From Chitinophagales bacterium (GTDB lineage Bacteria > Bacteroidota > Bacteroidia > Chitinophagales > Chitinophagaceae), in contig JAATGQ010000073.1 in NCBI GenBank assembly GCA_015654595.1, positions 1-64,000 of the forward strand: a stretch of DNA of 64,000 nucleotides, given 5' to 3'. Within the stretch, counting starts at the first letter, position 1. The number at the start of each line of letters is the position of its first letter. The notes under the pieces were generated by a model, which searched no databases, was not told the origin of the DNA, and saw nothing but the letters and a program-made list of their open reading frames with translations. Both the position numbers and the translations under genes were made by a program. Below are positions 1 to 64,000 of this stretch, one piece after another.

Positions 1-45
1 ATAGGGATTTTTGTAAGTCGCTTTTGTGCTGGTTGCATCACTCAG

Positions 46-1245
46 TTAAGTGCCGACACTGACGCCCCATTGCTGGAAAGAAGTAGTGACTCCCGTCTCA
101 TAATTCGTCTTTGCATCTCCCGCATAGTTCCATCCCCGAAGCGCAGCCTCCGCCTTCAGAAACCAAACTTCAGCAGCACTCATCAGCCACTGTGAAGAGG
201 TCTGCTGGAAAAAAGTATTCGTATTAGGACCGGAGAAATTGCCATAGAGATCCTTGGAAACAAATGTGCCAAGGCGGATACCCGCATATGCCCCTGCACC
301 CCGCGAATCGGTCATCTTTTTTCCGGTAACAGGAAGAGCATACACCGGGAGACGGGGGTCCTTGTAACCCGTCATATAGGTCATCAACGCAGCACCCATC
401 CGGCAATCACCATAGGAAGACGCTACCGTCCAGACGTCATTGTTACGGCCGCCGGACTGTTGGAACAACGCATCGTCAGCGGGAGTAGTCATCAAACCAC
501 CTGGGTCTGACAATGCCTTCTCACCCTGCGTTTTTGCAGTAGCCGCGTCAACCTTGGAAATACGCATCGCCAGGCGAAGCCGCAGCGAATTGGCGAATTT
601 CAACCATTGCGCATCCGGCAAAGCGCTTGTGCCATATACGAGATCGCTCGAACCAAGCCAGGAAGCCGCCAGCGTCGTCGTGTCGGCAGGCGTAAGGAGG
701 CTTACCGCCGTATCCAGCTGGGCAAAGAACTCATTGTAGATCTGCTGTTGGCTGTCATAAGGAATGGCGCTGACAGAAGTACCCGCCTTGCTATATGGGA
801 TGGGTCCAAAGCGGTCGGTGACCCTATCCATCGCGTCCACCTGCAGGATCAACGCAATAGCCCACGCATCAGGATGGGTAGAGATCAGATTCAACTGACG
901 CATCTTGGCCACGGGCGCCATAACATAGGTATACTGATCCGTAAACCCACCCGCATCCCAGGAGTCTTTCAAACCATAGTTCTGGTCATTAGAGGCAGTG
1001 AACGGATTCGGAGAAGTATAGTACCCCGCATATCCGTCGCAATTCAGGTTTACTGCCGTCTGATAATTGTGGTAAATATTCTGCGCCATGATCCCAAAGG
1101 TGGACTGCAGCAGAGAAGTCGACTGCTCGTCGTTCAACGCAGCCGGATCGGTATTGTAATCTTTAAAGTTCTTTGTACAGCTGCTGGCTCCGACCACTAA
1201 GAGAGCGGCGGCGGCGGCAGTACGAATATTGAAAGTCATTTTCAT
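46..1245 (-). CDS. SusD/RagB-like (SusD_2) nutrient-binding lipoprotein, probably cut short by a nonsense codon
   Basis: Surface glycan- or nutrient-binding lipoprotein that would cap the SusC channel encoded just upstream (21-bp gap). The start gives a lipoprotein signal with lipobox GASSC (Cys23), followed by the SusD_2-type opening NFKDYNTDPA. The 399-aa frame ends at ...FQQWGVSVGT-TAA, but SusD_2 proteins normally run on for roughly another 80-120 residues. Reading the same frame through the TAA at 46-48 gives LSDATSTKATYKNPY to the window edge, which fits the usual family continuation after QWGV. The TAA most likely replaces a Tyr codon (TAT or TAC). Either the gene is a pseudogene or this is a sequence error; the true 3' end lies left of the window. 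Family assignment is secure, function is inferred. Confidence 0.85.
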   Translation of the reverse strand: MKMTFNIRTAAAAALLVVGASSCTKNFKDYNTDPAALNDEQSTSLLQSTFGIMAQNIYHNYQTAVNLNCDGYAGYYTSPNPFTASNDQNYGLKDSWDAGGFTDQYTYVMAPVAKMRQLNLISTHPDAWAIALILQVDAMDRVTDRFGPIPYSKAGTSVSAIPYDSQQQIYNEFFAQLDTAVSLLTPADTTTLAASWLGSSDLVYGTSALPDAQWLKFANSLRLRLAMRISKVDAATAKTQGEKALSDPGGLMTTPADDALFQQSGGRNNDVWTVASSYGDCRMGAALMTYMTGYKDPRLPVYALPVTGKKMTDSRGAGAYAGIRLGTFVSKDLYGNFSGPNTNTFFQQTSSQWLMSAAEVWFLKAEAALRGWNYAGDAKTNYETGVTTSFQQWGVSVGT

Positions 1246-1266
1246 GGCTTAAATTTGAAAGTTTGA

Positions 1267-4200
1267 TTAGAAACTAGCAGTTACGCTAAAACCATAATTC
1301 CTCGTTGCAGGCTGATTGAACACATCGACACCCGAAAGACCATTACCCGTAGACATCGTCAGCTCGGGATCGAACGGCGCCTTCTTCGTAAAATACAACA
1401 GGTTACGACCGATCAACGACAGCTTAACGGATTTGAAGAAATTATTGGGGATCGGCAAAAGATAACCCAGATCAGCCTCACGAAGTCTCACAGTCGTTGC
1501 GCTGTAAACATATTCGCCGGAGATACCATTACGACCGCCGATCGCATTATACCAGGTATAAGGATCGATCTTCGAATAAGTCTGAGTAGCGTCCGTGCTG
1601 TTTACGCCATTGATCGCAACAAATCCTTTCTTACGGGCAGCACCCGTAACATCAGATACGCCATATTGATCCATGATCGCCTGGGTCAACGACATGACCT
1701 GACCGCCGAACTTGCCGTCGACCAATACGCCAAGGCTCCAGTTCTTATAGGTAAAGTCGTTTCTCCATCCCAGCTGGAAACGGGGAGCCGCATTGCCAAG
1801 ACGAGTGAAGGTGGAGCTAACCACAGGCTTTAGTTGACCGGTAGTCGCATCCTGCGTGAACTCCTGGCGGCCCTGCGCATCCTTCTGGATCGAGTAGCCA
1901 TAAACATCGCCATATTGCCCGCCTTCCTGCAGGATTGATTCAAAAGCATTATTGCCGGAACCTGTCAGGATGAACTGCTTGATATTGTCCTTGTCATCCA
2001 GCGCTATCACCTTGTTGCGGTTCATGGCGCCGTTGAAACCTGTAGTCCAGGTGAAATCCTTTTGCTTGATCACATCGTATCCAACGGTAAATTCGATACC
2101 GGCATTCTGGATATTACCCGCGTTGACATAACCTGTGCTATACAGAGATGCGGCAACGGGAGTGATCGGGAAGAACTGATTCTTTGTGTTCGTCTTATAA
2201 TAAGTGAATGTAAAGTTCAGACGATTGTTCAGCATACGCCATTCGGTACCAAACTCGATAGAGTTTGTCTTTTCAGGCTTCAGCGTACGGAAAGCAGCTG
2301 CCGTGTTGAACACCAGCTGACCAGAGCTGTTGGCTGTATTCTGAACCGTTGTCAGATAAGGCGGTACTGTGTTACCCACCTGCGCATACGTTCCGCGAAC
2401 CTTACCATAATTGATAAAGGCAGGCAGCTTCAGCAGCTGAGACAGGATCACAGACAAACCAACCGAAGGATAGAAGAAAGACTCGTTTGGCGTAAAGGCC
2501 AGGTTAGAAGACCAGTCGTTTCTGCCGGTCAGCGTCAGATAAACCCAATCGTTAAAGGAGACGTCCAGGTTTCCAAAGACTGACTGGATTTGACTATGAA
2601 CGGGGTAAGCACTCGCATAACCAGGAGACGCGCCGGAATAAGGAAGCGTCGGATTCAGCGTTACCGATGTCTGATTCGGCTGAGAAGCGATGATATTGTT
2701 GATAGAGAACCAGTCTGTCGTAGACAGGTCACCCTGAACGGTACTGCCGGTTACCAGGTTATCCGTGATGCTCGTACCCACAAGGCCATTGACCTTAAAG
2801 GCATTGTGCATCGGGATAGTAAAGTTCGCAATAAAGTCGCCATACTTCTGCTCTGTCGTCTGCGTGCCATACGTCATGTGACCTTTTGCATTGCTGTTGA
2901 AATAAGCATTGGTACCGGAGTGTTCGTCACTCTCATAGGTATCTTCGAAATGGTCGACGTCGCCGCGGGCCTGCAGGCTCAACCAGGGAGCGACCTCGTA
3001 CTTGACGCTTCCCGTGAACAGGATACGGTTACGAACAGCCAGGCTGGGTTCCTGGTTTACGATCCACCAGGGGCTTTGTTGCTCCAGGTCATCGCTGTAA
3101 GGCCAGTTCTGACGGGCATATCCTGTTGCATTGGGATTGAAGTAGTTGTTCTTATAAGTCGAAATATCCTTTCCGCGGGGGAACAGATAAAGACCAATAA
3201 GGGGGTTCTGGTAAATACCCAGGTTAGGGCTGTTGTAGATCTTCTGCGAAACATAGTTCACATTTCCATCCACAGTCAGCTTATCATGCAGGAACTTAGC
3301 TGTTTCACGCAGCGTAAAGTTGTTACGCAGCAGCTTGTTGGTCGGCTCGACACCGGTAGCATCTGTATTGGCATAAGAGAAATAGGTCTGCGCCTTTTCA
3401 TTACCGCCAGCCAGGGAAATAGCATTCGTCCAGTTCATCCCCGTGCGGAAAAAATCGTTCAGATTGTCATGCGCAGCAGTAGGAGCCGTTCCTGTACTGT
3501 CCCAGCTAAAGGGAGAAGTAGGAGTAGACTCGCCATAGCTGTTCTGGAACTTCGGCTTGTAAGCGATCGTCTGAGCAGTAATAGAAGAAGAGAAGTTGAT
3601 CGAAGTCGTACCGGCCTTACCCTTCTTGGTCGTGATCAGGATAACGCCATTCTGAGCCTGGCTTCCGTACAGAGCGGCAGCAGAAGCGCCTTCCAGTACA
3701 GTGATGCTCGCGATATCTTCGGGATTCAGGTTGGAAATACCATCGCCGCCATCAGGATTACCACCGTAAGTACCACCGGGTTGACCATTGGTATTAGAGC
3801 CGTTTGAGATCGGAATACCATCAATTACGTATAAGGGCTGGTTGTTGCCATTAGCCGAACGGTTGCCACGCAGCAATACTTTTGTAGAACCGCCTACGCC
3901 GGAGGCGCTGGGAGTGATCGTCACACCCGCAACCTTACCGTTGAGGCTGTTCATCAGGTTGTCCGTCTTGACAGATGTCAGCTGATCGCCGGTTACCTGC
4001 TGCGTAGCATAGGTCAGCGATTTCTCGCTACGCTTGATACCCAGGGCGGTAATAACGATCTCACCCAGATTTTCCTGGGAAACCGTCAGGGTGATGTCGC
4101 TGGTATTGTCCTTTCCAACTGTCAATTCTTTCGAAGCATACCCGACAGAAGTAAAGACAAGCACCTGGCCGTCTTCCGCTTCGATCTTATATTCGCCCTT

Positions 4201-4728
4201 ATCATTGGATACGGCGCTGCGTTGTGTTCCCTTTACAGTAACGGTAACACCTGCCAGCGGTTCGTTCTTGTCGTTCTTAACCACCCCGCTGACAATGGCA
4301 GCAGGCGTTTCCACGACAACAGCCTTAGGATCAACAGCAGGCGCAGGCGCCGCTTTGATCGCAATGATATACTTCTCAATCGTGTAGGCCAGGTTTTGTT
4401 CTTTCAGGATGGCATCCAGAACTTCCCGGACCTCGACATTCTTCATATCGATATCGATCAGATGCGTAGCATGCAAATCGTTGTACTTGTATAAAAAGGA
4501 GTAATGGCTTTGCCGTTCGATCGTGGCAAAGACCTTTTCAAGGGAAACATTGTGACCGGAGACAGAAACTTTCTGCGCAAGACCTTTTGCAGAAATATTC
4601 ATCACCGAGGCTAATAAAAGGATGGTTGTCAACCTCATAATCAGAAGCGTTTTAGCAAGCAGCCCCCTATCGGACGGAGGGAGCTCTGCCCCGCGCGGCG
4701 GAGGCGTGCAGAGAATCGGAAGTTTCAT
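1267..4728 (-). CDS. SusC/RagA-family TonB-linked outer-membrane transporter with STN signalling domain
   Basis: TonB-dependent outer-membrane channel, about 1153 aa, that imports an oligosaccharide or other nutrient with its SusD partner. I start at MKLPILCTP rather than the ORF-track start because the Chitinophagaceae-type N-terminus begins there. Order: signal segment ending near ISAKGLAQ; STN domain (about residues 60-125) that can touch the FecR anti-sigma; carboxypeptidase-regulatory-like beta-sandwich (SGVVKNDKNEPLAGVTV); plug with LLRGNRSANGNNQPLYVIDG and the SusC hallmark LEGASAAALYGSQAQNGVI; long beta-barrel ending ...GFSVTASF with terminal Phe. The STN domain plus the sigma/FecR genes upstream indicates substrate-triggered surface signalling. 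Substrate unknown. Confidence 0.93.
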   Translation of the reverse strand: MKLPILCTPPPRGAELPPSDRGLLAKTLLIMRLTTILLLASVMNISAKGLAQKVSVSGHNVSLEKVFATIERQSHYSFLYKYNDLHATHLIDIDMKNVEVREVLDAILKEQNLAYTIEKYIIAIKAAPAPAVDPKAVVVETPAAIVSGVVKNDKNEPLAGVTVTVKGTQRSAVSNDKGEYKIEAEDGQVLVFTSVGYASKELTVGKDNTSDITLTVSQENLGEIVITALGIKRSEKSLTYATQQVTGDQLTSVKTDNLMNSLNGKVAGVTITPSASGVGGSTKVLLRGNRSANGNNQPLYVIDGIPISNGSNTNGQPGGTYGGNPDGGDGISNLNPEDIASITVLEGASAAALYGSQAQNGVILITTKKGKAGTTSINFSSSITAQTIAYKPKFQNSYGESTPTSPFSWDSTGTAPTAAHDNLNDFFRTGMNWTNAISLAGGNEKAQTYFSYANTDATGVEPTNKLLRNNFTLRETAKFLHDKLTVDGNVNYVSQKIYNSPNLGIYQNPLIGLYLFPRGKDISTYKNNYFNPNATGYARQNWPYSDDLEQQSPWWIVNQEPSLAVRNRILFTGSVKYEVAPWLSLQARGDVDHFEDTYESDEHSGTNAYFNSNAKGHMTYGTQTTEQKYGDFIANFTIPMHNAFKVNGLVGTSITDNLVTGSTVQGDLSTTDWFSINNIIASQPNQTSVTLNPTLPYSGASPGYASAYPVHSQIQSVFGNLDVSFNDWVYLTLTGRNDWSSNLAFTPNESFFYPSVGLSVILSQLLKLPAFINYGKVRGTYAQVGNTVPPYLTTVQNTANSSGQLVFNTAAAFRTLKPEKTNSIEFGTEWRMLNNRLNFTFTYYKTNTKNQFFPITPVAASLYSTGYVNAGNIQNAGIEFTVGYDVIKQKDFTWTTGFNGAMNRNKVIALDDKDNIKQFILTGSGNNAFESILQEGGQYGDVYGYSIQKDAQGRQEFTQDATTGQLKPVVSSTFTRLGNAAPRFQLGWRNDFTYKNWSLGVLVDGKFGGQVMSLTQAIMDQYGVSDVTGAARKKGFVAINGVNSTDATQTYSKIDPYTWYNAIGGRNGISGEYVYSATTVRLREADLGYLLPIPNNFFKSVKLSLIGRNLLYFTKKAPFDPELTMSTGNGLSGVDVFNQPATRNYGFSVTASF

Positions 4729-4993
4729 ATTTTTGTTTAGATTGGTTTTAAACCGTAAAAATTTGTGTCTTTTGAAAGAAGAGGACAAGTTGGTAGGAAA
4801 CCGATCGATCCCCGGTCGCAAGCCGGAGTTTTATAGCCGGAAGTGTCGCAAGCACTTTCGGTTTTTTTATTATCGGCACCTCTGTAAAGGGGTGATTATG
4901 TTTTCATATGCAAGTAATTTTTGGTTTTTGCAATAGTTATTCGTAAAAGATCAAAGTCTTAACCACTGACAACCAGTGATTTAAATTGCTATG

Positions 4994-6181
4994 TTAGCTT
5001 AATACGGTAATCGTCTTTCCTTCGATCTTAAATCTTATCCCGATGAGCTCCATGATGTGCAGCACCTCTCTCACATCGGCAGCCCGGGGAATACGACCTA
5101 CAATCTCATCGGCGGGCGGACCACCCGAATAAACGATATCGACATCATACCAGCGCGCAATCTGCCGCATTACATTCTGGACTGGCGTACGTTCGAAAAA
5201 GTAATAGCCGTCTTTCCAGGCTGTTACAGCCTTGATATTCACCGACTTAATGTCTACTACGCCGCCAGCTCCAAATACCCCCTGCTCACCCGGAGCCAAC
5301 TGCTTTCCTGCGCCCTCACCCAGTTTTACAGCCCCCTGTATAAGGGTCGTTTTCACCGGGCCCTCCTCGTCATAGGCCATGATATTGATATCCGTTCCCA
5401 AAACCTGGGTGGTAGTGTTCTTGGCCTTTACGATAAAGGGCTTTTCAGCCGAAGCCCTGACTTCGAAATAGGCCTCCCCCGTCAGCTGAACTTCACGCGT
5501 AGCAGTTGTAAAAGCCGTCGGGAACCGCAAAGAAGAAGCCGCATCCAGCCACACTTTGGTTCCGTCGGGTAAGATGATCTGGTACTGACCGCCCCTGGGC
5601 GTAGCAATGGTATTGTACATCGGCCCCTGACCACTGGCTCCTCCGCCCGCATAAGCCAGCTGACCGCCGTCCAGCTTGATGACCTTGGTATTGCCCTGCT
5701 GCCCGATAACTCCATTGTGCGCATCGTCCAAAAGGATCTGCTGCCCGTTGGCCAACGTAAGAATTGCCTTGTTCGTTCCAGGATGAATACTGTCTTTTTT
5801 CGGAGCAGGAACGGACTCCTGCGCAACAGGAGCAGGCTTCCGGTGAAGAAGAAGATAATCAGCCCCGCCGACAACCGCCAAAAGAATAACAGCCGCCGCT
5901 GCCATCCGCCGGTTGATCGGACGAAGAATAGCCCGGCTCGATCGGGAAGAACGGAACCCGGTCTGACGATCTACGTTGTATATGTTGTGGAGAACAGCGT
6001 CCCATTCCTGGTCGGGAACCGCCGCAAAAGAAGGAGCTGAAGGAAATTGAGCCGCCATTGCCTCCTGAATAAGACTCTCGTATTCAGGATCTTGCAGAAT
6101 AGACTGCCACTCTTCCTGCTCAGCCTCGGTAAGCAGGGAGTGGACAAAACGATCCAGTAAATAAGCAATCCGTGACTGCAT
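4994..6181 (-). CDS. FecR-family anti-sigma factor (FecR + DUF4974)
   Basis: Inner-membrane anti-sigma factor, about 395 aa, that would hold the adjacent ECF sigma factor until the STN domain of the SusC transporter signals. I chose MQSRIAYLL as start because AGGAGG lies just before it; the longer ORF would overlap the sigma gene. Cytoplasmic N-terminus of about 90 residues, one membrane segment (about 93-112, AAAAVILLAVVGGADYLLL), periplasmic FecR domain (PRGGQYQIILPDGTKVWLDA), then a DUF4974-like C-terminus (TPVQNVMRQIARWYDVDIVY). Order sigma-FecR-SusC-SusD is the standard transenvelope signalling layout in Bacteroidota. Confidence 0.93.
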   Translation of the reverse strand: MQSRIAYLLDRFVHSLLTEAEQEEWQSILQDPEYESLIQEAMAAQFPSAPSFAAVPDQEWDAVLHNIYNVDRQTGFRSSRSSRAILRPINRRMAAAAVILLAVVGGADYLLLHRKPAPVAQESVPAPKKDSIHPGTNKAILTLANGQQILLDDAHNGVIGQQGNTKVIKLDGGQLAYAGGGASGQGPMYNTIATPRGGQYQIILPDGTKVWLDAASSLRFPTAFTTATREVQLTGEAYFEVRASAEKPFIVKAKNTTTQVLGTDINIMAYDEEGPVKTTLIQGAVKLGEGAGKQLAPGEQGVFGAGGVVDIKSVNIKAVTAWKDGYYFFERTPVQNVMRQIARWYDVDIVYSGGPPADEIVGRIPRAADVREVLHIMELIGIRFKIEGKTITVLS

Positions 6182-6308
6182 ATGGCGAACCTCCTGCATT
6201 ATTAGAACACCCAAAACAAAAAAAGGACTACTGACTTTTAACTTTTTTTTAAACCTGCCCGGATGGGCATCCGCAATTGTGCGACAGGCTCTTACAGGGG
6301 TGCAAAAA

Positions 6309-6878
6309 CTACCACTCATGCCCTTTGGAGGCAAGATACTTTCTGATATATTTCAGGCTGCTGACCAGAGAATTCTTAACCGTATTGGATGAGATACGCA
6401 ACATTACGGCAATTTCAGGGATCTTCATCCCTTCATCACGGCTCATTTGATAGATCCGCCTGCGACGGGATGGTAATTTGTTTACCGCCTCCGAAATAAG
6501 CCGGTTGATCTCATTCAAACGAATAGTGTGTATAGTTGACATATCCTCTTCGGATAATCGACCTGCTTTTTCCAATTGCGCCAGCCCGTTAGCCCGAAGA
6601 CTCTGCTTTTTCAAATACTTATAACACTCGTTGGCAGCAATAGTATAGATCCATGCCCTTGGCGACTCGACCTCTTCCAGCTTATCCCGGCTCATCCATA
6701 GCCGCATAAAGGTCTCCTGGATGATCTCCTTGGTATCCTCTGCCGACTTTGTAAGCCTGGATATAAAAGGCTTCAGACTCCCAAGGTAAGCGTAGAACAA
6801 GCTGGAAAACGCAGCTTCGTTCCCTTGAGCTATTTGCTGTAAAAGGGCCTTTTCGTCTTGCACCAATGGATCCGGCAA
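6309..6878 (-). CDS. ECF (extracytoplasmic-function) RNA polymerase sigma factor
   Basis: Sigma-70 family ECF factor, 189 aa, expected to transcribe the SusC/SusD genes when released by FecR. Region 2 includes DTKEIIQETFMRLW and SPRAWIYTIAANECYKYLKK; region 4 is a helix-turn-helix near KIPEIAVMLRISSNTVKNSL. No ATG opens the frame: the track start at 6878 is TTG, with another TTG and a GTG a few codons inside, so the exact start is uncertain. It is followed after about 127 bp by the FecR gene, on the same strand. Bacteroidota ECF sigma linked to SusC signalling; target promoters cannot be read from this window. Confidence 0.92.
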   Translation of the reverse strand: MPDPLVQDEKALLQQIAQGNEAAFSSLFYAYLGSLKPFISRLTKSAEDTKEIIQETFMRLWMSRDKLEEVESPRAWIYTIAANECYKYLKKQSLRANGLAQLEKAGRLSEEDMSTIHTIRLNEINRLISEAVNKLPSRRRRIYQMSRDEGMKIPEIAVMLRISSNTVKNSLVSSLKYIRKYLASKGHEW

Positions 6879-6965
6879 ATGGAGATTTTGATTTAGCGTG
6901 CAAAGCTAGGCATCAAATGGCATATTATGGTCAAAAAAACCTCAGGACTTTGCCCGCTCGCCTGT

Positions 6966-7943
6966 TTATCCAACAGCCTCCTTGTTGTATTTTGTTCTGT
7001 ATTCAATGGGAGACATCGAAGTTACTTTTTTGAAAATATCCCGAAAAGCTTTTGTATCATTGTATCCGACCTCGTACATAACCTCTCCTATCGTTTTGCG
7101 ACTGAGTTCTAACTGCCGTTTGGCCGCTTCGATCTTGACGCGCTGCCAATACTCCAGAATAGTATTATTCGTCGCTTTTTTAAACCTCCTCTCGAAAGTT
7201 CGTCGTGCGATGCTAAACTTCTCGGCAAGTTCATCCACTGACCATTTTTCGTGGTAATTGGTCTCTATAAATTCCTGGACGGCCGCAATCTCCTGGTCGT
7301 TGTGTTCCTTCTGGCCCTTAAAAACGGTGAAGGGACTCTGGCTGGACCGCTCCATATCCAGGACGAATAGCTTGGCCGTATAGATCGCGATCTCCCGGGT
7401 GGTATATTTCTCCACCAGGTAGAGCAGTAAATTCCAGTAAGAGTTGGCGCCGCCGCTCGTGTAAATGCCGCTTTGTTCTGTCACGATCCGGTCGTCGGTC
7501 AATTCGATATCCGGATACATGGTTCTGAATTCGTTGGCGAAAAGCCAATGCGTACTGCAGGCCTTTCCCTTTAAAAGTCCTGATTCCGCCAGCAGAAAAG
7601 CGCCGACACAAAGACTGGCTACTTCAGCGCCCGCCTTATACCATTTGTTGATCCAGGGTATCATTTCCTTATTCATCCGGACCGCATGGGTCATGTTGCC
7701 GCTAAGCGCCGGTATGATGACCAGATCCGGCTTTCGGGCCGTACTAAGCAAGGCGTCAACGTGCACGGAAAAAATGCCATTCGTCACCTTGACTTCCGGG
7801 GTCATCCCTACCAACTGGACGTTGAACAACGGATCACGTCCCGTGGCTTTTAAAAATTCATTGACGGCGGTAAAAACATAACGAGGGTCGGCAACGGCTT
7901 CTATTATGGCAGTCTCTGGGACCAGAATGGCAACATTCTTCAT
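6966..7943 (-). CDS. GlxA-family transcriptional regulator (DJ-1/PfpI domain + AraC HTH)
   Basis: DNA-binding regulator of 325 aa with a DJ-1/PfpI-like amidotransferase-type fold at the N-terminus (about 1-190; VASLCVGAFLLAESGLLKG around the nucleophile-elbow Cys) and an AraC-type double helix-turn-helix at the C-terminus (about 225-320; WSVDELAEKFSIARRTFERR and IGEVMYEVGYNDTKAFRDIF). This domain order defines the GlxA family. It is divergent from the VOC gene across about 210 bp, so that gene is a plausible target, but no operator was recognised. Effector unknown. Confidence 0.92.
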   Translation of the reverse strand: MKNVAILVPETAIIEAVADPRYVFTAVNEFLKATGRDPLFNVQLVGMTPEVKVTNGIFSVHVDALLSTARKPDLVIIPALSGNMTHAVRMNKEMIPWINKWYKAGAEVASLCVGAFLLAESGLLKGKACSTHWLFANEFRTMYPDIELTDDRIVTEQSGIYTSGGANSYWNLLLYLVEKYTTREIAIYTAKLFVLDMERSSQSPFTVFKGQKEHNDQEIAAVQEFIETNYHEKWSVDELAEKFSIARRTFERRFKKATNNTILEYWQRVKIEAAKRQLELSRKTIGEVMYEVGYNDTKAFRDIFKKVTSMSPIEYRTKYNKEAVG

Positions 7944-8153
7944 GACGCAAATCGTTTTAGATGTCTGATAAAGATAGCACCAATTGTTGTCGTAAACAAC
8001 CCCGGATATTGACGGAAGGCTACCCCTTCCTGAACATCATGACGGATTATGTTTGTATAGTCGCCCCACTAATGGACGAACCCCTCCGGCAGACACACGA
8101 ACAACAGTTACAACAACCTTGCAAGCCCAAACAAAAACATATAAATAACCAAT

Positions 8154-8627
8154 ATGACAACCATCAACGCTTATTTGAATTTCAATGGACGGTGCCGGGA
8201 AGCGCTGACTTTTTACCAGGAATGTCTTGGGGGCGAACTCTACCTGCAAAAAATCGCCGGCTCCCCGATGGCCTTACACATGCCTTCGAGAGCCGGCGAA
8301 AAGATATTACACGGCAGCCTGACGCTCAACGGAAAAGTATTACTACTGGCCTCCGATATGATCGGAACCGACCTCATCCCCGGAAACCAGATCACGCTTT
8401 GCCTCAACTGCGGCAATGAACACGACATGCAGGAAAGTTTTGACAAACTCACAAGGGAAGGAACGATCAAACATCACCTGCACCAAAGCCTTTGGGGAAC
8501 AACTTTTGGCGAACTGACCGACCGGTTTGGCATGACCTGGATGTTTAATTATTCCAGAATGCTGAACCACCCTGTCACGCCAGATGATCCCGAAGATGAG
8601 CCAGATCTCCCATCTCTGCCTCAGTAA
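8154..8627 (+). CDS. VOC-family (PhnB-like) protein
   Basis: Small soluble vicinal-oxygen-chelate fold protein of 157 aa, of the PhnB/glyoxalase-like type. The family signature appears as INAYLNFNGRCREALTFYQECLGG at the start and SLWGTTFGELTDRFGMTWMFN near the end. PhnB-like proteins are often annotated as demethylubiquinone methyltransferase-like, but their chemistry is not established and I assign none. The last 53 bp overlap the 3' end of the convergent DUF779 gene. The acidic tail DDPEDEPDLPSLPQ lies in that overlap and may be a non-conserved extension. Confidence 0.88.
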   Translation: MTTINAYLNFNGRCREALTFYQECLGGELYLQKIAGSPMALHMPSRAGEKILHGSLTLNGKVLLLASDMIGTDLIPGNQITLCLNCGNEHDMQESFDKLTREGTIKHHLHQSLWGTTFGELTDRFGMTWMFNYSRMLNHPVTPDDPEDEPDLPSLPQ

Positions 8628-8952
8628 ATAGCCTCGACCGGATAAAGAAACGTATCCCAAGCGGGATCTCCAGCGAGAAGCTGCTCCCTCGCCCTGGCGT
8701 CACATCCAGGGTGAGCTGGGTATGCTGCCAGTATTCAAATTGATCGCGGGACATAAAGAACCGGCAGCCATAGACCTCACCCAAACACACGTCACTGCCG
8801 CCGGTTTTGAATTCACCCTCAGCGAAGCACATAGGCTGTGATCCGTCACAACACCCCCCGCTCTGATGGAACATCAGAGGGCCATGAATAGCGCGCAACC
8901 TGTCGATCAGGCTCGCTGCCGCATCCGTCCAGATGATTCGGGGGGTCGACAT
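8575..8952 (-). CDS. DUF779 protein, partner of aldehyde dehydrogenase
   Basis: 125-aa cytoplasmic protein of the DUF779 family, recognisable by the Cys-rich HQSGGCCDGSQPMC and the following GEFKTGGSDVCLGEVYGC. Genes of this family regularly follow ExaC/AldB-type aldehyde dehydrogenases, and here the start codon overlaps the dehydrogenase stop by one base (TGATG), implying translational coupling. The role is not known; the clustered cysteines could bind a metal (inference). Its 3' end overlaps the convergent VOC gene by 53 bp. Confidence 0.9.
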   Translation of the reverse strand: MSTPRIIWTDAAASLIDRLRAIHGPLMFHQSGGCCDGSQPMCFAEGEFKTGGSDVCLGEVYGCRFFMSRDQFEYWQHTQLTLDVTPGRGSSFSLEIPLGIRFFIRSRLFTEAEMGDLAHLRDHLA

Positions 8953-10487
8953 CAGAAAAAGCCCAGTTTGGTTTTACTATAGGAGATCAACATATTTTTC
9001 GTCTGCCGGTAATGGTTGAGCATCATCTTGTGTGTCTCTCTTCCAAAACCGGATTTCTTATATCCGCCAAAAGGTGCATGCGCGGGATAAGCATGATAAC
9101 AATTCACCCATACCCTGCCGGCTTGTATCGCACGTGGTACCTGGTATAGTTCATGCGCATCTCTTGTCCAAACGCCCGCGCCAAGTCCATATAATGTATC
9201 GTTCGCGATATCGATAGCCTCCTGGGTAGAGCTAAAGGTCGTCACGCAGCTGACAGGTCCAAAGATCTCCTCTTGAAAGATGCGCATCTTATTGTTTCCG
9301 CGAAACAAGGTCGGCTGGATATAATAACCATGTTCCAGTCCGCTGTTCTGATGAAAAGCCTCTCCGCCGCATAATACCTTGGCCCCTTCCTGTTTGCCGA
9401 TATCCAGGTAGCTCAGAATCTTGTTGTACTGGTCCTCCGAAGCCTGTGCCCCCATCATCACCGTGCCATCCAGGGGATTGCCCATTTTAATGGCTTTGGT
9501 CCTGCGGATCACCCTTTCCATGAAAGCGTCATAGATCTTTTCATGAACCAGGATCCGGCTGGGGCAGGTACAAACTTCACCCTGGTTTAACGCAAACATC
9601 ACGGCGCCTTCCACGGCCTTGTCCACAAAGTCGTCATCGGCATCCATCACCGATTCAAAAAAGATATTGGGACTCTTTCCACCGAGCTCCATCGTAACGG
9701 GGATCAGATTTTCAGAGGCGTATTGCATGATGAGACGTCCTGTTGTCGTTTCGCCTGTAAAGGCGACCTTCTGGACCTTGGGCGAAGAAGCCAGCGGCTT
9801 ACCAGCCTCGGGACCAAACCCCGTCACGATGTTCAGAACACCCGGAGGCAATACATGCCCTACCATCTCCATAAAGCACATGATACTCGTAGGCGTCTGC
9901 TCTGCCGGCTTCACCACGACACAGCAACCTGCCGCCAGCGCCGGAGCCATTTTCCACGCCGCCATCAGCAGGGGAAAGTTCCAGGGGATGATCTGCCCTA
10001 CGACGCCGATCGGTTCGTGCAGATTGATGCTGACCGTCGTCTCGTCGTGTTCGCTGATCGTTCCTTCTTCGCTGCGGATCACGCCGGCAAAGTACCGGAA
10101 GTGATCGACCACCAGCGGAATATCGGCTGCCCTTGTCTCCCGGATGGCCTTTCCATTGTCGATCGTCTCAACCGTCGCCAGGTATTCCAGGTTGTCTTCC
10201 ACGATCTGGGCGATCTTTAACAGGATGTTGCTGCGGTAGGCTGCAGCCGTCCGACTCCATAAGGGAAATGCGATATGGGCGGCATCGATCGCTTTTTCGA
10301 TGTCTTTTGCATTCCCGCGGGCAGCCTGTGTAAAAACCTTTCCGTCGATAGGAGAAATATTATCAAAGTATTGACCGCTGTCCGGAGCAGTCCATTTGCC
10401 ACCGATATAGTGGTCATATCTGTCTTTAAAAGTGGGGCGCGCCGCCAAAGTAGAGGCGGGTGCGGCAGCTGTCGCTGAGATACTCAT
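8952..10487 (-). CDS. NAD-dependent aldehyde dehydrogenase (ExaC/AldB type)
   Basis: Oxidises an aldehyde to the carboxylate using NAD(P)+. It is 511 aa, typical of the superfamily. Catalytic residues are visible: Asn170 in IIPWNFPLL, the general base Glu267 in MELGGKSPN, and the nucleophile Cys306 in [11 protein letters not shown]. The last motif is typical of the acetaldehyde-active ExaC/AldB branch. It is first in a two-gene operon with DUF779, and an AraC-type regulator is divergent across a 350-bp spacer, matching a common arrangement for aldehyde-inducible detoxification. Substrate preference (acetaldehyde or another short aldehyde) is inferred from branch and context. Confidence 0.94.
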
Positions 10488-10837
10488 GGCATGCTTATTT
10501 TAATCGTTAAACAATAGGCTAATTTGGAAATTTACCGCCGCCCGCGCCGGAATTTTTGTACTTTTTTATAGCACGATCGTACCGATCTTTGGTCCTCCTG
10601 CCCCTCTGACGTCCCCCTCCGCCAATCCTCGTCCCCGCATTGCCCGCCGCTGCCACACATCCCCCCAATTCCACATTCCCGCACTTACCCGCCCCGGCTC
10701 GCCGCTCAGCTTGCCGGCCCATTGTCGACCTCACTGCTTTGCCTTCACCCCTTCGCGGCCCGCATTTGTTCCGCCCCCGCCCGCGGAATTCTCCGCTTTT
10801 TTTTGTAAATTGACTGTCTAACCAACGATCGCCTGCC
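10488..10837. other. 350-bp divergent intergenic region between aldehyde dehydrogenase and AraC genes
   Basis: The middle of this spacer is very GC-rich and has no convincing coding signal; the minus-strand ORF at 10519-10929 is low-complexity Gly/Arg sequence and runs into the AraC gene. The spacer must hold both divergent promoters and probably the AraC-family operator, but I could not pick out a clear repeat or promoter consensus. Confidence 0.4.
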
Positions 10838-11758
10838 ATGCCGGTTAAACATCCATTACAAACAGTCGCGCTGACCGCGCCGCAGCAATTGCAAACGCTC
10901 ACCGAAAACCGGCGCATCTTCAACCTCAAACGCTGCGAGTTGAACGTCTTCGAAAGCTATGAACAAAGCTATCGCGTCCCTCTTACCTTCGGCGATTTCG
11001 TCATCACCAGCATGGTAAGAGGAAAAAAGATCATGCACCTTCCAGGCCGATCAGCCTTCGATTATCTTCCCGGCGAAACCGTGATCGCACCCGCGAACGA
11101 AACCATGGTGATCGACTTCCCCGAAGCCACAGCCCAGACACCTACACAATGCATTGCCCTCACAGTAGACCACGAATACATTCAAAACACCGTCGGCTAT
11201 CTCAACGAGAGCTATAACAGCGCAGCAGACGAACACAACGACTGGAAACTCGAGTTCTCCCGTTATCACTTCAACAACGATAACGACGTAACCGACCTGA
11301 TCAACAAACTCGTCCGCGTCTGCAGCAGCTCCGACAAAGCCAAAAACATCTACGCCGACCTGAGCCTGAAAGAATTGCTCATCCGCATTCTGCAAAGCCA
11401 GCAGCTGCTGGCAGCGGAAGAAGAGAAAGACAACAACAGCCGCCTGCCATTCATTCTCCAATATATTCGGGAACACCTCACCGAAAAGATACAGGTCGAC
11501 GATCTAAGCCGAAAAGCCTATCTCAGCCGTAACATATTTTTCAAATGGTTTCGCCAGCAGGTAGGTATCACGCCGCTGGAATACATCAACCGCGAGCGCG
11601 TAAAACTCGCCAGACAACTGCTGGCCGAAGAAGAAAAAAGTCTGTTAGAGATCGGCACGCAATGCGGCTTCAACGATCTCAATTATTTTGTCCGCGTCTT
11701 CCGCCGCAGCGAAGGCATAACGCCCGGGGCATTCCGTTCGATGACCGGCAAACACTAG
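10838..11758 (+). CDS. AraC-family transcriptional regulator, likely of the aldehyde dehydrogenase operon
   Basis: 306-aa regulator with an N-terminal AraC-type sensory domain (about 25-190; FGDFVITSMVRGKKIMHLPG) and a C-terminal AraC double HTH (about 205-300; IQVDDLSRKAYLSRNIFFKW and LLEIGTQCGFNDLNYFVRVF). It is transcribed away from the aldehyde dehydrogenase/DUF779 operon, the usual position of that operon's activator. The ligand is presumably an aldehyde or alcohol, an inference from neighbourhood only. Confidence 0.91.
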   Translation: MPVKHPLQTVALTAPQQLQTLTENRRIFNLKRCELNVFESYEQSYRVPLTFGDFVITSMVRGKKIMHLPGRSAFDYLPGETVIAPANETMVIDFPEATAQTPTQCIALTVDHEYIQNTVGYLNESYNSAADEHNDWKLEFSRYHFNNDNDVTDLINKLVRVCSSSDKAKNIYADLSLKELLIRILQSQQLLAAEEEKDNNSRLPFILQYIREHLTEKIQVDDLSRKAYLSRNIFFKWFRQQVGITPLEYINRERVKLARQLLAEEEKSLLEIGTQCGFNDLNYFVRVFRRSEGITPGAFRSMTGKH

Positions 11759-11828
11759 ACGAGCACCGGCCATCCGCCGGCACACATCCCCCTCATTGCC
11801 GTACCCCTGCAATCTCTTATCTTTAAAC

Positions 11829-12296
11829 ATGACCAATCCACTCACTATCAGACCAGCCGTCCTGGCCGACATTCCCCTGCTCCGCCAATTCGAACAAGGC
11901 GTCATCAAAGCCGAACGCCCCTTCGACCCAACACTCCAACCCGACCCCATCCAATATTATAACCTCGAAGCCATGATCGCTTCACCCAACTGCGAACTGC
12001 TGGTTGCCGAACTCGACGACACAGTCATCGGCTCCGGCTATGCCCGCATCGAAGAAGCTGCCCGCCACTACCTGATCTATACCACCTATGCCTACCTCGG
12101 CTTCATGTATGTCGATCCCGCACATCGCGGCATAGGCGTCAACCAGGCCATCATCGACGCACTTCACGCCTGGTCCAAAAGCCGCGGCATTACCGAGATG
12201 CGCCTCGACGTCTACAACGATAATACCCGCGCCGTCCGCGCCTACGAAAAATCCGGCTTCACCCCAATATTGCTTACGATGCGCAAAGGGATTTGA
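11829..12296 (+). CDS. GNAT-family N-acetyltransferase
   Basis: Acetyl-CoA-dependent acetyltransferase of 155 aa. The start at MTNPLTIRPAV is preferred to the longer ORF because the GNAT fold begins directly there. The acetyl-CoA loop reads VDPAHRGIGVNQAIIDAL, a near match to the Q/R-x-x-G-x-G/A motif, and the last part LDVYNDNTRAVRAYEKSGF is the typical GNAT C-terminal strand-helix. Acceptor substrate unknown. It is the last native-looking GC-rich gene before the AT-rich cassette. Confidence 0.9.
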   Translation: MTNPLTIRPAVLADIPLLRQFEQGVIKAERPFDPTLQPDPIQYYNLEAMIASPNCELLVAELDDTVIGSGYARIEEAARHYLIYTTYAYLGFMYVDPAHRGIGVNQAIIDALHAWSKSRGITEMRLDVYNDNTRAVRAYEKSGFTPILLTMRKGI

Positions 12297-12363
12297 GCAG
12301 CGCGACCAACTACTTTTATTAGTAAATAGCTATTAAATTTAGTACATTCGAGAAAACCTATTT

Positions 12364-13197
12364 ATGAATCAGTTTGGAGGAAGCTGGACAGAGGCCAAAA
12401 TGGAAATCATAGTAAGTTATGCGAAAGCATATCTCACTATAATGAATAAACAATCCTGGGTTAAAACATTATATTTTGATGGATTTGCAGGTTCGGGGCT
12501 GATTGTTTCAGACGGGTCAGATGAAATAAAGAAAGGAACGGCACTTAGAATCCTCGATATTGTAACACCTAAGCCTTTCGACATTTATTATTTTGTAGAA
12601 TTGGATTCCGACTATAAAGAAGCGCTCGAACATACTATAAGCACTAAATATCCTCAAAGAAATACCCATGTCGTACAAGAGGACTGTAATCAGAAGATTG
12701 TAAGCATGGCTAAGTTTTTGAATAACAACAAAAATCATCGAGCTTTGGCTTTTATAGATCCTTATGGGATGTCAGTAAATTGGAAATCGATCGAAGCTTT
12801 AAAAAATCTAGGTATTGATCTTTGGATATTAGTACCAACAGGTTCTGGCGTAAATAGACTTCTTAAAAACGACGGCAATATTAGAGATGCATGGATTATC
12901 CGACTTGAAAATTTCCTTGGCATTTCAAAAGAAGACATTTTGAAGCATTTTTATAAAAGGCAAACAACTAACACATTATTCGGAGAAGAAACACAACTTA
13001 AAAAAGAACAAAACATAATTCTTAGAATAGGAGAATTATATAAAAAGAGACTCAATGAAGTGTTTAAATATGTATCGGAATCCTTCATTATGAGAAACTC
13101 AAATAATGCGATAATGTATCATTTCATGATGGCAACAAACAATCCAAACGCATTAAAAATTGCGAACCATGTCATCAAACCAAAATACAAATTATAA
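12364..13197 (+). CDS. tcmP: Three-Cys-motif partner protein TcmP
   Basis: 277-aa protein of the TcmP family, named because it accompanies a three-Cys-motif (Gp37/Gp68-like, DUF5131) protein, which indeed follows. The fold looks methyltransferase-like: FDGFAGSG (38-45) resembles an AdoMet-binding motif I, and FIDPYG (130-135) resembles the DPPY-type motif of amino-methyltransferases; these are my readings, not proven activity. The stop overlaps the next start (TAATG). The gene is strongly AT-rich compared with its neighbours (17 of 60 G+C at 12421-12480 by hand count), pointing to recent transfer. Molecular function is unknown. Confidence 0.88.
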   Translation: MNQFGGSWTEAKMEIIVSYAKAYLTIMNKQSWVKTLYFDGFAGSGLIVSDGSDEIKKGTALRILDIVTPKPFDIYYFVELDSDYKEALEHTISTKYPQRNTHVVQEDCNQKIVSMAKFLNNNKNHRALAFIDPYGMSVNWKSIEALKNLGIDLWILVPTGSGVNRLLKNDGNIRDAWIIRLENFLGISKEDILKHFYKRQTTNTLFGEETQLKKEQNIILRIGELYKKRLNEVFKYVSESFIMRNSNNAIMYHFMMATNNPNALKIANHVIKPKYKL

Positions 13198-13928
13198 TGG
13201 CACAATCAAGTATAGAATGGACTGAGTTGACCTGGAATCCTACTACAGGTTGTTCCAAAATATCTGCAGGCTGCAAAAATTGCTACGCAGAAATAATGGC
13301 CAAACGACTTCAAGCTATGGGATTAGACAAATACAAAGATGGATTCAAAATAGCCATACATCAAGACACATTGTCCATTCCTTATACTTGGCGCGGTTCA
13401 AAATTAGTCTTTGTCAATTCGATGAGCGACTTATTTCATCCGGCAATACCAGAAGAATTCATTATTAAAGTTTTTGAAGTAATGAATAACACTCCTCAGC
13501 ATACCTACCAAATCTTAACAAAACGCGCAGAAAGATTATTTAAATTAAATGACAAATTAAACTGGACCGATAATATTTGGATGGGAGTATCAGTTGAAAA
13601 CGATAAGGTTCTTGAGAGAATTGATTTTTTAAGGGAAACAAACGCCAGGGTAAAATTTCTTTCTTGTGAACCTTTACTGGGCGCATTAAAAAGTCTCAAT
13701 CTCCATTATATTGATTGGGTAATCGTGGGAGGAGAAAGCGGCAAAAAAGCCAGACCCATGAACGAAATTTGGGTATGGGATATAATGCAGCAATGTCGGG
13801 ACGCAGAAGTAGCCTTTTTCTTCAAGCAATGGGGTGGTAAAAACAAAAAAAAATCTGGTAGAGAGTTAGGGGGCAATACATACAATGAAATGCCCTTACT
13901 TAAACAACGTGCACTAGCTGCAATCTAA
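13197..13928 (+). CDS. DUF5131 / phage Gp37-Gp68-family three-Cys-motif protein
   Basis: 243-aa protein with the family opening IEWTELTWNPTTGCSKISAG. The three cysteines Cys19, Cys26 and Cys29 (C-x6-C-x2-C, GCSKISAGCKNCYAE) recall the iron-sulphur triad of radical-SAM enzymes but with wider spacing. Further conserved-looking pieces are LTKRAERL, WMGVSVEN and GGESGKKARPM. Homologues occur in phages and mobile islands. It is translationally coupled to tcmP and shares its AT-rich composition. A radical-SAM-like or photolyase-like chemistry is possible but unproven; the pair may act on nucleic acid (inference from the methyltransferase-like partner). Confidence 0.88.
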   Translation: MAQSSIEWTELTWNPTTGCSKISAGCKNCYAEIMAKRLQAMGLDKYKDGFKIAIHQDTLSIPYTWRGSKLVFVNSMSDLFHPAIPEEFIIKVFEVMNNTPQHTYQILTKRAERLFKLNDKLNWTDNIWMGVSVENDKVLERIDFLRETNARVKFLSCEPLLGALKSLNLHYIDWVIVGGESGKKARPMNEIWVWDIMQQCRDAEVAFFFKQWGGKNKKKSGRELGGNTYNEMPLLKQRALAAI

Positions 13929-14143
13929 TCCTGCGCTAGCCAATGTATCTTGATTTTGTGGCTGACAAATTCTATTAAGCCTGAACGCCGTTCATATCGG
14001 AGGTCATCGGATGATAATTGAGACTGCCGCGGCAAGGAAATTAATTAATAGGTATTTCAAAAACTGAACGCCATGAAAAACAAAGCAAAACCCGTCTCTC
14101 GACTCGAAAAAACACCCTCAAAAATAAAAAGTAAAAGCCTGAT
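13929..14143. other. Spacer between three-Cys cassette and permease remnant
   Basis: No convincing gene. The 9-bp sequence CTGAACGCC occurs twice (13981-13989 and 14064-14072), but I see no matching copy left of the cassette, so it is not an established target-site duplication. A 59-codon frame from 14073 was rejected because it runs antisense through the permease remnant. Confidence 0.35.
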
Positions 14144-14353
14144 TCAATCTGCCCGCAAACTCTTCACCGGGTTTGCCATCGCCGTCTTCAAACACTGTAA
14201 GGCGATCAGCCCAAACGCAATGAAAAAGATCACCGCCCCGACAAAAAGATAGGGCGCGATATTCTGCGTGATCCGATAAGCATAACTCTCCAGCCATTTA
14301 TTTGTAACCGCGTACGCCAGCGGCCAGGCAATCAGATTAGCCATAAGGATAGG
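14144..14353 (-). pseudogene. C-terminal remnant of an FtsX/MacB-like ABC transporter permease
   Basis: The 66-aa ORF ends KTAMANPVKSLRAD and contains ANLIAWPLAYAVTNKWLESY, the last transmembrane helices and tail of the solo permease family. The intact paralogue at 21797-24241 ends AAMANPVESLRTE with LPIAWWLTHKWLQGFAYR in the same place. Homology extends a few codons upstream of the apparent start (about LNGPILM) and then stops in unrelated sequence, so roughly 90% of the gene is missing. The break lies on the side away from the tcmP cassette, facing the GH109 gene. This is a deletion scar or rearrangement junction, not an expressed protein. Confidence 0.8.
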
Positions 14354-14513
14354 CCCGTTTAGTACCCTATTGAATTACAATTATCTCGCTACTGACGCGC
14401 AGGTCCAGCTGTCCGGATTCAAACAGGTATTGTCCGTTTGGCTGCCGCAATCCGGTCGCCGCCCTCTGGCTCGTCCCTCCAGCTTGCCGCGGCGTCCTTC
14501 TCCCCCAATTCGA

Positions 14514-14525
14514 GCAAACGTTTGC
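14514..14525. promoter_or_regulatory. LacI-type operator before the GH109 gene
   Basis: Perfect 12-bp palindrome GCAAACGTTTGC, 36 bp before the chosen ATG of the GH109 gene. It has the central CG and shape of LacI/GalR-family operators. The same core occurs twice at 33739-33771 and with one change at 25528-25539, both in front of catabolic genes, and a LacI-family gene lies at 24427. Confidence 0.75.
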
Positions 14526-14561
14526 AGATACCGATCCATCGTTTATTCCTTAAGTTTGGTT

Positions 14562-15971
14562 ATGAGAAGAAAAGATTTCCTCCGCCAAACCGGCCTGGCC
14601 GCTATGGCCCTTGCCACACCCAAATCACATCTCTTCGGCGCAGCTGCAGCAGCGGGCAACACCGCCCCATCAGACCATAAAGTCCCCGCTATCCCGTCGG
14701 GATCCGCCGGCACCAAGGTCAGGATCGCGGTTATAGGGACCGGTCTTCGCGGGCAAAGCCACCTCAGCCTGCTGGCTCGTCGCAGTGACGTCGAAGTCAT
14801 CGCGATATGCGATGTGGACGACAGGATGCTCGACTCCGCAAAAGCCATCTTCTCAAAAAAAGGGCTGCCTCTGCCAAAAGTATATACTGGTGACCCCTAT
14901 GCCTGGCGTCAGCTGTTAGCGCAGCAATCCCTCGACGGCGTACTGATCGCCACTCCCTGGGAATGGCACAACGAAATGATTATCGGGGCACTCGATGCGG
15001 GTTTGAAATATGTGGCTACCGAAGTCATCCTGGGACTGACTCTTGACGACCACTGGGCCGTCGTCAAGGCCGCAGAAAAACACCAGGCCCACGTGATGAT
15101 GCTCGAGAACGTCTGCTATAGAAGAGACGTCATGGCCGTCCTCAACATGGTAAGACAGGGACTGTTCGGCGAATTGATCCACCTTCAGGGGGGCTACCAG
15201 CACAACCTCCGTGACGTAAAGTTCAACGATGGCAAACAGGCTTATGGCGGCGGCTGTGAATTCGGAGAAAAAGCCTTCTCCGAAGCCCGCTGGCGGACCC
15301 AACACTCGGTCTTCCGCAACGGCGACCTCTATCCCACACACGGCATCGGACCCATCGCCAATTATATCAATATCAACAGGGGCAACAGGTTCACGTCCTT
15401 GTGTTCGTTTTCATCCAAGGCGCGTGGCCTCCACGACCATATCGTAAAGCAATGCGGCCCCAACCATCCCAATGCCGCTGTCAAGTTCAAACTCGGCGAC
15501 GTAGTAACCACCTCGATCAACTGCGCCAATGGCGAGACCATCCTGCTTCAGCACGACACTAACCTGCCCCGCCCCTATTCCCTGGGCTTCCGGGTACAGG
15601 GAACCAACGGGCTGTGGATGGACGTCGCGCAAAGCATTTATATCGATGGACAATCAAAGTCCGACGAATGGGACCCCTCATCGACCTGGCTGGAAAAGTA
15701 TGACCATCCGCTGTGGAAACGCTGGAGCAAGGAATCCGAAGGGGCAGGCCACGGCGGAATGGACTTTTTCGTGGTACAGGCCTTTATCGAATCGATCAAA
15801 CGCGGTACGCCGACACCGCTCGACGTATACGACGCAGCAAGCTGGAGCGCCATCACTCCGCTGAGTGAAGCCTCTATCGCCGGGGGCAACAAAACCGTAG
15901 AGTTCCCGGATTTTACTTCTGGGAAGTGGGCGGATCGTAAAACCCTCTTTGCCCTTACCGACGAGTATTAA
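14562..15971 (+). CDS. GH109-type NAD-dependent glycosidase (Gfo/Idh/MocA fold), likely alpha-N-acetylgalactosaminidase
   Basis: 469-aa exported enzyme. The start MRRKDFLRQTGLAAMALA resembles a Tat or Sec signal and excludes the junk N-terminus of the longer ORF. Gfo/Idh/MocA dinucleotide-binding domain: VRIAVIGTGLRGQSHLS and ICDVDD. GH109-specific stretches follow: TPWEWHNEM, MMLENVCYRRDVMAVLNMVR, GLFGELIHLQGGYQHNLRDV, and NGDLYPTHGIGPIANY with NINRGNRF. Characterised GH109 enzymes remove terminal alpha-GalNAc using a tightly bound, recycled NAD+. A LacI operator sits just upstream. Fold and family are well supported; exact substrate is inferred. Confidence 0.85.
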   Translation: MRRKDFLRQTGLAAMALATPKSHLFGAAAAAGNTAPSDHKVPAIPSGSAGTKVRIAVIGTGLRGQSHLSLLARRSDVEVIAICDVDDRMLDSAKAIFSKKGLPLPKVYTGDPYAWRQLLAQQSLDGVLIATPWEWHNEMIIGALDAGLKYVATEVILGLTLDDHWAVVKAAEKHQAHVMMLENVCYRRDVMAVLNMVRQGLFGELIHLQGGYQHNLRDVKFNDGKQAYGGGCEFGEKAFSEARWRTQHSVFRNGDLYPTHGIGPIANYININRGNRFTSLCSFSSKARGLHDHIVKQCGPNHPNAAVKFKLGDVVTTSINCANGETILLQHDTNLPRPYSLGFRVQGTNGLWMDVAQSIYIDGQSKSDEWDPSSTWLEKYDHPLWKRWSKESEGAGHGGMDFFVVQAFIESIKRGTPTPLDVYDAASWSAITPLSEASIAGGNKTVEFPDFTSGKWADRKTLFALTDEY

Positions 15972-15975
15972 AATA

Positions 15976-16007
15976 ATGAGGGCTGCCCTTGATCGGGCGG
16001 CCCTCAT
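15976..16007 (+). terminator. Hairpin after GH109 gene
   Basis: ATGAGGGC pairs with GCCCTCAT and GCCC with GGGC around a TTGATC loop, starting four bases after the stop codon. There is no U-tract after it, so it may be a weak or factor-assisted terminator. Confidence 0.45.
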
Positions 16008-16040
16008 GTGTACCCGTCAAAAATCTCGTACCTTGAAGCC

Positions 16041-16973
16041 ATGAACCAGTCAACAACAGGACAATTCTACGGCTCCACCAATCAAACCATCCATCTGGAT
16101 GGCCTCACCCTTACGGATACCGTCTATACGCACCCCAAAGTCGACTGGCACTACCACGAAAACAACTACTTTACCTTCCTGCTTCAAGGCAGTATGCTCG
16201 AAGGCAATAAGAAACACACCTACGAATGCTTCGCAGGCGACCTGCTCTATCACAATTGGGAAGACCCGCACTACAATGAGGGGTCGAAAGAGTTCACCCG
16301 CGGCTTTCACCTCGAACTCTCCAATGACTGGTTTCAACGCTTCGACCTTGACAAGACCACGGCCGAAGGCAGTATAAAGATCCTCGACCCAACGATCAAA
16401 GCTATAATGTACAATATCTTCAAAGAAGCCAAACTCTCCGCCGAAACAGGTCAGCCCGGTATCGATGCGCTGCTTGCCACTCTCTTCAGCCGTTTGGGCG
16501 GGGCTGCCGAAAGCCCCGCCGGCAAAAAACCAGTTTGGGTCGCCCGGCTTAGGGAGATGCTGCATGAAGCGCCTGCGTCCGTCTCCACCGCTGCCCTCAA
16601 ACCCGGTCAAACTATCGGCCCTGGCATTCCCATACCCGCCGCCAGCATAGCCGGCCAGGCGCCCAGCCTCAGAGATCTGGCCCGCCAGCTCGGCATTCAC
16701 CCCGTTCACCTGTCAAGAGAATTTCCCCGGCATTTCCATACCACGCTAGGCCGCTATATCCGCCTTCAAAAGCTGAACAGGGCCCTTGCCCTGCTCCCCG
16801 CATTCGACAGATCCCTGACCGATATTGCCCTCGAAGCCGGCTTTGCCGACCAAAGCCATTTCATCCGATGCTTCCAGTCCGATATAAAGATCTCGCCTCT
16901 GCAATACAGAAAGCTCTTGCAAAAAGGGAAAAACGTTAAATCCGTTCTATTTCCACAGGCCGAACAATCGTAG
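16041..16973 (+). CDS. AraC-family transcriptional regulator with Pro/Ala-rich insert
   Basis: 310-aa regulator. N-terminal cupin-like sensor with WHYHENNYFTFLLQGSMLEG and a C-terminal AraC HTH pair (LARQLGIHPVHLSREF; LTDIALEAGFADQSHFIRCF). Start taken at MNQSTTGQF. Between sensor and HTH lies an unusual low-complexity stretch of about 30 residues (TAALKPGQTIGPGIPIPA) not expected in the family. The serine hydrolase that follows 25 bp downstream on the same strand carries a similar insert, so the two probably form an operon. Ligand and targets unknown. Confidence 0.88.
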   Translation: MNQSTTGQFYGSTNQTIHLDGLTLTDTVYTHPKVDWHYHENNYFTFLLQGSMLEGNKKHTYECFAGDLLYHNWEDPHYNEGSKEFTRGFHLELSNDWFQRFDLDKTTAEGSIKILDPTIKAIMYNIFKEAKLSAETGQPGIDALLATLFSRLGGAAESPAGKKPVWVARLREMLHEAPASVSTAALKPGQTIGPGIPIPAASIAGQAPSLRDLARQLGIHPVHLSREFPRHFHTTLGRYIRLQKLNRALALLPAFDRSLTDIALEAGFADQSHFIRCFQSDIKISPLQYRKLLQKGKNVKSVLFPQAEQS

Positions 16974-16998
16974 CTTGCCCGCGGTAAAAAGCCCAAAT

Positions 16999-18753
16999 AT
17001 GCACCCAATCTGCCGCTACATCGTACTCTTATTATTCATCCTGTTTCTTAGCGAACACGCCTCCTCCCAGGAGCGGATTCTCTTCGCCAGTCAGCCGAAC
17101 TCGACTACCAGCCTCCAATCCTGGTTGATGACCAACAAAAGCAGCCTTTTTATAACAATCCCCCTCGAACAACCGCTCACCCGCACTTTACAACAGCTAG
17201 GCCCCGATCTCCCGATCGATACGCTTCACAAACAAGGCGGCTTTCAATTCAACCTCCTGATCGACAACCATCTCATCTATAGCAGCGATATCCTTGGAGC
17301 ACCCCTTCCGCCGATAAAAGACAGTGCTACTACCCTCGACATTCCGCTGATCAATAACCAGGATCACGACTGGGCTCTATGGAGCGAATTTTACTGGATG
17401 CGCTTTATGCGTGCCGGCGGCGACAGCGTGCTGACCGAAGGCCCGCACCATCTCCGGCTGGAAATACGTCCCTACCTCCATCACAAGGACAAATCAACCA
17501 CTGGCGAACTCCTCGCCGCCGGTGATCTGGATATAACCGTCAACCGCCAACCCGTCATCGACCTTACTCATATCGGGCTCAATCCACCCAAGCCCTATCC
17601 CGGTCTGGCGCTCTCGAACGAGCCCTTCGATACCAATAAAATAAAAGAATTAAAAGGTGCTATCGATACCGGCATCTTCAAAAAGATCAGCAGCGTCATC
17701 GTATTGAAAAATGGCCGGCTGCTGATAGAAGAATATTTCAACGGCGAAGGCAGAGACAGCCTGCACGATCCCCGATCCGTTGGCAAATCCTTTGCCTCGA
17801 CCATGACCGGGATCGCTATCGCCGAAGGTTACCTGAAAAGTGTAGAACAGCCGCTAAAAGATTTCTACAACCTCAAATCCTTTGACCACTACAGCCCCGA
17901 AAAAGAGAACATCCCGCTAAAAGCGCTGCTCACGATGAGCTCCCCCTTCGACGGCAATGATGATGACGGCAACTCTCCGGGCAACGAAGAAAATATGTAC
18001 CCGACAGCAGATTGGGTAAAGTTTACCCTCGATCTGCCGCTACGCTCTCCGTCCAATGCACCCGCCCTTTCAATGCCGGCCGCCCCTCCTCACCTGGCAG
18101 GCCAACCGACCGCAGCAGTTCTCCCTCTCCCTCAAACTGGCCAGCCGACCTCACCAACCACCCGCCTCTCTCAAACTGGCCAACCGGGCTCATCGGTGGC
18201 AACTCCGGCCGCCCAGCCCCAATGGCACTATTTCACTGCCGGCGCAATGCTGATGGGCGACATCCTGAACAAAAGCGTCCCCGGAGGACTCGAAGCCTAT
18301 GCCGATAAAAAGCTGTTCGCCCCGCTGGGCATCCGTGACTATCGCTGGCAATACACTCCCCAACACGTTCCAAACACCGCCGGCGGCATCCGGTTAAAGG
18401 CGCTCGACTTCGCCAAATATGGACAACTGTATAAAAATGGGGGCGTCTGGCAAAACCACCGCATCCTGCCCCAATCCTGGGTAAAAAAGACCTTTACCAG
18501 GCGCCAGGCCATACCGGGCCGGTCAGAAGAATTTTACGGCTATCTTTTCTGGAACAAAAAATACCGGGTACGCCAGCGGTCCTACGAAACCTTTTATTGC
18601 GCGGGAAACGGCGGCAACAGCATCTTCGTCTTCCTGAACCAGCCGCTGGTGATCGTAATCACCGCAACGGCCTATGGGCTGCCCTATGCACACTCCCAGG
18701 TCGATAAAATGATGACGGATTACATCCTTCCGGCTGTAATAGCATCTCCCTGA
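16999..18753 (+). CDS. Secreted serine hydrolase, beta-lactamase (class C/penicillin-binding) family
   Basis: 584-aa exported hydrolase; start MHPICRYIVLLLFILFL gives a clean signal peptide. The beta-lactamase-like domain occupies the C-terminal two thirds, with the S-x-x-K nucleophile in RSVGKSF (Ser about 260) and ALDFAKYGQLY later. The N-terminal 220 residues have no recognised domain. Residues about 347-412 are a Pro/Thr/Ala/Gln-rich insert with near-repeats (QTGQPTSP, QTGQPGSS), placed immediately before WHYFTAGAMLMGD, the segment expected to carry the catalytic Tyr. Substrate (peptide, ester or cell-wall fragment) cannot be inferred. Confidence 0.85.
   Translation: MHPICRYIVLLLFILFLSEHASSQERILFASQPNSTTSLQSWLMTNKSSLFITIPLEQPLTRTLQQLGPDLPIDTLHKQGGFQFNLLIDNHLIYSSDILGAPLPPIKDSATTLDIPLINNQDHDWALWSEFYWMRFMRAGGDSVLTEGPHHLRLEIRPYLHHKDKSTTGELLAAGDLDITVNRQPVIDLTHIGLNPPKPYPGLALSNEPFDTNKIKELKGAIDTGIFKKISSVIVLKNGRLLIEEYFNGEGRDSLHDPRSVGKSFASTMTGIAIAEGYLKSVEQPLKDFYNLKSFDHYSPEKENIPLKALLTMSSPFDGNDDDGNSPGNEENMYPTADWVKFTLDLPLRSPSNAPALSMPAAPPHLAGQPTAAVLPLPQTGQPTSPTTRLSQTGQPGSSVATPAAQPQWHYFTAGAMLMGDILNKSVPGGLEAYADKKLFAPLGIRDYRWQYTPQHVPNTAGGIRLKALDFAKYGQLYKNGGVWQNHRILPQSWVKKTFTRRQAIPGRSEEFYGYLFWNKKYRVRQRSYETFYCAGNGGNSIFVFLNQPLVIVITATAYGLPYAHSQVDKMMTDYILPAVIASP
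18040..18235 (+). repeat. In-frame low-complexity repeat within serine hydrolase
   Basis: The 13-bp word CTCAAACTGGCCA recurs at 18131 and 18170, a 39-bp (13-codon) period, and a diverged copy encoding LAGQPTAA lies just before. The reading frame is kept throughout and the product is Pro/Thr/Ala/Gln-rich. Confidence 0.65.
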
Positions 18754-18815
18754 CCTCTCCTATCCGCCCAATTGAATAAACCAGGACGAGGCATAATTTT
18801 TATAGTCATTTCCTC

Positions 18816-19559
18816 ATGACGAATGAGGAACACCAGCAGACAGAAGCCCAGATCTTTTACCACGAGTTGCTCCAGCTGCTCCAGGAAAGCCGCCATCACT
18901 ATATGGTCGGGGGCGGATTTGCTTTTTTCCACTACACCGGCATCGTCCGCTTCACAAAAGACCTCGATATCTTTTGCAAGCCCTCGGAATATAGCGCCAT
19001 CCTGCAGTTCTTTAACAGCCGCGGCTATACGACAGAACTGACGGATGCAAGATGGCTCGCCAAGGTGTTTTCAGGCAGCCGGTTCATGGACATAATCTTC
19101 GATTCGCCAAACGGGATCTGCGCCGTAGACGACAGCTGGTATCAGCACGCCGTCACCACTTTGTACCAGGATATCCCCGTCCAGATCATGCCCCTGGAAG
19201 AACTCATCTGGTGTAAACTCTTTGTCCAGAATCGCGAACGCTATGACGGTTCGGACATCAATCACCTGCTGCTGCACCAGGGAGACAAGCTGGATTGGGA
19301 AAGGCTGATGACCCGGGTAGACCGGCATTGGCAATTATTGCTGGCGCAATTCCTGTCCTTCCAGTTCGTCTATCCATCGGATTTTAGATCGATCATCCCA
19401 CGGTCGCTTTTTGACGGCCTGCTCGACAGGGCACGTCAACAATACGAAGGCCCCGTTTCTGTCGAAAAGATCTGTCGCGGACCGCTGATCGACCAGACCC
19501 AGTATGCCGTAGATATTTTACAGGGAAATTACAAGGCAATGACCATAAAAACAATTTGA
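18816..19559 (+). CDS. Nucleotidyltransferase-fold protein
   Basis: 247-aa protein with the minimal nucleotidyltransferase pattern: HYMVGGGFAFFHYTGIVRFT followed by KDLDIFC, giving the GG...D-x-D arrangement of pol-beta-type nucleotidyltransferases, and a later VDDSWYQHA/IMPLEELIWCKLF stretch as in AbiEii/NTP_transf_5-like proteins. No antitoxin-like neighbour is present, so I do not call it a toxin. The stop codon TGA lies two bases before the ATG of the metallophosphoesterase, so the two are co-transcribed. Substrate unknown. Confidence 0.8.
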   Translation: MTNEEHQQTEAQIFYHELLQLLQESRHHYMVGGGFAFFHYTGIVRFTKDLDIFCKPSEYSAILQFFNSRGYTTELTDARWLAKVFSGSRFMDIIFDSPNGICAVDDSWYQHAVTTLYQDIPVQIMPLEELIWCKLFVQNRERYDGSDINHLLLHQGDKLDWERLMTRVDRHWQLLLAQFLSFQFVYPSDFRSIIPRSLFDGLLDRARQQYEGPVSVEKICRGPLIDQTQYAVDILQGNYKAMTIKTI

Positions 19560-19561
19560 AC

Positions 19562-20302
19562 ATGCCTGCACAAGATGGAAAAACCAGGATAGCAGCCGTC
19601 GGCGATATTCACATACAGGAGACGGATCACAATAAATGGACAGAATATTTTAAAGAAATCTCGCGCCAGGCAGACATCCTTTTGCTCTGCGGCGACCTGA
19701 CCAATACGGGCGACGAAGCCGAAGCCCAGGTCTTAAAGGAAGAGTTGAAAGCCTGCACCATACCTGTATTGGCGGTGTTGGGCAACCACGATCACGAAAA
19801 AGGACGGCACAAACTCATCCGTCAGGCGCTGCAAAGCGAAACGGTCCATATCCTCGACGGCGAAGCGATCGCCATCGGCAATATCGGCTTTGCCGGAGTA
19901 AAAGGGTTTGGAGGAGGCTTCGACAACTATATGCTTTCGATGTTTGGCGAAACGGCCATGAAAGCCTTTGTACAGGAAGCGGTCAACGAAGCCCTGCTCC
20001 TCGATCGGGCCCTGGCCCGTCTCGACCAGCAGCACGAAGGACTGAAAAAGATCGCGATCCTGCACTACTCTCCCATCCAGGATACGGTAAAAGGAGAACC
20101 CGAACAGATCTTTCCCTTTCTCGGCAGCTCACGTCTTGCCGATCCCCTCATCCGCCGCCAGGTGATCGCCACCTTTCACGGGCATGCCCATGCCGGTACA
20201 CTCGAAGGCGCGCTTTCCAACGGGGCAAAGGTATATAATGTGGCAAAGCCTATTTTAATAAAGGCGGGTTATACGATGCCGTTCTTTTTATATGAAGTGT
20301 GA
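19562..20302 (+). CDS. Calcineurin-like metallophosphoesterase
   Basis: 246-aa cytoplasmic phosphoesterase with the full metal-ligand set: AAVGDIHIQ, LLLCGDLTNTGD, VLGNHDHEKG, ILHYSP and TFHGHAHAG. Start taken at the ATG of MPAQDG; the ORF-track start two codons earlier is a TTG that overlaps the upstream stop. It is coupled to the nucleotidyltransferase gene, and the two may make and break a phosphodiester bond on the same target (inference). No signal peptide. Confidence 0.9.
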   Translation: MPAQDGKTRIAAVGDIHIQETDHNKWTEYFKEISRQADILLLCGDLTNTGDEAEAQVLKEELKACTIPVLAVLGNHDHEKGRHKLIRQALQSETVHILDGEAIAIGNIGFAGVKGFGGGFDNYMLSMFGETAMKAFVQEAVNEALLLDRALARLDQQHEGLKKIAILHYSPIQDTVKGEPEQIFPFLGSSRLADPLIRRQVIATFHGHAHAGTLEGALSNGAKVYNVAKPILIKAGYTMPFFLYEV

Positions 20303-20333
20303 AATTTAAAAGCACTGCAGGACGCAGGTTTAT

Positions 20334-21224
20334 TTATTTTTTGCGAAGCTTTTTCTTAACTGTCTTTACAAAAGCCTCCGGAACACCCATGAGCGAAGCA
20401 ATCCGCTCAACAGGAAAGTCAGTGGACACCAACAGGGCACGGACGCCTTTTTCAAGCGCCTCTGTTTCTCTGATTTCCGCTATTTGTTCAATGATTCCCA
20501 TTGTTCTTTCTCTACCTGTAATTTGATCCAGTTTCTCATCGAAGATACGATTTGTTTTTGGGTTCGCAAATACGAGGTAGTTGTTCAGGAACACCAATAT
20601 ATTCGCAATCTTCCTCTTCGTAAACATCCCTTTGGCAAACAACAACTTAGCCAATGCCAACTTCTCTTGCAGGAGCACAACCTCGGGAACCCGCCCCGCC
20701 AGCAGCGCTTTCTTTGCAGCCAACACGACAAGAGCAAAAGGATTATCGCTTGCAGCCAGCTCTTCATCGCTATAATCCTTTATCGCAACGGTATTGTATT
20801 CATATATCAAACGGGTACCGAAACAATAATGTTCCAATCTATTTACAATTGTTCCTCTTTGCGTCCCGGTAAAGATCGCAATGGCAGTGATCGGCTTTCG
20901 ATACTTGTCAAAGATGCGATAATAATATTCAAACATCCGTTGTGGAAAAAGTGGGTCGCGCTGTCCTTGCACCTCCACATGCACGAGTACCCATTCTTCA
21001 GCGCCATCCTTCCGGAACACTTTGACCAGCTTATCCACCAATCGGAGCTTGCTGCCTTTATCCGGTTCAACAAAAAGTTGATTCAGCTCCTTATCCAAAA
21101 ATTCAAATTTCCGACGCATATCGAATAACTTCTCCGCCTCCGGGAAGATAAACCGGAGCATATCGGCAAAAACTTCTTCAAGGATGCCTTTCCACAACTG
21201 ATCATTACGACGGAGGGCTTTCAT
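20334..21224 (-). CDS. Rpn-family PD-(D/E)XK nuclease (recombination-promoting nuclease/transposase-like)
   Basis: About 296 aa from the start MKALRRNDQL. The Rpn/PDDEXK_2-type layout is visible: KGILEEVFADMLRFIFPEAE, FEFLDKELNQLF, and WVLVHVEVQGQRDPLFPQRMFEYY, where E-V-Q supplies the (D/E)-x-K-type core. The C-terminus (ERTMGIIEQIAEIRETEALEKGV; KTVKKKLRKK) is also typical. Family members cleave DNA and are tied to mobile or defence functions, but are abundant and stationary in many Bacteroidota. No terminal inverted repeats were seen, so I do not call a mobile element. Confidence 0.85.
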   Translation of the reverse strand: MKALRRNDQLWKGILEEVFADMLRFIFPEAEKLFDMRRKFEFLDKELNQLFVEPDKGSKLRLVDKLVKVFRKDGAEEWVLVHVEVQGQRDPLFPQRMFEYYYRIFDKYRKPITAIAIFTGTQRGTIVNRLEHYCFGTRLIYEYNTVAIKDYSDEELAASDNPFALVVLAAKKALLAGRVPEVVLLQEKLALAKLLFAKGMFTKRKIANILVFLNNYLVFANPKTNRIFDEKLDQITGRERTMGIIEQIAEIRETEALEKGVRALLVSTDFPVERIASLMGVPEAFVKTVKKKLRKK

Positions 21225-21448
21225 AACACTAATATACACCAATTTTATTGGTACATAACCAAAAATATTCAATACCCCGCCTGATCCAGCTCTGGTTTAT
21301 CCAATAGTTTTGGGGTATTTGTCCAGCGAAAACATTTGCTTCGAGGCGATTTATCTACAATCCTTAACATATACATAATACTAATCCACTGAAAGCCAGC
21401 GTTGTTAGTGTGGCAAGATATTTTAATCCAATCAAGAAAAACCAAGTT

Positions 21449-21634
21449 ATGAAGCACACAATAAAAAACGGTATCAGCCTCGTGCTCTTTTTTGCCGTAA
21501 CAGCATTCTCCTTATCAAGTTGCTACGAAAGTCATTATTATCACCGCAACCATCATCATACCCGTGAATGGTACGACCGTCATCATACGCCGCCGCCAGC
21601 TGGGGTTGATTTCAACGTAGACGTTCACAACTAA
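21449..21634 (+). CDS. Small His-rich lipoprotein
   Basis: 61-aa protein starting MKHTIKNGISLVL, with a lipoprotein signal ending FSLSSC (Cys25). The mature part is only 37 residues and has eight His plus several Tyr and Arg (YYHRNHHHTREW, DRHHTPPP). A strong terminator follows 22 bp after the stop, which supports a real transcription unit. Metal binding is a reasonable guess from composition only. I do not recognise a family. Confidence 0.7.
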   Translation: MKHTIKNGISLVLFFAVTAFSLSSCYESHYYHRNHHHTREWYDRHHTPPPAGVDFNVDVHN

Positions 21635-21656
21635 TTTGAAGTCCAATAATCCCAAG

Positions 21657-21688
21657 GACCCGGAAAGAAATTTCCGGGTCTTTTTTTT
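21657..21688 (+). terminator. Rho-independent terminator after His-rich lipoprotein
   Basis: Perfect 10-bp stem GACCCGGAAA/TTTCCGGGTC with a GAAA tetraloop, then eight T. One of the clearest terminators in the window. Confidence 0.93.
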
Positions 21689-21796
21689 CGTACGCTTATT
21701 GTATCGATTCCGCACATTTCCAAACGCGCAAAAGCCCTAAACTTCCTGAAAACCAATCCTCTATAAAACCGGCCTCTTTTTTGGCCAATCTCCTGC

Positions 21797-24241
21797 ATGC
21801 TGAAAAACTACTTACTTGTCGCACTGCGCAGCTTCCAACGGAACAAGATCTTTTCGCTGATCAATATCGTCGGCCTTGCCATCGGTATCAGCGCTTCCCT
21901 GATCATCTTCCTCATCGTATCCTACGAATTCAGCTTCGACAAGTTTGAAAAAGACAACGCCCGCATCTACCGCGTCGTCACCGATTATAAATTCGCAGAA
22001 AACGATTACCACAGCTACGCGGTGACCAAAGCCCTGCTGCCCGCAGCGCCAAAAGAAGCGACCGGCATTGAACTCGCCGTCCCGATGATCCAATGGGAAG
22101 ACAATACCAGCGTCAGCATTCCATCCGGCAAAGCAAATGCGCCAACCGTCTTTAAGGATCAGGCGATAATCGCCAATGTCGACAGCCGGTTCTTTGCCCT
22201 TATGCCCTATACCTGGCTGGAAGGATCTGCTTCGACATCCCTGAACCAGCCCTATCAGGTCGTTCTTACCGCCAGCCAGGCCCATACATACTACCCCAAC
22301 CTCTCCTATAGTGAAATTATCGGCAAACCGCTCACGCTGAACGACAGCGTGATCACAAAGATTACCGGTATCGTCGCCGACCTGGATCGGAACACCAGTT
22401 ATGACTATACGGTCTTTGTGTCCTGGCCAACCATCGAAACACCCCGGCTTCGTCCCCCGGATGCAGACCAATGGGATAACACCAATGGCAACACACAGTT
22501 CCTTGTCAAGCTCCTGCCAGGCGTTCAACCCGCACAAATGGCCCATCAACTGACCCACCTCTTCGATATACACCATCACATTGACCCTAACGATCACAGC
22601 ACGACGACCTTTAATCTCGAACCCCTGCGCGAAGTGCATTTCTTCTCCGCATACAACAGGGACGACACCAACACCCACCTTGCCCATAAACCCACGCTCT
22701 ATGGCCTCATCGCCGTTGCTACCTTTCTGCTGCTGCTGGCCTGTATCAACTTTATAAACCTGACGACAGCCCAGGCCGCCCAGCGCGCCAAAGAGATCGG
22801 TATCCGCAAAACTATGGGCAGCAGCCGCCTCCAACTGACCATCCAGATCCTCAGCGAGACTTTCCTGCTTACCCTCACTGCAACGATCTTTTCCATCCTG
22901 CTGACACCCTTGTTCCTGAAGGTCTTTGCCGATTATATCCCGGCTGGCCTCAACGCCAACTGGATATCACAGCCCTTTGTCATCGGTTTCCTTTTTGCAT
23001 TGGTTATAGTAGTCAGCGGCCTGTCCGGCATCTACCCCGCCCTTGTCCTTTCTTCCTGGCAGCCCGTTCTCGTACTAAAGAACCAGGCTTATGCAAACTC
23101 AGGCAAGAGCCGCTCGGCATGGCTTCGCAAATCGCTCACGGTATCGCAGTTCGTGATCGCCCAGGTCTTTATCATCGCTACGATCCTGGTAGGAAAACAG
23201 ATCAGCTATTCGCTGAATAAAGACATGGGTTTTAAAAAAGACGCCATCATCTCCTTCCGCACCGACTACCGCCGGCCCAAACCAAAGATAGCCGTACTGA
23301 TGCAGTCGCTGCAATCGATCCCCGGGATAGAAAGAATCAGCATGAACATCAACCCCCCATCCTCCCACGGCAGCTGGACGAGCACGATGACCTATAAGGA
23401 CGGGAAAAAGAATATAGAGACGGAGGTAGAGATCAAAAAAGCCGACAGTAATTATATCCCGCTCTACCACCTGCACCTGTTGGCAGGTACCAATATTACC
23501 AACTCCGATACGACCAATGCTGTTATCCTGAACAGGACCTTTGCCCAAAGACTCGGCTTCCAGGACCCTAACGCTGCGATCGGAAAAATGCTCTACTGGG
23601 ATAAGAACGTGCCCATCATCGGCGTAATAGAAGACTTTCATCAAAAGTCATTGCACGAAATCATCAAACCCCTCGTCATCAGCAACGGCTCGAATAATTC
23701 GAGGAGCATCAGCATCGCCCTTCAGCCCAATACCGCCAACTGGCCGGCAACTATCGCCGCCATTGGAAAGGCGTTTAAAGACATCTACCCCGACGATACG
23801 TTTGACTATCATTTTGTCGACGAGTCCATCGCAAAGTATTATACGGCGGAGCAAAAACTCTCCCGCCTGCTGGCCTGGGCTACAGGTCTCGCCATTACGA
23901 TCAGCTGTCTCGGACTGCTGGGCCTCGTCATCTATATTACCAACCAACGCAAGAAAGAGATCGGCGTCAGAAAGGTCATCGGCGCCACTGTCGCCCAGAT
24001 CACCCTCCTGCTCTCTGCCGACTTTATAAAGCTAGTCCTGCTGGCCATCGTCATATCATTGCCCATCGCCTGGTGGTTGACACACAAATGGCTGCAAGGC
24101 TTCGCCTATCGTACGACGATCAGCTGGTGGATATTCCTGGCCGGCGGCGGCATCCTCCTCGGATTTGCACTGCTCATCCTGTGCTGGAGAACGTTCCGCG
24201 CCGCCATGGCCAACCCGGTCGAAAGTCTGCGAACGGAGTAA
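21797..24241 (+). CDS. FtsX/MacB-like ABC transporter permease (solo Bacteroidota type)
   Basis: 814-aa inner-membrane protein with the MacB-PCD plus FtsX layout duplicated: opening MLKNYLLVALRSFQRNKIFSLINIVGLAIGI (one helix, then a large periplasmic domain), three helices around 290-430 (TLYGLIAVATFLLLLACINF), a second periplasmic domain, and three terminal helices ending AAMANPVESLRTE. Such permeases occur without an adjacent ATPase in Chitinophagaceae and are thought to act mechanically in export or lipoprotein handling; none is assigned here. Its C-terminus is closely similar to the remnant at 14144-14353. Confidence 0.9.
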   Translation: MLKNYLLVALRSFQRNKIFSLINIVGLAIGISASLIIFLIVSYEFSFDKFEKDNARIYRVVTDYKFAENDYHSYAVTKALLPAAPKEATGIELAVPMIQWEDNTSVSIPSGKANAPTVFKDQAIIANVDSRFFALMPYTWLEGSASTSLNQPYQVVLTASQAHTYYPNLSYSEIIGKPLTLNDSVITKITGIVADLDRNTSYDYTVFVSWPTIETPRLRPPDADQWDNTNGNTQFLVKLLPGVQPAQMAHQLTHLFDIHHHIDPNDHSTTTFNLEPLREVHFFSAYNRDDTNTHLAHKPTLYGLIAVATFLLLLACINFINLTTAQAAQRAKEIGIRKTMGSSRLQLTIQILSETFLLTLTATIFSILLTPLFLKVFADYIPAGLNANWISQPFVIGFLFALVIVVSGLSGIYPALVLSSWQPVLVLKNQAYANSGKSRSAWLRKSLTVSQFVIAQVFIIATILVGKQISYSLNKDMGFKKDAIISFRTDYRRPKPKIAVLMQSLQSIPGIERISMNINPPSSHGSWTSTMTYKDGKKNIETEVEIKKADSNYIPLYHLHLLAGTNITNSDTTNAVILNRTFAQRLGFQDPNAAIGKMLYWDKNVPIIGVIEDFHQKSLHEIIKPLVISNGSNNSRSISIALQPNTANWPATIAAIGKAFKDIYPDDTFDYHFVDESIAKYYTAEQKLSRLLAWATGLAITISCLGLLGLVIYITNQRKKEIGVRKVIGATVAQITLLLSADFIKLVLLAIVISLPIAWWLTHKWLQGFAYRTTISWWIFLAGGGILLGFALLILCWRTFRAAMANPVESLRTE

Positions 24242-24293
24242 GAAGCCCCCCCTCTCGCACCCCGCCGCCAACAAGAAACCCATCGACCGGGCC

Positions 24294-24356
24294 GCGCAGT
24301 TTATACGGTCCCGCGCAGTCTACACGGGACTGCGCAGTCTACACGGGCCCGCGCAG
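24294..24356. repeat. 19-bp tandem repeat, 3.3 copies, upstream of lacI-family gene
   Basis: Three consecutive 19-bp units beginning GCGCAGT (24294-24312, 24313-24331, 24332-24350) and a partial GCGCAG. Units 2 and 3 differ only in the last two or three bases; unit 1 is more diverged. The array lies between the permease stop and the LacI start, about 70 bp before the ATG. Confidence 0.8.
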
Positions 24357-24426
24357 CCCAGCTCCAGCCGGAAACATCGTACCGCACTATGCCGGCAGGA
24401 AACTGCAAATTCAGTACATTTATGAC

Positions 24427-25464
24427 ATGAAAGAGGACAAACTCCCTACCATAAAGGAGATAGCCAAACAGCTGAACGTTTCGGTCTCGACCGTTTCCCG
24501 CGCCCTTCACGACCACCCCGGTATCGGACTCCGCACAAAGATGCGCGTCCAAAAGCTGGCGCAGGAACTCGATTACGAACCCAACCAAACCGCCATCTTT
24601 TTCAAACAGCGGAAAACCTTCACCATCGGCGTTGTCCTCCCCAACCTGAAAGAGGAATTCTTTTCGGAAGCCATCAATGGCATCGAAGAGATCGCCATTC
24701 AAAACAAATACAGCGTACTGATCAGCCAATCTAAAGACGAAGCCGAGCGGGAAAAGCAGATCATCACCACCATGAAGAACAACCGCGTCGATGGCATCAT
24801 CGTATCCCTGGCCAAGCACACGGTCTCCTACGAACATTTCATCGCGCTGAAGAAATACAATATACCCGTCGTCTTCTTCGATCGTGTACCCACAGGACCG
24901 GATTTTAATAAGGTATACTCCAACATGAACAGTGGCACCCGGGAAGCCATAGAATTCCTGATCGACAAGGGTCACCGTCGTATCGGCGTCCTCAACGGGC
25001 CCGAAGAAATGAAGTCCTCCAAAGAACGCACGGAGACTTACAAACAAGTATTGGTTAAGAAGCGGCTCAAGATCGACCTCGGCCTTGTCGCCTCCACCGA
25101 CCTGACCCGGGAAGGCACCTTTAAAGCCATGGAAGCTCTGCTAAGCCAACGTCCAAAGCCAACCGCTATTCTGGCCATCAACGATTATATAGCGCTGGAC
25201 GCAATGCTCTACGCCCGCCAGCAACGGCTAAAGATCAATAAAGACATTACTTTCGTCAGTTACGCCAATCTGCCCATTACCAGCTATCTGGAAACGCCGC
25301 CAATGGCTTCCGTAGAACAATACCCCTTTAAACAAGGCGCCAAAGCCGCAGAGATACTGATCGACCTGCTAAAGAAAGAAGACAAACCCGCCAAACCAGG
25401 CGACCCGGAAACCTTCCAGAATGTCGTGATCAACGGCCAGCTGGTCGTTCACTCCAAACGCTGA
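24427..25464 (+). CDS. LacI-family transcriptional regulator
   Basis: 345-aa repressor. The start MKEDKLPTIKEIAKQL is fixed by the HTH, which begins at once: TIKEIAKQLNVSVSTVSRAL is the LacI recognition unit, followed by the hinge and a periplasmic-binding-like sugar domain (FTIGVVLPNLKEEFFSEAIN; VDGIIVSLAK; RRIGVLNGP). The ORF-track N-terminus comes from the tandem repeat and is not coding. The kinase gene follows with a LacI-type operator between them. It is the obvious candidate to bind the GCAAACGTTTGC palindromes in this window; the effector would then be an amino-sugar derivative (inference). Confidence 0.93.
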   Translation: MKEDKLPTIKEIAKQLNVSVSTVSRALHDHPGIGLRTKMRVQKLAQELDYEPNQTAIFFKQRKTFTIGVVLPNLKEEFFSEAINGIEEIAIQNKYSVLISQSKDEAEREKQIITTMKNNRVDGIIVSLAKHTVSYEHFIALKKYNIPVVFFDRVPTGPDFNKVYSNMNSGTREAIEFLIDKGHRRIGVLNGPEEMKSSKERTETYKQVLVKKRLKIDLGLVASTDLTREGTFKAMEALLSQRPKPTAILAINDYIALDAMLYARQQRLKINKDITFVSYANLPITSYLETPPMASVEQYPFKQGAKAAEILIDLLKKEDKPAKPGDPETFQNVVINGQLVVHSKR

Positions 25465-25527
25465 TCAGGGACGTCAGCAAGCCAATAACGGCATGCACGC
25501 AGAATGCCGGGACCTGGCAAAGTTCCC

Positions 25528-25539
25528 GCAACCGTTTGC
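25528..25539. promoter_or_regulatory. LacI-type operator before the kinase gene
   Basis: GCAACCGTTTGC, one base away from the perfect palindrome found elsewhere in the window, lies 53 bp before the kinase ATG and 63 bp after the LacI stop. The flanks CC...GTAT partly match those of the 33760 site. Confidence 0.65.
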
Positions 25540-25592
25540 GTATGTGTCGGATCGAAATCTTCCATAAGTTTGAGCCGTATAAATCTCGATTC

Positions 25593-26654
25593 ATGCTCGA
25601 TCAGGTCCTGACTGCTTATGGCTTTTCTAACGATATCCAGGTAACCCCGCACGGTAGCGGTCTCATCAATCACACCTGGAATATCCGCAGTCAACAAGGA
25701 AATTTTATCCTCCAGCAGATCAACCACGAGGTGTTCGCCCGGCCCTGGCTGATCACCGAAAACATCGAAAAGGTAAGCACCTGGCTGAAAACCCATTTCC
25801 CCGAAGTCACCTTTCCCCGCCCCGTTGCGTCCGTCAAAGGGGAGACGATGGTGGAGATCGACGGCGGCTACTACCGGCTATACCCTTTTATAGAACAGTC
25901 TTTTACGATAGACGTTGCCGATACGCCCTCGCAGGCCTTCGAAGCAGCCCGACAATTCGGCGCCTTTACCCGGATGCTTTCGGGCTTCCCTGCCGACAAA
26001 TTGCACGAAACGCTTCCCGGCTTTCATGACCTTTCCCGCCGCTACCAGGACTTCAAACAAGCGCTGGTCAAAGGCAACCCCGACCGTCTTCGCAAAGCCG
26101 GCAGCCTTATCGGTTACCTTCAGGCCCAGAATGGACTGGTCAGCGAATATGAAAAGATAAGAACAGACCCGGCATTCCGGCTTCGCGTTACCCACCACGA
26201 CACCAAGATCAGCAACGTGCTGTTCGACGCAAAAGGAAAGGGTATCTGCGTGATCGATCTGGATACGATGATGCCCGGCTACTTTATCAGCGATGTCGGC
26301 GACATGCTCCGCACCTATCTGTCACCCGTCTCGGAAGAAGAGAAAGACCTGTCGCTGATAACCATCCGGGAATCGTATTTTCAGGCGATTGTAGAAGGCT
26401 ACCTCGGGCAGATGAGGGACGAGCTTACAGACAAGGAAAAGGCCGCCTTTACCTATTCCGGCGCCTTTATGATGTATATGCAGTCGCTCCGCTTCCTGAC
26501 GGACTATCTGAACGACGACGTCTATTATGGGCGCAAATACGAAGACCATAACTACATCCGCAGTCTCAACCAGGCCACCCTGCTGGATCTCTACCAGGAA
26601 AAAATGCCGACACTGCGCAATATCACCCGCAAAGTCACCATGGAAGGGGCATAA
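25593..26654 (+). CDS. Phosphotransferase (APH fold), N-acetylhexosamine 1-kinase-like
   Basis: 353-aa ATP-dependent small-molecule kinase with the aminoglycoside-phosphotransferase fold. Start taken at MLDQVLTAYGF. Visible motifs: NFILQQINHEVF (ATP-binding Lys region is Gln-rich here), the catalytic loop RVTHHDTKISNVLFD, and the metal-binding IDLDTMMPGYFISDVGDML, which together resemble NahK-type kinases that phosphorylate GlcNAc or GalNAc at C1. The LacI gene upstream and a shared operator with a GH109 GalNAc-ase gene fit a role in capturing the released sugar. Sugar specificity is inferred, not proven. Confidence 0.8.
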   Translation: MLDQVLTAYGFSNDIQVTPHGSGLINHTWNIRSQQGNFILQQINHEVFARPWLITENIEKVSTWLKTHFPEVTFPRPVASVKGETMVEIDGGYYRLYPFIEQSFTIDVADTPSQAFEAARQFGAFTRMLSGFPADKLHETLPGFHDLSRRYQDFKQALVKGNPDRLRKAGSLIGYLQAQNGLVSEYEKIRTDPAFRLRVTHHDTKISNVLFDAKGKGICVIDLDTMMPGYFISDVGDMLRTYLSPVSEEEKDLSLITIRESYFQAIVEGYLGQMRDELTDKEKAAFTYSGAFMMYMQSLRFLTDYLNDDVYYGRKYEDHNYIRSLNQATLLDLYQEKMPTLRNITRKVTMEGA

Positions 26655-26680
26655 AAAACCCCGGCCCGTTAAAGCCGGGG
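26653..26680 (-). terminator. Terminator of the cytochrome c operon
   Basis: Stem CCCCGGC/GCCGGGG (26659-26665 with 26674-26680). Read on the minus strand it is followed by six T, so it ends the SusC-to-cytochrome operon; it may also slow transcription from the convergent kinase gene. Confidence 0.85.
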
Positions 26681-26706
26681 ACAGAGCCCGTTTTGTAACC
26701 TCATGC

Positions 26707-27690
26707 CTAATAGACTGGTTTCAGCCCCCTTTTCCTCCAGTCCTCGATGATAGGAAGGAAAGGTCCGTATTTATGCTGATCCTCGGAGAAGTTATCAGCA
26801 AAAGGCGCATGATCGTAATCGATCGACTTCTCATTGGGATGAGGATAGTCGTAACTTTTTACTTCGGGACGGGTATGAAGCTTGTCGTCATTTACAAAAG
26901 CCGCCACATCCAAAGCCTGCACATCCGTCAGAAAAGGCTTGCTGTAAACTGCTTTATCATAAGGCATATTCGCTTTGATCCATTGCGCCGCCTTGATGAT
27001 CCTGTGCATACTGCTTCCGGGCTGATAAGCCTCCTTTCCCCACAAAGGCGGATATACATAAGTTACGCTATCTCCCCGCAATAACCCTTCTCCATTCGAG
27101 CCATGACAACGGGCACAGTTCTCGGCATACACAGCGCGTCCCCGCTCGGGATCGGCCGCAACCACAGGAAATTCGACCTCCAGGTTCTTTTCCCCCGGAA
27201 AGGATTTACGCCCCGCCACATATCCATTGATCCACTTGAAGTAAGAAAGAAAAGCGACCATCTCCTTGCTGTCCAGCGGCAATGGCTTTCCATTATGCGG
27301 CCGCATGACGCAGTTGTTTACCCGCTCAGCCAACGTCAGCACCTTCCCTTCCCTGGCCCTGTATTGCGGATAACTTCCGTGCGAGGCCATCAGGTTAAAC
27401 GAATAAGGCTTTGTCCCGGCGTTCTGATGACAGTTGGTACAGTTCATTCGGTTCCCCAGATATTTTCCATTGACGCCATTGGGCCCGATATAATACGAGG
27501 TGTTTACCATCAGCGCGATTCCATAACGGACGGCTTCACCAAAGGCATCATGAGGTATCGTCGTTGTGTCGATCGTTACGATAGAATCGATCTTTACTAC
27601 CTTCACTTCATGCCCGGTGCCGTCCGTACAGGCGATAAATCCTGCTCCCGTAAGCGCGATCAACGATAGCGCAAAGCTTAATTTCTTCAT
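26707..27690 (-). CDS. Diheme c-type cytochrome, thiosulfate dehydrogenase (TsdA)-like lipoprotein
   Basis: 327-aa exported lipoprotein (lipobox GFIAC, Cys21) with two haem-attachment sites, C84-TN-C87-H88 and C192-AR-C195-H196. Between them, NNCVMRPHNGKPLPLDSKEM matches the TsdA region whose Cys (here Cys127) is the distal ligand of haem 1; Met242 in KANMP is a candidate haem-2 ligand. TsdA enzymes interconvert thiosulfate and tetrathionate in the periplasm. It is last in the SusC-SusD-arylsulfotransferase operon, 11 bp after the previous stop. The family match is good; the physiological role in a glycan-type operon is unclear. Confidence 0.87.
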   Translation of the reverse strand: MKKLSFALSLIALTGAGFIACTDGTGHEVKVVKIDSIVTIDTTTIPHDAFGEAVRYGIALMVNTSYYIGPNGVNGKYLGNRMNCTNCHQNAGTKPYSFNLMASHGSYPQYRAREGKVLTLAERVNNCVMRPHNGKPLPLDSKEMVAFLSYFKWINGYVAGRKSFPGEKNLEVEFPVVAADPERGRAVYAENCARCHGSNGEGLLRGDSVTYVYPPLWGKEAYQPGSSMHRIIKAAQWIKANMPYDKAVYSKPFLTDVQALDVAAFVNDDKLHTRPEVKSYDYPHPNEKSIDYDHAPFADNFSEDQHKYGPFLPIIEDWRKRGLKPVY

Positions 27691-27701
27691 GCTTTAAAAG
27701 T

Positions 27702-29096
27702 TTATTTTGTCGAAAGCCAGGGACTTACCTGCTCCCTGGTCAAAAATTCCACCCGGTAAGGCGGTATCGCCGTCTCCATATCCCAAAGTAAGGTGCCTTT
27801 CCTGTTCGCCAGCACGGTGATCTTTCGCTTACTGCTGCAACAAAGGATCGTAGTGTCATTGATCAGATAAGCGCTGCCCATCCGGTCATTATAGATATCC
27901 GGCGGCAGCTGAACATGAAGGTCCGTCGCGGCCGTCAGCGAAGCCTCGTTCAACCGGATCGCATAAGCCTCGGAGATACGCCTGTCCAACCCATTGTTAA
28001 AAAACATCAGATTCCCCTGCGCATTGATGTGCGCCGCATGCGCCTGGCTAAAGTTGCAGTCCGCAGGCATCGCAAAAGAGCCGCCCTTGCCAAACTTCCA
28101 GAGCACCTTGCCGGTATGCGCATCGATCTTCCAGATCTGGCCATTATTGTAAAAGGACGCCAAATAGTTCCCATCCTTATCGTAGTTAAGACTATTCGCA
28201 TGCATCCAGTCCCGACGGGTCTTTAACAGGTTCGGATCCTTCAAGGGATCGACCACATCGAAGACGCTCCAGGACCAGACCTTATGCCCCGCTTTGTCGA
28301 GGATAAGGATCCCATCTCCGTTGACTGTGTCCTGGGCACCCCCGCCGACCGAACGAAGATCCAACAGCCGCTGATCGACAAAGAGCGTCACATACTGCCC
28401 CGCCTCGTTTTTTAAGATCTCGTGATGGATCGAATAATGCAGATCGTTGGTTCCCTTCTTAAGGTAATCGACCGTGTCCCCCATCAAATTGATCTCCAGG
28501 ATCTCGCTGCCATAACTGGTCGGCTCATCGTTCTTTCCCAGGATGCTTACGATCGTCTGATCCTTTGTAAAATGGGTCACCTTGAAGCCCGTCCCATCCA
28601 CCTCGTGATACCAGCGGATATTTCCCTTGTAGTCGACGATATAATCGAGCCCCGGCGTCTCGCGCTTGTTCAGCAGCATCAACCCTTCTTTAAAGACAGG
28701 AGGAACCAGCCCCAACGAATCTTTCGTCGCAATAAACTGCTCTTCGAGCCAGAGCGGCAAGGCAGGCGACGTAAAGGGATAGACCTTTGAGGCCTTCTCC
28801 CCGCCCGGCGCGAGCGTCACCACCTGAAAGGAATATTTCGTCTTTGGAACGATATTGAGCAGGACCATCGAATGATTGACGCCGAATCCAGACTTTGGCG
28901 ATTCATATGCCCGTGATACCCCCAGGCTGTCCGGCCAATAACGCACAAAGGTGACGGCAGAATCGCCTGTCACCGCATCGATCTGGATCTGCAGCTGGTT
29001 ATTGTGATGAATGCCGATCCTTATCTCCCTGACAGCACTGCCGCCGTAGCGGCAGGCTGTCAAAAGGAGAACCCACATGCTGAAAAGATATCTCAT
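27702..29096 (-). CDS. Arylsulfotransferase (ASST)-family lipoprotein
   Basis: 464-aa predicted lipoprotein (lipobox LLLTAC, Cys15) with the beta-propeller sequence of aryl-sulfate sulfotransferases. Candidate catalytic histidines lie in LHYSIHHEILKN, RRDWMHANSLNYD and FSQAHAAHINAQGN. Bacterial ASSTs move sulfate from one phenolic compound to another without PAPS. The start overlaps the SusD stop by four bases (ATGA) and the cytochrome gene follows after 11 bp, so the protein is made with the SusC/SusD uptake pair. Some propeller proteins of this family lack demonstrated activity, so the substrate is open. Confidence 0.83.
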   Translation of the reverse strand: MRYLFSMWVLLLTACRYGGSAVREIRIGIHHNNQLQIQIDAVTGDSAVTFVRYWPDSLGVSRAYESPKSGFGVNHSMVLLNIVPKTKYSFQVVTLAPGGEKASKVYPFTSPALPLWLEEQFIATKDSLGLVPPVFKEGLMLLNKRETPGLDYIVDYKGNIRWYHEVDGTGFKVTHFTKDQTIVSILGKNDEPTSYGSEILEINLMGDTVDYLKKGTNDLHYSIHHEILKNEAGQYVTLFVDQRLLDLRSVGGGAQDTVNGDGILILDKAGHKVWSWSVFDVVDPLKDPNLLKTRRDWMHANSLNYDKDGNYLASFYNNGQIWKIDAHTGKVLWKFGKGGSFAMPADCNFSQAHAAHINAQGNLMFFNNGLDRRISEAYAIRLNEASLTAATDLHVQLPPDIYNDRMGSAYLINDTTILCCSSKRKITVLANRKGTLLWDMETAIPPYRVEFLTREQVSPWLSTK

Positions 29097-30607
29097 CGGT
29101 CTGAGTTGTCAAGATTTGGATCGATCTGCACCTGCGCCAGCGGATAAGGGAAGTACGTGTTCTTTGGCATCGTGATGCTAGGCGTCTGTCCAATACGCGT
29201 CAGATAAGCGTTGACGATGACGTCGTATTTGTTCATACGGATGAGATCCTCCCGCCGCTTGCCTTCATAAAAGAATTCCCATCCTCTTTCCTGCAATAAC
29301 GCGTCCCGGAAGCTGTCCTGGGTATAGCTGCCCGCAACCAGCTGCTTTGCGTGTGAACGCGCCTTCACCTGGTTGATCAGGTCAAAGCTTTCTGTGTTAG
29401 GACCATTCAGCTCATTCAATGCCTCAGCACGGCTTAACAGCACATCCGCATAACGCAGGATATCTACACTGTGGCCGTCATAGTAGGCGGTAACGGAACC
29501 AAGACTGTCTGCATATTTCTTCGTCGCAATGTCGGGCATATAATAATATCCTGCTGGCGCGGTAGCCGTCAGCGTCGGTCCATTGGTGTGGATCAACCCA
29601 TCGGTGCCGGTATAGTTGGGATAGAAACACCATTTGCGGTCATCAACGGAATCGAAGCTGTTCCAGAAATCCCAGGATACCGCATAGTACTGCCAGCGGT
29701 TCTGTACGACGGGATGGTTCAGCGGACCAAAGTGATTCATCAATTCAGCGCCATTGGTATTGGCGTCACAAAGCACAGAAAAGATATTCTCGCTGCACCA
29801 CTTGTTGGCTTCTGTAAACAGTCCCAGATAGCTGGGATAAAGGCTGTAAACGCCAAGGTCCATCACCTGCTTGGCCATATCCGCAGCCGATTGCCACTGT
29901 TTGGCCCGCAGATAGATCTTGGTCATCAGCGTCATTGCGGCGCCCTTTGTAGCACGTCCTACATCATTTGTCGAATAGATCGCATTATTCTGATAGTTCA
30001 GCGGCAGCGTTGCAGCGGCAGTCGTCAGATCGCCAAGCAACAGCGAATCGATCGACGCAACCGAAGTCGGCGCAGGCTGGCTGGTATAACTGGGGTTGGC
30101 AATGTCCTTCTCGGTAGACAGGATAACAGGACCAAAGGCCGTGGTAAGATCATAGTAAGCAACGCTGCGGCAAAACTTTATCTCCGAAAGGAATTGCGCC
30201 TTTTGCGCATCGGTGATCGTCGTCATCTTCTCGATATTGTAGATCGAGTTGTTGGCGTCAGAGATAAGCTTATACGCATATTGCCAGTCCTGCGCAAGCA
30301 GGCCGTTGGCGGAATTCCATTGGGCCAGCGACAACTGCCCCGGATCGCCGCCATAGCTGCAGTGCCCGACATCGGTCGTAAGATCGGTCAGCGCGAAGTG
30401 TCGAACCGTCCAGTAAGTATAGTTGTCCCCTACGGAAGGCCCCTTCAGACGCGCATAGACGGCATTGACCGCCGCTATCGCATCCGACTCCGTCAGAAAG
30501 GCGTTTTGGGAAGTGATCGTGCTGTAAACCTTCGCATCCAGATTCTTATTACAGGCCATCAACAATAGGACCGGTATCATCAGTAAAACAAACGAATATT
30601 TTTTCAT
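29093..30607 (-). CDS. SusD/RagB-family nutrient-binding lipoprotein
   Basis: 504-aa surface lipoprotein (lipobox LLLMAC, Cys19) of the RagB/SusD type: LTESDAIAAVNAVYARLKG near the N-terminus, TPR-like helices, and the classic C-terminal RYADVLLSRAEALNELNG and FFYEGKRREDLIRMNKYD. Complete, unlike the SusD at the left edge. It follows SusC after 20 bp and is translationally coupled to the arylsulfotransferase gene. It should bind the operon's substrate at the cell surface. Confidence 0.95.
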   Translation of the reverse strand: MKKYSFVLLMIPVLLLMACNKNLDAKVYSTITSQNAFLTESDAIAAVNAVYARLKGPSVGDNYTYWTVRHFALTDLTTDVGHCSYGGDPGQLSLAQWNSANGLLAQDWQYAYKLISDANNSIYNIEKMTTITDAQKAQFLSEIKFCRSVAYYDLTTAFGPVILSTEKDIANPSYTSQPAPTSVASIDSLLLGDLTTAAATLPLNYQNNAIYSTNDVGRATKGAAMTLMTKIYLRAKQWQSAADMAKQVMDLGVYSLYPSYLGLFTEANKWCSENIFSVLCDANTNGAELMNHFGPLNHPVVQNRWQYYAVSWDFWNSFDSVDDRKWCFYPNYTGTDGLIHTNGPTLTATAPAGYYYMPDIATKKYADSLGSVTAYYDGHSVDILRYADVLLSRAEALNELNGPNTESFDLINQVKARSHAKQLVAGSYTQDSFRDALLQERGWEFFYEGKRREDLIRMNKYDVIVNAYLTRIGQTPSITMPKNTYFPYPLAQVQIDPNLDNSDR

Positions 30608-30627
30608 GACTAACTTCTTTAGAGTGA

Positions 30628-33600
30628 TTAGTGGATGGTCAGTTTTGCGCCTACGATAAAGGTGCGGAAGGCTGGAAAGCCGGTAAAGTCAAGACCGCCG
30701 CCGATATTGCTGCCGCTGTGAACGTTGACCTCGGGGTCAGTGCCTTTATAACCCGTGATCTTGAAAACGTTCTGCGCAGAGGCATAGAACCGGATCGCTT
30801 CCAGGAAAGACACGTGATTGGTCAGACTTTTTGGCAAGCTATATCCCAGCGCTACGTTCTTCAGACGGACATAAGAGGCGTTCTCGACAAAACGGGAATT
30901 GACATAGCTGCCATATGTGCTCAGGAAGTAGCCATCCCGCGGAACACTTGTGTTCTCATGCGAACCGGCAACAAAACGATCCAGCACCGCCTTTCCTGTC
31001 GTAGACTCCATCACCAGTCTGTTCATGTCATATAAATGATAGCCAAAAGCTCCCTGGAAGAAGATGCTCAGATCAAAGCCTTTATACCGGAAATCATTGC
31101 TAAAGCCGGCGATATAATGCGGGGTTGTATTTCCCAGGTAGGTACGGTCATCAGGAGTGATCGAACCATTCCCGTTCAGGTCTTTATACTTCGGATCGCC
31201 CGGCTTGCTCAGCGGCTGCGCAGCATCGTTTTCGCCGCTCTTGATCACGCCATCGTACTTATAGCCATAGAGCATCCCCAACTCTTTACCCGGAACCAGC
31301 CGGGTAAACTCCTGGGCAGAGACGACGCCGCTGGGATTGGCAGTCGTATAGGAGATATAGGAGATAGAAGGTGGCAAAGAAAGTACTTTCTGCCGGTTGT
31401 AGGCTGCATTGAAAGTCGTATTCCAGGAGAAATCCTTTGTAGTAATATTGTCCGTCGTCACGCTGAACTCGATACCCTGGTTCCGGATAGAACCAGCATT
31501 GGCAGTCTGCGAGCTGAATCCCCACCACTGCCCGACAGGAACGGAAAGGAACAGGTTGCTGGTCGTCTTGCGATAATAGTCGATAGTGATATTGATCTTT
31601 CCCTTAGATACGCCCAGATCAAAACCGGCATCGAATTGTTTGGCGCTTTCCCATTGCAGATTAGGATTGGCCAGAGCGGCAGGCTCGGAGCCTCCGGACA
31701 AAACGCCGCCCGTCGAAAGCACGGTATTATAGTTGGTCCACCTGCTCAGGGAAGGATAATATCCAATCTGGTCATTACCCGTCGCCCCATAGCTCAACCG
31801 GGCCTTCAGACTGTAGATATTATATTTCTTCAAGAACCCTTCGTCCGTAAACCGGTATGCCAAAGCACCCGACGGGAAATAACCATTTCGTTTGTTGGCC
31901 CCGAAAGCGGAAGAACCATCCCTGCGAAAGGTAAATGTCGCCAGTAGCTTTTCTTTGTAAGAGTAGTTCAGACGGCCAAAGATCCCATTACGCTTTATCT
32001 CATTTTTGCTGCTGGTCGGCGCAGGATAGCTGGTGGCGCCCGCGCTGAGGTTATTATTCAGATAGAGATCAGTGGAATATCCTTTGCTGCCCGCCCCCAG
32101 CGTGTAATATAGATCCTTTTGGTTGGTATAGCCAAGCATAGCGGTCAACGAATGATCCCCCGCCATGTATTTGTAAGTCAGGTATTGCTGCGTCAACCAT
32201 CTTTCCGCGGTAGACATTTGCTCTGCCGCCACACCGCCATTCGCTGCACCAGCCACCAGGCTCAACGGTATATACTGTCCATCCGTCGTCTGGTTAAACT
32301 CTCCGCCGCCATCGATGTGATAGGTCAGGTGCTTGATGATATCATAGTCGAGATAGATCGTTCCGTTGATCAGCTTATTGGCCTCGGTATTGGTTGGCTC
32401 TAAGAGGGTAGCCAGCGGGTTGTCCTTTCCGAGATACTGATAATAGGTGCCATTCGCATTATATACAGGGATGTTGGTCCCGTAGGTCAGCAGGGAATAC
32501 AACGGCGCCGTGATATCACCGGAATACTTCTGCAGATCTGAGTTCCGGCTGGCAGCATAAACGCTGGCGCCAACTTTTGCCCCGCTGTTCAATGTCTTCT
32601 CGGCGCCAACACGCGCCGTCACTCTTTGCATATCCGTGTGACGCAAAACACCGTCCTGGTTGGTGTAACCGATCGACGCATACATACGACCACCCTGATC
32701 GCCGCTGCTGATACTGACCATTTCGTTCTCGACGGTTGCCGTACGGGTTCCCAGCTTATACCAGTTAGTGTTGGCTGTAGGAAAGCTCGCACCAAAGGGT
32801 GGGGTCGTAGCATTTTCAACCGCAATCGCATTCTGAATAGATTGATACTGCTCGCCGGTGATCAACCCCGGATGATAGGTAAGGCTTTGCCAGCCCTTTG
32901 AAGCATCCCCTTCTACGACTACTTTACCATTCTTTCCTTTCTTGGTCGTGATCATTATAACGCCATTCGAACCACGCGCTCCAAAGATGGCCGTGGACGA
33001 AGCGTCTTTGAGAATTTGTATATTCTCGATATCATTGGGATTGATGTACTGTCCATTGTCGGAAATAAATCCGTCTACCACATACAAAGGTCCGTTCGTC
33101 GAGTTGACCGAGTTGCCGCCGCGGACAACGATATTCAGACCCGCGCCAGGCGAAAAATCTGACTGTTGAACCTGAACGCCGGCAGCCCTGCCCTGCAAAG
33201 CCTGCCCCACGTTTGTAACAGGCCCATCCAACGTCAGATGATCACTGTTCACCGAGCTGACCGATCCGGTGAGATCTTTTCTTTTCACCGTACCGTAACC
33301 AATTACCACGACCTCCTCAATCTTTTTGGTGATAATATTCAGCTTGATATCGAGACTGGCAGATTCTCCAACAGCCACCTCCTGGTCCTCGTAACCTACC
33401 GAACTGACTAGCAGCACAGGATGACTCCCTGTGATCTTCAGCGTAAATTTGCCCTCGGCATTTGTCGCTGCCCCTTTCTGCGTTCCTTTTAGATTGACCG
33501 TCGCCCCAAATAAAGGGACGCCTTTTGAATCGGTGACCACACCGGAAATTTCACGGCCTGGTTTCTGCGCGGAAGTGGATAAGGCTGAATAAAGCAATAG

Positions 33601-33636
33601 TGTCAGGCACACTAGCAAATAGGTGATTCGTCTCAT
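30628..33636 (-). CDS. SusC/RagA-family TonB-linked outer-membrane transporter
   Basis: 1002-aa TonB-dependent channel without an STN domain. Signal peptide to about residue 23 (STSAQ), carboxypeptidase-regulatory-like domain (ISGVVTDSKGVPLFGATVNLKG), plug domain (LQGRAAGVQVQQ; VVRGGNSVNSTNGPLYVVDG; LKDASSTAIFGARGSNGVIM), then the barrel. First gene of a four-gene operon with SusD, arylsulfotransferase and diheme cytochrome c. With no STN domain and no sigma/FecR nearby, control is probably by the LacI-type operators in the divergent promoter region upstream. Confidence 0.96.
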   Translation of the reverse strand: MRRITYLLVCLTLLLYSALSTSAQKPGREISGVVTDSKGVPLFGATVNLKGTQKGAATNAEGKFTLKITGSHPVLLVSSVGYEDQEVAVGESASLDIKLNIITKKIEEVVVIGYGTVKRKDLTGSVSSVNSDHLTLDGPVTNVGQALQGRAAGVQVQQSDFSPGAGLNIVVRGGNSVNSTNGPLYVVDGFISDNGQYINPNDIENIQILKDASSTAIFGARGSNGVIMITTKKGKNGKVVVEGDASKGWQSLTYHPGLITGEQYQSIQNAIAVENATTPPFGASFPTANTNWYKLGTRTATVENEMVSISSGDQGGRMYASIGYTNQDGVLRHTDMQRVTARVGAEKTLNSGAKVGASVYAASRNSDLQKYSGDITAPLYSLLTYGTNIPVYNANGTYYQYLGKDNPLATLLEPTNTEANKLINGTIYLDYDIIKHLTYHIDGGGEFNQTTDGQYIPLSLVAGAANGGVAAEQMSTAERWLTQQYLTYKYMAGDHSLTAMLGYTNQKDLYYTLGAGSKGYSTDLYLNNNLSAGATSYPAPTSSKNEIKRNGIFGRLNYSYKEKLLATFTFRRDGSSAFGANKRNGYFPSGALAYRFTDEGFLKKYNIYSLKARLSYGATGNDQIGYYPSLSRWTNYNTVLSTGGVLSGGSEPAALANPNLQWESAKQFDAGFDLGVSKGKINITIDYYRKTTSNLFLSVPVGQWWGFSSQTANAGSIRNQGIEFSVTTDNITTKDFSWNTTFNAAYNRQKVLSLPPSISYISYTTANPSGVVSAQEFTRLVPGKELGMLYGYKYDGVIKSGENDAAQPLSKPGDPKYKDLNGNGSITPDDRTYLGNTTPHYIAGFSNDFRYKGFDLSIFFQGAFGYHLYDMNRLVMESTTGKAVLDRFVAGSHENTSVPRDGYFLSTYGSYVNSRFVENASYVRLKNVALGYSLPKSLTNHVSFLEAIRFYASAQNVFKITGYKGTDPEVNVHSGSNIGGGLDFTGFPAFRTFIVGAKLTIH

Positions 33637-33737
33637 ACAGTTTTTGTTTTGGTGGTAAACAATTCAGCCAAATAAAAATAGAGGAATTCTCTTAGAAATA
33701 ATTTTCGCGGCGACGCAGCGCCGGCGAGATGTGCGCA

Positions 33738-33751
33738 TGCAAACGTTTGAT
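33738..33751. promoter_or_regulatory. LacI-type operator 1 in the SusC / DUF6067 divergent promoter
   Basis: TGCAAACGTTTGAT contains the palindromic core CAAACGTTTG. It lies about 100 bp upstream of SusC (minus) and 120 bp upstream of the glycosidase gene (plus), so it could control both directions. Confidence 0.75.
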
Positions 33752-33757
33752 ATTTTC

Positions 33758-33773
33758 GTGCAAACGTTTGCGT
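33758..33773. promoter_or_regulatory. LacI-type operator 2 in the SusC / DUF6067 divergent promoter
   Basis: Contains the perfect GCAAACGTTTGC at 33760-33771. Its centre is 21 bp from that of operator 1, two turns of the helix, so both would face the same side of the DNA. A weaker half-site, TCAATCGTTTGC, follows at 33806-33817. Confidence 0.78.
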
Positions 33774-33871
33774 ATCTTTTGGGGAGGTCAATCCTCGATT
33801 TTTACTCAATCGTTTGCGAAAAAGTCATCGGTCGATTTGACCTAGTTTTAAGCATCCAAAATACTGCTCAC

Positions 33872-36800
33872 ATGAAAGGAGGTTCTATTTCCGTCATATT
33901 CGCTCTTCTTGTTTCCGTCGCTAATGGACAATCGGTCAAATCCCCCGCCAGCCACAAGGCTTCTGTGCCCTCTCCCAAATTTACCAGCGGCCATAATGAA
34001 TGGAATGCCGATAGCCTCGGCAATATCCGCGCCGTCGTTACGACGCCCTCCACAGGCCATCTTGCCAAAGTAACTATCCCCTGGCGTCGTCCCGATATCA
34101 ATCCTCAAAACAAACGCATCATCGTACAGGATGGACAGACCAACCAACTTATCACAAACGTATATACCGGCACGCTAAACAACGAATCCGGTGAAGTATA
34201 CTTCGAACCGGTATCCGGCAAAGGCACATACTATATATATTACATGCCCTACAAGAACGAAGGACGTTCCAACTATCCAAAGGGCGTATATCTGCAACCC
34301 AATACCAAAACAGACCCTCCGGCCGCCGATATCACAGCAACGGTCCGCGAAATCGAATCCATCGACTCGTTCAACACGGTGTATCCGATGGAAGTCATCG
34401 CCACGGAAAAGGAAACGCAGTCACTGCTGACATGCGCTGCCGCAAAAGATTATCTCGTCTTCCCCGAAGACCGTATGTACCCGGTGAAGATGAACAACCG
34501 GCTCCCCCAACGCTGGACAAGCCGCCCTTATACAAAGTCCTTTACCGGCACAGCAAGCCGCGGTGAATATTACTCCTTCCAACTCGGTATCGATGCATTG
34601 ACCGCACTCAATAATGTACGCATTGTATTCAGTGACCTGCGCAGCTCCGACGGTTCATCGATCTCCAAAACCGCCCTATCCTGTATCAACAACAGCGGCG
34701 TCGACTATACAGGCAAACCCTTTACCAAGACGGTCAACGTCCCCGCCGGCATGATCCAGTCGATGTGGTGCCTGCTGAACATCCCCACTGCAACAACAGC
34801 GGGACAGTACACCGGCACAGCCACGATCGAAGCGGATGGCCTTGCCCCCAAGGTCATCACACTCCACATAAAGGTGCTGCCAACCCTGTTAGCCGACGGC
34901 GGTATCAGCACACCCCAGGAACAAACACGCCTGCACTGGCTGAACTCGACGATGATGCAGGATAATACGGTCATCGCCCCTTATACCCCGCTTCAGGTAA
35001 AAGGACAAAGCATCGGCCTGCTGGGCCGTCAGCTGCTGATCGGCGCAGATGGTCTCCCCGCACAGATCCAGACTTTTTTTACCCCGGAAATGACGGGCTA
35101 TACAAAGACACCCAATAACCTGTTAAGCGCTCCCATCCATTTTGCGCTCACCGACGCCAGCCACCAACCGGTCAACCTCCACGCCAACGGGCCGGTCTTT
35201 ACCAAACAAGAAGACGGCACAGTCGAATGGAACGCACAGTCCGCCAACAACGGGCTTCGCATGGACGTCAACGCGCGCCTCGAATTCGACGGCTTTCTCT
35301 CCTACCAGGTAAAAGTGACAGCCCTGCAGGATATCTCCCTCGTCGACATCAGCCTCGTTATCCCCTTCCGGAAAAGCATGGCAAGGTATATGATGGGTCT
35401 AGGACAGAAAGGAGGCATCTGCCCTGATGATTTCGACTGGAAATGGCAGGTAGCTGCCAAAAACCAGGACGGCGCATGGATCGGAACGGTTAACGCAGGT
35501 TTACAATATTCTCTTAGAGACGAAAAATATACCCGCCACCTCAACACTAATTTCTATCTGCAGAAGCCTTTGCTCCTCCCTGCCTCATGGGGTAATGCAG
35601 ACAAGGGCGGTATCCGCTTCACCACCGCCGACACCACGCTTTCGGTACAGAATTTCAGCGGCAGCAGAACCATGCATGCCGGCGATACGCTCTATTATAA
35701 TATCACCTTCCTGATCACGCCCTTTCATCCGCTGAATACGGATTTCCAATGGGCAACCCGCTTCTATCACAGATACAACGACATCGACAGCATCCGGGCG
35801 ACAGGAGCCACCGTCGTCAATATCCATCATGCTACCCCCATCAATCCCTGGATCAACTATCCGTTTATCGAATGGAAGGCGATGAAGAATTATATCGACG
35901 AAGCGCACAGCAAAGGTCTGAAGGTGAAAATTTATAATACTGTGCGCGAACTTTCCGACCACGCCTACGAACTCTTTCCCATGCGCAGCCTCGGACATGA
36001 AATTTATTCGACCGGCAAGGGCGGCGGCTTCAGCTGGCTGCAGGAACACGTAAAAGAAGACTATATCGCCGCCTGGTTCGTACCGGAGATAAAAGACGCT
36101 GCATTGATCAACAGCGGTATGAGCCGCTTGCATAACTATTATGTAGAAGGCATGAACTGGCTCGTTCAGAACGTTGGCATCGACGGCATCTATCTCGATG
36201 ACGTTGCCTTTGACCGGATCACGATGAAGCGGATCAAACGCGTCCTTACCCGCGATGGTCACCCCGGTATTATCGACCTTCACTCCGCCAATCAATACAA
36301 CAAGAGCGACGGCTTTAACAACAGCGCCAACCTCTATATGGAACACTTCCCCTATCTCAACCGGCTTTGGTTTGGGGAATATTTTGACTATGAGAAGAAT
36401 GATCCCGCATTCTTTCTGACGGAAGTAAGTGGGATCCCGTTTGGTCTCATGGGCGAGATGCTCCAGAACGGCGGTAACCCTTACCGGGGTATGGTCTATG
36501 GCATGACCAACCGTATGCCCTGGAGCGAGAATGCCGACCCCCGTCCCATCTGGAAAACATGGGACAATTTCGGAATGCAGGGGACAGAAATGATCGGCTA
36601 TTGGAGCGGCCACTGTCCCGTCTCCACTACCGACAGTCTCGTGCTGGCAACCGTTTACAAAAAGAAAGGCGCCGCCTTGGTCGCAATCGGAAGCTGGGCT
36701 TCTTCCGATACGACCATCCATCTGAATATCGACTGGAAGGCGCTTGGCATCGACCCCGCAAAGGCTGTGATCACCGCTCCGGCTATCGCCAACTTCCAAC

Positions 36801-36880
36801 CCGCCGCAAACTTTGATGCGGCATCGGCCATCCCGGTTCAGAAGAACAAAGGCTGGATACTGATCATTAACGAGAAATAA
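33872..36880 (+). CDS. Predicted secreted glycoside hydrolase (GH123-like / DUF6067)
   Basis: 1002-aa exported protein; start MKGGSISVIFALLVSVANGQ gives a signal peptide and skips the operator region included in the longer ORF. N-terminal beta domains (to about 580) precede a TIM-barrel-like region with INIHHATPINPWINYPF-type and GIDGIYLDDVAFDR motifs, as in the glycosidase families grouped under DUF6067 and related to GH123 (beta-N-acetylgalactosaminidase). Divergent from a SusC operon, under LacI operators, and 7 bp before the DUF5107 gene. Glycosidase role is well supported by architecture and context; the GalNAc specificity is inference. Confidence 0.72.
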   Translation: MKGGSISVIFALLVSVANGQSVKSPASHKASVPSPKFTSGHNEWNADSLGNIRAVVTTPSTGHLAKVTIPWRRPDINPQNKRIIVQDGQTNQLITNVYTGTLNNESGEVYFEPVSGKGTYYIYYMPYKNEGRSNYPKGVYLQPNTKTDPPAADITATVREIESIDSFNTVYPMEVIATEKETQSLLTCAAAKDYLVFPEDRMYPVKMNNRLPQRWTSRPYTKSFTGTASRGEYYSFQLGIDALTALNNVRIVFSDLRSSDGSSISKTALSCINNSGVDYTGKPFTKTVNVPAGMIQSMWCLLNIPTATTAGQYTGTATIEADGLAPKVITLHIKVLPTLLADGGISTPQEQTRLHWLNSTMMQDNTVIAPYTPLQVKGQSIGLLGRQLLIGADGLPAQIQTFFTPEMTGYTKTPNNLLSAPIHFALTDASHQPVNLHANGPVFTKQEDGTVEWNAQSANNGLRMDVNARLEFDGFLSYQVKVTALQDISLVDISLVIPFRKSMARYMMGLGQKGGICPDDFDWKWQVAAKNQDGAWIGTVNAGLQYSLRDEKYTRHLNTNFYLQKPLLLPASWGNADKGGIRFTTADTTLSVQNFSGSRTMHAGDTLYYNITFLITPFHPLNTDFQWATRFYHRYNDIDSIRATGATVVNIHHATPINPWINYPFIEWKAMKNYIDEAHSKGLKVKIYNTVRELSDHAYELFPMRSLGHEIYSTGKGGGFSWLQEHVKEDYIAAWFVPEIKDAALINSGMSRLHNYYVEGMNWLVQNVGIDGIYLDDVAFDRITMKRIKRVLTRDGHPGIIDLHSANQYNKSDGFNNSANLYMEHFPYLNRLWFGEYFDYEKNDPAFFLTEVSGIPFGLMGEMLQNGGNPYRGMVYGMTNRMPWSENADPRPIWKTWDNFGMQGTEMIGYWSGHCPVSTTDSLVLATVYKKKGAALVAIGSWASSDTTIHLNIDWKALGIDPAKAVITAPAIANFQPAANFDAASAIPVQKNKGWILIINEK

Positions 36881-36887
36881 TACGCGC

Positions 36888-39800
36888 ATGAAAAAAACAT
36901 TGGTTGCCTTATTGTTCCTCGTTGCTGCCCGCGCGACAGCACAGTCGACGGCCGCATCCGCCGCGCAATCGACCGAAGCTGCCCACCATCCGGGTTCCGT
37001 TGCGTCCTCCCCTGCACAACCGCCCACGGCCGCGATCTCCGAGTCAGAGCAGTCCTTTCCAACCTATGACTTCTCCGACCCAAGCCCGATCCCCTTGTTG
37101 ACACCCGTCTACCCCTATTTCCGGTACGACGGTTTTACCTCGACTGCCACACCAAAAAAGTGGAAGGTGATCACGCTGGAGAATAAATATATAAAGCTCC
37201 TCATCTTTCCGCAGGTAGGCGGCAAGGTCTGGGCCGCGATCGAAAAATCAACCAATCGCCCTTTTCTCTACTTCAACCATACCGTCAAATTCAGGGATAT
37301 CGCGATGCGCGGTCCCTGGACCAGCGGCGGGCTCGAAGCCAACTTCGGGATCATGGGCCATACCCCTGCCACCGCCACCCCCGTCGACTATCTGACCCGT
37401 ATCAATGAAGACGGCAGCGCCAGCTGTTTTATCGGCTGTCTCGACCTGCTGACACGCAGCTACTGGCGGGTCGAGATCCGCCTCCCCTCCGATCAGGCCC
37501 TGTTCACCACCACCGCCCGCTGGTACAATACCACGGCGCAGGAACAGCCCTATTATCACTGGATGAATGCAGGCCTAAAGGCCGGAGACGATCTTGAATT
37601 CATTTTCCCTGGGAACAAGTACCTCGGGCATTCCGGCGAATACGCGGCCTGGCCGGCCAATCCAAATGCTCCCGATCAGCCCGGGGTTTCCGCAGCTCCC
37701 GACCAGCCCAGGGTCTCCGCAGCTCCCGACCAGCCAGGGGTTTCCGCAGCTCCCGACCAGCCCGGGGTCTCCGCAGCTCCCGATCAGCCAGTGGCCGCTG
37801 CCAGCCAGCCCGAATCCATTAGCCGCCCCGGCGTGTCTGCCGCAGTGGCGAAACCGATCAACTGGTATAAGAACAACGACTTCGGCGGCTACAAGTCCTA
37901 CCACGTCTTTGGCCGTTATACCGACTTCTCCGGCGCCTACTGGCACAATGACGACATGGGCACCGTACGCTATGGCACACACGACGATAAAGCGGGCAAA
38001 AAGATCTGGATCTGGGGCTTATCACGACAAGGCATGATCTGGGAAAAACTACTCACCGACACCGACGGACAATATGTCGAATCGCAGTCCGGCCGGCTCT
38101 TTAACCAGAACGGCGACAAGTCAACCTTAACGCCTTTCAAGCACAGAGCGCTCGCACCCTATGAATCCGATACCTGGCAGGAATACTGGTATCCCCTACT
38201 TGGAACAAAAGGATTTGTCGCAGCAAGCGAATATGGGGCGCTGAATCTGCGTATAGTCGACGGTCGTCTTCATATCGACTTCTCACCGACGCGCGAGTTC
38301 GAAGACTCATTACATATCACCGCCGCAGGAAAAACGATTTATAATAAATACATCCATTTCAAGCCGCTGAAAACCTTCTCCGATTCTGTTGCGCTCACGC
38401 CTGCCGGGGACTCTTCCAGCCACCGCACCACCACAGCTGGGGACCTCGCTCTCTCCGCCATCCTCGGCCCCCGCCACCTGGTCTATGACGCGGCCGCCGA
38501 CACCCTCTCCCGCCCCGTCAACGCGCCCGCAGACTTCGACTGGACTACCGCCTATGGCCACTATCTGAAAGGCTGCGAAGCGCTCGATCAGAAATTCTAC
38601 CCCGAAGCCGAACTCGACTTTGACAGCGCGCTGGCCAAAGACCACAACTACCTGCCCGCCCTCGCCAAACAAGCTGGCCTGTACTATCGCAATATCCGCT
38701 ACAGCGAAGCGCTGACCCTTGCAAAACGCGCGCTCAGCATCAACACCGAAGACGGCGAAGCCAACTTCATTTACGGTTTGATCAACGAACAGCTTGGACG
38801 CGATGTCAACACAAGAGGCGCTCTCATGACCGACGTGGAACATGCCCACGACAGCAACGCCGGACATCATTATACCACCGACGCCAAAGATGGCTTCGAT
38901 ATCGCCAGCCTCGATCCGGCCTGGCGCAGTGCAGCCGAAGCCTCCCTTGCCCGTATCTGGCTCCGCGAACACAACCTCGACCACGCGATGGCATCCGTCG
39001 ACAAGGCCCTGACCGCACAACCGCAGAATATGGAAGCGCTGCAGCTGCGCGCCCTTATTGCCCGCTTACAAGGGAATACCGCGTTACACACCACGGCCAT
39101 CCATACCATACTCACCCTCGATCCTTTAAACTTTTTTGCACGCTTCGAGACCGCCCCCGATTCGCTGTCCGCATATATAAAAAGCGAACTGCCCCAGGAA
39201 ACCTATCTCGAACTCGGCATCTGGTATGCCAACCTCGGTCAGACCAACGACGCTCTTGCCGTTCTTCGCCAAAGCCCTCCCGTACCCGAGGTCCGCTGCT
39301 GGATAGCCTATCTGACGCACCAGCCCTTCGATACGACCCATATCGACCCAACCCGGTCCTTTCCCTTCCGTTCGGAAACCGCTGCCGTCCTTGAAGCGCT
39401 GCTGGCCAAACAACCCGGTTGGTTTCTCCGCTATCAGCTAGCGCTTATCGATAAAGATCGTAACCGTACCCAAGAAGCCCGCCAACTGCTAAACGCATCA
39501 GGCGACGAACCTTCTTTCGCACCCTTTTATGCGACCAGGGCGGCCCTGTCCAACGATTCCGCATCCATACTCCATGACCTGCAAAAAGCCCTGACCCTCG
39601 ATCCCCAATGGCGCTGCCAAAAGCTGCTGGCCGAATTTTATCTCAACCACGCAGAATATACAAAGGCCGAAACCATCGCTGGATCCTTTTATCGCTCGCA
39701 TCCCCAATCCTATATCATGGGTATGCTCTATGCAAAAGCTTTGCTGCTGAACCACCGCTATGCCGAAGGCGACCAGCTCCTTTCCCATCTGACCATCATC

Positions 39801-40271
39801 CCCTTCGAAGGCGCGACCGCCGGCCGTGAACTCTATCGGGAAGCCAAACTGATGCAAGCCGTCGCCCTCATAAAACAAAACCAATTCAAACGCGCACTAA
39901 CCTTCATCAACCAGGCCCGCCAATGGCCCGAAAACCTCGGCGTCGGCGAACCCTACCCCGAAAACGAAGACCTCCGCCTCGAAGACTGGATGAGCTATCG
40001 CTGCTACACAGCCCTCCATCAAACCACTGCCGCCAGCGCCGCACTGCAAAGCATCCTGCGCTTCCAATCCCGTATCGATAATGGCAATCCCAACTTTATC
40101 CCAGCCAACGATATCCTCATGGATTGGGCCCGCGCCGCCGCCGCCCAACTCAACGCTTCCGCCACCCGCTCAGATGCATCCGTTACCCAACCCGCGCACC
40201 ACGAATCTGAAAATTCACGCCAACCAACAACCGATGCCAATTCACGCATAATAAACGCGTTAGAGAGGTAA
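36888..40271 (+). CDS. DUF5107 domain protein with C-terminal TPR repeats
   Basis: 1127-aa exported protein (signal to about residue 19, ATAQ). A low-complexity N-terminal linker (residues 20-60) leads into the DUF5107 region, whose sequence TLENKYIKLLIFPQVGGKVW and GLEANFGIMGHTP resemble the aldose-epimerase/galactose-mutarotase-like beta-supersandwich. The C-terminal half holds TPR-type repeats (YPEAELDFDSALAKDHNYLP; YSEALTLAKRALSINTEDGE). Inside the DUF5107 part, about residues 261-305, a nine-residue repeat APDQPGVSA intrudes. Same operon as the GH123-like gene. Members are often linked to carbohydrate loci; activity unknown. Confidence 0.82.
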   Translation: MKKTLVALLFLVAARATAQSTAASAAQSTEAAHHPGSVASSPAQPPTAAISESEQSFPTYDFSDPSPIPLLTPVYPYFRYDGFTSTATPKKWKVITLENKYIKLLIFPQVGGKVWAAIEKSTNRPFLYFNHTVKFRDIAMRGPWTSGGLEANFGIMGHTPATATPVDYLTRINEDGSASCFIGCLDLLTRSYWRVEIRLPSDQALFTTTARWYNTTAQEQPYYHWMNAGLKAGDDLEFIFPGNKYLGHSGEYAAWPANPNAPDQPGVSAAPDQPRVSAAPDQPGVSAAPDQPGVSAAPDQPVAAASQPESISRPGVSAAVAKPINWYKNNDFGGYKSYHVFGRYTDFSGAYWHNDDMGTVRYGTHDDKAGKKIWIWGLSRQGMIWEKLLTDTDGQYVESQSGRLFNQNGDKSTLTPFKHRALAPYESDTWQEYWYPLLGTKGFVAASEYGALNLRIVDGRLHIDFSPTREFEDSLHITAAGKTIYNKYIHFKPLKTFSDSVALTPAGDSSSHRTTTAGDLALSAILGPRHLVYDAAADTLSRPVNAPADFDWTTAYGHYLKGCEALDQKFYPEAELDFDSALAKDHNYLPALAKQAGLYYRNIRYSEALTLAKRALSINTEDGEANFIYGLINEQLGRDVNTRGALMTDVEHAHDSNAGHHYTTDAKDGFDIASLDPAWRSAAEASLARIWLREHNLDHAMASVDKALTAQPQNMEALQLRALIARLQGNTALHTTAIHTILTLDPLNFFARFETAPDSLSAYIKSELPQETYLELGIWYANLGQTNDALAVLRQSPPVPEVRCWIAYLTHQPFDTTHIDPTRSFPFRSETAAVLEALLAKQPGWFLRYQLALIDKDRNRTQEARQLLNASGDEPSFAPFYATRAALSNDSASILHDLQKALTLDPQWRCQKLLAEFYLNHAEYTKAETIAGSFYRSHPQSYIMGMLYAKALLLNHRYAEGDQLLSHLTIIPFEGATAGRELYREAKLMQAVALIKQNQFKRALTFINQARQWPENLGVGEPYPENEDLRLEDWMSYRCYTALHQTTAASAALQSILRFQSRIDNGNPNFIPANDILMDWARAAAAQLNASATRSDASVTQPAHHESENSRQPTTDANSRIINALER
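37668..37802 (+). repeat. 27-bp in-frame tandem repeat inside DUF5107 gene
   Basis: Four good units of 27 bp (37668, 37695, 37722, 37749) and a decayed fifth (37776-37802), each coding APDQP(G/R)VSA. Units differ mostly at synonymous sites. It is a coding minisatellite, not a CRISPR array, since there are no spacers. Confidence 0.92.
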
Positions 40272-40332
40272 AAAAAGTTTTTCAAAGTCGTGTTCATTTT
40301 TTCCTAACATTTGCTTCCTAACCTTTATCGTT

Positions 40333-40788
40333 ATGGATTTGGAGTGGTATGAATTTGAGGTAGTAGGAGATTATTCGGAATACGAGTTTAATAGTATTGG
40401 GGCAAAAGGTATTATAAAGAAGAGCGTTAAATTTACCCCTTTCAAAGCCGGGAATGCCATTTTTATCAATCTCTCTTTTGGTGACAAAGACAGCAAGACA
40501 GGAAAGGTTGACGACGGTGTAATAACGAACAATGGCGATCCTGAAAAGGTGTTGGCAACCATCGCATTTATCGTGATTCTATATCTGGACCTACATCCTG
40601 ATGCGCTTATTTACGCCGAAGGTCGTACACCTGCCAGGACCAGAATGTATCAAATGAGTATAAATCGAAACTCTAAAGAGATCAGAAAAAAGGTTTCAAT
40701 TTATGGTTTTACTGAAGACAATGAGTTACAACCTTTTAAAAGAAAAATCAATTATACCGCATTCCTGATCACAAAAAAAACTTTCTGA
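40333..40788 (+). CDS. DUF6934-like small cytoplasmic protein
   Basis: 151-aa protein without signal peptide or membrane segment. Sequence features such as YEFNSIGAKGIIKKSVKF, FINLSFGDKDSKTGKVDDG and ALIYAEGRTPARTRMYQM fit the Bacteroidota DUF6934 group as I remember it. Composition is more AT-rich than the genes on either side. A 59-codon gene follows 31 bp downstream and shares its terminator, so the two form a small operon. Function unknown; such accessory two-gene units can be toxin-antitoxin-like, but nothing here proves that. Confidence 0.72.
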   Translation: MDLEWYEFEVVGDYSEYEFNSIGAKGIIKKSVKFTPFKAGNAIFINLSFGDKDSKTGKVDDGVITNNGDPEKVLATIAFIVILYLDLHPDALIYAEGRTPARTRMYQMSINRNSKEIRKKVSIYGFTEDNELQPFKRKINYTAFLITKKTF

Positions 40789-40819
40789 GACTTAATTCAT
40801 TTTCGTAAATTTATTAATC

Positions 40820-40999
40820 ATGAAAAAAGAAGATTTTTTTCAAAAAGCGCTTCAGCAAGCAAAGGTTATGAAAGTGAATCCCGACATTCAATCGTGTGAT
40901 GACGATCCTTATGTCCTGGATAAAATAAAAGCCGCAAAAGAGCGGCTAAGCAAAGTTCCACCGGACCAACTAAAAAAAATAACAAAAAGGAAAGCTTAA
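40820..40999 (+). CDS. Small hypothetical protein paired with DUF6934 gene
   Basis: 59-aa ORF absent from the supplied track: MKKEDFFQKALQQAKVMK at the start and QLKKITKRKA at the end. It is charged and probably helical (many Lys, Glu, Gln), with an acidic Cys patch SCDDDPY in the middle. Its ATG follows the DUF6934 stop by 31 bp, and its stop codon lies inside the terminator palindrome. No family recognised. Confidence 0.65.
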   Translation: MKKEDFFQKALQQAKVMKVNPDIQSCDDDPYVLDKIKAAKERLSKVPPDQLKKITKRKA

Positions 41000-41013
41000 G
41001 CTTTCCTTTTTTA
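40984..41013. terminator. Bidirectional terminator overlapping the small-protein stop codon
   Basis: Perfect palindrome of 28 bp with core GGAAAGCTTAAGCTTTCC, flanked by A and T runs. It contains the TAA at 40997-40999 and separates the small operon from the convergent serine hydrolase gene. Confidence 0.88.
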
Positions 41014-41029
41014 ATTCAATAACCATCGA

Positions 41030-42544
41030 CTACTCCTTCACAAACGTATACCCATCCTCCTCCACGAAATCACTCTGCTTCGTCTCCAACGAAACAACCC
41101 TCCCCCCATTCACCGCAAACTTCGTCGAAAATATCCCATACTCGATATTATCATACGCCAACAACCACTCTCCATTATCCATATAATCCAGCCGCGCCGT
41201 CAGGTGATCATGACTATTAAACTTAACCGCCAATCCCTTCCCTGACTGCACGATATCCAATGACCCATACAAAGGATGGGTATAATGTCCGCAATACGCG
41301 CTCAACGGCAAAGAAGGTGCCGCACCCTTCACCCGGGCCTGCCATGCATGGATCGTCTTTAAGGTATCCTGCATCGTCTTCTCAAATCGGGTAAGATAAA
41401 ACTTACTCCGGTCGGTATACGGTACATCCAGATAAGCATCCAGCAGCTGATGCCGCAACGCCACATAAAAATTCTGATTGTCCTGGTTCGTCAGGATAGC
41501 GATACCCAGCTTTTCTTCGGGTACAAAAGTGAGAATACTCACCATCCCACCGGCGCCGCCGGTATGCCAGTATACCTGACGACCATTGTAGTCGCCAACC
41601 TCAAGCCCCAGCCCATACCCCGTGATGTGCGTCGGCAGGACGGAAGAACGCTGGCTCGAAATGATGGAGTTGATCGTCCTGGTAGTCTGCAAGACGGCAA
41701 AAGGTAAAACGCGCCGCCCATCGTATCGTCCACTATCCAGCTGAAACAACAGCCAGTGACTCAGATCGGAAACACTGCTGATCAGATCGGCAGCCGGCCC
41801 GAGATTATCCCAATGGTCATAGGGCACGGGATGAAGCGAACCCGAAAAGCTCGTCGTATAAGGCGTCGCCAGCGTCACCCCCGAAGGTACCAGCGTAAGG
41901 CTCGTATAGGTATGCTGCATCTGTAAAGGCTTGAGGAGGCTGTCGGAAACGTAACTCTCCCACTGCTGCCCGGTCACCGCGGGTATGACCTGGCCCGCCG
42001 TCAGAAAACAGCTGTTGCAGTAGCCCCAGGTCTGACGGAAAGGCGCACCGGGTTTCATCAATCGCATTTTGTGCATGATCTCCTCCCGGGACAAGTTACT
42101 GTTCCAGTAGGTAAAGTCTCCCTGAAAAGTCTTGGTGCCGATACGATGACAAAGGATATCCCGGATAGAAACCAGCTGCGTGCTCAGGGTATCGTAAAGT
42201 CGGAAGTCCGGCAGATACCGGGTCACCTTATCATCGAGCGACAGCTTGTGATCGTATTCCAGCTGCGCCAATGCCGTAGCCGTAAACAATTTGGTATTGC
42301 TGGCGATCATAAACAAGGTATTCGCGTCTACGGGAGTAGAGCTTCCAGCAGTTTTTACACCGTACCCTTTCATGACCACCACCTTTCCGTCTTTGACGAT
42401 AACGATCGCCATGCCCGGGATCTGCCAGTCTTTCATGCCGCGTGAAACATAGCTATCGAGACTGTCGCTTACAAAAGAGGGCCCCTGGGCCAAAAGAAGA
42501 CCAGCGGGTAAAAAGAGGGTTAGCAGGAATAATTTTATCTTCAT
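41030..42544 (-). CDS. Secreted serine hydrolase, class C beta-lactamase family
   Basis: 504-aa exported hydrolase with a signal peptide ending GLLLAQ. All three active-site motifs of class C beta-lactamase-like enzymes are seen: S-x-x-K in ASNTKLFTATAL (Ser about 82), Y-x-N in WGYCNSCFLTAG, and HTGG in YWHTGGAGGM. The last 100 residues (LSAYCGHYTHPLYGSLDIVQ) form a DUF3471-like C-terminal domain. Unlike the hydrolase at 17 kb, it has no low-complexity insert. Divergent from the next gene with only 11 bp between starts. Substrate unknown. Confidence 0.92.
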   Translation of the reverse strand: MKIKLFLLTLFLPAGLLLAQGPSFVSDSLDSYVSRGMKDWQIPGMAIVIVKDGKVVVMKGYGVKTAGSSTPVDANTLFMIASNTKLFTATALAQLEYDHKLSLDDKVTRYLPDFRLYDTLSTQLVSIRDILCHRIGTKTFQGDFTYWNSNLSREEIMHKMRLMKPGAPFRQTWGYCNSCFLTAGQVIPAVTGQQWESYVSDSLLKPLQMQHTYTSLTLVPSGVTLATPYTTSFSGSLHPVPYDHWDNLGPAADLISSVSDLSHWLLFQLDSGRYDGRRVLPFAVLQTTRTINSIISSQRSSVLPTHITGYGLGLEVGDYNGRQVYWHTGGAGGMVSILTFVPEEKLGIAILTNQDNQNFYVALRHQLLDAYLDVPYTDRSKFYLTRFEKTMQDTLKTIHAWQARVKGAAPSLPLSAYCGHYTHPLYGSLDIVQSGKGLAVKFNSHDHLTARLDYMDNGEWLLAYDNIEYGIFSTKFAVNGGRVVSLETKQSDFVEEDGYTFVKE

Positions 42545-42555
42545 AGTCTAAAATT

Positions 42556-43080
42556 ATGAAAATAGTTCTGCTTTTGCTGTTGGGGCCGCTGGCGGCCTTC
42601 TGTCAGCCTCGTCTGGTAAAAATGCAATTATTCGATAACCACGTCGGGCTGATGGCGCCCGAAGGGCTATCCGATATCCGCCCCGAACTCTGGCGTTCGA
42701 AATACCCTGATCGGCCCAAACCGCAGCTCGCCCTGAGCGACAGCACAGGGCTGACCGATCTGATCGGCCAATACAACGACCAGGATATCCAGGAAGAACA
42801 GTTGGATGCCACTATTACACTTCAGGTAAAAGCAATAAAAAAATCGTCCCCCGGTATCAGCATCGTGAAAAAAGAGGTCCGTCCTGTCAACGGGAAAAAA
42901 GTAGCAGTTATAAAATTCCTGTCCGACGGTCTGGACGAAAGAATGTTCAATTGTTATTTCTTTACGGCGATGAATGGCAAACTCCTCTTTTTCCTGGCCG
43001 ATGTGTCTTTCTTTACGTCGGCGTCTGGATGGGAATCCTTCCACCAGTCGCCAAACAGCTTACCCCATTCCTGGATATAG
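42556..43080 (+). CDS. Small secreted protein of unknown function
   Basis: 174-aa protein with a signal peptide (LLLLGPLAAFCQP). The mature part has no domain I recognise; it reads like small Bacteroidota periplasmic proteins with HVGLMAPEGLSDI and a FFTAMNGKLLFF strand near the end. The last 42 codons overlap the convergent carboxypeptidase-regulatory-like gene by 127 bp, and the tail SASGWESFHQSPNSLPHSWI looks like antisense of that gene, so the native C-terminus may have been lost. Confidence 0.65.
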   Translation: MKIVLLLLLGPLAAFCQPRLVKMQLFDNHVGLMAPEGLSDIRPELWRSKYPDRPKPQLALSDSTGLTDLIGQYNDQDIQEEQLDATITLQVKAIKKSSPGISIVKKEVRPVNGKKVAVIKFLSDGLDERMFNCYFFTAMNGKLLFFLADVSFFTSASGWESFHQSPNSLPHSWI

Positions 43081-43814
43081 TGGTAATATTCGTAGTCCGT
43101 CTCACAGCTTTGTATAAACTCTTTGGTTGGCCGATACTGACGCATAAATGTATCCAATGCCGGCGGCTGTAGTCCTGTCAGTCTCTTGACCAATGCTCTG
43201 TTGAACTTATGATCGATGTAGCGGTCCTGCTCTTCCTGCTCCAGGCGAGCCTGCAAGGCTTCCATCTGCCGGTTCTTCTTGCCGTTAAACATCATGTCCA
43301 GGTTCAGGCCAATGCCTAACCCCGCGCCCCGCTGGGACATTTTCATATTGCTGAGGTAGCTGCTGTTGTAATCAAAAACCTTCTGATAGTCCTTACGGTT
43401 CTGAACAGAATCGGTCACATAATCTTTTGGTCTGACCAATACGGTAGGAAGTGAATCGACATTTACATTCAAACTAAGATTCATCGGACCGTCATCCGGT
43501 ATCCAGGCAACAGGGATCTTCGTGGTTCCCCGCCCGACATAAGAGAACACGATCGAATCCTCTTTTGGCAGCCGGATACTATAGTTACCTGCTGAATCCG
43601 TCATCGTACCGATCCCGCTGCTGCTGCCCAATACGCTGACGCCAGGCAAGGCGAAACGCTGGCTTTCGTCATAGATCCTACCGTATATACGCATGGTTTT
43701 GACGCCCTGATCCGTAGCCGGTTTTGCCGGAGACGTCTGGGCATGGACATGACCGGAAAATAGTACGGCTGCAATAGCCCAGAAGCCTTTTAGCAGGAGT
43801 TTTGTCTGTTTCAT
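42954..43814 (-). CDS. Secreted protein with carboxypeptidase-regulatory-like domain
   Basis: 286-aa exported protein (signal ends GHVHAQ). After a short linker comes a beta-sandwich of the CarboxypepD_reg-like type (RIYGRIYDESQRFALPGVSV; GTMTDSAGNYSIRLP), as used by SusC proteins but without any barrel. The second half is helical and charged (ALQARLEQEEQDRYIDHKFN) and unrecognised. Stand-alone proteins of this build are common in Bacteroidota, often of unknown envelope role. Overlaps the convergent gene at its 3' end. Confidence 0.78.
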   Translation of the reverse strand: MKQTKLLLKGFWAIAAVLFSGHVHAQTSPAKPATDQGVKTMRIYGRIYDESQRFALPGVSVLGSSSGIGTMTDSAGNYSIRLPKEDSIVFSYVGRGTTKIPVAWIPDDGPMNLSLNVNVDSLPTVLVRPKDYVTDSVQNRKDYQKVFDYNSSYLSNMKMSQRGAGLGIGLNLDMMFNGKKNRQMEALQARLEQEEQDRYIDHKFNRALVKRLTGLQPPALDTFMRQYRPTKEFIQSCETDYEYYHYIQEWGKLFGDWWKDSHPDADVKKDTSARKKRSLPFIAVKK

Positions 43815-43929
43815 TTTCGAAACCGAAAACTAAGCCGGCCGCGTAGAACAGCAACACAATAAGATGTTATTTAACAATATATTTATCGATTAAAGTACCC
43901 AGTTGAACTCCAGCAACGCATAAACGGAA

Positions 43930-44829
43930 TTAGTAAGTAACATATTTCTCCGTAAAACTCCCATCGGCATAAAGGTCGATCAGCCCATAGCCAGGAGCCG
44001 TCTGCCGGCTGTTGCCTTCCCACCAGGCACCGCTGACCGCGCCGTCGCAGATATAAGTAACATTGTTGTACACCAGCTTTTCCCGAAGATGGATATGCCC
44101 GCTGAGACAAAGCTTTACACTGGGATACTGATAAAAGAGGTTGATGATCTTTGACGTATCGGTATGCATATCTCCGCCCAACATCACCCATTTATTGACG
44201 ATATCGTCTTCTATCAGATTCGTTGCTGTCAGGATCGGAATATGCGTCATCACACAGACCGGCGTCGTCGATGACGTGGAGTTCAACTCCTTCTCCAGCC
44301 AGCTCATCTGCTCTTCGCCCAGCTTGCCGATATACCAGGTATTGTCGATATCAAGATGAACGCTGTCCAGGATAATGAACTTCCATCCGGCTCTCTCAAA
44401 GCTGTAATAAGGTGTTGCCAGACCGATCTGATCCATCGAAAACTTCTTTCCATAGAGCGCCTGCCCCTTATCGTCCTCATTCCACCATACATCGTGATTC
44501 CCAAGGGTATAGTGCATCGGAAGCGAGCACTCCGCCCTGATGACCGAATGCCACAAGTTCCATTGGGTGTTGATCGCGTCCAGGTTCTCCTTGTTCATGT
44601 CGAATACGATGTCACCGCCATTGAGGATCATATCTGGTTTCTGCGACTGTACATGATGCAGACAGCGGCGGAACCGATCCGGCGCCCCAAACTTATCCTT
44701 CAAATGCACATCCGTCAGATGCGCGACCCGAAGCACAGGTGCAGCTTCCGGGTTATCCTTCAAAAACGCAGGAAGGGCGGGAAGCGCCAGCAACCCGCCC
44801 ATATTCTTGAGTAATGTTCTTCTTTTCAT
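43930..44829 (-). CDS. Exported calcineurin-like metallophosphoesterase
   Basis: 299-aa phosphoesterase; start MKRRTLLKNMGGLLALPAL gives a Tat-like signal (twin Arg) rather than the longer ORF. Metal-binding motifs: HLTDVHLKDK, ILNGGDIVFD, TLGNHDVWW, VMTHIPIL and LSGHIHLRE. Acts in the periplasm or outside. The fold supports phosphate-ester or phosphodiester hydrolysis; the natural substrate cannot be read. It follows the Carboxypep-like gene's start by about 115 bp and may be transcribed before it. Confidence 0.9.
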   Translation of the reverse strand: MKRRTLLKNMGGLLALPALPAFLKDNPEAAPVLRVAHLTDVHLKDKFGAPDRFRRCLHHVQSQKPDMILNGGDIVFDMNKENLDAINTQWNLWHSVIRAECSLPMHYTLGNHDVWWNEDDKGQALYGKKFSMDQIGLATPYYSFERAGWKFIILDSVHLDIDNTWYIGKLGEEQMSWLEKELNSTSSTTPVCVMTHIPILTATNLIEDDIVNKWVMLGGDMHTDTSKIINLFYQYPSVKLCLSGHIHLREKLVYNNVTYICDGAVSGAWWEGNSRQTAPGYGLIDLYADGSFTEKYVTY

Positions 44830-44942
44830 TGTCCCAGCAAGATCGTACAAAACTGCGGTCATCCCAGGCCGTTTAAAAAAATTCAGGATTTAGTAACAAA
44901 AGTCAGATATTGTGTCCAATTATCAACACCCAAACCTAATTT

Positions 44943-45497
44943 ATGTCAAACATGCATTCCTTCCCCGGAAAAACCCGTAGTTTTTTTGCCCGTACCGCAT
45001 CCCTGGCCTTTATCGCAGCAACAGTCTTCTTCGCCCCGGCCTGTCACAAATCCAACGGCAACTCTAACCCCACCTACTACCTGAAGGCCTCCATCAATGG
45101 CAAAGACACCACCTTTAGCGTCAACGCCCTCGCAAAGACGATGTCAGCCGTCGGCTACAATGATCTCATCCTCGAAGGCAGTTACAAATCCGGCCTAACT
45201 TTTCCCGGCCTGACCTTTACCATCGCATCGACTTCAGCCATTGTAGCAGGTACCTATACCTCAGGCACTTACAACACCGGTTCAGTGAGCGCAGTCTACT
45301 ACCCTACCGGCAGCAATGCCCTCTACGGCCCATCGGAAGGCGTAACCGGCGTTAACCCTTTTACGATCGTCATTACTTCATTAGACACCAAAACGGTAAA
45401 AGGAACCTTCTCCGGCGACCTCGCTATTATCGATTTCAACGGTAATGTCGTCGACAAAAAGACATTTACTAACGGGCAGTTCAACCTGCAGTTCTAA
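44943..45497 (+). CDS. Small lipoprotein-like secreted protein
   Basis: 184-aa protein with a signal and possible lipobox FFAPAC (Cys34). The mature region begins YYLKASINGKDTTF and continues as beta-rich Ser/Thr/Gly sequence with SGTYNTG, ending KTFTNGQFNLQF. The ASINGK opening and final GxFxL(Q)F strand are typical of small Bacteroidota lipoproteins of unknown function. A good terminator follows directly. It stands alone, divergent from the metallophosphoesterase. Confidence 0.75.
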   Translation: MSNMHSFPGKTRSFFARTASLAFIAATVFFAPACHKSNGNSNPTYYLKASINGKDTTFSVNALAKTMSAVGYNDLILEGSYKSGLTFPGLTFTIASTSAIVAGTYTSGTYNTGSVSAVYYPTGSNALYGPSEGVTGVNPFTIVITSLDTKTVKGTFSGDLAIIDFNGNVVDKKTFTNGQFNLQF

Positions 45498-45505
45498 AAA
45501 TATAA

Positions 45506-45536
45506 CACGGCCCTCAAGTTAAGGGCCGTGCTTTTA
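45506..45536. terminator. Bidirectional terminator between lipoprotein and nudK genes
   Basis: Stem CACGGCCCT/AGGGCCGTG with a short loop, T-rich on the plus side (CTTTTATA) and on the minus side (TTATATTTTT). Confidence 0.85.
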
Positions 45537-45585
45537 TAATCACGTCTTATATACCCGACCGTTGAGCAGTCGATTAAGCCGCAGG

Positions 45586-46167
45586 CTACAATATACCCTT
45601 CAATCTCAAATGCTGCAGCAACATGATCGTCTTCGCATCCTTGATCTCCCCGCTCTCCATCATGGCAAACGCATCGGCAAAAGACAGCTCCATCACTTCG
45701 ATATCTTCCTGCTCTTCCTCTAATCCACCCCCTTCGCCCACCTTCATCTCCGCAGTATACTCCCAGATAAAAAAGTAAAGGATCTCCGTTACCGACCCGG
45801 GAGACATATATGCTTCAAATACTTTCTGGACATTGCTCACGCGATAACCGGTCTCCTCCTCGGTCTCCCGGAGAATAGCCGTCTCGGGACTGTCCTTATC
45901 CAATAAACCTGCACAGACTTCTATCAACAAGCCCGAAGGATTTCCGTTCACATAAGTCGGCAGCCTGAACTGCCTCGTCAGAATAACCGTCTCGCTCTCT
46001 TTATTGTATAAAAGGATCGCTGCGCCATTGCCCCGGTCATAGGCCTCCCGGACCTTTTGCTTCCACACGCCTTTTTTGTCGAGATAATCGTAAGTATACT
46101 TTCTGAGGATATAATGATTCTTCGAAAGGATCTCTTCCTTCTTGATCCTGATAGGAGGGTTTGGCAT
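45586..46167 (-). CDS. nudK: Nudix hydrolase, GDP-mannose pyrophosphatase NudK-like
   Basis: 193-aa cytoplasmic hydrolase. Start [14 protein letters not shown] matches the family N-terminus; the ORF-track extension runs into the divergent gene. The Nudix box is [20 protein letters not shown], and NudK-type context is strong: [45 protein letters not shown], and [18 protein letters not shown]. Known NudK splits GDP-mannose and related nucleotide sugars into GMP and sugar phosphate. Only 42 bp separate its start from the divergent GH43 gene. Confidence 0.9.
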
Positions 46168-46209
46168 ATGCTTTTTTTTGACGGACCTAAATATACGATA
46201 TTTGCCCCT

Positions 46210-47253
46210 ATGAGAAAGCATAACCTCCTGTTCTTGACCATCTTCTGCACGTGTCTCGCACAGACGCAAACCCAGGCGCAAACCGCTCGGTCCGCCGCTG
46301 CGACGCCGGCATCCAACGCCGCAGGCAACCCCACCTCAGGCATCCCCACCTCAGGCAACCCCATCTTCCCCGGATGGTATGCCGACCCGGAAACTTTTAT
46401 CATCGGCAAAACCTATTGGGTCTTCCCAACCTACTCCGCCCCTTATAACAAGCAGGTATTCTTCGATGCCTTCTCCTCAAAAGACCTTATCCACTGGGAT
46501 AAACATCCTCATATATTCGACACCACTACTATCCGATGGGCTCACCGTGCCATGTGGGCGCCCGCCTTTACGGAAAAGGATGGCAAGTACTATTTCTTCT
46601 TCGGCGCCAATGACATCCAGAACGATTCGACTATAGGCGGTATCGGCGTCGCCGTTGCCTCCAAACCCGAAGGCCCTTATAAGGATTACCTCGGCCGCCC
46701 GCTCATCGATAAATTCTACCATGGCGCTCAACCCATCGACCAGATGGTCTTCAAGGATAAGGACGGCCAGTATTATATGATCTATGGAGGCTGGGGCCAT
46801 TGTAATATTGCAAAACTCAATAAAGACTTCACCGGCTTCGAAACCTTTCCCGACGGCACGACCTTCAAAGAGATCACGCCAAAGGAATACGTCGAAGGTC
46901 CCTATATGATCTACCGGAAAGGAAAGTATTATTTCATGTGGTCGGAAGGCGGCTGGACAGGCCCCGATTATTCGGTTGCTTATGCTATCGCCGATTCTCC
47001 AACCGGCCCCTTCCAACGCATCGGAAAGATCCTGCAACAGGATATGTCTGTAGCTACCGGCGCCGGCCACAACTCGATATTCCACATCCCCGGAACCGAC
47101 GATTATTATATCGTCTATCACCGCCGGCCGCTGACCGAGACGGATGGCAACCACCGCGCAACCTGTATAGACCATCTTTATTTTAACGAAGACGGGACCA
47201 TCAAACCGGTGACCATCACGAAAGAAGGGGTCACTGCCAGAAAGATAAAATAA
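46210..47253 (+). CDS. Secreted glycoside hydrolase family 43 enzyme
   Basis: 347-aa five-bladed beta-propeller glycosidase. Start [18 protein letters not shown] provides the signal peptide. After a low-complexity linker with a 15-bp tandem duplication ([12 protein letters not shown]), the GH43 core begins with [12 protein letters not shown] (general-base Asp region), continues with [20 protein letters not shown] and [20 protein letters not shown], and has the likely acid Glu in [16 protein letters not shown]. Family members act on arabinan, xylan or galactan side chains; subfamily not resolved here. The 24-bp palindrome at 47306 is its probable terminator. Confidence 0.9.
46328..46357 (+). 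repeat. 15-bp tandem duplication in GH43 linker
   Basis: Two adjacent 15-bp units, each containing CCCCACCTCAGGCA, code for PTSG-type linker sequence between signal peptide and catalytic domain. Confidence 0.7.
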
Positions 47254-47305
47254 AGTATCCCCTATACTTGTAATCACCTCCCCCAGCCCGCCACATTTGC
47301 CAAAT

Positions 47306-47330
47306 AAAGCTCGTAGATCTACGAGCTTTT
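47306..47330 (+). terminator. Palindromic hairpin after GH43 gene
   Basis: Perfect 24-bp inverted repeat with core AGCTCGTAGATCTACGAGCT, followed by a short T run; 53 bp after the GH43 stop codon. Confidence 0.7.
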
Positions 47331-47683
47331 ACTTTGGGTAATACCCGACACTAAGTACTTGTTCCTAAAGGGCGGTAAGTTTACCGCTGAACTCCCCAAA
47401 TGTCCACCGCAATTATTGGGACAGCGATGGCTTTCGGCGCATCTTTGTATCACCAAAATAAATATAAACAACACGTTATCCAGTACCCTGCAAATCACTG
47501 AAAGCCTTGAATCCAAGATCCGTAGAACCGAAAGACCCAGACCCAAATCCCCTTTTTAAAACCGACAATCCAATTCCGTAAGAGCATTCTGATCCGCACT
47601 GTGAAAACACCCCTCGAGCCGTTGCTATCCAAAATCCGAAAAGCCGCCCCATCCCCAATCTTTCTTAAACCTCTAAATACTAA

Positions 47684-47709
47684 AAAACCCGCCGATCGTG
47701 GCGGGTTTT
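47684..47709. terminator. Terminator after S1/P1 nuclease gene
   Basis: Stem AAAACCCGCC/GGCGGGTTTT around GATCGT. On the minus strand it is followed by TTAG after the T run and lies 26 bp after the nuclease stop; it can also act on the plus strand. Confidence 0.9.
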
Positions 47710-47734
47710 CGTATGTAACACTATTACTATATTA

Positions 47735-48880
47735 CTATTGTTTCTCGATCATTTTGGGATCGGTGACGATGATCTCGGACTTCCCATTATAGTCGATCAA
47801 CTTCCCCGTGACACAAATGGTTTGTCCTTCCAGCCCTTCATAGGCGCCCTTTGCCGCATCCTTTAGCACCACCGTCAGCAGCTGATTCGGATAGGCTGCC
47901 CCCAGATTCAACAGCGTCATCCCGCCAAGCACCTTATACCCGGCAACAGACCCGCAAGTACGGACATTTTCATCTAAATGCTTGCCAGCGTCGTGGATAT
48001 CGACCACAACAGGCTTTGTCCCAGGCGCAGGAGCAGCGCTCCCGCCGATAGCCGCCGAACCATTGGCTACGCCGGCGCCAGTTACCAGCCCATTCTTAAA
48101 GATCTCATTCAGGACCCCAGCCAGCCGGATCCCCGCCTGATCGATCCGCTGCTCGATGATCCCAATATGCTCCTGGTAGTAAGAATCATCGATAGCGCGG
48201 CTCTTCATCGCGTCTACCTCTGCATATAATTTGGAACTGATCTCATAGCTCTCCCATATCCATTTTATCAGGGGATCACTTTGCCAGGTCTTGACCTGCG
48301 CCGCAGAAGCATGATCATATTTCCCCGCCATCTGCTCATAACTCAATCCCTGATGATCGATCAGCTTGCTATCCCAAACGCTGTGCAGATTCGCTCCCTT
48401 TCCTTCGTAATTCAACTGGATCGTGTTACCGCCCTTGTCCTCTTCCCTGCTGATGTGCATAGGCTGATGAAGATCGCCGACAAAGTGAACGACAAACTTC
48501 AACGCCTCAGCCTTCTGCTCTTTGGAAGCATTCTTATCTCTTAATATCGCTTCCTCTTTCAACATGGCGCTATAGACATTAGCCTTTGAGATCCCCTCGA
48601 CCGTCTTCTGAAAATCGGAATAGGTCAACCCCAACGGCAGGTTGATATAATGCCAGGGCTCTGTATGCTTATACTCCGGCGTCATCCGGGCCTCATCTGC
48701 CCAGGTAGCCACATCCGCAAGGGTCTGGCTGTCCAGCAGCTCTTTTACCGCGGCCTTCGCCTCGGAGCTAAGATGGTTTTCGGCTATTTTTCCAATGGTA
48801 CGATGCCCTGTAACGCCCCAGGAGAGCAGTACGACGGTTGAGAATGCCGCAACGGCAAAAAGAAGGAGCTTTTTCTTCAT
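47735..48880 (-). CDS. Secreted S1/P1-family nuclease with C-terminal OB-like domain
   Basis: 381-aa exported nuclease that cleaves single-stranded nucleic acid with three zinc ions. After the signal, the mature protein starts at WGVTGHRTIGKIAENHL, where Trp and His are the first zinc ligands. Further ligands lie in DVATWADEAR, HTEPWHYIN, HFVGDLHQPMHISR and NLHSVWDSKLID. The nuclease ends near residue 265; a Gly/Ala/Pro linker (GSAAPAPGTKP) then leads to an extra domain of about 95 residues (YEGLEGQTICVTGKLIDYNG; SEIIVTDP) resembling an OB fold. A role in nucleotide scavenging is likely. Confidence 0.92.
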   Translation of the reverse strand: MKKKLLLFAVAAFSTVVLLSWGVTGHRTIGKIAENHLSSEAKAAVKELLDSQTLADVATWADEARMTPEYKHTEPWHYINLPLGLTYSDFQKTVEGISKANVYSAMLKEEAILRDKNASKEQKAEALKFVVHFVGDLHQPMHISREEDKGGNTIQLNYEGKGANLHSVWDSKLIDHQGLSYEQMAGKYDHASAAQVKTWQSDPLIKWIWESYEISSKLYAEVDAMKSRAIDDSYYQEHIGIIEQRIDQAGIRLAGVLNEIFKNGLVTGAGVANGSAAIGGSAAPAPGTKPVVVDIHDAGKHLDENVRTCGSVAGYKVLGGMTLLNLGAAYPNQLLTVVLKDAAKGAYEGLEGQTICVTGKLIDYNGKSEIIVTDPKMIEKQ

Positions 48881-49084
48881 ATTATGTTATTGATATTGAA
48901 AGAGTTTGCCAACCCAGAAGCCCGGAATCGACGCAGCAAAAGTAAGCGTTTCCGGCTATCGGCGCGCTACTCCGCGTTGGCCAAACAAGCCCCCATCTCT
49001 CTCCAACTCTATAAGCCTCTCCACCCCCTATTGTGCATACACGCTTTTTATTATATATTGGAGGGGAAAATCCAATATCGCTAA

Positions 49085-51187
49085 GTGACTAACTCCAAAA
49101 CCCAGGCCCTGATACCCGCTGCAACTGCAGCAAAAGCACGCTTTTGGCAGATGAATATCTTCATCATCCTGGCTGCCGGCTGCAACTTCATCAATTTGCT
49201 TTTTTACGAAGCAGACAACATGACGACCAGCGCCATCGTCGAAGGAACAGGCATCCTCATACTAACCTTCTTCCTGATCTGTAATATCAAAGGCATTATC
49301 TACCTTCCAAAGATCCTCAGCATCGTCTTCGTCAACCTGCATTCCCTGGTCCTCTGCTATATACAGGGAACGCATCAGGGCGCCTACCTCTATCTCTTTC
49401 CCTTTGTGATGGCAATGATCTTCTTCCTGCGCGTCCGCAAGAACGACTGGGTCGTCACAGCCTTTATTTTGTTTACGACGACCAACCTGCTGATCATCAG
49501 CTTTGGCTGCCCCTACCAGTCTTCCATCGAGCCCGTACCCGCCAATATCGCCATCAACCATCTGCTGCTGAATGTGATCGTCAACTTCCTGCTGGTAGTA
49601 GCCTTCTTTTATTTTGTATTGCAACTGCTCGATGGCAAGGAAAGACGCAACAAGAACGAACAACGATTCGCAGACGCGATCCTCAATACTTCTCTCGACG
49701 CGGTCTTCGTCGTCGACCCGCTGACGCTCACGATCCATCAATACAATGATAAGGCGGCAGAACTGTTCGCACTCGATCCTGCCAACAAAAAGAGATCGAC
49801 TTACATCGCCGACAACGTGCTGGGGAAAAAGATTGCAGAACAGATTGCTTTGATAAGACAACAGGACGGCTCCTCCCGCTGGCAGGGCGACTGCAGCTTC
49901 TCGATCAGCCCCATGCGCCACTTCCACGGATTCGTCAGCATCGTATCCTTCGAATATTCTGACCATCCCTTCGTCAAGATCAGTATCCTCGATATCACAA
50001 CCCTCAAAATGGCAGAGTTCGAAACACTGCAGGCAAAAGAAAAGGCGGAGAAAGCCGCCGCTGCCAAGGCCCGCTTTATGAGCAACATGAGCCACGAACT
50101 ACGAACCCCGCTCAATGCCATCATAGGGACCACCCACCTGCTCATGCAGGAACACGAAGCCCTCCAGGAGACGGAACACTTCAAGGTCCTGCAAAGCTCT
50201 TCGGAACATATGCTCCAGCTCGTCAACGAAGTTCTCGACTTCAGCAAGCTGGACGAAGGAAAACTGGAGTTTATACACGAAGCCTTCGACCTCATGCCAA
50301 CTTTGAAAGAAGCCGCCGACTCTTTCTCAGCAGCCGTCCGGCAAAAATCGATCGACCTCCATCTGGAAGCAGACCATATTCCAGAAGACTTTAAGGTGGT
50401 TGGAGACCAGATGCGGCTGCGACAGGTCCTGCTCAACCTGTTATCCAATGCCGTAAAGTTCACCGATAAAGGATCGGTCATTTTAAACGTCTCCATCAAC
50501 AAAATGACCTCTGCCGACGCCGAACTTTATTTCGCCGTCACGGATACAGGTATCGGCATCTCACCCGAAAAATGCGAAGTCATCTTCGATAGCTTTACCC
50601 AGGCCGACGCGGAAACAACCCGAAAATACGGAGGTTCAGGACTGGGTCTTAGCATCTGCAAACAACTGGTCCGGAACATGGGCGGCCAGCTTCGCATAAA
50701 CAGCGAACCGGGAAAAGGAAGCTGTTTTTATTTTACGCTGCTGCTTCCGTTGCCCCGACGCAAAGCGACTTTCGCTCCAAAAGAAAAACTACAGGGACTA
50801 CAGAAACTCACCGGCATAAAAATTCTACTGGCGGAAGACAACGTGGTAAACCGCCGCATCGCCACCCGATTCCTTGACAGCTGGGAAGCCATCACCGACA
50901 TAGCAGAGAACGGCGAAATAGCCTGGCAGCTATTTCAGAAGAATAACTACCACCTGCTGCTGATCGATCTCGAAATGCCGCAGATGGACGGCAAACAATT
51001 CCTGGCGCATGTCCGCAACGTCGACAGGGAAATACCCGCCATCGCCTTCACCGCCGCCGTCTACGAAAACATGTACGACGATCTGAAAGAGCATGGCTTC
51101 AACAGCTATCTTCACAAACCATTCCGCCCCGATGAAATGCACCGGAATATCCTCCAGCACCTCATGACAAAACCGACGACCGATTAA
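49085..51187 (+). CDS. Hybrid histidine kinase with C-terminal receiver domain
   Basis: 700-aa membrane sensor. The frame opens with GTG (49085) after GGAGGGG; the first in-frame ATG is 65 bases later, so the start is uncertain. About six hydrophobic segments fill residues 20-185, a PAS-like domain follows (RFADAILNTSLDAVFVVDP), then HisKA with phospho-acceptor His337 in MSNMSHELRTPLNAIIG, HATPase (DTGIGISPEKCEVIF; GGSGLGLSICKQLV), and a receiver domain with KILLAEDNVVNRR and phosphorylatable Asp628 in LLIDLEMPQMDG. No output domain, so it passes phosphate to a partner elsewhere. Ends two bases before the stop of the convergent adhesin gene. Confidence 0.93.
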   Translation: MTNSKTQALIPAATAAKARFWQMNIFIILAAGCNFINLLFYEADNMTTSAIVEGTGILILTFFLICNIKGIIYLPKILSIVFVNLHSLVLCYIQGTHQGAYLYLFPFVMAMIFFLRVRKNDWVVTAFILFTTTNLLIISFGCPYQSSIEPVPANIAINHLLLNVIVNFLLVVAFFYFVLQLLDGKERRNKNEQRFADAILNTSLDAVFVVDPLTLTIHQYNDKAAELFALDPANKKRSTYIADNVLGKKIAEQIALIRQQDGSSRWQGDCSFSISPMRHFHGFVSIVSFEYSDHPFVKISILDITTLKMAEFETLQAKEKAEKAAAAKARFMSNMSHELRTPLNAIIGTTHLLMQEHEALQETEHFKVLQSSSEHMLQLVNEVLDFSKLDEGKLEFIHEAFDLMPTLKEAADSFSAAVRQKSIDLHLEADHIPEDFKVVGDQMRLRQVLLNLLSNAVKFTDKGSVILNVSINKMTSADAELYFAVTDTGIGISPEKCEVIFDSFTQADAETTRKYGGSGLGLSICKQLVRNMGGQLRINSEPGKGSCFYFTLLLPLPRRKATFAPKEKLQGLQKLTGIKILLAEDNVVNRRIATRFLDSWEAITDIAENGEIAWQLFQKNNYHLLLIDLEMPQMDGKQFLAHVRNVDREIPAIAFTAAVYENMYDDLKEHGFNSYLHKPFRPDEMHRNILQHLMTKPTTD

Positions 51188-51189
51188 GC

Positions 51190-53781
51190 TTATTTCAACA
51201 CCACCACCCAGCCGCTGTACGTCTTCCTTCCCGGTATCGTAATGACATAATAATAGGTCGCCAAAGGCACTTGCTTCCCATTGTATGTTCCATCCCAGGG
51301 TTTATAATACCCGGAACTCTGATAAAGCGCTTCCCCCCACCGGTTGAAGATCGATACCTTACAATCCGGAAACTCCTTCAGGTCTTCTATCTCCCAGGTA
51401 TCGTTGATCCCATCCCCATTCGGGCTAAAAGCGTTTGGAATGCGGATCTCCTTATCAGGGATCACTTCGTAATACCGATGGCTGACGCTGTCTTCGCAGG
51501 CTCCGTTGACCCCGTATAATGTAACCACATAGTTGCCGGTCGTCTTGTATTGATGCGTTGGATCGCTGTCGGTCGAAGTCCCCCCATCCCCGAATTTCCA
51601 GCTATAAGAACCAGCGCCGACAGACTCGTTGGTAAACGCATACGTGGCGTCCCTCAACTGCACCTGGACATTGCTGTCGGGATTGGACGCGAACTCCAGC
51701 ACCGGCCTTGAATCGACATGAATGACATCGGTAAGCGTAAGCGAACTAAAGCATTTATTGTTGTTTGAAGTCGACAGGGTTACGGTATAGGTTCCCGTTG
51801 CGGTATAATCATGGACCGGGTTTTGGTCGGTCGAAGTGCCGCCGTCCCCAAAATCCCAGGAATAGGTATCGGCATTCTTTGTCCCATTGTCGAAGGTCAC
51901 CGTCAGCGGCACGCATCCCGTGCCAGGATCGGGTACAAAGGTCGCATTGGGCTGTGGGGTCACATTTACGGTAACCGGCGGTGCGTCGACCGTACAAGCG
52001 CCATTGGTCACGGAAAGATTGATGGTACCCGTACTTTGATAACCCACTTTATAAGGCCCGAACCCATTGCCAAAAGCAGCTCCGCCGTCCCAACTCCAGC
52101 TGGGGCTCGACGCGCCTGGCGTCGTACCGGTATACGTAACGGCAACCACCGTTCCGGCACAGATATCGGTATTGTTCACGTTAAAGACAGGCGCGGGCTT
52201 CTCAGAGACGACAAACTGCTGCGTCGTCACCGCCGAATTACACCCCTGGTCGCTGACCTGTAACTGCAAGGTTATCGTGCCTGGCGTATTAAAGGTGACG
52301 GTATAAGGACCGGCGCCGCTGCCGCTCTCCACGGTTCCACCACCAAACCCAAACCAGTTGTAGACCGCTGTAGACGTTGTCGTTCCTGTATACTGGACCG
52401 TTTCGCTGCTGCCTTCGCAGATCGTATCGGGCGCTGCCGTAAAAGGAGCGGCAGGCGCAGGCTTTATCGTCACATCCACAGACGACGAAACGGCACAGCC
52501 ATTGGCATCCGTTCCGGAGACGGTATAGGTGGTCGTAACATCCGGGGCAACGACCACTGAATTTCCTGTTCCATTGCCCGGCGACCAGGTATATCCAGTC
52601 ACCGCCGGCCCTGTAGCACTCGCCGTCAAAGTCGAAGACTGCCCATCACAGATCACATCGGGAGAGGCCGCAGCCGTCACTACCGCCAGCGGCGTAGCCG
52701 CAACGGTCTCTGTCCAGGACGTCTGACAGCCGTTGGCGTCGGTCAATGTCAGCGTATAGTCTTTCGCCGCCAGATTGGAGATGCTTGTCGCAACCTGTGC
52801 CGGCACCGTATTCCATGAATAATGGAAGGAAGGCGTCCCACCGGTTACCGTCGTCGATATACTCCCATTCGACAATCCGCAGGTCGCATTCACGATCGTT
52901 GGCGTCACCTTCGTTGGCGTAAAAGGAGTTCCGGAAACAGCCATGATACAAAACCGGGCGCTAAGGGAATTACCAAAGACGAAACTCACGGTCACCGATG
53001 ACAGCGGCACAGTCTGCTTCGCACAAGGAACCACCGCATCGATCGCAAACATCTTGGAAAGGGAAGTGATCGAAGAACCGGTAAGTCCATCCGCCGTATA
53101 AGGACCCGCCGCCTGCGCTACAATACGACCATAACCAGTAAGCACCTGCGTTCCCCCGGTAAAGGAATACCAGTCGGGCGCAGTAAAATTTCCCAGCCCC
53201 AGGGTAGTCCCATCGCTGAAATTGAGCGTGACGCTCATCGTTCCGCCAACCTCCGTACCAAACATCATCAGGCTTATATTGGAATAGGTCGCGGGTGTCA
53301 CCAGCGTCAGTGTCCCCGACAACTCACCCGCAGTACTGGGATCAGCAGCAAGATATAATGCGTTGTTCTGTGAATAAGGCTGCATCTGAAAGGTGTGCGT
53401 ACCGGAAACAACCTGCCCATTGTCCGGCAGCCCCCCGCCGGTAATGGAATTGGCAACGCCAAAAGCCTGGGAATAACAGACATGCTTCTGCAGATCGATA
53501 GTCGTACTCGTCGCAGCAGCTGAACTCGTTCCCGACTCCGCCACGATATCGGCATTGAAACCCGCACTCGTTACCGCCACAGGGGTAAAAGATTGTGAAT
53601 AGGCGCCGTTGTTCACGGCGCCTACACTTATGATAACTATGAAGAACAACACTAGTTTGGCCAGCCGGCCGACTCTCCGGCTGTAGTTCTCATCAAAGGG
53701 TTCGGATGCCCTGTGTCGTAATCTCATTGAAAGGGTTTTGATTCTGAATTTGTTTGCTATGCCCGACAACCTCATCTTCAT
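51190..53781 (-). CDS. T9SS type B-sorted adhesin-like protein with PKD domains (type A)
   Basis: 863-aa surface or secreted protein. A membrane/signal segment (LVLFFIVIISVGAVN) lies about 42 residues in, so the true start may be internal. Order: an N-terminal region FTPVAVTSAGFNADIVAE shared with its neighbours; a SprB-like repeat (TTVTGGTPSFHYSWN); Ig-like Cys-containing segments; two PKD domains (YSWDFGDGGTSTDQNPVHDY; YSWKFGDGGTSTDSDPTHQY); and a gliding-motility-associated C-terminal domain (IPNAFSPNGDGINDTWEIED) that directs type IX secretion. Starts three bases after the upstream stop, so it is co-transcribed with 53785-55875. Probably adhesion or motility; ligand unknown. Confidence 0.88.
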   Translation of the reverse strand: MKMRLSGIANKFRIKTLSMRLRHRASEPFDENYSRRVGRLAKLVLFFIVIISVGAVNNGAYSQSFTPVAVTSAGFNADIVAESGTSSAAATSTTIDLQKHVCYSQAFGVANSITGGGLPDNGQVVSGTHTFQMQPYSQNNALYLAADPSTAGELSGTLTLVTPATYSNISLMMFGTEVGGTMSVTLNFSDGTTLGLGNFTAPDWYSFTGGTQVLTGYGRIVAQAAGPYTADGLTGSSITSLSKMFAIDAVVPCAKQTVPLSSVTVSFVFGNSLSARFCIMAVSGTPFTPTKVTPTIVNATCGLSNGSISTTVTGGTPSFHYSWNTVPAQVATSISNLAAKDYTLTLTDANGCQTSWTETVAATPLAVVTAAASPDVICDGQSSTLTASATGPAVTGYTWSPGNGTGNSVVVAPDVTTTYTVSGTDANGCAVSSSVDVTIKPAPAAPFTAAPDTICEGSSETVQYTGTTTSTAVYNWFGFGGGTVESGSGAGPYTVTFNTPGTITLQLQVSDQGCNSAVTTQQFVVSEKPAPVFNVNNTDICAGTVVAVTYTGTTPGASSPSWSWDGGAAFGNGFGPYKVGYQSTGTINLSVTNGACTVDAPPVTVNVTPQPNATFVPDPGTGCVPLTVTFDNGTKNADTYSWDFGDGGTSTDQNPVHDYTATGTYTVTLSTSNNNKCFSSLTLTDVIHVDSRPVLEFASNPDSNVQVQLRDATYAFTNESVGAGSYSWKFGDGGTSTDSDPTHQYKTTGNYVVTLYGVNGACEDSVSHRYYEVIPDKEIRIPNAFSPNGDGINDTWEIEDLKEFPDCKVSIFNRWGEALYQSSGYYKPWDGTYNGKQVPLATYYYVITIPGRKTYSGWVVVLK

Positions 53782-53784
53782 ACG

Positions 53785-55875
53785 CTATCGCACCAGGCTG
53801 ATCGGCCCCTTCCTCGTCGACTGCGTTCCATCCAGCAAGGTGATCTTCGCCGTATAGATATACACGCCGGAGGGCTGTACCCGCCCCTTGAACGTACCGT
53901 CCCATCCATCCTTCAGATTGGTAGTGGAATAGATCAGCTGCCCCCACTGGTTAAAGATCTTCAACTCGATCGCCGACGCCTGATTGCTATAGACATTGAA
54001 CACATCGTTCTTGCCATCGCCATTTGGCGTAAACGCACTCGGAATAAAGATCGCATCGTCAAATGTCTTGGCTGCGTCAGTGCCAGCCGTCGAGACGCCG
54101 CAGGAATTACCCCCCAACGCGATCACGCTGATCGTAACATTCGTATTCGGATCCAGACCGGTGACCACCTGCGTAGTCCCCGTTGCCCCTGAACTGGGAT
54201 CGACATAAGCGCCGCCATTGATCGAGACCTGGTATCCGGTAGCACCCGGCACTGACTGCCAGGTAAAGGTGACCGAACTGGTCGTGACCGTCTGTGTCAC
54301 CACAACAGGCGCACTAGCCGTTCCCCCAACCGTGATAGGCATCGAATCGATGACCGTGCAGCCATTTTCGGATACGCTCAATATCAGATTATAAGTCCCG
54401 GGCTGACTAAAGTCGATCGTATAAGGACCCGCACCGCTGCCGCTCTCTACCGTAGCGCCCGCAAATCCATTCCAGTCAAACGTCGCCGTGCTGTTCGCAT
54501 CTCCCGTGTACGTAACGGTTGCCGAACTATTGCTGCAGATCGCCTGGGGCGCGGTAAACGTCGCCGTCGCATCGGGCGTCACAGCGACCGCCGCGCTTGC
54601 AGTCGACGTACAACCCCATACATCCTGTGCAGTAACGGTATACGCGCCGCTGCTGGAAGGCGTGACCCTGAGCGTATCCCCCGTCGCCCCACCGGGATTC
54701 CAGGCATATTCCAGCGGCACATTCTGATCAGGCGTTGCCGTAAAGGTCACCTGGGTACCGGCACAAACGGACGCAGCACTGGAAGTAACTGTTATAGCAG
54801 GAGCGGTTACCGCTACGATCGTATCGGCAACGATAGTCGTACACTTATTGCTATCGGTAACGGTACATTTATAAATACCCGCTGGCAGCCCGGAGGCTGT
54901 AGCGCCCGTTACTTTTAAGGAATCCCAGGAGAAAGTGACAGGCTTATATCCTCCGGAAGAATAAGCCACCTCGGCAATACCATTTTTATTCCCACAACGG
55001 GCAGGAATGTTGCTGGTGCTTACAACGGGCGTAGACGCCGTACCCGCAGAAGAGATCCCCATGATCACAGCACGGTAATTACTGCCAAAAGATCCCCCTG
55101 TACAGGCAAAGGTGATCGACTTTACGAACTTTCCCTGGCTGGCGCAGGGGACCATAATGTTCCAGGCATAGAGATCGCTGTTCGAAGCAATATCAGTCCT
55201 GATCGAATCGGATATCTGTATCAACGAGGCCGCGCCGGCATGCAACAAGGTTGGAGAAGTACGCGCAATCCAACCCATCGGCCCTACCAATACATCAAAG
55301 CCGGTATTGGAAAACCAGTCCGGAATACTGGAAGTTGCCGTCGTCGCCGTAGTGCCGTCTGAAAAATTAAAGGTAGCCTTTAACGTAGTCTGCAGCTCGG
55401 CAGAAAAACAAGCCACACTGTAATAGATATTGTTGGAAGGCGTAGCAAATGTCAGCGTTCCCGATGCTACCGCAATGGGAACCGTCCCGGTCAGGTTACT
55501 CACGATCAACGCATTATTTCCGGAATAATCGGCCAGTTGAAAATTGTACCGTCCCTTGCTGATCACGCCATTGTCGGGTAACCCGCCCGCAGGATCACCT
55601 CCGAGTGAAGGCGGCATCCACACTCCGGCGCTGAAATTGCCGCCCAACTGATACTCGTTTGCAAAACTGACGGAATAGATAGAATGATTCGACGCATCCA
55701 ACGCACAACTCGTCCCATCCAACGCCCCCGGTTTACCCGCCTCCGCCACCACATCCTGGTTAAAACCCGTCACCGCCACCGGTTGAAAAACGATCTGCGC
55801 ATACGACTGATTTACTATCATAAGGAGTACAGAGGTAAATATCAGAGGTCGAAACCTTCGAAAAATTGTGTTCAT
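53785..55875 (-). CDS. T9SS type B-sorted adhesin-like protein (type B)
   Basis: About 696 aa from MNTIFRRFRPLIF, which has a signal peptide ending YAQ. The N-terminal region starts FQPVAVTGFNQDVVAEAG and includes GGLPDNGVISKGRYNFQLAD. It is followed by Ig-like segments with conserved Cys (VCAGTQVTF), a fibronectin-III-like domain (SVTFTWQSVPGATGYQVSIN), and the gliding-type C-terminal domain (IPSAFTPNGDGKNDVFNVYS). No PKD domain was seen. It is a close paralogue of the next gene upstream (56069-58150) and of the partial gene at the right edge. Expected at the cell surface via T9SS. Confidence 0.88.
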   Translation of the reverse strand: MNTIFRRFRPLIFTSVLLMIVNQSYAQIVFQPVAVTGFNQDVVAEAGKPGALDGTSCALDASNHSIYSVSFANEYQLGGNFSAGVWMPPSLGGDPAGGLPDNGVISKGRYNFQLADYSGNNALIVSNLTGTVPIAVASGTLTFATPSNNIYYSVACFSAELQTTLKATFNFSDGTTATTATSSIPDWFSNTGFDVLVGPMGWIARTSPTLLHAGAASLIQISDSIRTDIASNSDLYAWNIMVPCASQGKFVKSITFACTGGSFGSNYRAVIMGISSAGTASTPVVSTSNIPARCGNKNGIAEVAYSSGGYKPVTFSWDSLKVTGATASGLPAGIYKCTVTDSNKCTTIVADTIVAVTAPAITVTSSAASVCAGTQVTFTATPDQNVPLEYAWNPGGATGDTLRVTPSSSGAYTVTAQDVWGCTSTASAAVAVTPDATATFTAPQAICSNSSATVTYTGDANSTATFDWNGFAGATVESGSGAGPYTIDFSQPGTYNLILSVSENGCTVIDSMPITVGGTASAPVVVTQTVTTSSVTFTWQSVPGATGYQVSINGGAYVDPSSGATGTTQVVTGLDPNTNVTISVIALGGNSCGVSTAGTDAAKTFDDAIFIPSAFTPNGDGKNDVFNVYSNQASAIELKIFNQWGQLIYSTTNLKDGWDGTFKGRVQPSGVYIYTAKITLLDGTQSTRKGPISLVR

Positions 55876-55980
55876 GGCGCTTTTGCAGTTTAGATTAGGT
55901 TTAATGTTTCGGCAAGGGATAAGGGAAAGAGAACACAGGTTTTTCGAAGGACAAGCCACCGGTCGATGGCGCTTGTATAG

Positions 55981-56012
55981 TAAATACACCGATACATCCC
56001 AATCGGGTGGGT
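55981..56012 (-). promoter_or_regulatory. Conserved leader element, copy 1
   Basis: A 32-bp element beginning TAAATACACCGA on the plus strand, matching copy 2 at 58179-58210 at 28 of 32 positions. On the minus strand TTGGGA and TATACA are 17 bp apart across its edge, a possible promoter for the downstream adhesin gene. Confidence 0.5.
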
Positions 56013-56020
56013 GTCCCCTA

Positions 56021-56049
56021 AAAAAAGGACCCCGCCATTGGCGGGGTCC
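56021..56049 (-). terminator. Rho-independent terminator after adhesin gene 56069-58150
   Basis: Stem GGACCCCGCC/GGCGGGGTCC with a three-base loop; on the minus strand it is followed by six T. It separates the two paralogous adhesin genes into different transcripts unless read through. Confidence 0.92.
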
Positions 56050-56068
56050 ATACATTACAAGTATTTCA

Positions 56069-58150
56069 TTATCGTACCAGGCTGATCGAGCCCTTTCTCG
56101 AGGACTGACTTCCGTCCAGCAGGGTCACCTTCACAGCATAGATATACACCCCCGAAGGCTGCGGCTTCCCACTCACACTTCCATCCCACCCATCACTCAC
56201 ATTGGTAGTAGACCAGATCAGCTGCCCCCATTGGTTGAAGATCTTGAAATCAACAGCGCTCACCTGGTTGCTGTATATCCTGAACACATCGTTCTTACCA
56301 TCGCCATTCGGCGTAAAAGCGCTCGGGATAAACACCGCATCGTCAAAGGTCTTCGCAGTCGCTGCCCCCGCAACGCTCGCAGCACAGCTGCTGCCGCCCA
56401 AAGCAATCACGCTGATCGAAACAGGGGTATTCGGCGCCAGACCCGCAATGACCTGGGTCGTACCCGTTGGCCCGGAACTGGGGTCGACATAAGGCCCGCC
56501 ATTGATCGACACCTGGTACCCCGAAGCCCCGGCCACAGCCGCCCAGCTGAAAGTCACCGAATTTGTCGTGACCGCCTGGGCGACGACAACTGGTGATCCA
56601 CCCGTTCCATCTACGGTTACAGCAACCGTATCCTTTCTCGTACAGCCGTTCTCCGTCACCGCAAGTACCAAATTATAAGTACCTGGCTGGTCAAAGTCGA
56701 TCGTATAAGGACCCGCGCCACTGCCACTGGCCACCGCCGCACCCGCAAATCCATTCCAGTCAAAGGTCGCCGTGCTGTTCGCATCCCCCGTATACGTTAT
56801 TGTTGCAGCACTATTGCTGCACACCGTCGTTGGTGCGGTAAAAGTCGCCGTTGCATCAGGCACGACAACCGCTGTTGCCGTCGCCGTCGACGAACAACCC
56901 CAGAAATCCTGCGCCGTGACAGTGTACTGGCCGCTGCTTGCTGGCGTAATCGTCAATGTACTGCCGGTCTGCCCGCCGGGATTCCAGGTATAGATGATCG
57001 GCTCATTTACATCCGCCGTCACCGTAAAGGTCAGCGGCGTTCCCTCACAAACAGAAGACGCACTGGAAGTCACATTGATATTCGGCGCGACAACAGCTAC
57101 AACAGTATCCGGAACAGTCGTAGTACACTTGTTGCTGTCACTGACTGTACACTGATAAATACCGGCAGGTAAACCGGCAGCGGTGGCGCCCGTTACCTTC
57201 AGGGAATCCCAGGAAAAGGTAACCGGCGAGAATCCACCGGAAGTATAGCTGATCTCGACAAGGCCATTGACCAGCCCACAACGTGCGGGTACGCTGCTCG
57301 CATTTACCAGCGGCGTTCCGGGCGTTCCATAAGAAGCGATCGCCATAACATTACAACGATGGTTATTCCCGGCCTGCCCCGACACATACGTAAACGTTAT
57401 CGACTTAACAGTCTTCCCCTGATTCGCGCAAGGCACCATGATATTCCAGGCAACCATCTTGGTCTGGGTAGAACTGGTGCTCTGCGGATTCAAATTCGAG
57501 GAAGAAGCATTATCATTTAAAGGAGACGGCGTGGTCCATGGCATACGCCCCATACCGCCAATCAACGTCGCCATCGTAGTGGTATTGAACCAATCGATCA
57601 TCTGCTGTTGCGCCGTCGTCGCAGAAGTACCATCGGTAAAGTTGAACGTCGCTTTCAAATAGGAATACCCTTCCGTAGCGACAAGAGCCACACTATACCA
57701 TATATCGGTGGTCGGTGTCACAAACGCCAACGTACCGGATGAGACAGAACCAACCACCGTACCCGTCAGATCGGACAAGTACAATGAATTGTTTCCGCCA
57801 TAATCGGCCAACTGAAAATTATATCTTCCATTGGAGATCACCCCATTATCGGGCAATCCGCCAGGAGCAGCCCCTTTCGTCGGATAAGGGGTATAAACGC
57901 CGCCGACAAGCAGACCACCGATCTCGAATTCTTTTGCGAATCCAACGGTATACAAGGAATTACCACCATCTACAGGCACAGTCGTAGCATCCTTGGCCCC
58001 CAGCCCTACATTGGCTTCAGCTACGACATCCTGGTTAAAACCGGTTACCGCCACTGGATGAAAAGCGGGCTGCGCAAACGACAGCATTGTTATCAACAGT
58101 AAAATAAAAGTAAAGAAGCAAGGTTTATACCTTCGCGTAATTGTATTCAT
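56069..58150 (-). CDS. T9SS type B-sorted adhesin-like protein (type B)
   Basis: 693-aa paralogue of the preceding entry, starting MNTITRRYKPCFFTF with a signal ending SFAQ. Shared N-terminal region (FHPVAVTGFNQDVVAEA; GGLPDNGVISNGRYNFQLAD; GNNSLYLSDLTGT), Ig-like segments, fibronectin-III-like domain (SVTFSWAAVAGASGYQVSIN) and C-terminal T9SS domain (IPSAFTPNGDGKNDVFRIYS). The C-terminal two thirds are far more alike between the copies than the middle of the N-terminal region, suggesting the front end has diversified or recombined. It has its own terminator and a conserved leader element upstream. Confidence 0.9.
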   Translation of the reverse strand: MNTITRRYKPCFFTFILLLITMLSFAQPAFHPVAVTGFNQDVVAEANVGLGAKDATTVPVDGGNSLYTVGFAKEFEIGGLLVGGVYTPYPTKGAAPGGLPDNGVISNGRYNFQLADYGGNNSLYLSDLTGTVVGSVSSGTLAFVTPTTDIWYSVALVATEGYSYLKATFNFTDGTSATTAQQQMIDWFNTTTMATLIGGMGRMPWTTPSPLNDNASSSNLNPQSTSSTQTKMVAWNIMVPCANQGKTVKSITFTYVSGQAGNNHRCNVMAIASYGTPGTPLVNASSVPARCGLVNGLVEISYTSGGFSPVTFSWDSLKVTGATAAGLPAGIYQCTVSDSNKCTTTVPDTVVAVVAPNINVTSSASSVCEGTPLTFTVTADVNEPIIYTWNPGGQTGSTLTITPASSGQYTVTAQDFWGCSSTATATAVVVPDATATFTAPTTVCSNSAATITYTGDANSTATFDWNGFAGAAVASGSGAGPYTIDFDQPGTYNLVLAVTENGCTRKDTVAVTVDGTGGSPVVVAQAVTTNSVTFSWAAVAGASGYQVSINGGPYVDPSSGPTGTTQVIAGLAPNTPVSISVIALGGSSCAASVAGAATAKTFDDAVFIPSAFTPNGDGKNDVFRIYSNQVSAVDFKIFNQWGQLIWSTTNVSDGWDGSVSGKPQPSGVYIYAVKVTLLDGSQSSRKGSISLVR

Positions 58151-58178
58151 GCAGGTGAGTTTTGGAGTTTAGGCATAT

Positions 58179-58210
58179 TAAATACACCGACACACCCCCA
58201 ACGGGTGGGT
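58179..58210 (-). promoter_or_regulatory. Conserved leader element, copy 2
   Basis: Second copy of the 32-bp element, 28 bp before the start of the 56069-58150 gene and just after the stop of the metalloprotease gene. Copy 1 is about 105 bp from its gene, so the element is conserved independently of distance to the start codon. Confidence 0.5.
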
Positions 58211-58221
58211 AACGAACCACA

Positions 58222-60360
58222 CTATTTTATCTTCACTATTTCTTTCACTACAGTCTTACTCGCCGTGACGACCTTCACCACATAAATACCCGGGGCCAAA
58301 GAAGAAAGATCGATGGTATACCGCGTGTTTGGCGTAGTGGAACCCGCTACCTTCGCCACTTGTTTACCCGCTATATCATACACCCCAATCCCCTTCAGAT
58401 CGGTTACTGCAGAATAAAAGCTTATCGTCAATGGCCCCGTCGTCGGATTCGGCGTGATCACAATCCCTTTATCCCGCACACTCGCACTGACGGTGTCGGT
58501 GTAGATATTGACATCATCCAGGTACAGGTTATTGATATGCTCATTCGTGCTGACAAAGGCCAGCATAACCGGGCCCTGCCCGATATAACGGCTCAGATCG
58601 ACAGAATCTTTTCTCCAATCCGGCGCCTCCGGCACATAACTACCGGAAACGGAAGCCGTCGTCGTAGAAAGATAAGTCCCCCATTTTTTGTACAGGCTGG
58701 TATAAGTAGCCCCACAATCCGTACTCGCCATCACTTCCAACGTGTCATAGCCAAACTGTGCAGCACTCACCGTGCCCATTCCATAAGCCACCTTAAAGGT
58801 CATCCAGGCCGAGTCGACATGACCGATCGTTACTTGCGGCAGACGCAGATAGTCTTTTGTATCGACATTGATGTTGCTATAGTTCAGTATCCGCGCAGAA
58901 TGGGTTCCGGAACTTGCCGCCAGCGTCGTACGCGTCCAGGTGATGTCTCCATCGGGATTAAGGATGTCCCAACCCGTTGCAGGAAACTCGGCTTCCTCAA
59001 AACCTTCTGCAAAAGGAGCGCTTACCGGCGTCGTATAAATGATTTGCTGCGTCAGCGTATCGTTCGCCAGAGCTTCATCGGTCTGGCCATCAGGCTTGCT
59101 GGTATAAATAACCAACTGATGCGCGCCCTCCGTCAATGCAGCGGTCAATGGCCCCAGCTTCAGCTGAAAACTATCCAGCGTCGCCACATTCCCCGTCCAA
59201 TTCGCTACCATCGCCTGCCCCCCATCGACACTCGCCGTTATCATCAGCGAAGTCAATGGCTTAAGACCATAGTTCGTGATCGTAACCACCGGCATGACAG
59301 ACGAACCGCAAAGACGGTTTCCGGGTTGATTGATCGTGCTCACAGAAGCATCATAATCCTGTGTAGCCAGGGACTTGGCCCCCAGCGAGGTCAACAGCGA
59401 AGCCCTGAAGGTCATGGCAGCCGCCTCCATGCGCGTTACCTGATCCAGCGTAAACATCTCCATTCCATCGTCATCCGTATAGTCCATATAATTCTGGTAC
59501 ATGATACCCGGCGAATCGACGCTGCAATTATCGAAATGCACGCCGGTATACGTACCGGAAGTGCTGTTACCCTGATTGGGCGTATCATCCACATAGTCCG
59601 TCCCTGTGCAGGCGCCGTCGTCGTCGCCCCAGATATGATAGAGATTGAAGAAGTGCCCCACCTCATGCGTCAGCGTCTTCCCCTCATTGTAGATATTATA
59701 AGGATATTCCTCGGTCACGCCAGGCAGACTGCGATACTCTACTACCACCCCGGGCAGGATCGACATACCAGGGATCTGGGAATAACCCAATAATCCGCCT
59801 GATAAGGGACAAAGCCAGATATTCAGATATTCACTCGTATTCCAGGGATCATCGCCCCCCGTAGACGATGACTTTACCCTGTCATCCGTGGTAAAGGATT
59901 CTCCCGTCGATACCTTACGAATGATCCCCGTTGTTGGTTTGTTTGCAGGAGTGCGCTTGGCCAGTGCAAATCGGATCGTGGAATGCCCGAACAAGGGTTT
60001 GAACCAGCCCGGTATCTTTGAAGAATCGCCGTTCAAACCGGCATAGTCCTTATTCAACGTATCCATCTGCGCCTGAATATTCGCGTCGCTTACCACGGTA
60101 GGATCCGACAAAACGATATGAAACACCACAGGGATCAACAAGGTATCCGCCGTCGTCGTTCCGGTAGGCATCACTTTCTTATTGGAGATCGCCTGTTTCA
60201 ACAGCGCTTCATTATTCGCCATCCTTGCCGCCAGCGTCGGATCTTTTGCCAGCGCAGCTTTTAATAGGGTGATCGTACCACACCGATCTGTCTTGACCTG
60301 CGCACTGAGCGTACCAAAAACCAGAAACACAAAACCCAAAAGAGGTAAAAGTCTTTTCAT
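58222..60360 (-). CDS. Secreted M43-family zinc metalloprotease with T9SS type A sorting signal
   Basis: 712-aa exported protease (signal ends GTLSAQ). The pappalysin-like M43 domain covers about 65-330 with the zinc motif THEVGHFFNLYHIW (H-E-x-x-H-x-x-x-x-x-H) and a Met-turn region YMDYTDDDGMEMFT. A CARDB-like segment and a jelly-roll domain follow, ending in a type A C-terminal signal (ITPNPTTGPLTISF ... GIYVVKVVTASKTVVKEIVKIK). It lies between two blocks of adhesin genes on the same strand, four bases after the upstream stop. It could trim those surface proteins or digest external protein (inference). Confidence 0.92.
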   Translation of the reverse strand: MKRLLPLLGFVFLVFGTLSAQVKTDRCGTITLLKAALAKDPTLAARMANNEALLKQAISNKKVMPTGTTTADTLLIPVVFHIVLSDPTVVSDANIQAQMDTLNKDYAGLNGDSSKIPGWFKPLFGHSTIRFALAKRTPANKPTTGIIRKVSTGESFTTDDRVKSSSTGGDDPWNTSEYLNIWLCPLSGGLLGYSQIPGMSILPGVVVEYRSLPGVTEEYPYNIYNEGKTLTHEVGHFFNLYHIWGDDDGACTGTDYVDDTPNQGNSTSGTYTGVHFDNCSVDSPGIMYQNYMDYTDDDGMEMFTLDQVTRMEAAAMTFRASLLTSLGAKSLATQDYDASVSTINQPGNRLCGSSVMPVVTITNYGLKPLTSLMITASVDGGQAMVANWTGNVATLDSFQLKLGPLTAALTEGAHQLVIYTSKPDGQTDEALANDTLTQQIIYTTPVSAPFAEGFEEAEFPATGWDILNPDGDITWTRTTLAASSGTHSARILNYSNINVDTKDYLRLPQVTIGHVDSAWMTFKVAYGMGTVSAAQFGYDTLEVMASTDCGATYTSLYKKWGTYLSTTTASVSGSYVPEAPDWRKDSVDLSRYIGQGPVMLAFVSTNEHINNLYLDDVNIYTDTVSASVRDKGIVITPNPTTGPLTISFYSAVTDLKGIGVYDIAGKQVAKVAGSTTPNTRYTIDLSSLAPGIYVVKVVTASKTVVKEIVKIK

Positions 60361-60364
60361 GATG

Positions 60365-62845
60365 TCATTTTAATAGGACTACCCAGCCGCTGTAGGGTTT
60401 TCTACCGGGGATAGTGATGATATAATAGTAGGTTGCCAAAGGAAGGACTTTACCGTTCATCGTTCCATCCCATGGCTTGGAATAGCCTGTGCTTTGAAAG
60501 AGTTGCTGCCCCCAGCGATTGAAAATGGATACTCTGCAATCTGGATACTCATTCAGATCGTCGATCACCCAACTGTCGTTGATACCATCTCCATTGGGGC
60601 TAAAAGCATTCGGAATACGGATATCCGGGTCGGGTACGACCTTGTAGAACCGGTGACTGACGCTGTCGGAACAATAACCATGTGTCCCGTATAAAGTAAC
60701 GGTAAAGTCCCCGGTGTGCATATACTTATACGTGGGACTCGCATCCTGGGATGTTCCGCCATCCCCGAAATTCCAAAGATATTTATCGGCGCCCGAAGAC
60801 AAATTGGTGAATGTAAAAGTTGCATCCCTCAATATGACTTCTGTATTGCTGTCCGGTATAGATGAAAACTCCAGCACCGGCGGCGCAGAAATATGGATCA
60901 CATCGGTAAGCGTCAGCGTATTGAAGCAGGTATTGCTGTTGGATGCCGCCAGCGTCACAGTATAATTACCCTCCGTCGCATACACATGACTGGGACTCGC
61001 ATCGGTAGACGTTGACCCATCCCCAAACGTCCAGGTATAAGAATCTGCACTCGAAGATTCATTGTCAAAATTGACGGTCGTATTGATACATCCGGCATCG
61101 GGTTTCGGCACAAAGGAAGCATGCGGCTGCGGCGTCACCTGTATCGTAACAGGATCTGCAGTCACGGTGCAAGCGCCATTCGTAACGCTCATATCGATCG
61201 TTGCGGTATTTTGAAGGATCACCTTGTACGGCCCGAACCCATTGCCCGTAGCAAAGCCGCCATCCCAATTCCAGCTGGCCTTCGAAGCACCAGGCTGATC
61301 GCCGGTATAGGTTACGGCTATCGGCTGGCCTGCACATATCGACGTCTGATCGACAGCAAAAGCCGGGGACGGTTTCCCGGAAACGACAAATTGCTGCGTC
61401 GTCACGGTCGATACACATCCTCCATCAGTCACCTGCAGCTGCAGGGTCACGGTTCCCGGCGTGTTGAATTGCACTGTATATGGCCCCGCGCCTGTACCAC
61501 CCTGGACCGCACCGCCGCCAAAACCAAACCAGTCGTAAGTAGCCGTCGAAGCCGCTGATCCGGTATATTGAATGGTCTCATTACTGCCCTGGCAAATGGT
61601 ATCCGGCGCAGCCGTAAACGTCGACGTCGGACCCGCCTTCAAGGTCACATCCACAGTCGAAGAAACGGCGCATCCATTGGCATCGGTTCCCGATACGGTA
61701 TAGGTTGTTGTCGCCGTCGGCGAGACGGTCATAGAAGCGCCCGGCGCCCCGCCAGGACTCCAGACATACCCCGTCACCGCAGGACCTCCGGGATCTGACG
61801 CCGCCGTCAGCACACTGCTCTGCCCCTGACAGATCGCATCGGGACTTGCCGTTGCATCGATCACGCCAAGCGGTTTCGTTCCGACCGTCCCGGTATAGGT
61901 CAACGTACAAAGATTATTCGCATCGGTCAACGTACAGGTATACGTCTGCGCCGAAAGCCCCGTTGCAGTAGCCGTACGCTGTATCGGGGTCGTAGGACTC
62001 CACGCATAACGATAAGGGGGATTCCCGCCCGCCACCGACAACGCAATACTGCCATTGCTGTTCGAACAGGTCGCATCGGTAATGGTTCCCGTCACCGTCG
62101 GCGGAGTAAAAGGCACACCAGCCAAAGCCATCACTACCAGCCTTCCATTTGGAGTGGCAGTATTGCTGACAAAATTTATCGTGATCGAAGTCAACGGAAC
62201 GGTCTGCTGTGCACAAGGAATATAGGCTTCACTGGAATACAATTCACCAAGTCCCGTACCAGGCCCTCCCTCCTGGTTAAAGGGGGCAGCCGCAGCCCTC
62301 GTGATCCGTCCATATCCTGTATAGACGGGTCCTGGATTGGATTTAAACCAGTCGTATTCATACCCCAGCCCCGGATCATAGCTGCTGCCATCGGCAAAGT
62401 TGTAAACGATATCGATATAACTGCCATTCTCGGTACCAAAGACCAACAGACTGACCCTTGCATAATCCGCCGGCGTATTCAACGTCAACGTGCCGCTTTT
62501 CACAGCCGCTGTAGCCTTCGGGTCCAAAGACAGGTATAACGCGTTATTGCCCGTATAAGGCGCCAGCTGCCAGGTATGCGTCCCATCACTCGTCTGCACA
62601 ACGCCATTGTCCGGAAGACCGCCGGTAAGACCATTGGCCGTCGCAAACGTATTGGAGAAGATCACATGTGCAGAAAGATCGAGATCGGTACTCGTCTGCA
62701 AAAGCGCATTCGTACCGGACTCGGCGACGGCGTCGTTGTTAAAACCAGAAACGGCAACAGGCACATAAATTTGCGAAAGGGCGCTGTAGTTAACAGCACC
62801 CAGACACATGAGAACTATGAAGAACAACAATGTTTTCACGAGCAT
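60365..62845 (-). CDS. T9SS type B-sorted adhesin-like protein with PKD domains (type A)
   Basis: About 826 aa from MLVKTLLFFIVLMCL, chosen because the signal peptide begins there. Paralogue of the 51190-53781 protein, with the same order: N-terminal region (YVPVAVSGFNNDAVAESG; GGLPDNGVVQ; APYTGNNALYLSLDP), SprB-like repeat (ALSVAGGNPPYRYAWSP), Ig-like segments (CQGQSSVLTAA), two PKD domains (YTWTFGDGSTSTDASPSHVY; YLWNFGDGGTSQDASPTYKY) and the gliding-type C-terminal domain (IPNAFSPNGDGINDSWVIDD). Followed directly by the metalloprotease gene, implying one transcript. Confidence 0.9.
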   Translation of the reverse strand: MLVKTLLFFIVLMCLGAVNYSALSQIYVPVAVSGFNNDAVAESGTNALLQTSTDLDLSAHVIFSNTFATANGLTGGLPDNGVVQTSDGTHTWQLAPYTGNNALYLSLDPKATAAVKSGTLTLNTPADYARVSLLVFGTENGSYIDIVYNFADGSSYDPGLGYEYDWFKSNPGPVYTGYGRITRAAAAPFNQEGGPGTGLGELYSSEAYIPCAQQTVPLTSITINFVSNTATPNGRLVVMALAGVPFTPPTVTGTITDATCSNSNGSIALSVAGGNPPYRYAWSPTTPIQRTATATGLSAQTYTCTLTDANNLCTLTYTGTVGTKPLGVIDATASPDAICQGQSSVLTAASDPGGPAVTGYVWSPGGAPGASMTVSPTATTTYTVSGTDANGCAVSSTVDVTLKAGPTSTFTAAPDTICQGSNETIQYTGSAASTATYDWFGFGGGAVQGGTGAGPYTVQFNTPGTVTLQLQVTDGGCVSTVTTQQFVVSGKPSPAFAVDQTSICAGQPIAVTYTGDQPGASKASWNWDGGFATGNGFGPYKVILQNTATIDMSVTNGACTVTADPVTIQVTPQPHASFVPKPDAGCINTTVNFDNESSSADSYTWTFGDGSTSTDASPSHVYATEGNYTVTLAASNSNTCFNTLTLTDVIHISAPPVLEFSSIPDSNTEVILRDATFTFTNLSSGADKYLWNFGDGGTSQDASPTYKYMHTGDFTVTLYGTHGYCSDSVSHRFYKVVPDPDIRIPNAFSPNGDGINDSWVIDDLNEYPDCRVSIFNRWGQQLFQSTGYSKPWDGTMNGKVLPLATYYYIITIPGRKPYSGWVVLLK

Positions 62846-62911
62846 AGTTTTGAAGTTGCGGAAGGTAGCCGGCACGGGTGCTCCCGCCCGCACCGGCTTT
62901 TCCGCAGGCTC

Positions 62912-64000
62912 TTACCTCACCAGGCTGACAGAACCTTTCCGCATGGATTGCGTACCATCCAGCAGCGTCACACGCACAGCATAGATATACACACCCGACG
63001 GCTGTGGCTTTCCATTGGAAGTACCATCCCACCCATCATTCACATTGGTGGTAGACCAGATCTGCTGACCCCATTGGTTAAATATCTTGAACTCGATGGC
63101 GCTGGCCTGATTACTGTATATTTTGAATACGTCATTCTTGCCATCTCCATTCGGAGTAAACGCGCTTGGAATAAATACGGCGTCATCGAAGGTCTTGCCA
63201 TTGGCCGTACCCGCCACACTCGCATCACAACTGTTACCGCCCAACGCAATCACGCTGATCGAAACCGGAGTGTTCGGATCAAGACCGGTGACCACCTGCG
63301 TAGTCCCCGTCAAGCCGGAACTTGGGTCGGCATAAGGACCGCCATTCACCGACACCTGATACCCTGTCGCCCCTGCCACGGGCGCCCAACTGAACGTCAC
63401 CGTATTCGTCGTAACGGATTGCACGGTTACAACCGGAGAACCGCCGGTCCCATTGACGGTCACCGCAACGGTATCGGTAGTCGTACAGCCATTCTCGGAC
63501 ACGGCCAAAACCACATCGTAGGTTCCCGGCGTCGTAAAGTCAATCGTATAAGGACCGGCCCCGGTACCGCTGGAAACCGCAGCTCCCGCAAAATCGTTCC
63601 AGTTGAAAGTAGCTCCCGAACCAGCCGTACCGGTATACGTCACCGTCTGGTCCTTCGTCGTACAGACCGTCGTCGGCGCCACGGTAAAGCTTGCCGTCGC
63701 CGCCGGCGTCACCGCAACAGACACGGTCGCCGAAGACACACAACCATAGAAATCGGTACCCGTCACGGTATAAGTGGTATTGGCATCCGGGATCACCGAC
63801 ACGGAGCTGCCTGTAGTGGCGCTCGGCGACCAGGTATACACTATCGGCTCGACCGTATCCGCAGCCACCGACAAAGTCGTTGCCGTTCCCTCACAGACAG
63901 TCGCAGGCACAGCCTTAGCCGTCAGATTCGGCGCGATAACCCACTTGACCGTATCATTAAAGGAATATTTACAACCGTTGCTGTCCGCAACATGACAAAC
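62912..64000 (-). CDS. T9SS type B-sorted adhesin-like protein (type B), 5' end beyond window
   Basis: C-terminal part of a third type B paralogue. The track begins at an internal codon (63910), but the frame stays open to the window edge and reads CHVADSNGCKYSFNDTV, matching the SDSNKCTTTVPDTV region of the neighbour; so the gene is partial. Seen here: Ig-like segments (VCEGTATTLSVAADTVEPIV), fibronectin-III-like domain (TVTFSWAPVAGATGYQVSVN) and C-terminal sorting domain (IPSAFTPNGDGKNDVFKIYS). It is followed after 66 bp by the type A gene, the same B-then-A order as further left. Confidence 0.9.
   Translation of the reverse strand, partial: VCHVADSNGCKYSFNDTVKWVIAPNLTAKAVPATVCEGTATTLSVAADTVEPIVYTWSPSATTGSSVSVIPDANTTYTVTGTDFYGCVSSATVSVAVTPAATASFTVAPTTVCTTKDQTVTYTGTAGSGATFNWNDFAGAAVSSGTGAGPYTIDFTTPGTYDVVLAVSENGCTTTDTVAVTVNGTGGSPVVTVQSVTTNTVTFSWAPVAGATGYQVSVNGGPYADPSSGLTGTTQVVTGLDPNTPVSISVIALGGNSCDASVAGTANGKTFDDAVFIPSAFTPNGDGKNDVFKIYSNQASAIEFKIFNQWGQQIWSTTNVNDGWDGTSNGKPQPSGVYIYAVRVTLLDGTQSMRKGSVSLVR

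Follow-up and report, generated by a model that had tools for sequence, protein, structure and literature searches.

The closest described counterpart of the locus considered here is the SusCD nutrient-uptake locus of Bacteroidota that is controlled by an ECF sigma factor and a FecR protein, with the genes in the order sigma factor, FecR, STN-bearing SusC and SusD. The same order is found here, and all four Pfam identities are present; here, however, the SusD frame is stopped by a TAA at the tip of a contig, and the remainder of the locus does not lie on that contig. In Bacteroides fragilis, DNA inversion is known to switch phase-variable loci for outer-membrane proteins (PMC4747536). The window, meaning the whole stretch of DNA that we analysed (64,000 nucleotides), comprises bases 1-64000 of contig C76, which belongs to a draft genome of 265 contigs that is 87% complete. 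The features of the locus are collected in Table 1.

Table 1. Features of the susD end of contig C76, in window coordinates
Feature	Position	Strand	Remarks	Basis
15 post-stop codons, same frame, homologue-like	1..45	(-)	up to end of contig C76	
In-frame TAA	46..48	(-)	Tyr in 42/49 homologues	homologue alignment
susD-like gene	49..1245	(-)	399 codons before stop; ~135 C-terminal codons short vs homologues	ORF, Pfam, alignment
34 bases identical to first 34 bases of contig C6	372..405	(-)	register of susD codons 281-292	
SusC, TonB-dependent receptor with STN domain, intact	1267..4728	(-)		Pfam, orthologue alignment
FecR-type anti-sigma protein, intact	4994..6289	(-)		Pfam, orthologue alignment
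ECF sigma factor, intact	6309..6878	(-)		Pfam, orthologue alignment
AraC-type regulator	6966..7943	(-)	syntenic marker for C76 side of locus	synteny

The membership of the interrupted protein in the SusD-like families is clear, with scores of 334 and 231 bits for PF12741 and PF12771 against a cut-off of 27. The portion before the stop covers profile positions 1-363 of the 495 in PF12741 (E 2.3e-99) and 8-341 of the 415 in PF12771, and its N-terminus, MKMTFNIRTAAAAALLVVGASSC, aligns with the homologues and carries a predicted lipoprotein signal, with a Cys following a hydrophobic stretch. The C-terminal part of the domain is incomplete: PF12741 is covered to position 363, after which come the stop and then the end of the contig. 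Because the profile coverage ends early, approximately the C-terminal quarter is missing from the truncated protein. The first-pass annotation had described the sigma factor, the FecR protein and SusC as looking intact, and indeed all three are complete by Pfam and by alignment to their orthologues.

The same annotation proposed that a TAA interrupts the susD frame, that SusD-like sequence resumes in this frame beyond it, and that the stop lies one base from a Tyr codon; all of this is borne out by the reading of the frame and by an alignment of 49 SusD homologues from related genomes. The open reading frame runs on the minus strand from 1245 to 46, with the TAA at 48-46, and when it is read past the stop the susD frame gives LSDATSTKATYKNPY down to window base 1. 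These codons resemble the homologues, for example GVSAGGYLSDATSKQADYVDP in G016, and the match indicates that the in-frame continuation is not due to chance. In the alignment column of the stop, the homologues with Tyr carry TAT or TAC and the rest have another residue or a gap. The alignment had been suggested as a check on whether SusD proteins naturally end at this point: none of the 49 does so, and all extend 100-144 residues further. Hence, the stop is absent from the homologues, as is expected of a pseudogene formed through nonsense mutation. A SusD homologue in G004 (L014, G004:C535) contains a single in-frame TAA in a frame that is otherwise full-length.

Contig C76 ends at window base 1, only 45 bases from the nonsense codon, and the 60-base feature of the first-pass annotation is therefore the tip of a contig, a fact that could not be seen from the letters of the window. 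One pair of contigs in the draft shows an end-to-start overlap of exactly 141 identical bases, the pattern expected when a de Bruijn assembler has run up to a k of 141, and read support is usually lowest within the terminal k-mer of a contig. From this overlap, the susD stop would fall within the terminal k-mer (~141) of C76. Two further pairs of contigs, the starts of C14 and C51 and the end of C37 with the start of C56, agree over exactly 19 bases at both edges, an indication that they are neighbours left unjoined in the assembly. The draft has no other copy of the first 90 bases of C76, and a search across it for the continuation of the C76 susD gene returned only contig C6, at 62-68% identity, and more distant paralogues. 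A scan of genome contigs confirmed no close relatives of the SusD protein.

Another contig of this draft, C6, begins inside a susD gene, and its first 34 bases are those of window positions 405-372, a 34-mer that has only two copies in the draft. Downstream of these common bases the two contigs share only ~66% identity. C6 continues with a SusD C-terminus without any stop and then a convergent gene that was named bestrophin-like by inspection. If codons 1-280 of C76 are read into C6, the result is a stop-free frame of 532 codons, and the orthologues have 527-537. The relative G023 has a similar counterpart of the 34-base stretch, with 5 mismatches. Thus, the draft contains a conflicting version of the segment elsewhere while the feature in question sits at a contig tip, a combination that is characteristic of an assembly artefact or a strain mixture.

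Comparison of gene order with relatives places the two contigs on either side of the same gene. In G336 and G337 the AraC regulator is followed, after one or two intervening genes, by the sigma factor, FecR, SusC, SusD and bestrophin, and G016 has the AraC regulator, SusC, SusD and bestrophin; in the source draft, C76 carries the genes on the AraC side, and C6 carries the bestrophin gene. The susD fragments of C76 and C6 have one and the same gene as their best match in each of five close relatives. It is therefore parsimonious to regard C76 and C6 as the two sides of one susD gene that was broken in the assembly. On this reading, in which a single SusD joins both flanks as it does in three relatives, codons 293-399 are present in the draft in two incompatible versions, one of them free of stops. 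The syntenic locus of G016 (L045:4045-10105) is without sigma factor and FecR genes, and its SusC is without the STN region; G336 and G337, unlike G016, keep the sigma factor and FecR, an apparent case of loss or gain of the signalling module.

Phylogenetic reconstruction shows that the two versions have different affinities. In the tree of codons 293-399, the C76 version groups with G023 (support 100/98) and is not the sister of the C6 version (AU p = 0.006), and the 5' part of the C76 susD gene also groups with G023, although weakly (support 77/85). C76 may therefore represent one coherent gene and C6 another, which makes a mixture of strains or a second, tandem SusCD pair possible. We also considered a mosaic origin of the C76 tip: a site-pattern test hinted at a shift towards G023, with p values that varied between 0.003 and 0.55 according to what was compared, but we do not claim a mosaic because the trees also place the 5' part weakly with G023.

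Lone stops are also found elsewhere in the draft. A search for cut genes based on codon usage alone was too weak, and we replaced it with a hexamer filter that picks out two coding segments with a lone stop between them, followed by inspection, over ~1.07 Mb of the draft. The filter returned 37 candidates, eight of which, when inspected, looked like a single gene interrupted by a single codon. Among the cut genes are those for PriA, an FtsX-type permease, a GH31 enzyme with PA14 and an AsmA-like protein, together with two SusC genes, a SusE-like protein and an IS66 transposase (PriA, FtsX, GH31/PA14 and SusE confirmed by Pfam, the others named by inspection). Some of the other candidates, such as C2:3634 and C30:838, were rejected as simply adjacent genes. 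The same filter applied to 0.4 Mb of the relative G009 gave eight candidates, none of which was a cut gene, as judged by eye in this small sample. The scatter of lone nonsense codons over the draft indicates that they are not particular to SusD. They comprise TAA, TAG and TGA and are few in number; reassignment of a stop codon is ruled out because all three occur, and no particular stop is regularly read as one residue. The PriA helicase frame has its lone TAA in mid-contig (G000:C62:9322-9324, L151), as does a paralogous SusC whose SusD partner is intact (G000:C31:30766-30768, L046:8767), and another SusC near the other end of C76 has a lone TAG (G000:C76:74362-74364, L197:10362).

Taken together, the TAA close to the end of C76, the in-register and stop-free C6, the single SusD of the relatives and the scattered lone stops favor an origin in the draft. 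The TAA is present in the deposited sequence but in our judgment probably reflects the assembly, as an error in a thin tip or as a dead-end branch from a minor strain or a paralogue; its most likely origin is a mistake of assembly or of sequencing, or a branch from a minor strain, at the tip of the contig. Under this scenario, an ordinary sigma/FecR-controlled SusCD locus would have broken in the middle of susD during assembly, and the thinly supported tip of C76 would carry either an error or a branch, from a minor strain or a paralogue, that leads no further. We infer that the organism has an intact susD gene, of which the C76 tip is the faulty or minor version. Some points count against this reading. 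Only its position marks the tip as faulty, because both the 399 codons and the 15 post-stop codons look like normal coding sequence, and over codons 293-399 the versions on C76 and C6 are not sisters, with the 5' part of C76 again weakly with G023.

A real nonsense mutation that arose recently in the susD gene of this strain, leaving a truncated and probably non-functional lipoprotein of 399 residues beside intact signalling genes and SusC, would account for a TAA that lies in frame and one base from a conserved Tyr codon, and susD has no other damage, as expected of a young mutation; the homologue in G004 likewise has one in-frame TAA. We nevertheless regard it as unlikely, given that the codon sits at a contig tip, that C6 carries the same segment without a stop, and that lone stops are scattered through the draft, PriA included. 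The different lineages of codons 293-399 could also arise if two tandem SusCD pairs lay between the AraC regulator and bestrophin, the C76 pair with a decaying susD and the second susD ending on C6, and the continuation of the C76 version was indeed not found in the draft. No second close SusC was found in the draft, however, close relatives have one SusD at the corresponding place, and the 34 identical bases at the start of C6 would have to be a coincidence or a gene-conversion tract, so that this arrangement seems quite improbable. We give hardly any credence to a population with alternative SusD 3' halves that recombine at the conserved 34-base stretch, with one half silenced by the nonsense codon: such exchange would fit a common in-register 34-mer with two different downstream halves, and the phase variation by DNA inversion described for B. 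fragilis outer-membrane loci (PMC4747536) offers a precedent, but the draft has just two copies of the 34-mer and lacks additional cassettes, and the boundary falls at the contig end. A dedicated recombination site is not needed, because the stretch encodes a conserved segment that is similar in G023.

The proposal that the binding lipoprotein alone is lost or truncated is thus not established, in view of the contig tip, the stop-free version on C6 and the other lone stops, and the loss of the lipoprotein should not be inferred from the present sequence. More generally, a nonsense codon read within a few dozen bases of the end of a contig in a draft is not sufficient reason to assume gene loss. 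If the mutation were real, it would represent the ordinary loss of one among the many SusD genes of this genome.

Compared with known cases, the locus resembles a recent pseudogene formed by a single nonsense mutation in having one in-frame stop within an otherwise intact coding sequence, but here the stop lies within the terminal 48 bases of a contig, and a stop-free version exists elsewhere in the draft. With artefacts at contig ends, or strain mixtures in fragmented drafts, it shares the position at the tip, the two incompatible versions and the lone stops, and it is a probable case of this kind.

Follow-up and report, generated by a model that had tools for sequence, protein, structure and literature searches.

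Results

Genes and base composition of the locus

The sequence analysed, referred to below as the window, is a stretch of 64,000 nucleotides from a Chitinophagales bacterium (assembly GCA_015654595.1, contig JAATGQ010000073.1). The gene pair studied here and its immediate surroundings are listed below, along with the source of each assignment.

11829 to 12296, forward strand: left flank, GNAT acetyltransferase gene of host-like GC content (profile match; neighbour of the GH109 gene in genome G004)
12364 to 13197, forward strand: TcmP (three-Cys-motif partner), 277 aa, class I AdoMet-methyltransferase-like (TIGR04474, PDC-M41A, AF2 model)
13197 to 13928, forward strand: DUF5131 (phage Gp37/Gp68 family), 243 aa, predicted radical-SAM-type protein (PF07505, PDC-M41B, AF2 model)
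14144 to 14374, reverse strand: gene scar, left from the C-terminal part of an FtsX/MacB-type ABC permease gene whose body is missing (by eye)
14562 to 15971, forward strand: right flank, gene of the GH109/Gfo-Idh-MocA family (profile match)

The TAA stop codon of TcmP (13195-13197) and the ATG start codon of DUF5131 (13197-13199) have one base in common, at position 13197. The GC content is 33.5% for TcmP and 37.9% for DUF5131, whereas the 39 other genes of the window average 51.8 +/- 3.4%; GC3 values are 0.31 and 0.34, respectively, against 0.61 +/- 0.06. The difference in GC content from the flanking sequences was negative for 53 of 58 TcmP/DUF5131 pairs examined, with a median of -5.3 points, and the window pair showed the largest drop (-16.8 points). 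On the right side, the reverse-strand frame at 14144-14374 ends with ...MANPVKSLRAD, in which the C-terminus of an ABC permease of FtsX/MacB type can be recognised by eye. The stop/start overlap, the AT-richness of the cassette relative to its neighbours and the adjacent gene scar had been pointed out in a preliminary description of the locus, and all of them were confirmed. No intrinsic terminator was found, and the window has no tRNA gene. A second ORF of low GC content (37.5%, 151 aa) is located at 40333-40785 on the forward strand, within surroundings of about 52% GC.

Family and predicted fold of TcmP

TcmP scores 159 bits against TIGR04474, well above the curated cut-off of 53, and matches the PADLOC profile PDC-M41A over its full length with 415 bits. 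Its AF2 model, predicted with a pLDDT of 92.7, retrieved 111 PDB matches at E <= 0.001 in a fold search, with methyltransferases leading: the RlmJ-family structure 2oo3 (E 1.4e-6), Trm1 in second rank (E 2e-6) and many other class I enzymes. At the profile level, hhalign gave an alignment of TcmP with E. coli RlmJ that spans about 138 columns and takes in motifs I and IV (E 1.7e-5, probability 78.5%); a weaker match was obtained with the more divergent TcmP alignment A2. As judged from the model, TcmP is a METHYLTRANSFERASE-fold protein, whose class I AdoMet-methyltransferase fold is nearest to RlmJ. Three sites are relevant to this comparison:

12397 to 12399, forward strand: TcmP Lys12, invariant in alignments A2 and A4
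12478 to 12498, forward strand: TcmP motif I, DGFAGSG, residues 39-45, aligned with YLDTHAGAG of RlmJ
12757 to 12768, forward strand: TcmP motif IV, DPYG, residues 132-135, conserved in the TcmP alignment

Both motifs had already been read as AdoMet-methyltransferase-like, and profiles and predicted fold agree with this reading. Residues D39, G45, D132 and P133 are invariant among 35 homologues; residue 134 is Y or F in 32 of them, and residue 135 is G in 31. RlmJ requires K18 and D164, the latter from its DPPY motif (PMC3814359), and Lys12 of TcmP is possibly equivalent by position to K18. Motif IV of TcmP, DP[YF]G, fails the [DN]PP[YFW] pattern of RlmJ and of m6A methyltransferases, and resembles the DPFG of Trm1. 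Since the DPP[YF] of m6A enzymes is missing, the site may be altered or inactive; an invariant Asp and an N-terminal Lys combined with DP[YF]G suggest that TcmP either acts on a different base or is a partner devoted to recognition only.

Family and predicted fold of DUF5131

DUF5131 scores 330 bits against PF07505 (gathering cut-off 28.9) and 418 bits, over its full length, against PADLOC PDC-M41B, whereas the 81 bits obtained with TIGR04471, the family of radical SAM mobile pair protein A, are below the equivalog cut-off of 355. The protein itself gave no match to PF04055 (Radical_SAM), and a profile search against PDB sequences returned no relative. When its AF2 model (pLDDT 93.3) was searched against the PDB by fold, spore photoproduct lyase (SPL) occupied ranks 1 to 5, with E-values between 3e-3 and 8e-3, probabilities of 0.98-1.0 and TM of about 0.44-0.49, a modest match. 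Among the viral models of BFVD, several of the fold matches were radical SAM or Fe-S proteins. The predicted folds of the pair match AdoMet and Fe-S enzymes and do not refute the preliminary description, against which a structure lacking AdoMet and cluster sites would have counted. The residues concerned are the following:

13251 to 13283, forward strand: Cys19-x6-Cys26-x2-Cys29 of DUF5131, predicted [4Fe-4S] site, invariant and aligned with CX3CX2C homologues
13419 to 13430, forward strand: S75-x-S77-D78 of DUF5131, corresponding by eye to C140-T-S-D of SPL
13518 to 13526, forward strand: T108-K109-R110 of DUF5131, invariant, part of the LTKR of mobile pair protein A and corresponding by eye to VTKY of SPL

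Two alignments of 51 homologues show no variation at C19, C26, C29 and the tyrosine that follows. The spacing of the cysteines may be understood by comparison with radical SAM mobile pair protein A from a Bacteroides plasmid, which scores above threshold with both PF07505 (116 bits) and PF04055 (33.2 bits, cut-off 29.5). The NPTTGC-SKISAG-C-KN-CYA of DUF5131 aligns with NIVVGC-TIG-C-PY-CYA of that protein, and MSD and LTKR signatures are common to the two. A PA0069-family radical SAM protein was also aligned to DUF5131 through the Cys motif, with an E-value of 2e-4 and a probability of 46%. In these alignments, the CX6CX2C of DUF5131 is the canonical CX3CX2C with an insertion of three residues. 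The radical-SAM likeness of the triad, proposed in the preliminary description, is therefore retained, while its wider spacing does not denote a separate type of cluster. On alignment and predicted fold, DUF5131 is a radical-SAM-type protein, which would accordingly be expected to bind a cluster and to use AdoMet.

The likeness to SPL extends by eye to CTSD...FVTKY of the latter, aligned with SMSD...ILTKR of DUF5131. In this alignment the invariant Ser75 occupies the position of the hydrogen-donor cysteine of SPL, C141 in Bs and C140 in Gt (PMC3742179); SPL-type repair chemistry is therefore not simply conserved. Comparison with short fragments by hhalign, of DUF5131 with 63 aa of SPL and of TcmP with 41 aa around the Trm1 motif, gave no match, so that the motif correspondences with SPL and Trm1 rest on the fold search and on inspection by eye. 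A search for the SPL family (PF20903) in Bacteroidota, meant to provide a comparison set, returned almost nothing.

Pairing of the two genes

The association of the two genes was evaluated in a sample of 393 Bacteroidota genomes, by considering as paired those matches located within 1.5 kb. TcmP matches over the cut-off adjoin a DUF5131 match in 46 of 53 cases, always on the same strand; conversely, 48 of 66 high-scoring DUF5131 matches have a TcmP match beside them. The same adjacency is found in plasmid and phage records. A TcmP match is close by at 38 of 80 DUF5131 loci from viruses or prophages. Three layouts occur, TcmP being upstream on the same strand, downstream and convergent, or downstream on the same strand. 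The pairing looks obligatory. An adjacency that outlasts rearrangement argues for a joint function of the two proteins, and pairing by chance was rejected because adjacency is kept across all three layouts.

Mean pairwise identity is 60% for DUF5131 and 30% for TcmP, and the distances within the two families are correlated (Mantel r 0.32, 0/999 permutations). PADLOC PDC-M30A is matched by at least 2 of the genes adjoining DUF5131 in this set; some seemingly unpaired DUF5131 genes may therefore have divergent TcmP partners. A 362-aa protein is encoded upstream of DUF5131 in genome G401 (L063:2288-3373 and L274:6587-7672). It gave no significant match in Pfam or NCBIfam, and may be an unrecognised TcmP subtype, as PDC-M30A matches occur within the same batch.

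Insertion and mobility of the pair

The cassette is part of an insert of about 2.2 kb, absent from the same-genus genome G004. In the latter, about 74 bp separate the orthologues of the flanking GNAT (68% identical) and GH109 (75% identical) genes, and this interval holds neither the TcmP/DUF5131 cassette nor the permease scar. At the insert ends, a search for direct or inverted repeats returned only matches of chance size, with no target-site duplication and no integrase. The window genome (6.03 Mb, a draft in 265 contigs) contains one copy of the pair. Within the genus sample TcmP is carried, in a patchy distribution, by 7 genomes including the window genome, and the window TcmP is 70% identical to a homologue from Mucilaginibacter, a member of another family, versus 51% to that of the same-genus genome G026. 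The empty site, the patchy presence and the closer Mucilaginibacter homologue together establish the mobility of the pair, which reflects horizontal transfer, or repeated loss, and not stable inheritance. The TcmP of one genome (G032, L032/L206) is reduced to a frame of 230 aa, which the profile search splits, beside an intact DUF5131; this fits the turnover expected of a defence-type gene.

The pair is also found in prophages and plasmids. DUF5131 accounts for at least 597 matches in viral contigs, 159 phage records and 406 plasmid records, and many phages carry DUF5131 with no recognised TcmP. The pair is a mobile genetic unit, as the preliminary description had supposed.

Genomic neighbourhoods

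In order to compare gene contexts, 64 loci with DUF5131, drawn from the phylum sample, were analysed along with 20 control stretches, most of them belonging to genomes that also contributed a locus. Specificity or methylase genes of type I restriction-modification (R-M) were found at 17 of the 64 loci, from 8 families, and at none of the 20 controls (Fisher p = 0.005, a value that ignores relatedness, 8 of the 17 loci coming from one family, f38, and that is based on loci of differing length and few controls). HsdR genes were present at 13 loci, again against none of the controls, raising to 18 the loci with any type I R-M gene; the one at L294 was confirmed by NCBIfam. The usual order, on one strand, is hsdR - TcmP - DUF5131 - hsdS - hsdM (L222, L236, L289, L294, L308). 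At the remaining 46 loci, including that of the window, the stretch analysed has no type I R-M genes.

In agreement with these counts, PADLOC scans identified 230 profile families near the pairs, type I R-M being the commonest, and 22 near the controls, both counts being inflated by related profiles. In a second batch, other restriction and candidate defence families were found near pairs; few defence genes were found in the neighbourhoods of close relatives. No recognised defence gene adjoins the window copy: the flanks are ordinary metabolic genes and the window has no HsdR, PA0069 or AbiEi homologue, so that a defence island in the window itself was rejected. The link to defence envisaged in the preliminary description is supported by the R-M operon neighbourhoods, by the Sinorhizobium and Gordonia phage contexts given below and by the PADLOC listing discussed below. 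The contexts, to be judged as either stable housekeeping or mobile, proved variable and often of prophage, plasmid or R-M type, and do not refute it.

Further contexts were recorded. On pSymA of Sinorhizobium meliloti 2011 (L265:9962-15623) a DUF5131 gene, two TcmP genes of differing subtype and, at the Hna position, a helicase-like gene adjoin one another; SMa2243, a TcmP of Sinorhizobium, and the Hna defence helicase SMa2245 are co-regulated (PMC12445080). In four close-relative genomes and in G423, a PA0069-family radical SAM gene is located directly upstream of the pair; at L207, L209, L212 and L026 (also L235) the distance to TcmP-DUF5131 is about 43 to 250 nt, on the same strand. As the PA0069-like protein resembles mobile pair protein B, the pairing of a DUF5131-like with a PA0069-like protein recurs; in mobile pair A/B the DUF5131-like protein comes first and the PA0069-like one second. 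The second, divergent DUF5131 of G026 (L021:1453-3269) has a C5-cytosine DNA methylase gene as direct neighbour, on the same strand and about 15 nt away. In G243 (L291/L082) DUF5131 adjoins hsdS-hsdM, and a DUF2326 / ABC-3C CTD10 protein holds the preceding position in place of TcmP. In G028 (L210:8238-9059) a gene for an antitoxin of AbiEi type, by sequence, is directly upstream of the pair, and AbiEi matches are present in the PADLOC tally of the batch containing L210.

Discussion

The best reading of these data is that TcmP/DUF5131 is a mobile, defence-linked module for nucleic-acid modification, in which substrate, chemistry and anti-phage activity are proposed from relatives and context. 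For the window copy, we consider the chances about even that it is a horizontally acquired PDC-M41 member that installs a phage-protective base modification. In such a mechanism, DUF5131 would bind a [4Fe-4S] cluster through C19, C26 and C29, cleave AdoMet and carry out a radical reaction on a DNA or RNA base, while TcmP, with its RlmJ-like fold, would recognise and/or methylate the same nucleic acid. The pair would install, or less likely remove, a base modification guarding the cell from phage, and would be a usual passenger in type I R-M operons, prophages and plasmids. The mark might be placed on self DNA, as protection, on phage nucleic acid, as an attack, or on tRNA or rRNA. The use of AdoMet by both proteins is suggested by the folds and the invariant residues, a nucleic-acid base as substrate by the relatives (RlmJ, Trm1, SPL) and the R-M context, and a benefit to the host during phage attack by the R-M embedding and the mobility. 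A more specific version, in which the radical-SAM enzyme and the RlmJ-like methyltransferase jointly write a novel base modification, or inflict phage-specific base damage, as an immunity module plugging into type I R-M operons, is put forward tentatively, the balance being against it.

Repair of nucleic acids is the first alternative, and a rather unlikely one: an SPL-like DUF5131 would reverse a lesion or crosslink, or strip a modification from phage DNA, and TcmP would assist by recognising the damage or transferring a methyl group. SPL is indeed the nearest solved fold, the SxSD...TK motifs are common by eye, and a PA0069-family radical SAM gene precedes the pair in the five genomes mentioned above; on the other hand, the hydrogen-donor cysteine of SPL is replaced by Ser75, repair systems do not usually show so patchy and mobile a distribution, and embedding in R-M operons fits defence better.

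The same embedding weighs against the modification of host or phage tRNA or rRNA, for abortive infection, toxin-antitoxin action or translation control and not for DNA protection, as it points to DNA, and so does the DUF5131 relative beside a C5-cytosine DNA methylase. Such a role, which we hold to be unlikely, would account for the closest methyltransferase relatives of TcmP being enzymes that modify rRNA and tRNA, and for the DP[YF]G motif, similar to that of the tRNA enzyme Trm1. Viperins are radical SAM anti-phage proteins, and a comparable small-molecule pathway may be imagined, in which DUF5131 would perform radical chemistry on a nucleotide or other small substrate and TcmP would methylate or use the product; the likeness of both proteins to AdoMet enzymes and the defence context would suit it. 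It appears improbable, however, as the TcmP relatives RlmJ and Trm1 act on RNA bases, and DUF5131 gave no NCBIfam viperin match at E <= 10.

Genes protective to the cell and expressed in lysogens are often located between the integrase and the immunity repressor of temperate phages, which is where the pair lies in the Gordonia phage Fairfaxidum; with the embedding in host type I R-M operons of 8 Bacteroidota families, this makes it very improbable that the pair is selfish prophage or plasmid cargo, used for counter-defence or for protection of the element's own DNA and captured by chromosomes with no role in host defence, despite the abundance of DUF5131 in viral contigs, phages and plasmids and the many phages in which it has no recognised TcmP.

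The evidence makes of a widespread named pair a concrete and testable proposal: an expanded-motif radical SAM protein and an RlmJ-like methyltransferase, repeatedly found in type I R-M operons. If this proves correct, radical chemistry on nucleic acids would join the known means of phage defence, and a function would be available for a protein family that phages and plasmids carry in their hundreds.

Comparison with known systems

The pair had been presented as a candidate undescribed system, and this view does not hold: both families are named by NCBI and Pfam, and the pair is already listed in PADLOC-DB (2023) as the phage-defence candidate PDC-M41A/B, with PDC-M30 as a related candidate. 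The PDC names reportedly originate from Payne et al. (bioRxiv 2024). In the window, the two proteins that define PDC-M41 are both present and adjacent; no difference from PDC-M41/PDC-M30 was found, and the window copy is another member of the listed candidate system PDC-M41. The PADLOC entry gives no function, and text searches for a functional paper on the TcmP/DUF5131 pair found none, returning passing mentions only. New here are the assignment of DUF5131 to the radical-SAM type, with an explanation of its Cys spacing, that of TcmP as RlmJ-like, the embedding in type I R-M operons of several families, evaluated with controls, and the empty site in G004.

Radical SAM mobile pair protein A (TIGR04471) and DUF5131 are homologous and have the GC..C..CYA, MSD and LTKR signatures in common; the former has CX3CX2C in place of CX6CX2C, and its partner B (TIGR04470) is a second radical SAM protein, whereas the partner of DUF5131 is methyltransferase-like. 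SPL, the nearest solved fold, shares SxD and TK motifs by eye, but differs in the spacing of the cluster motif and in having a cysteine as hydrogen donor where DUF5131 has a serine; DUF5131, moreover, has no spore context. RlmJ, the 23S rRNA m6A2030 methyltransferase, is nearest to TcmP both by profile and by fold, and the motif I and motif IV regions align; unlike RlmJ, TcmP has DPYG instead of DPPY, is alignable over only about half of its length, and is mobile and paired with DUF5131. A parallel for the genomic arrangement is offered by DarTG2, which is embedded in a type I R-M island of EPEC, an island anti-phage by experiment (PMC12255303): its proteins are unrelated to TcmP and DUF5131, but there too a second defence module is found within a type I R-M locus.
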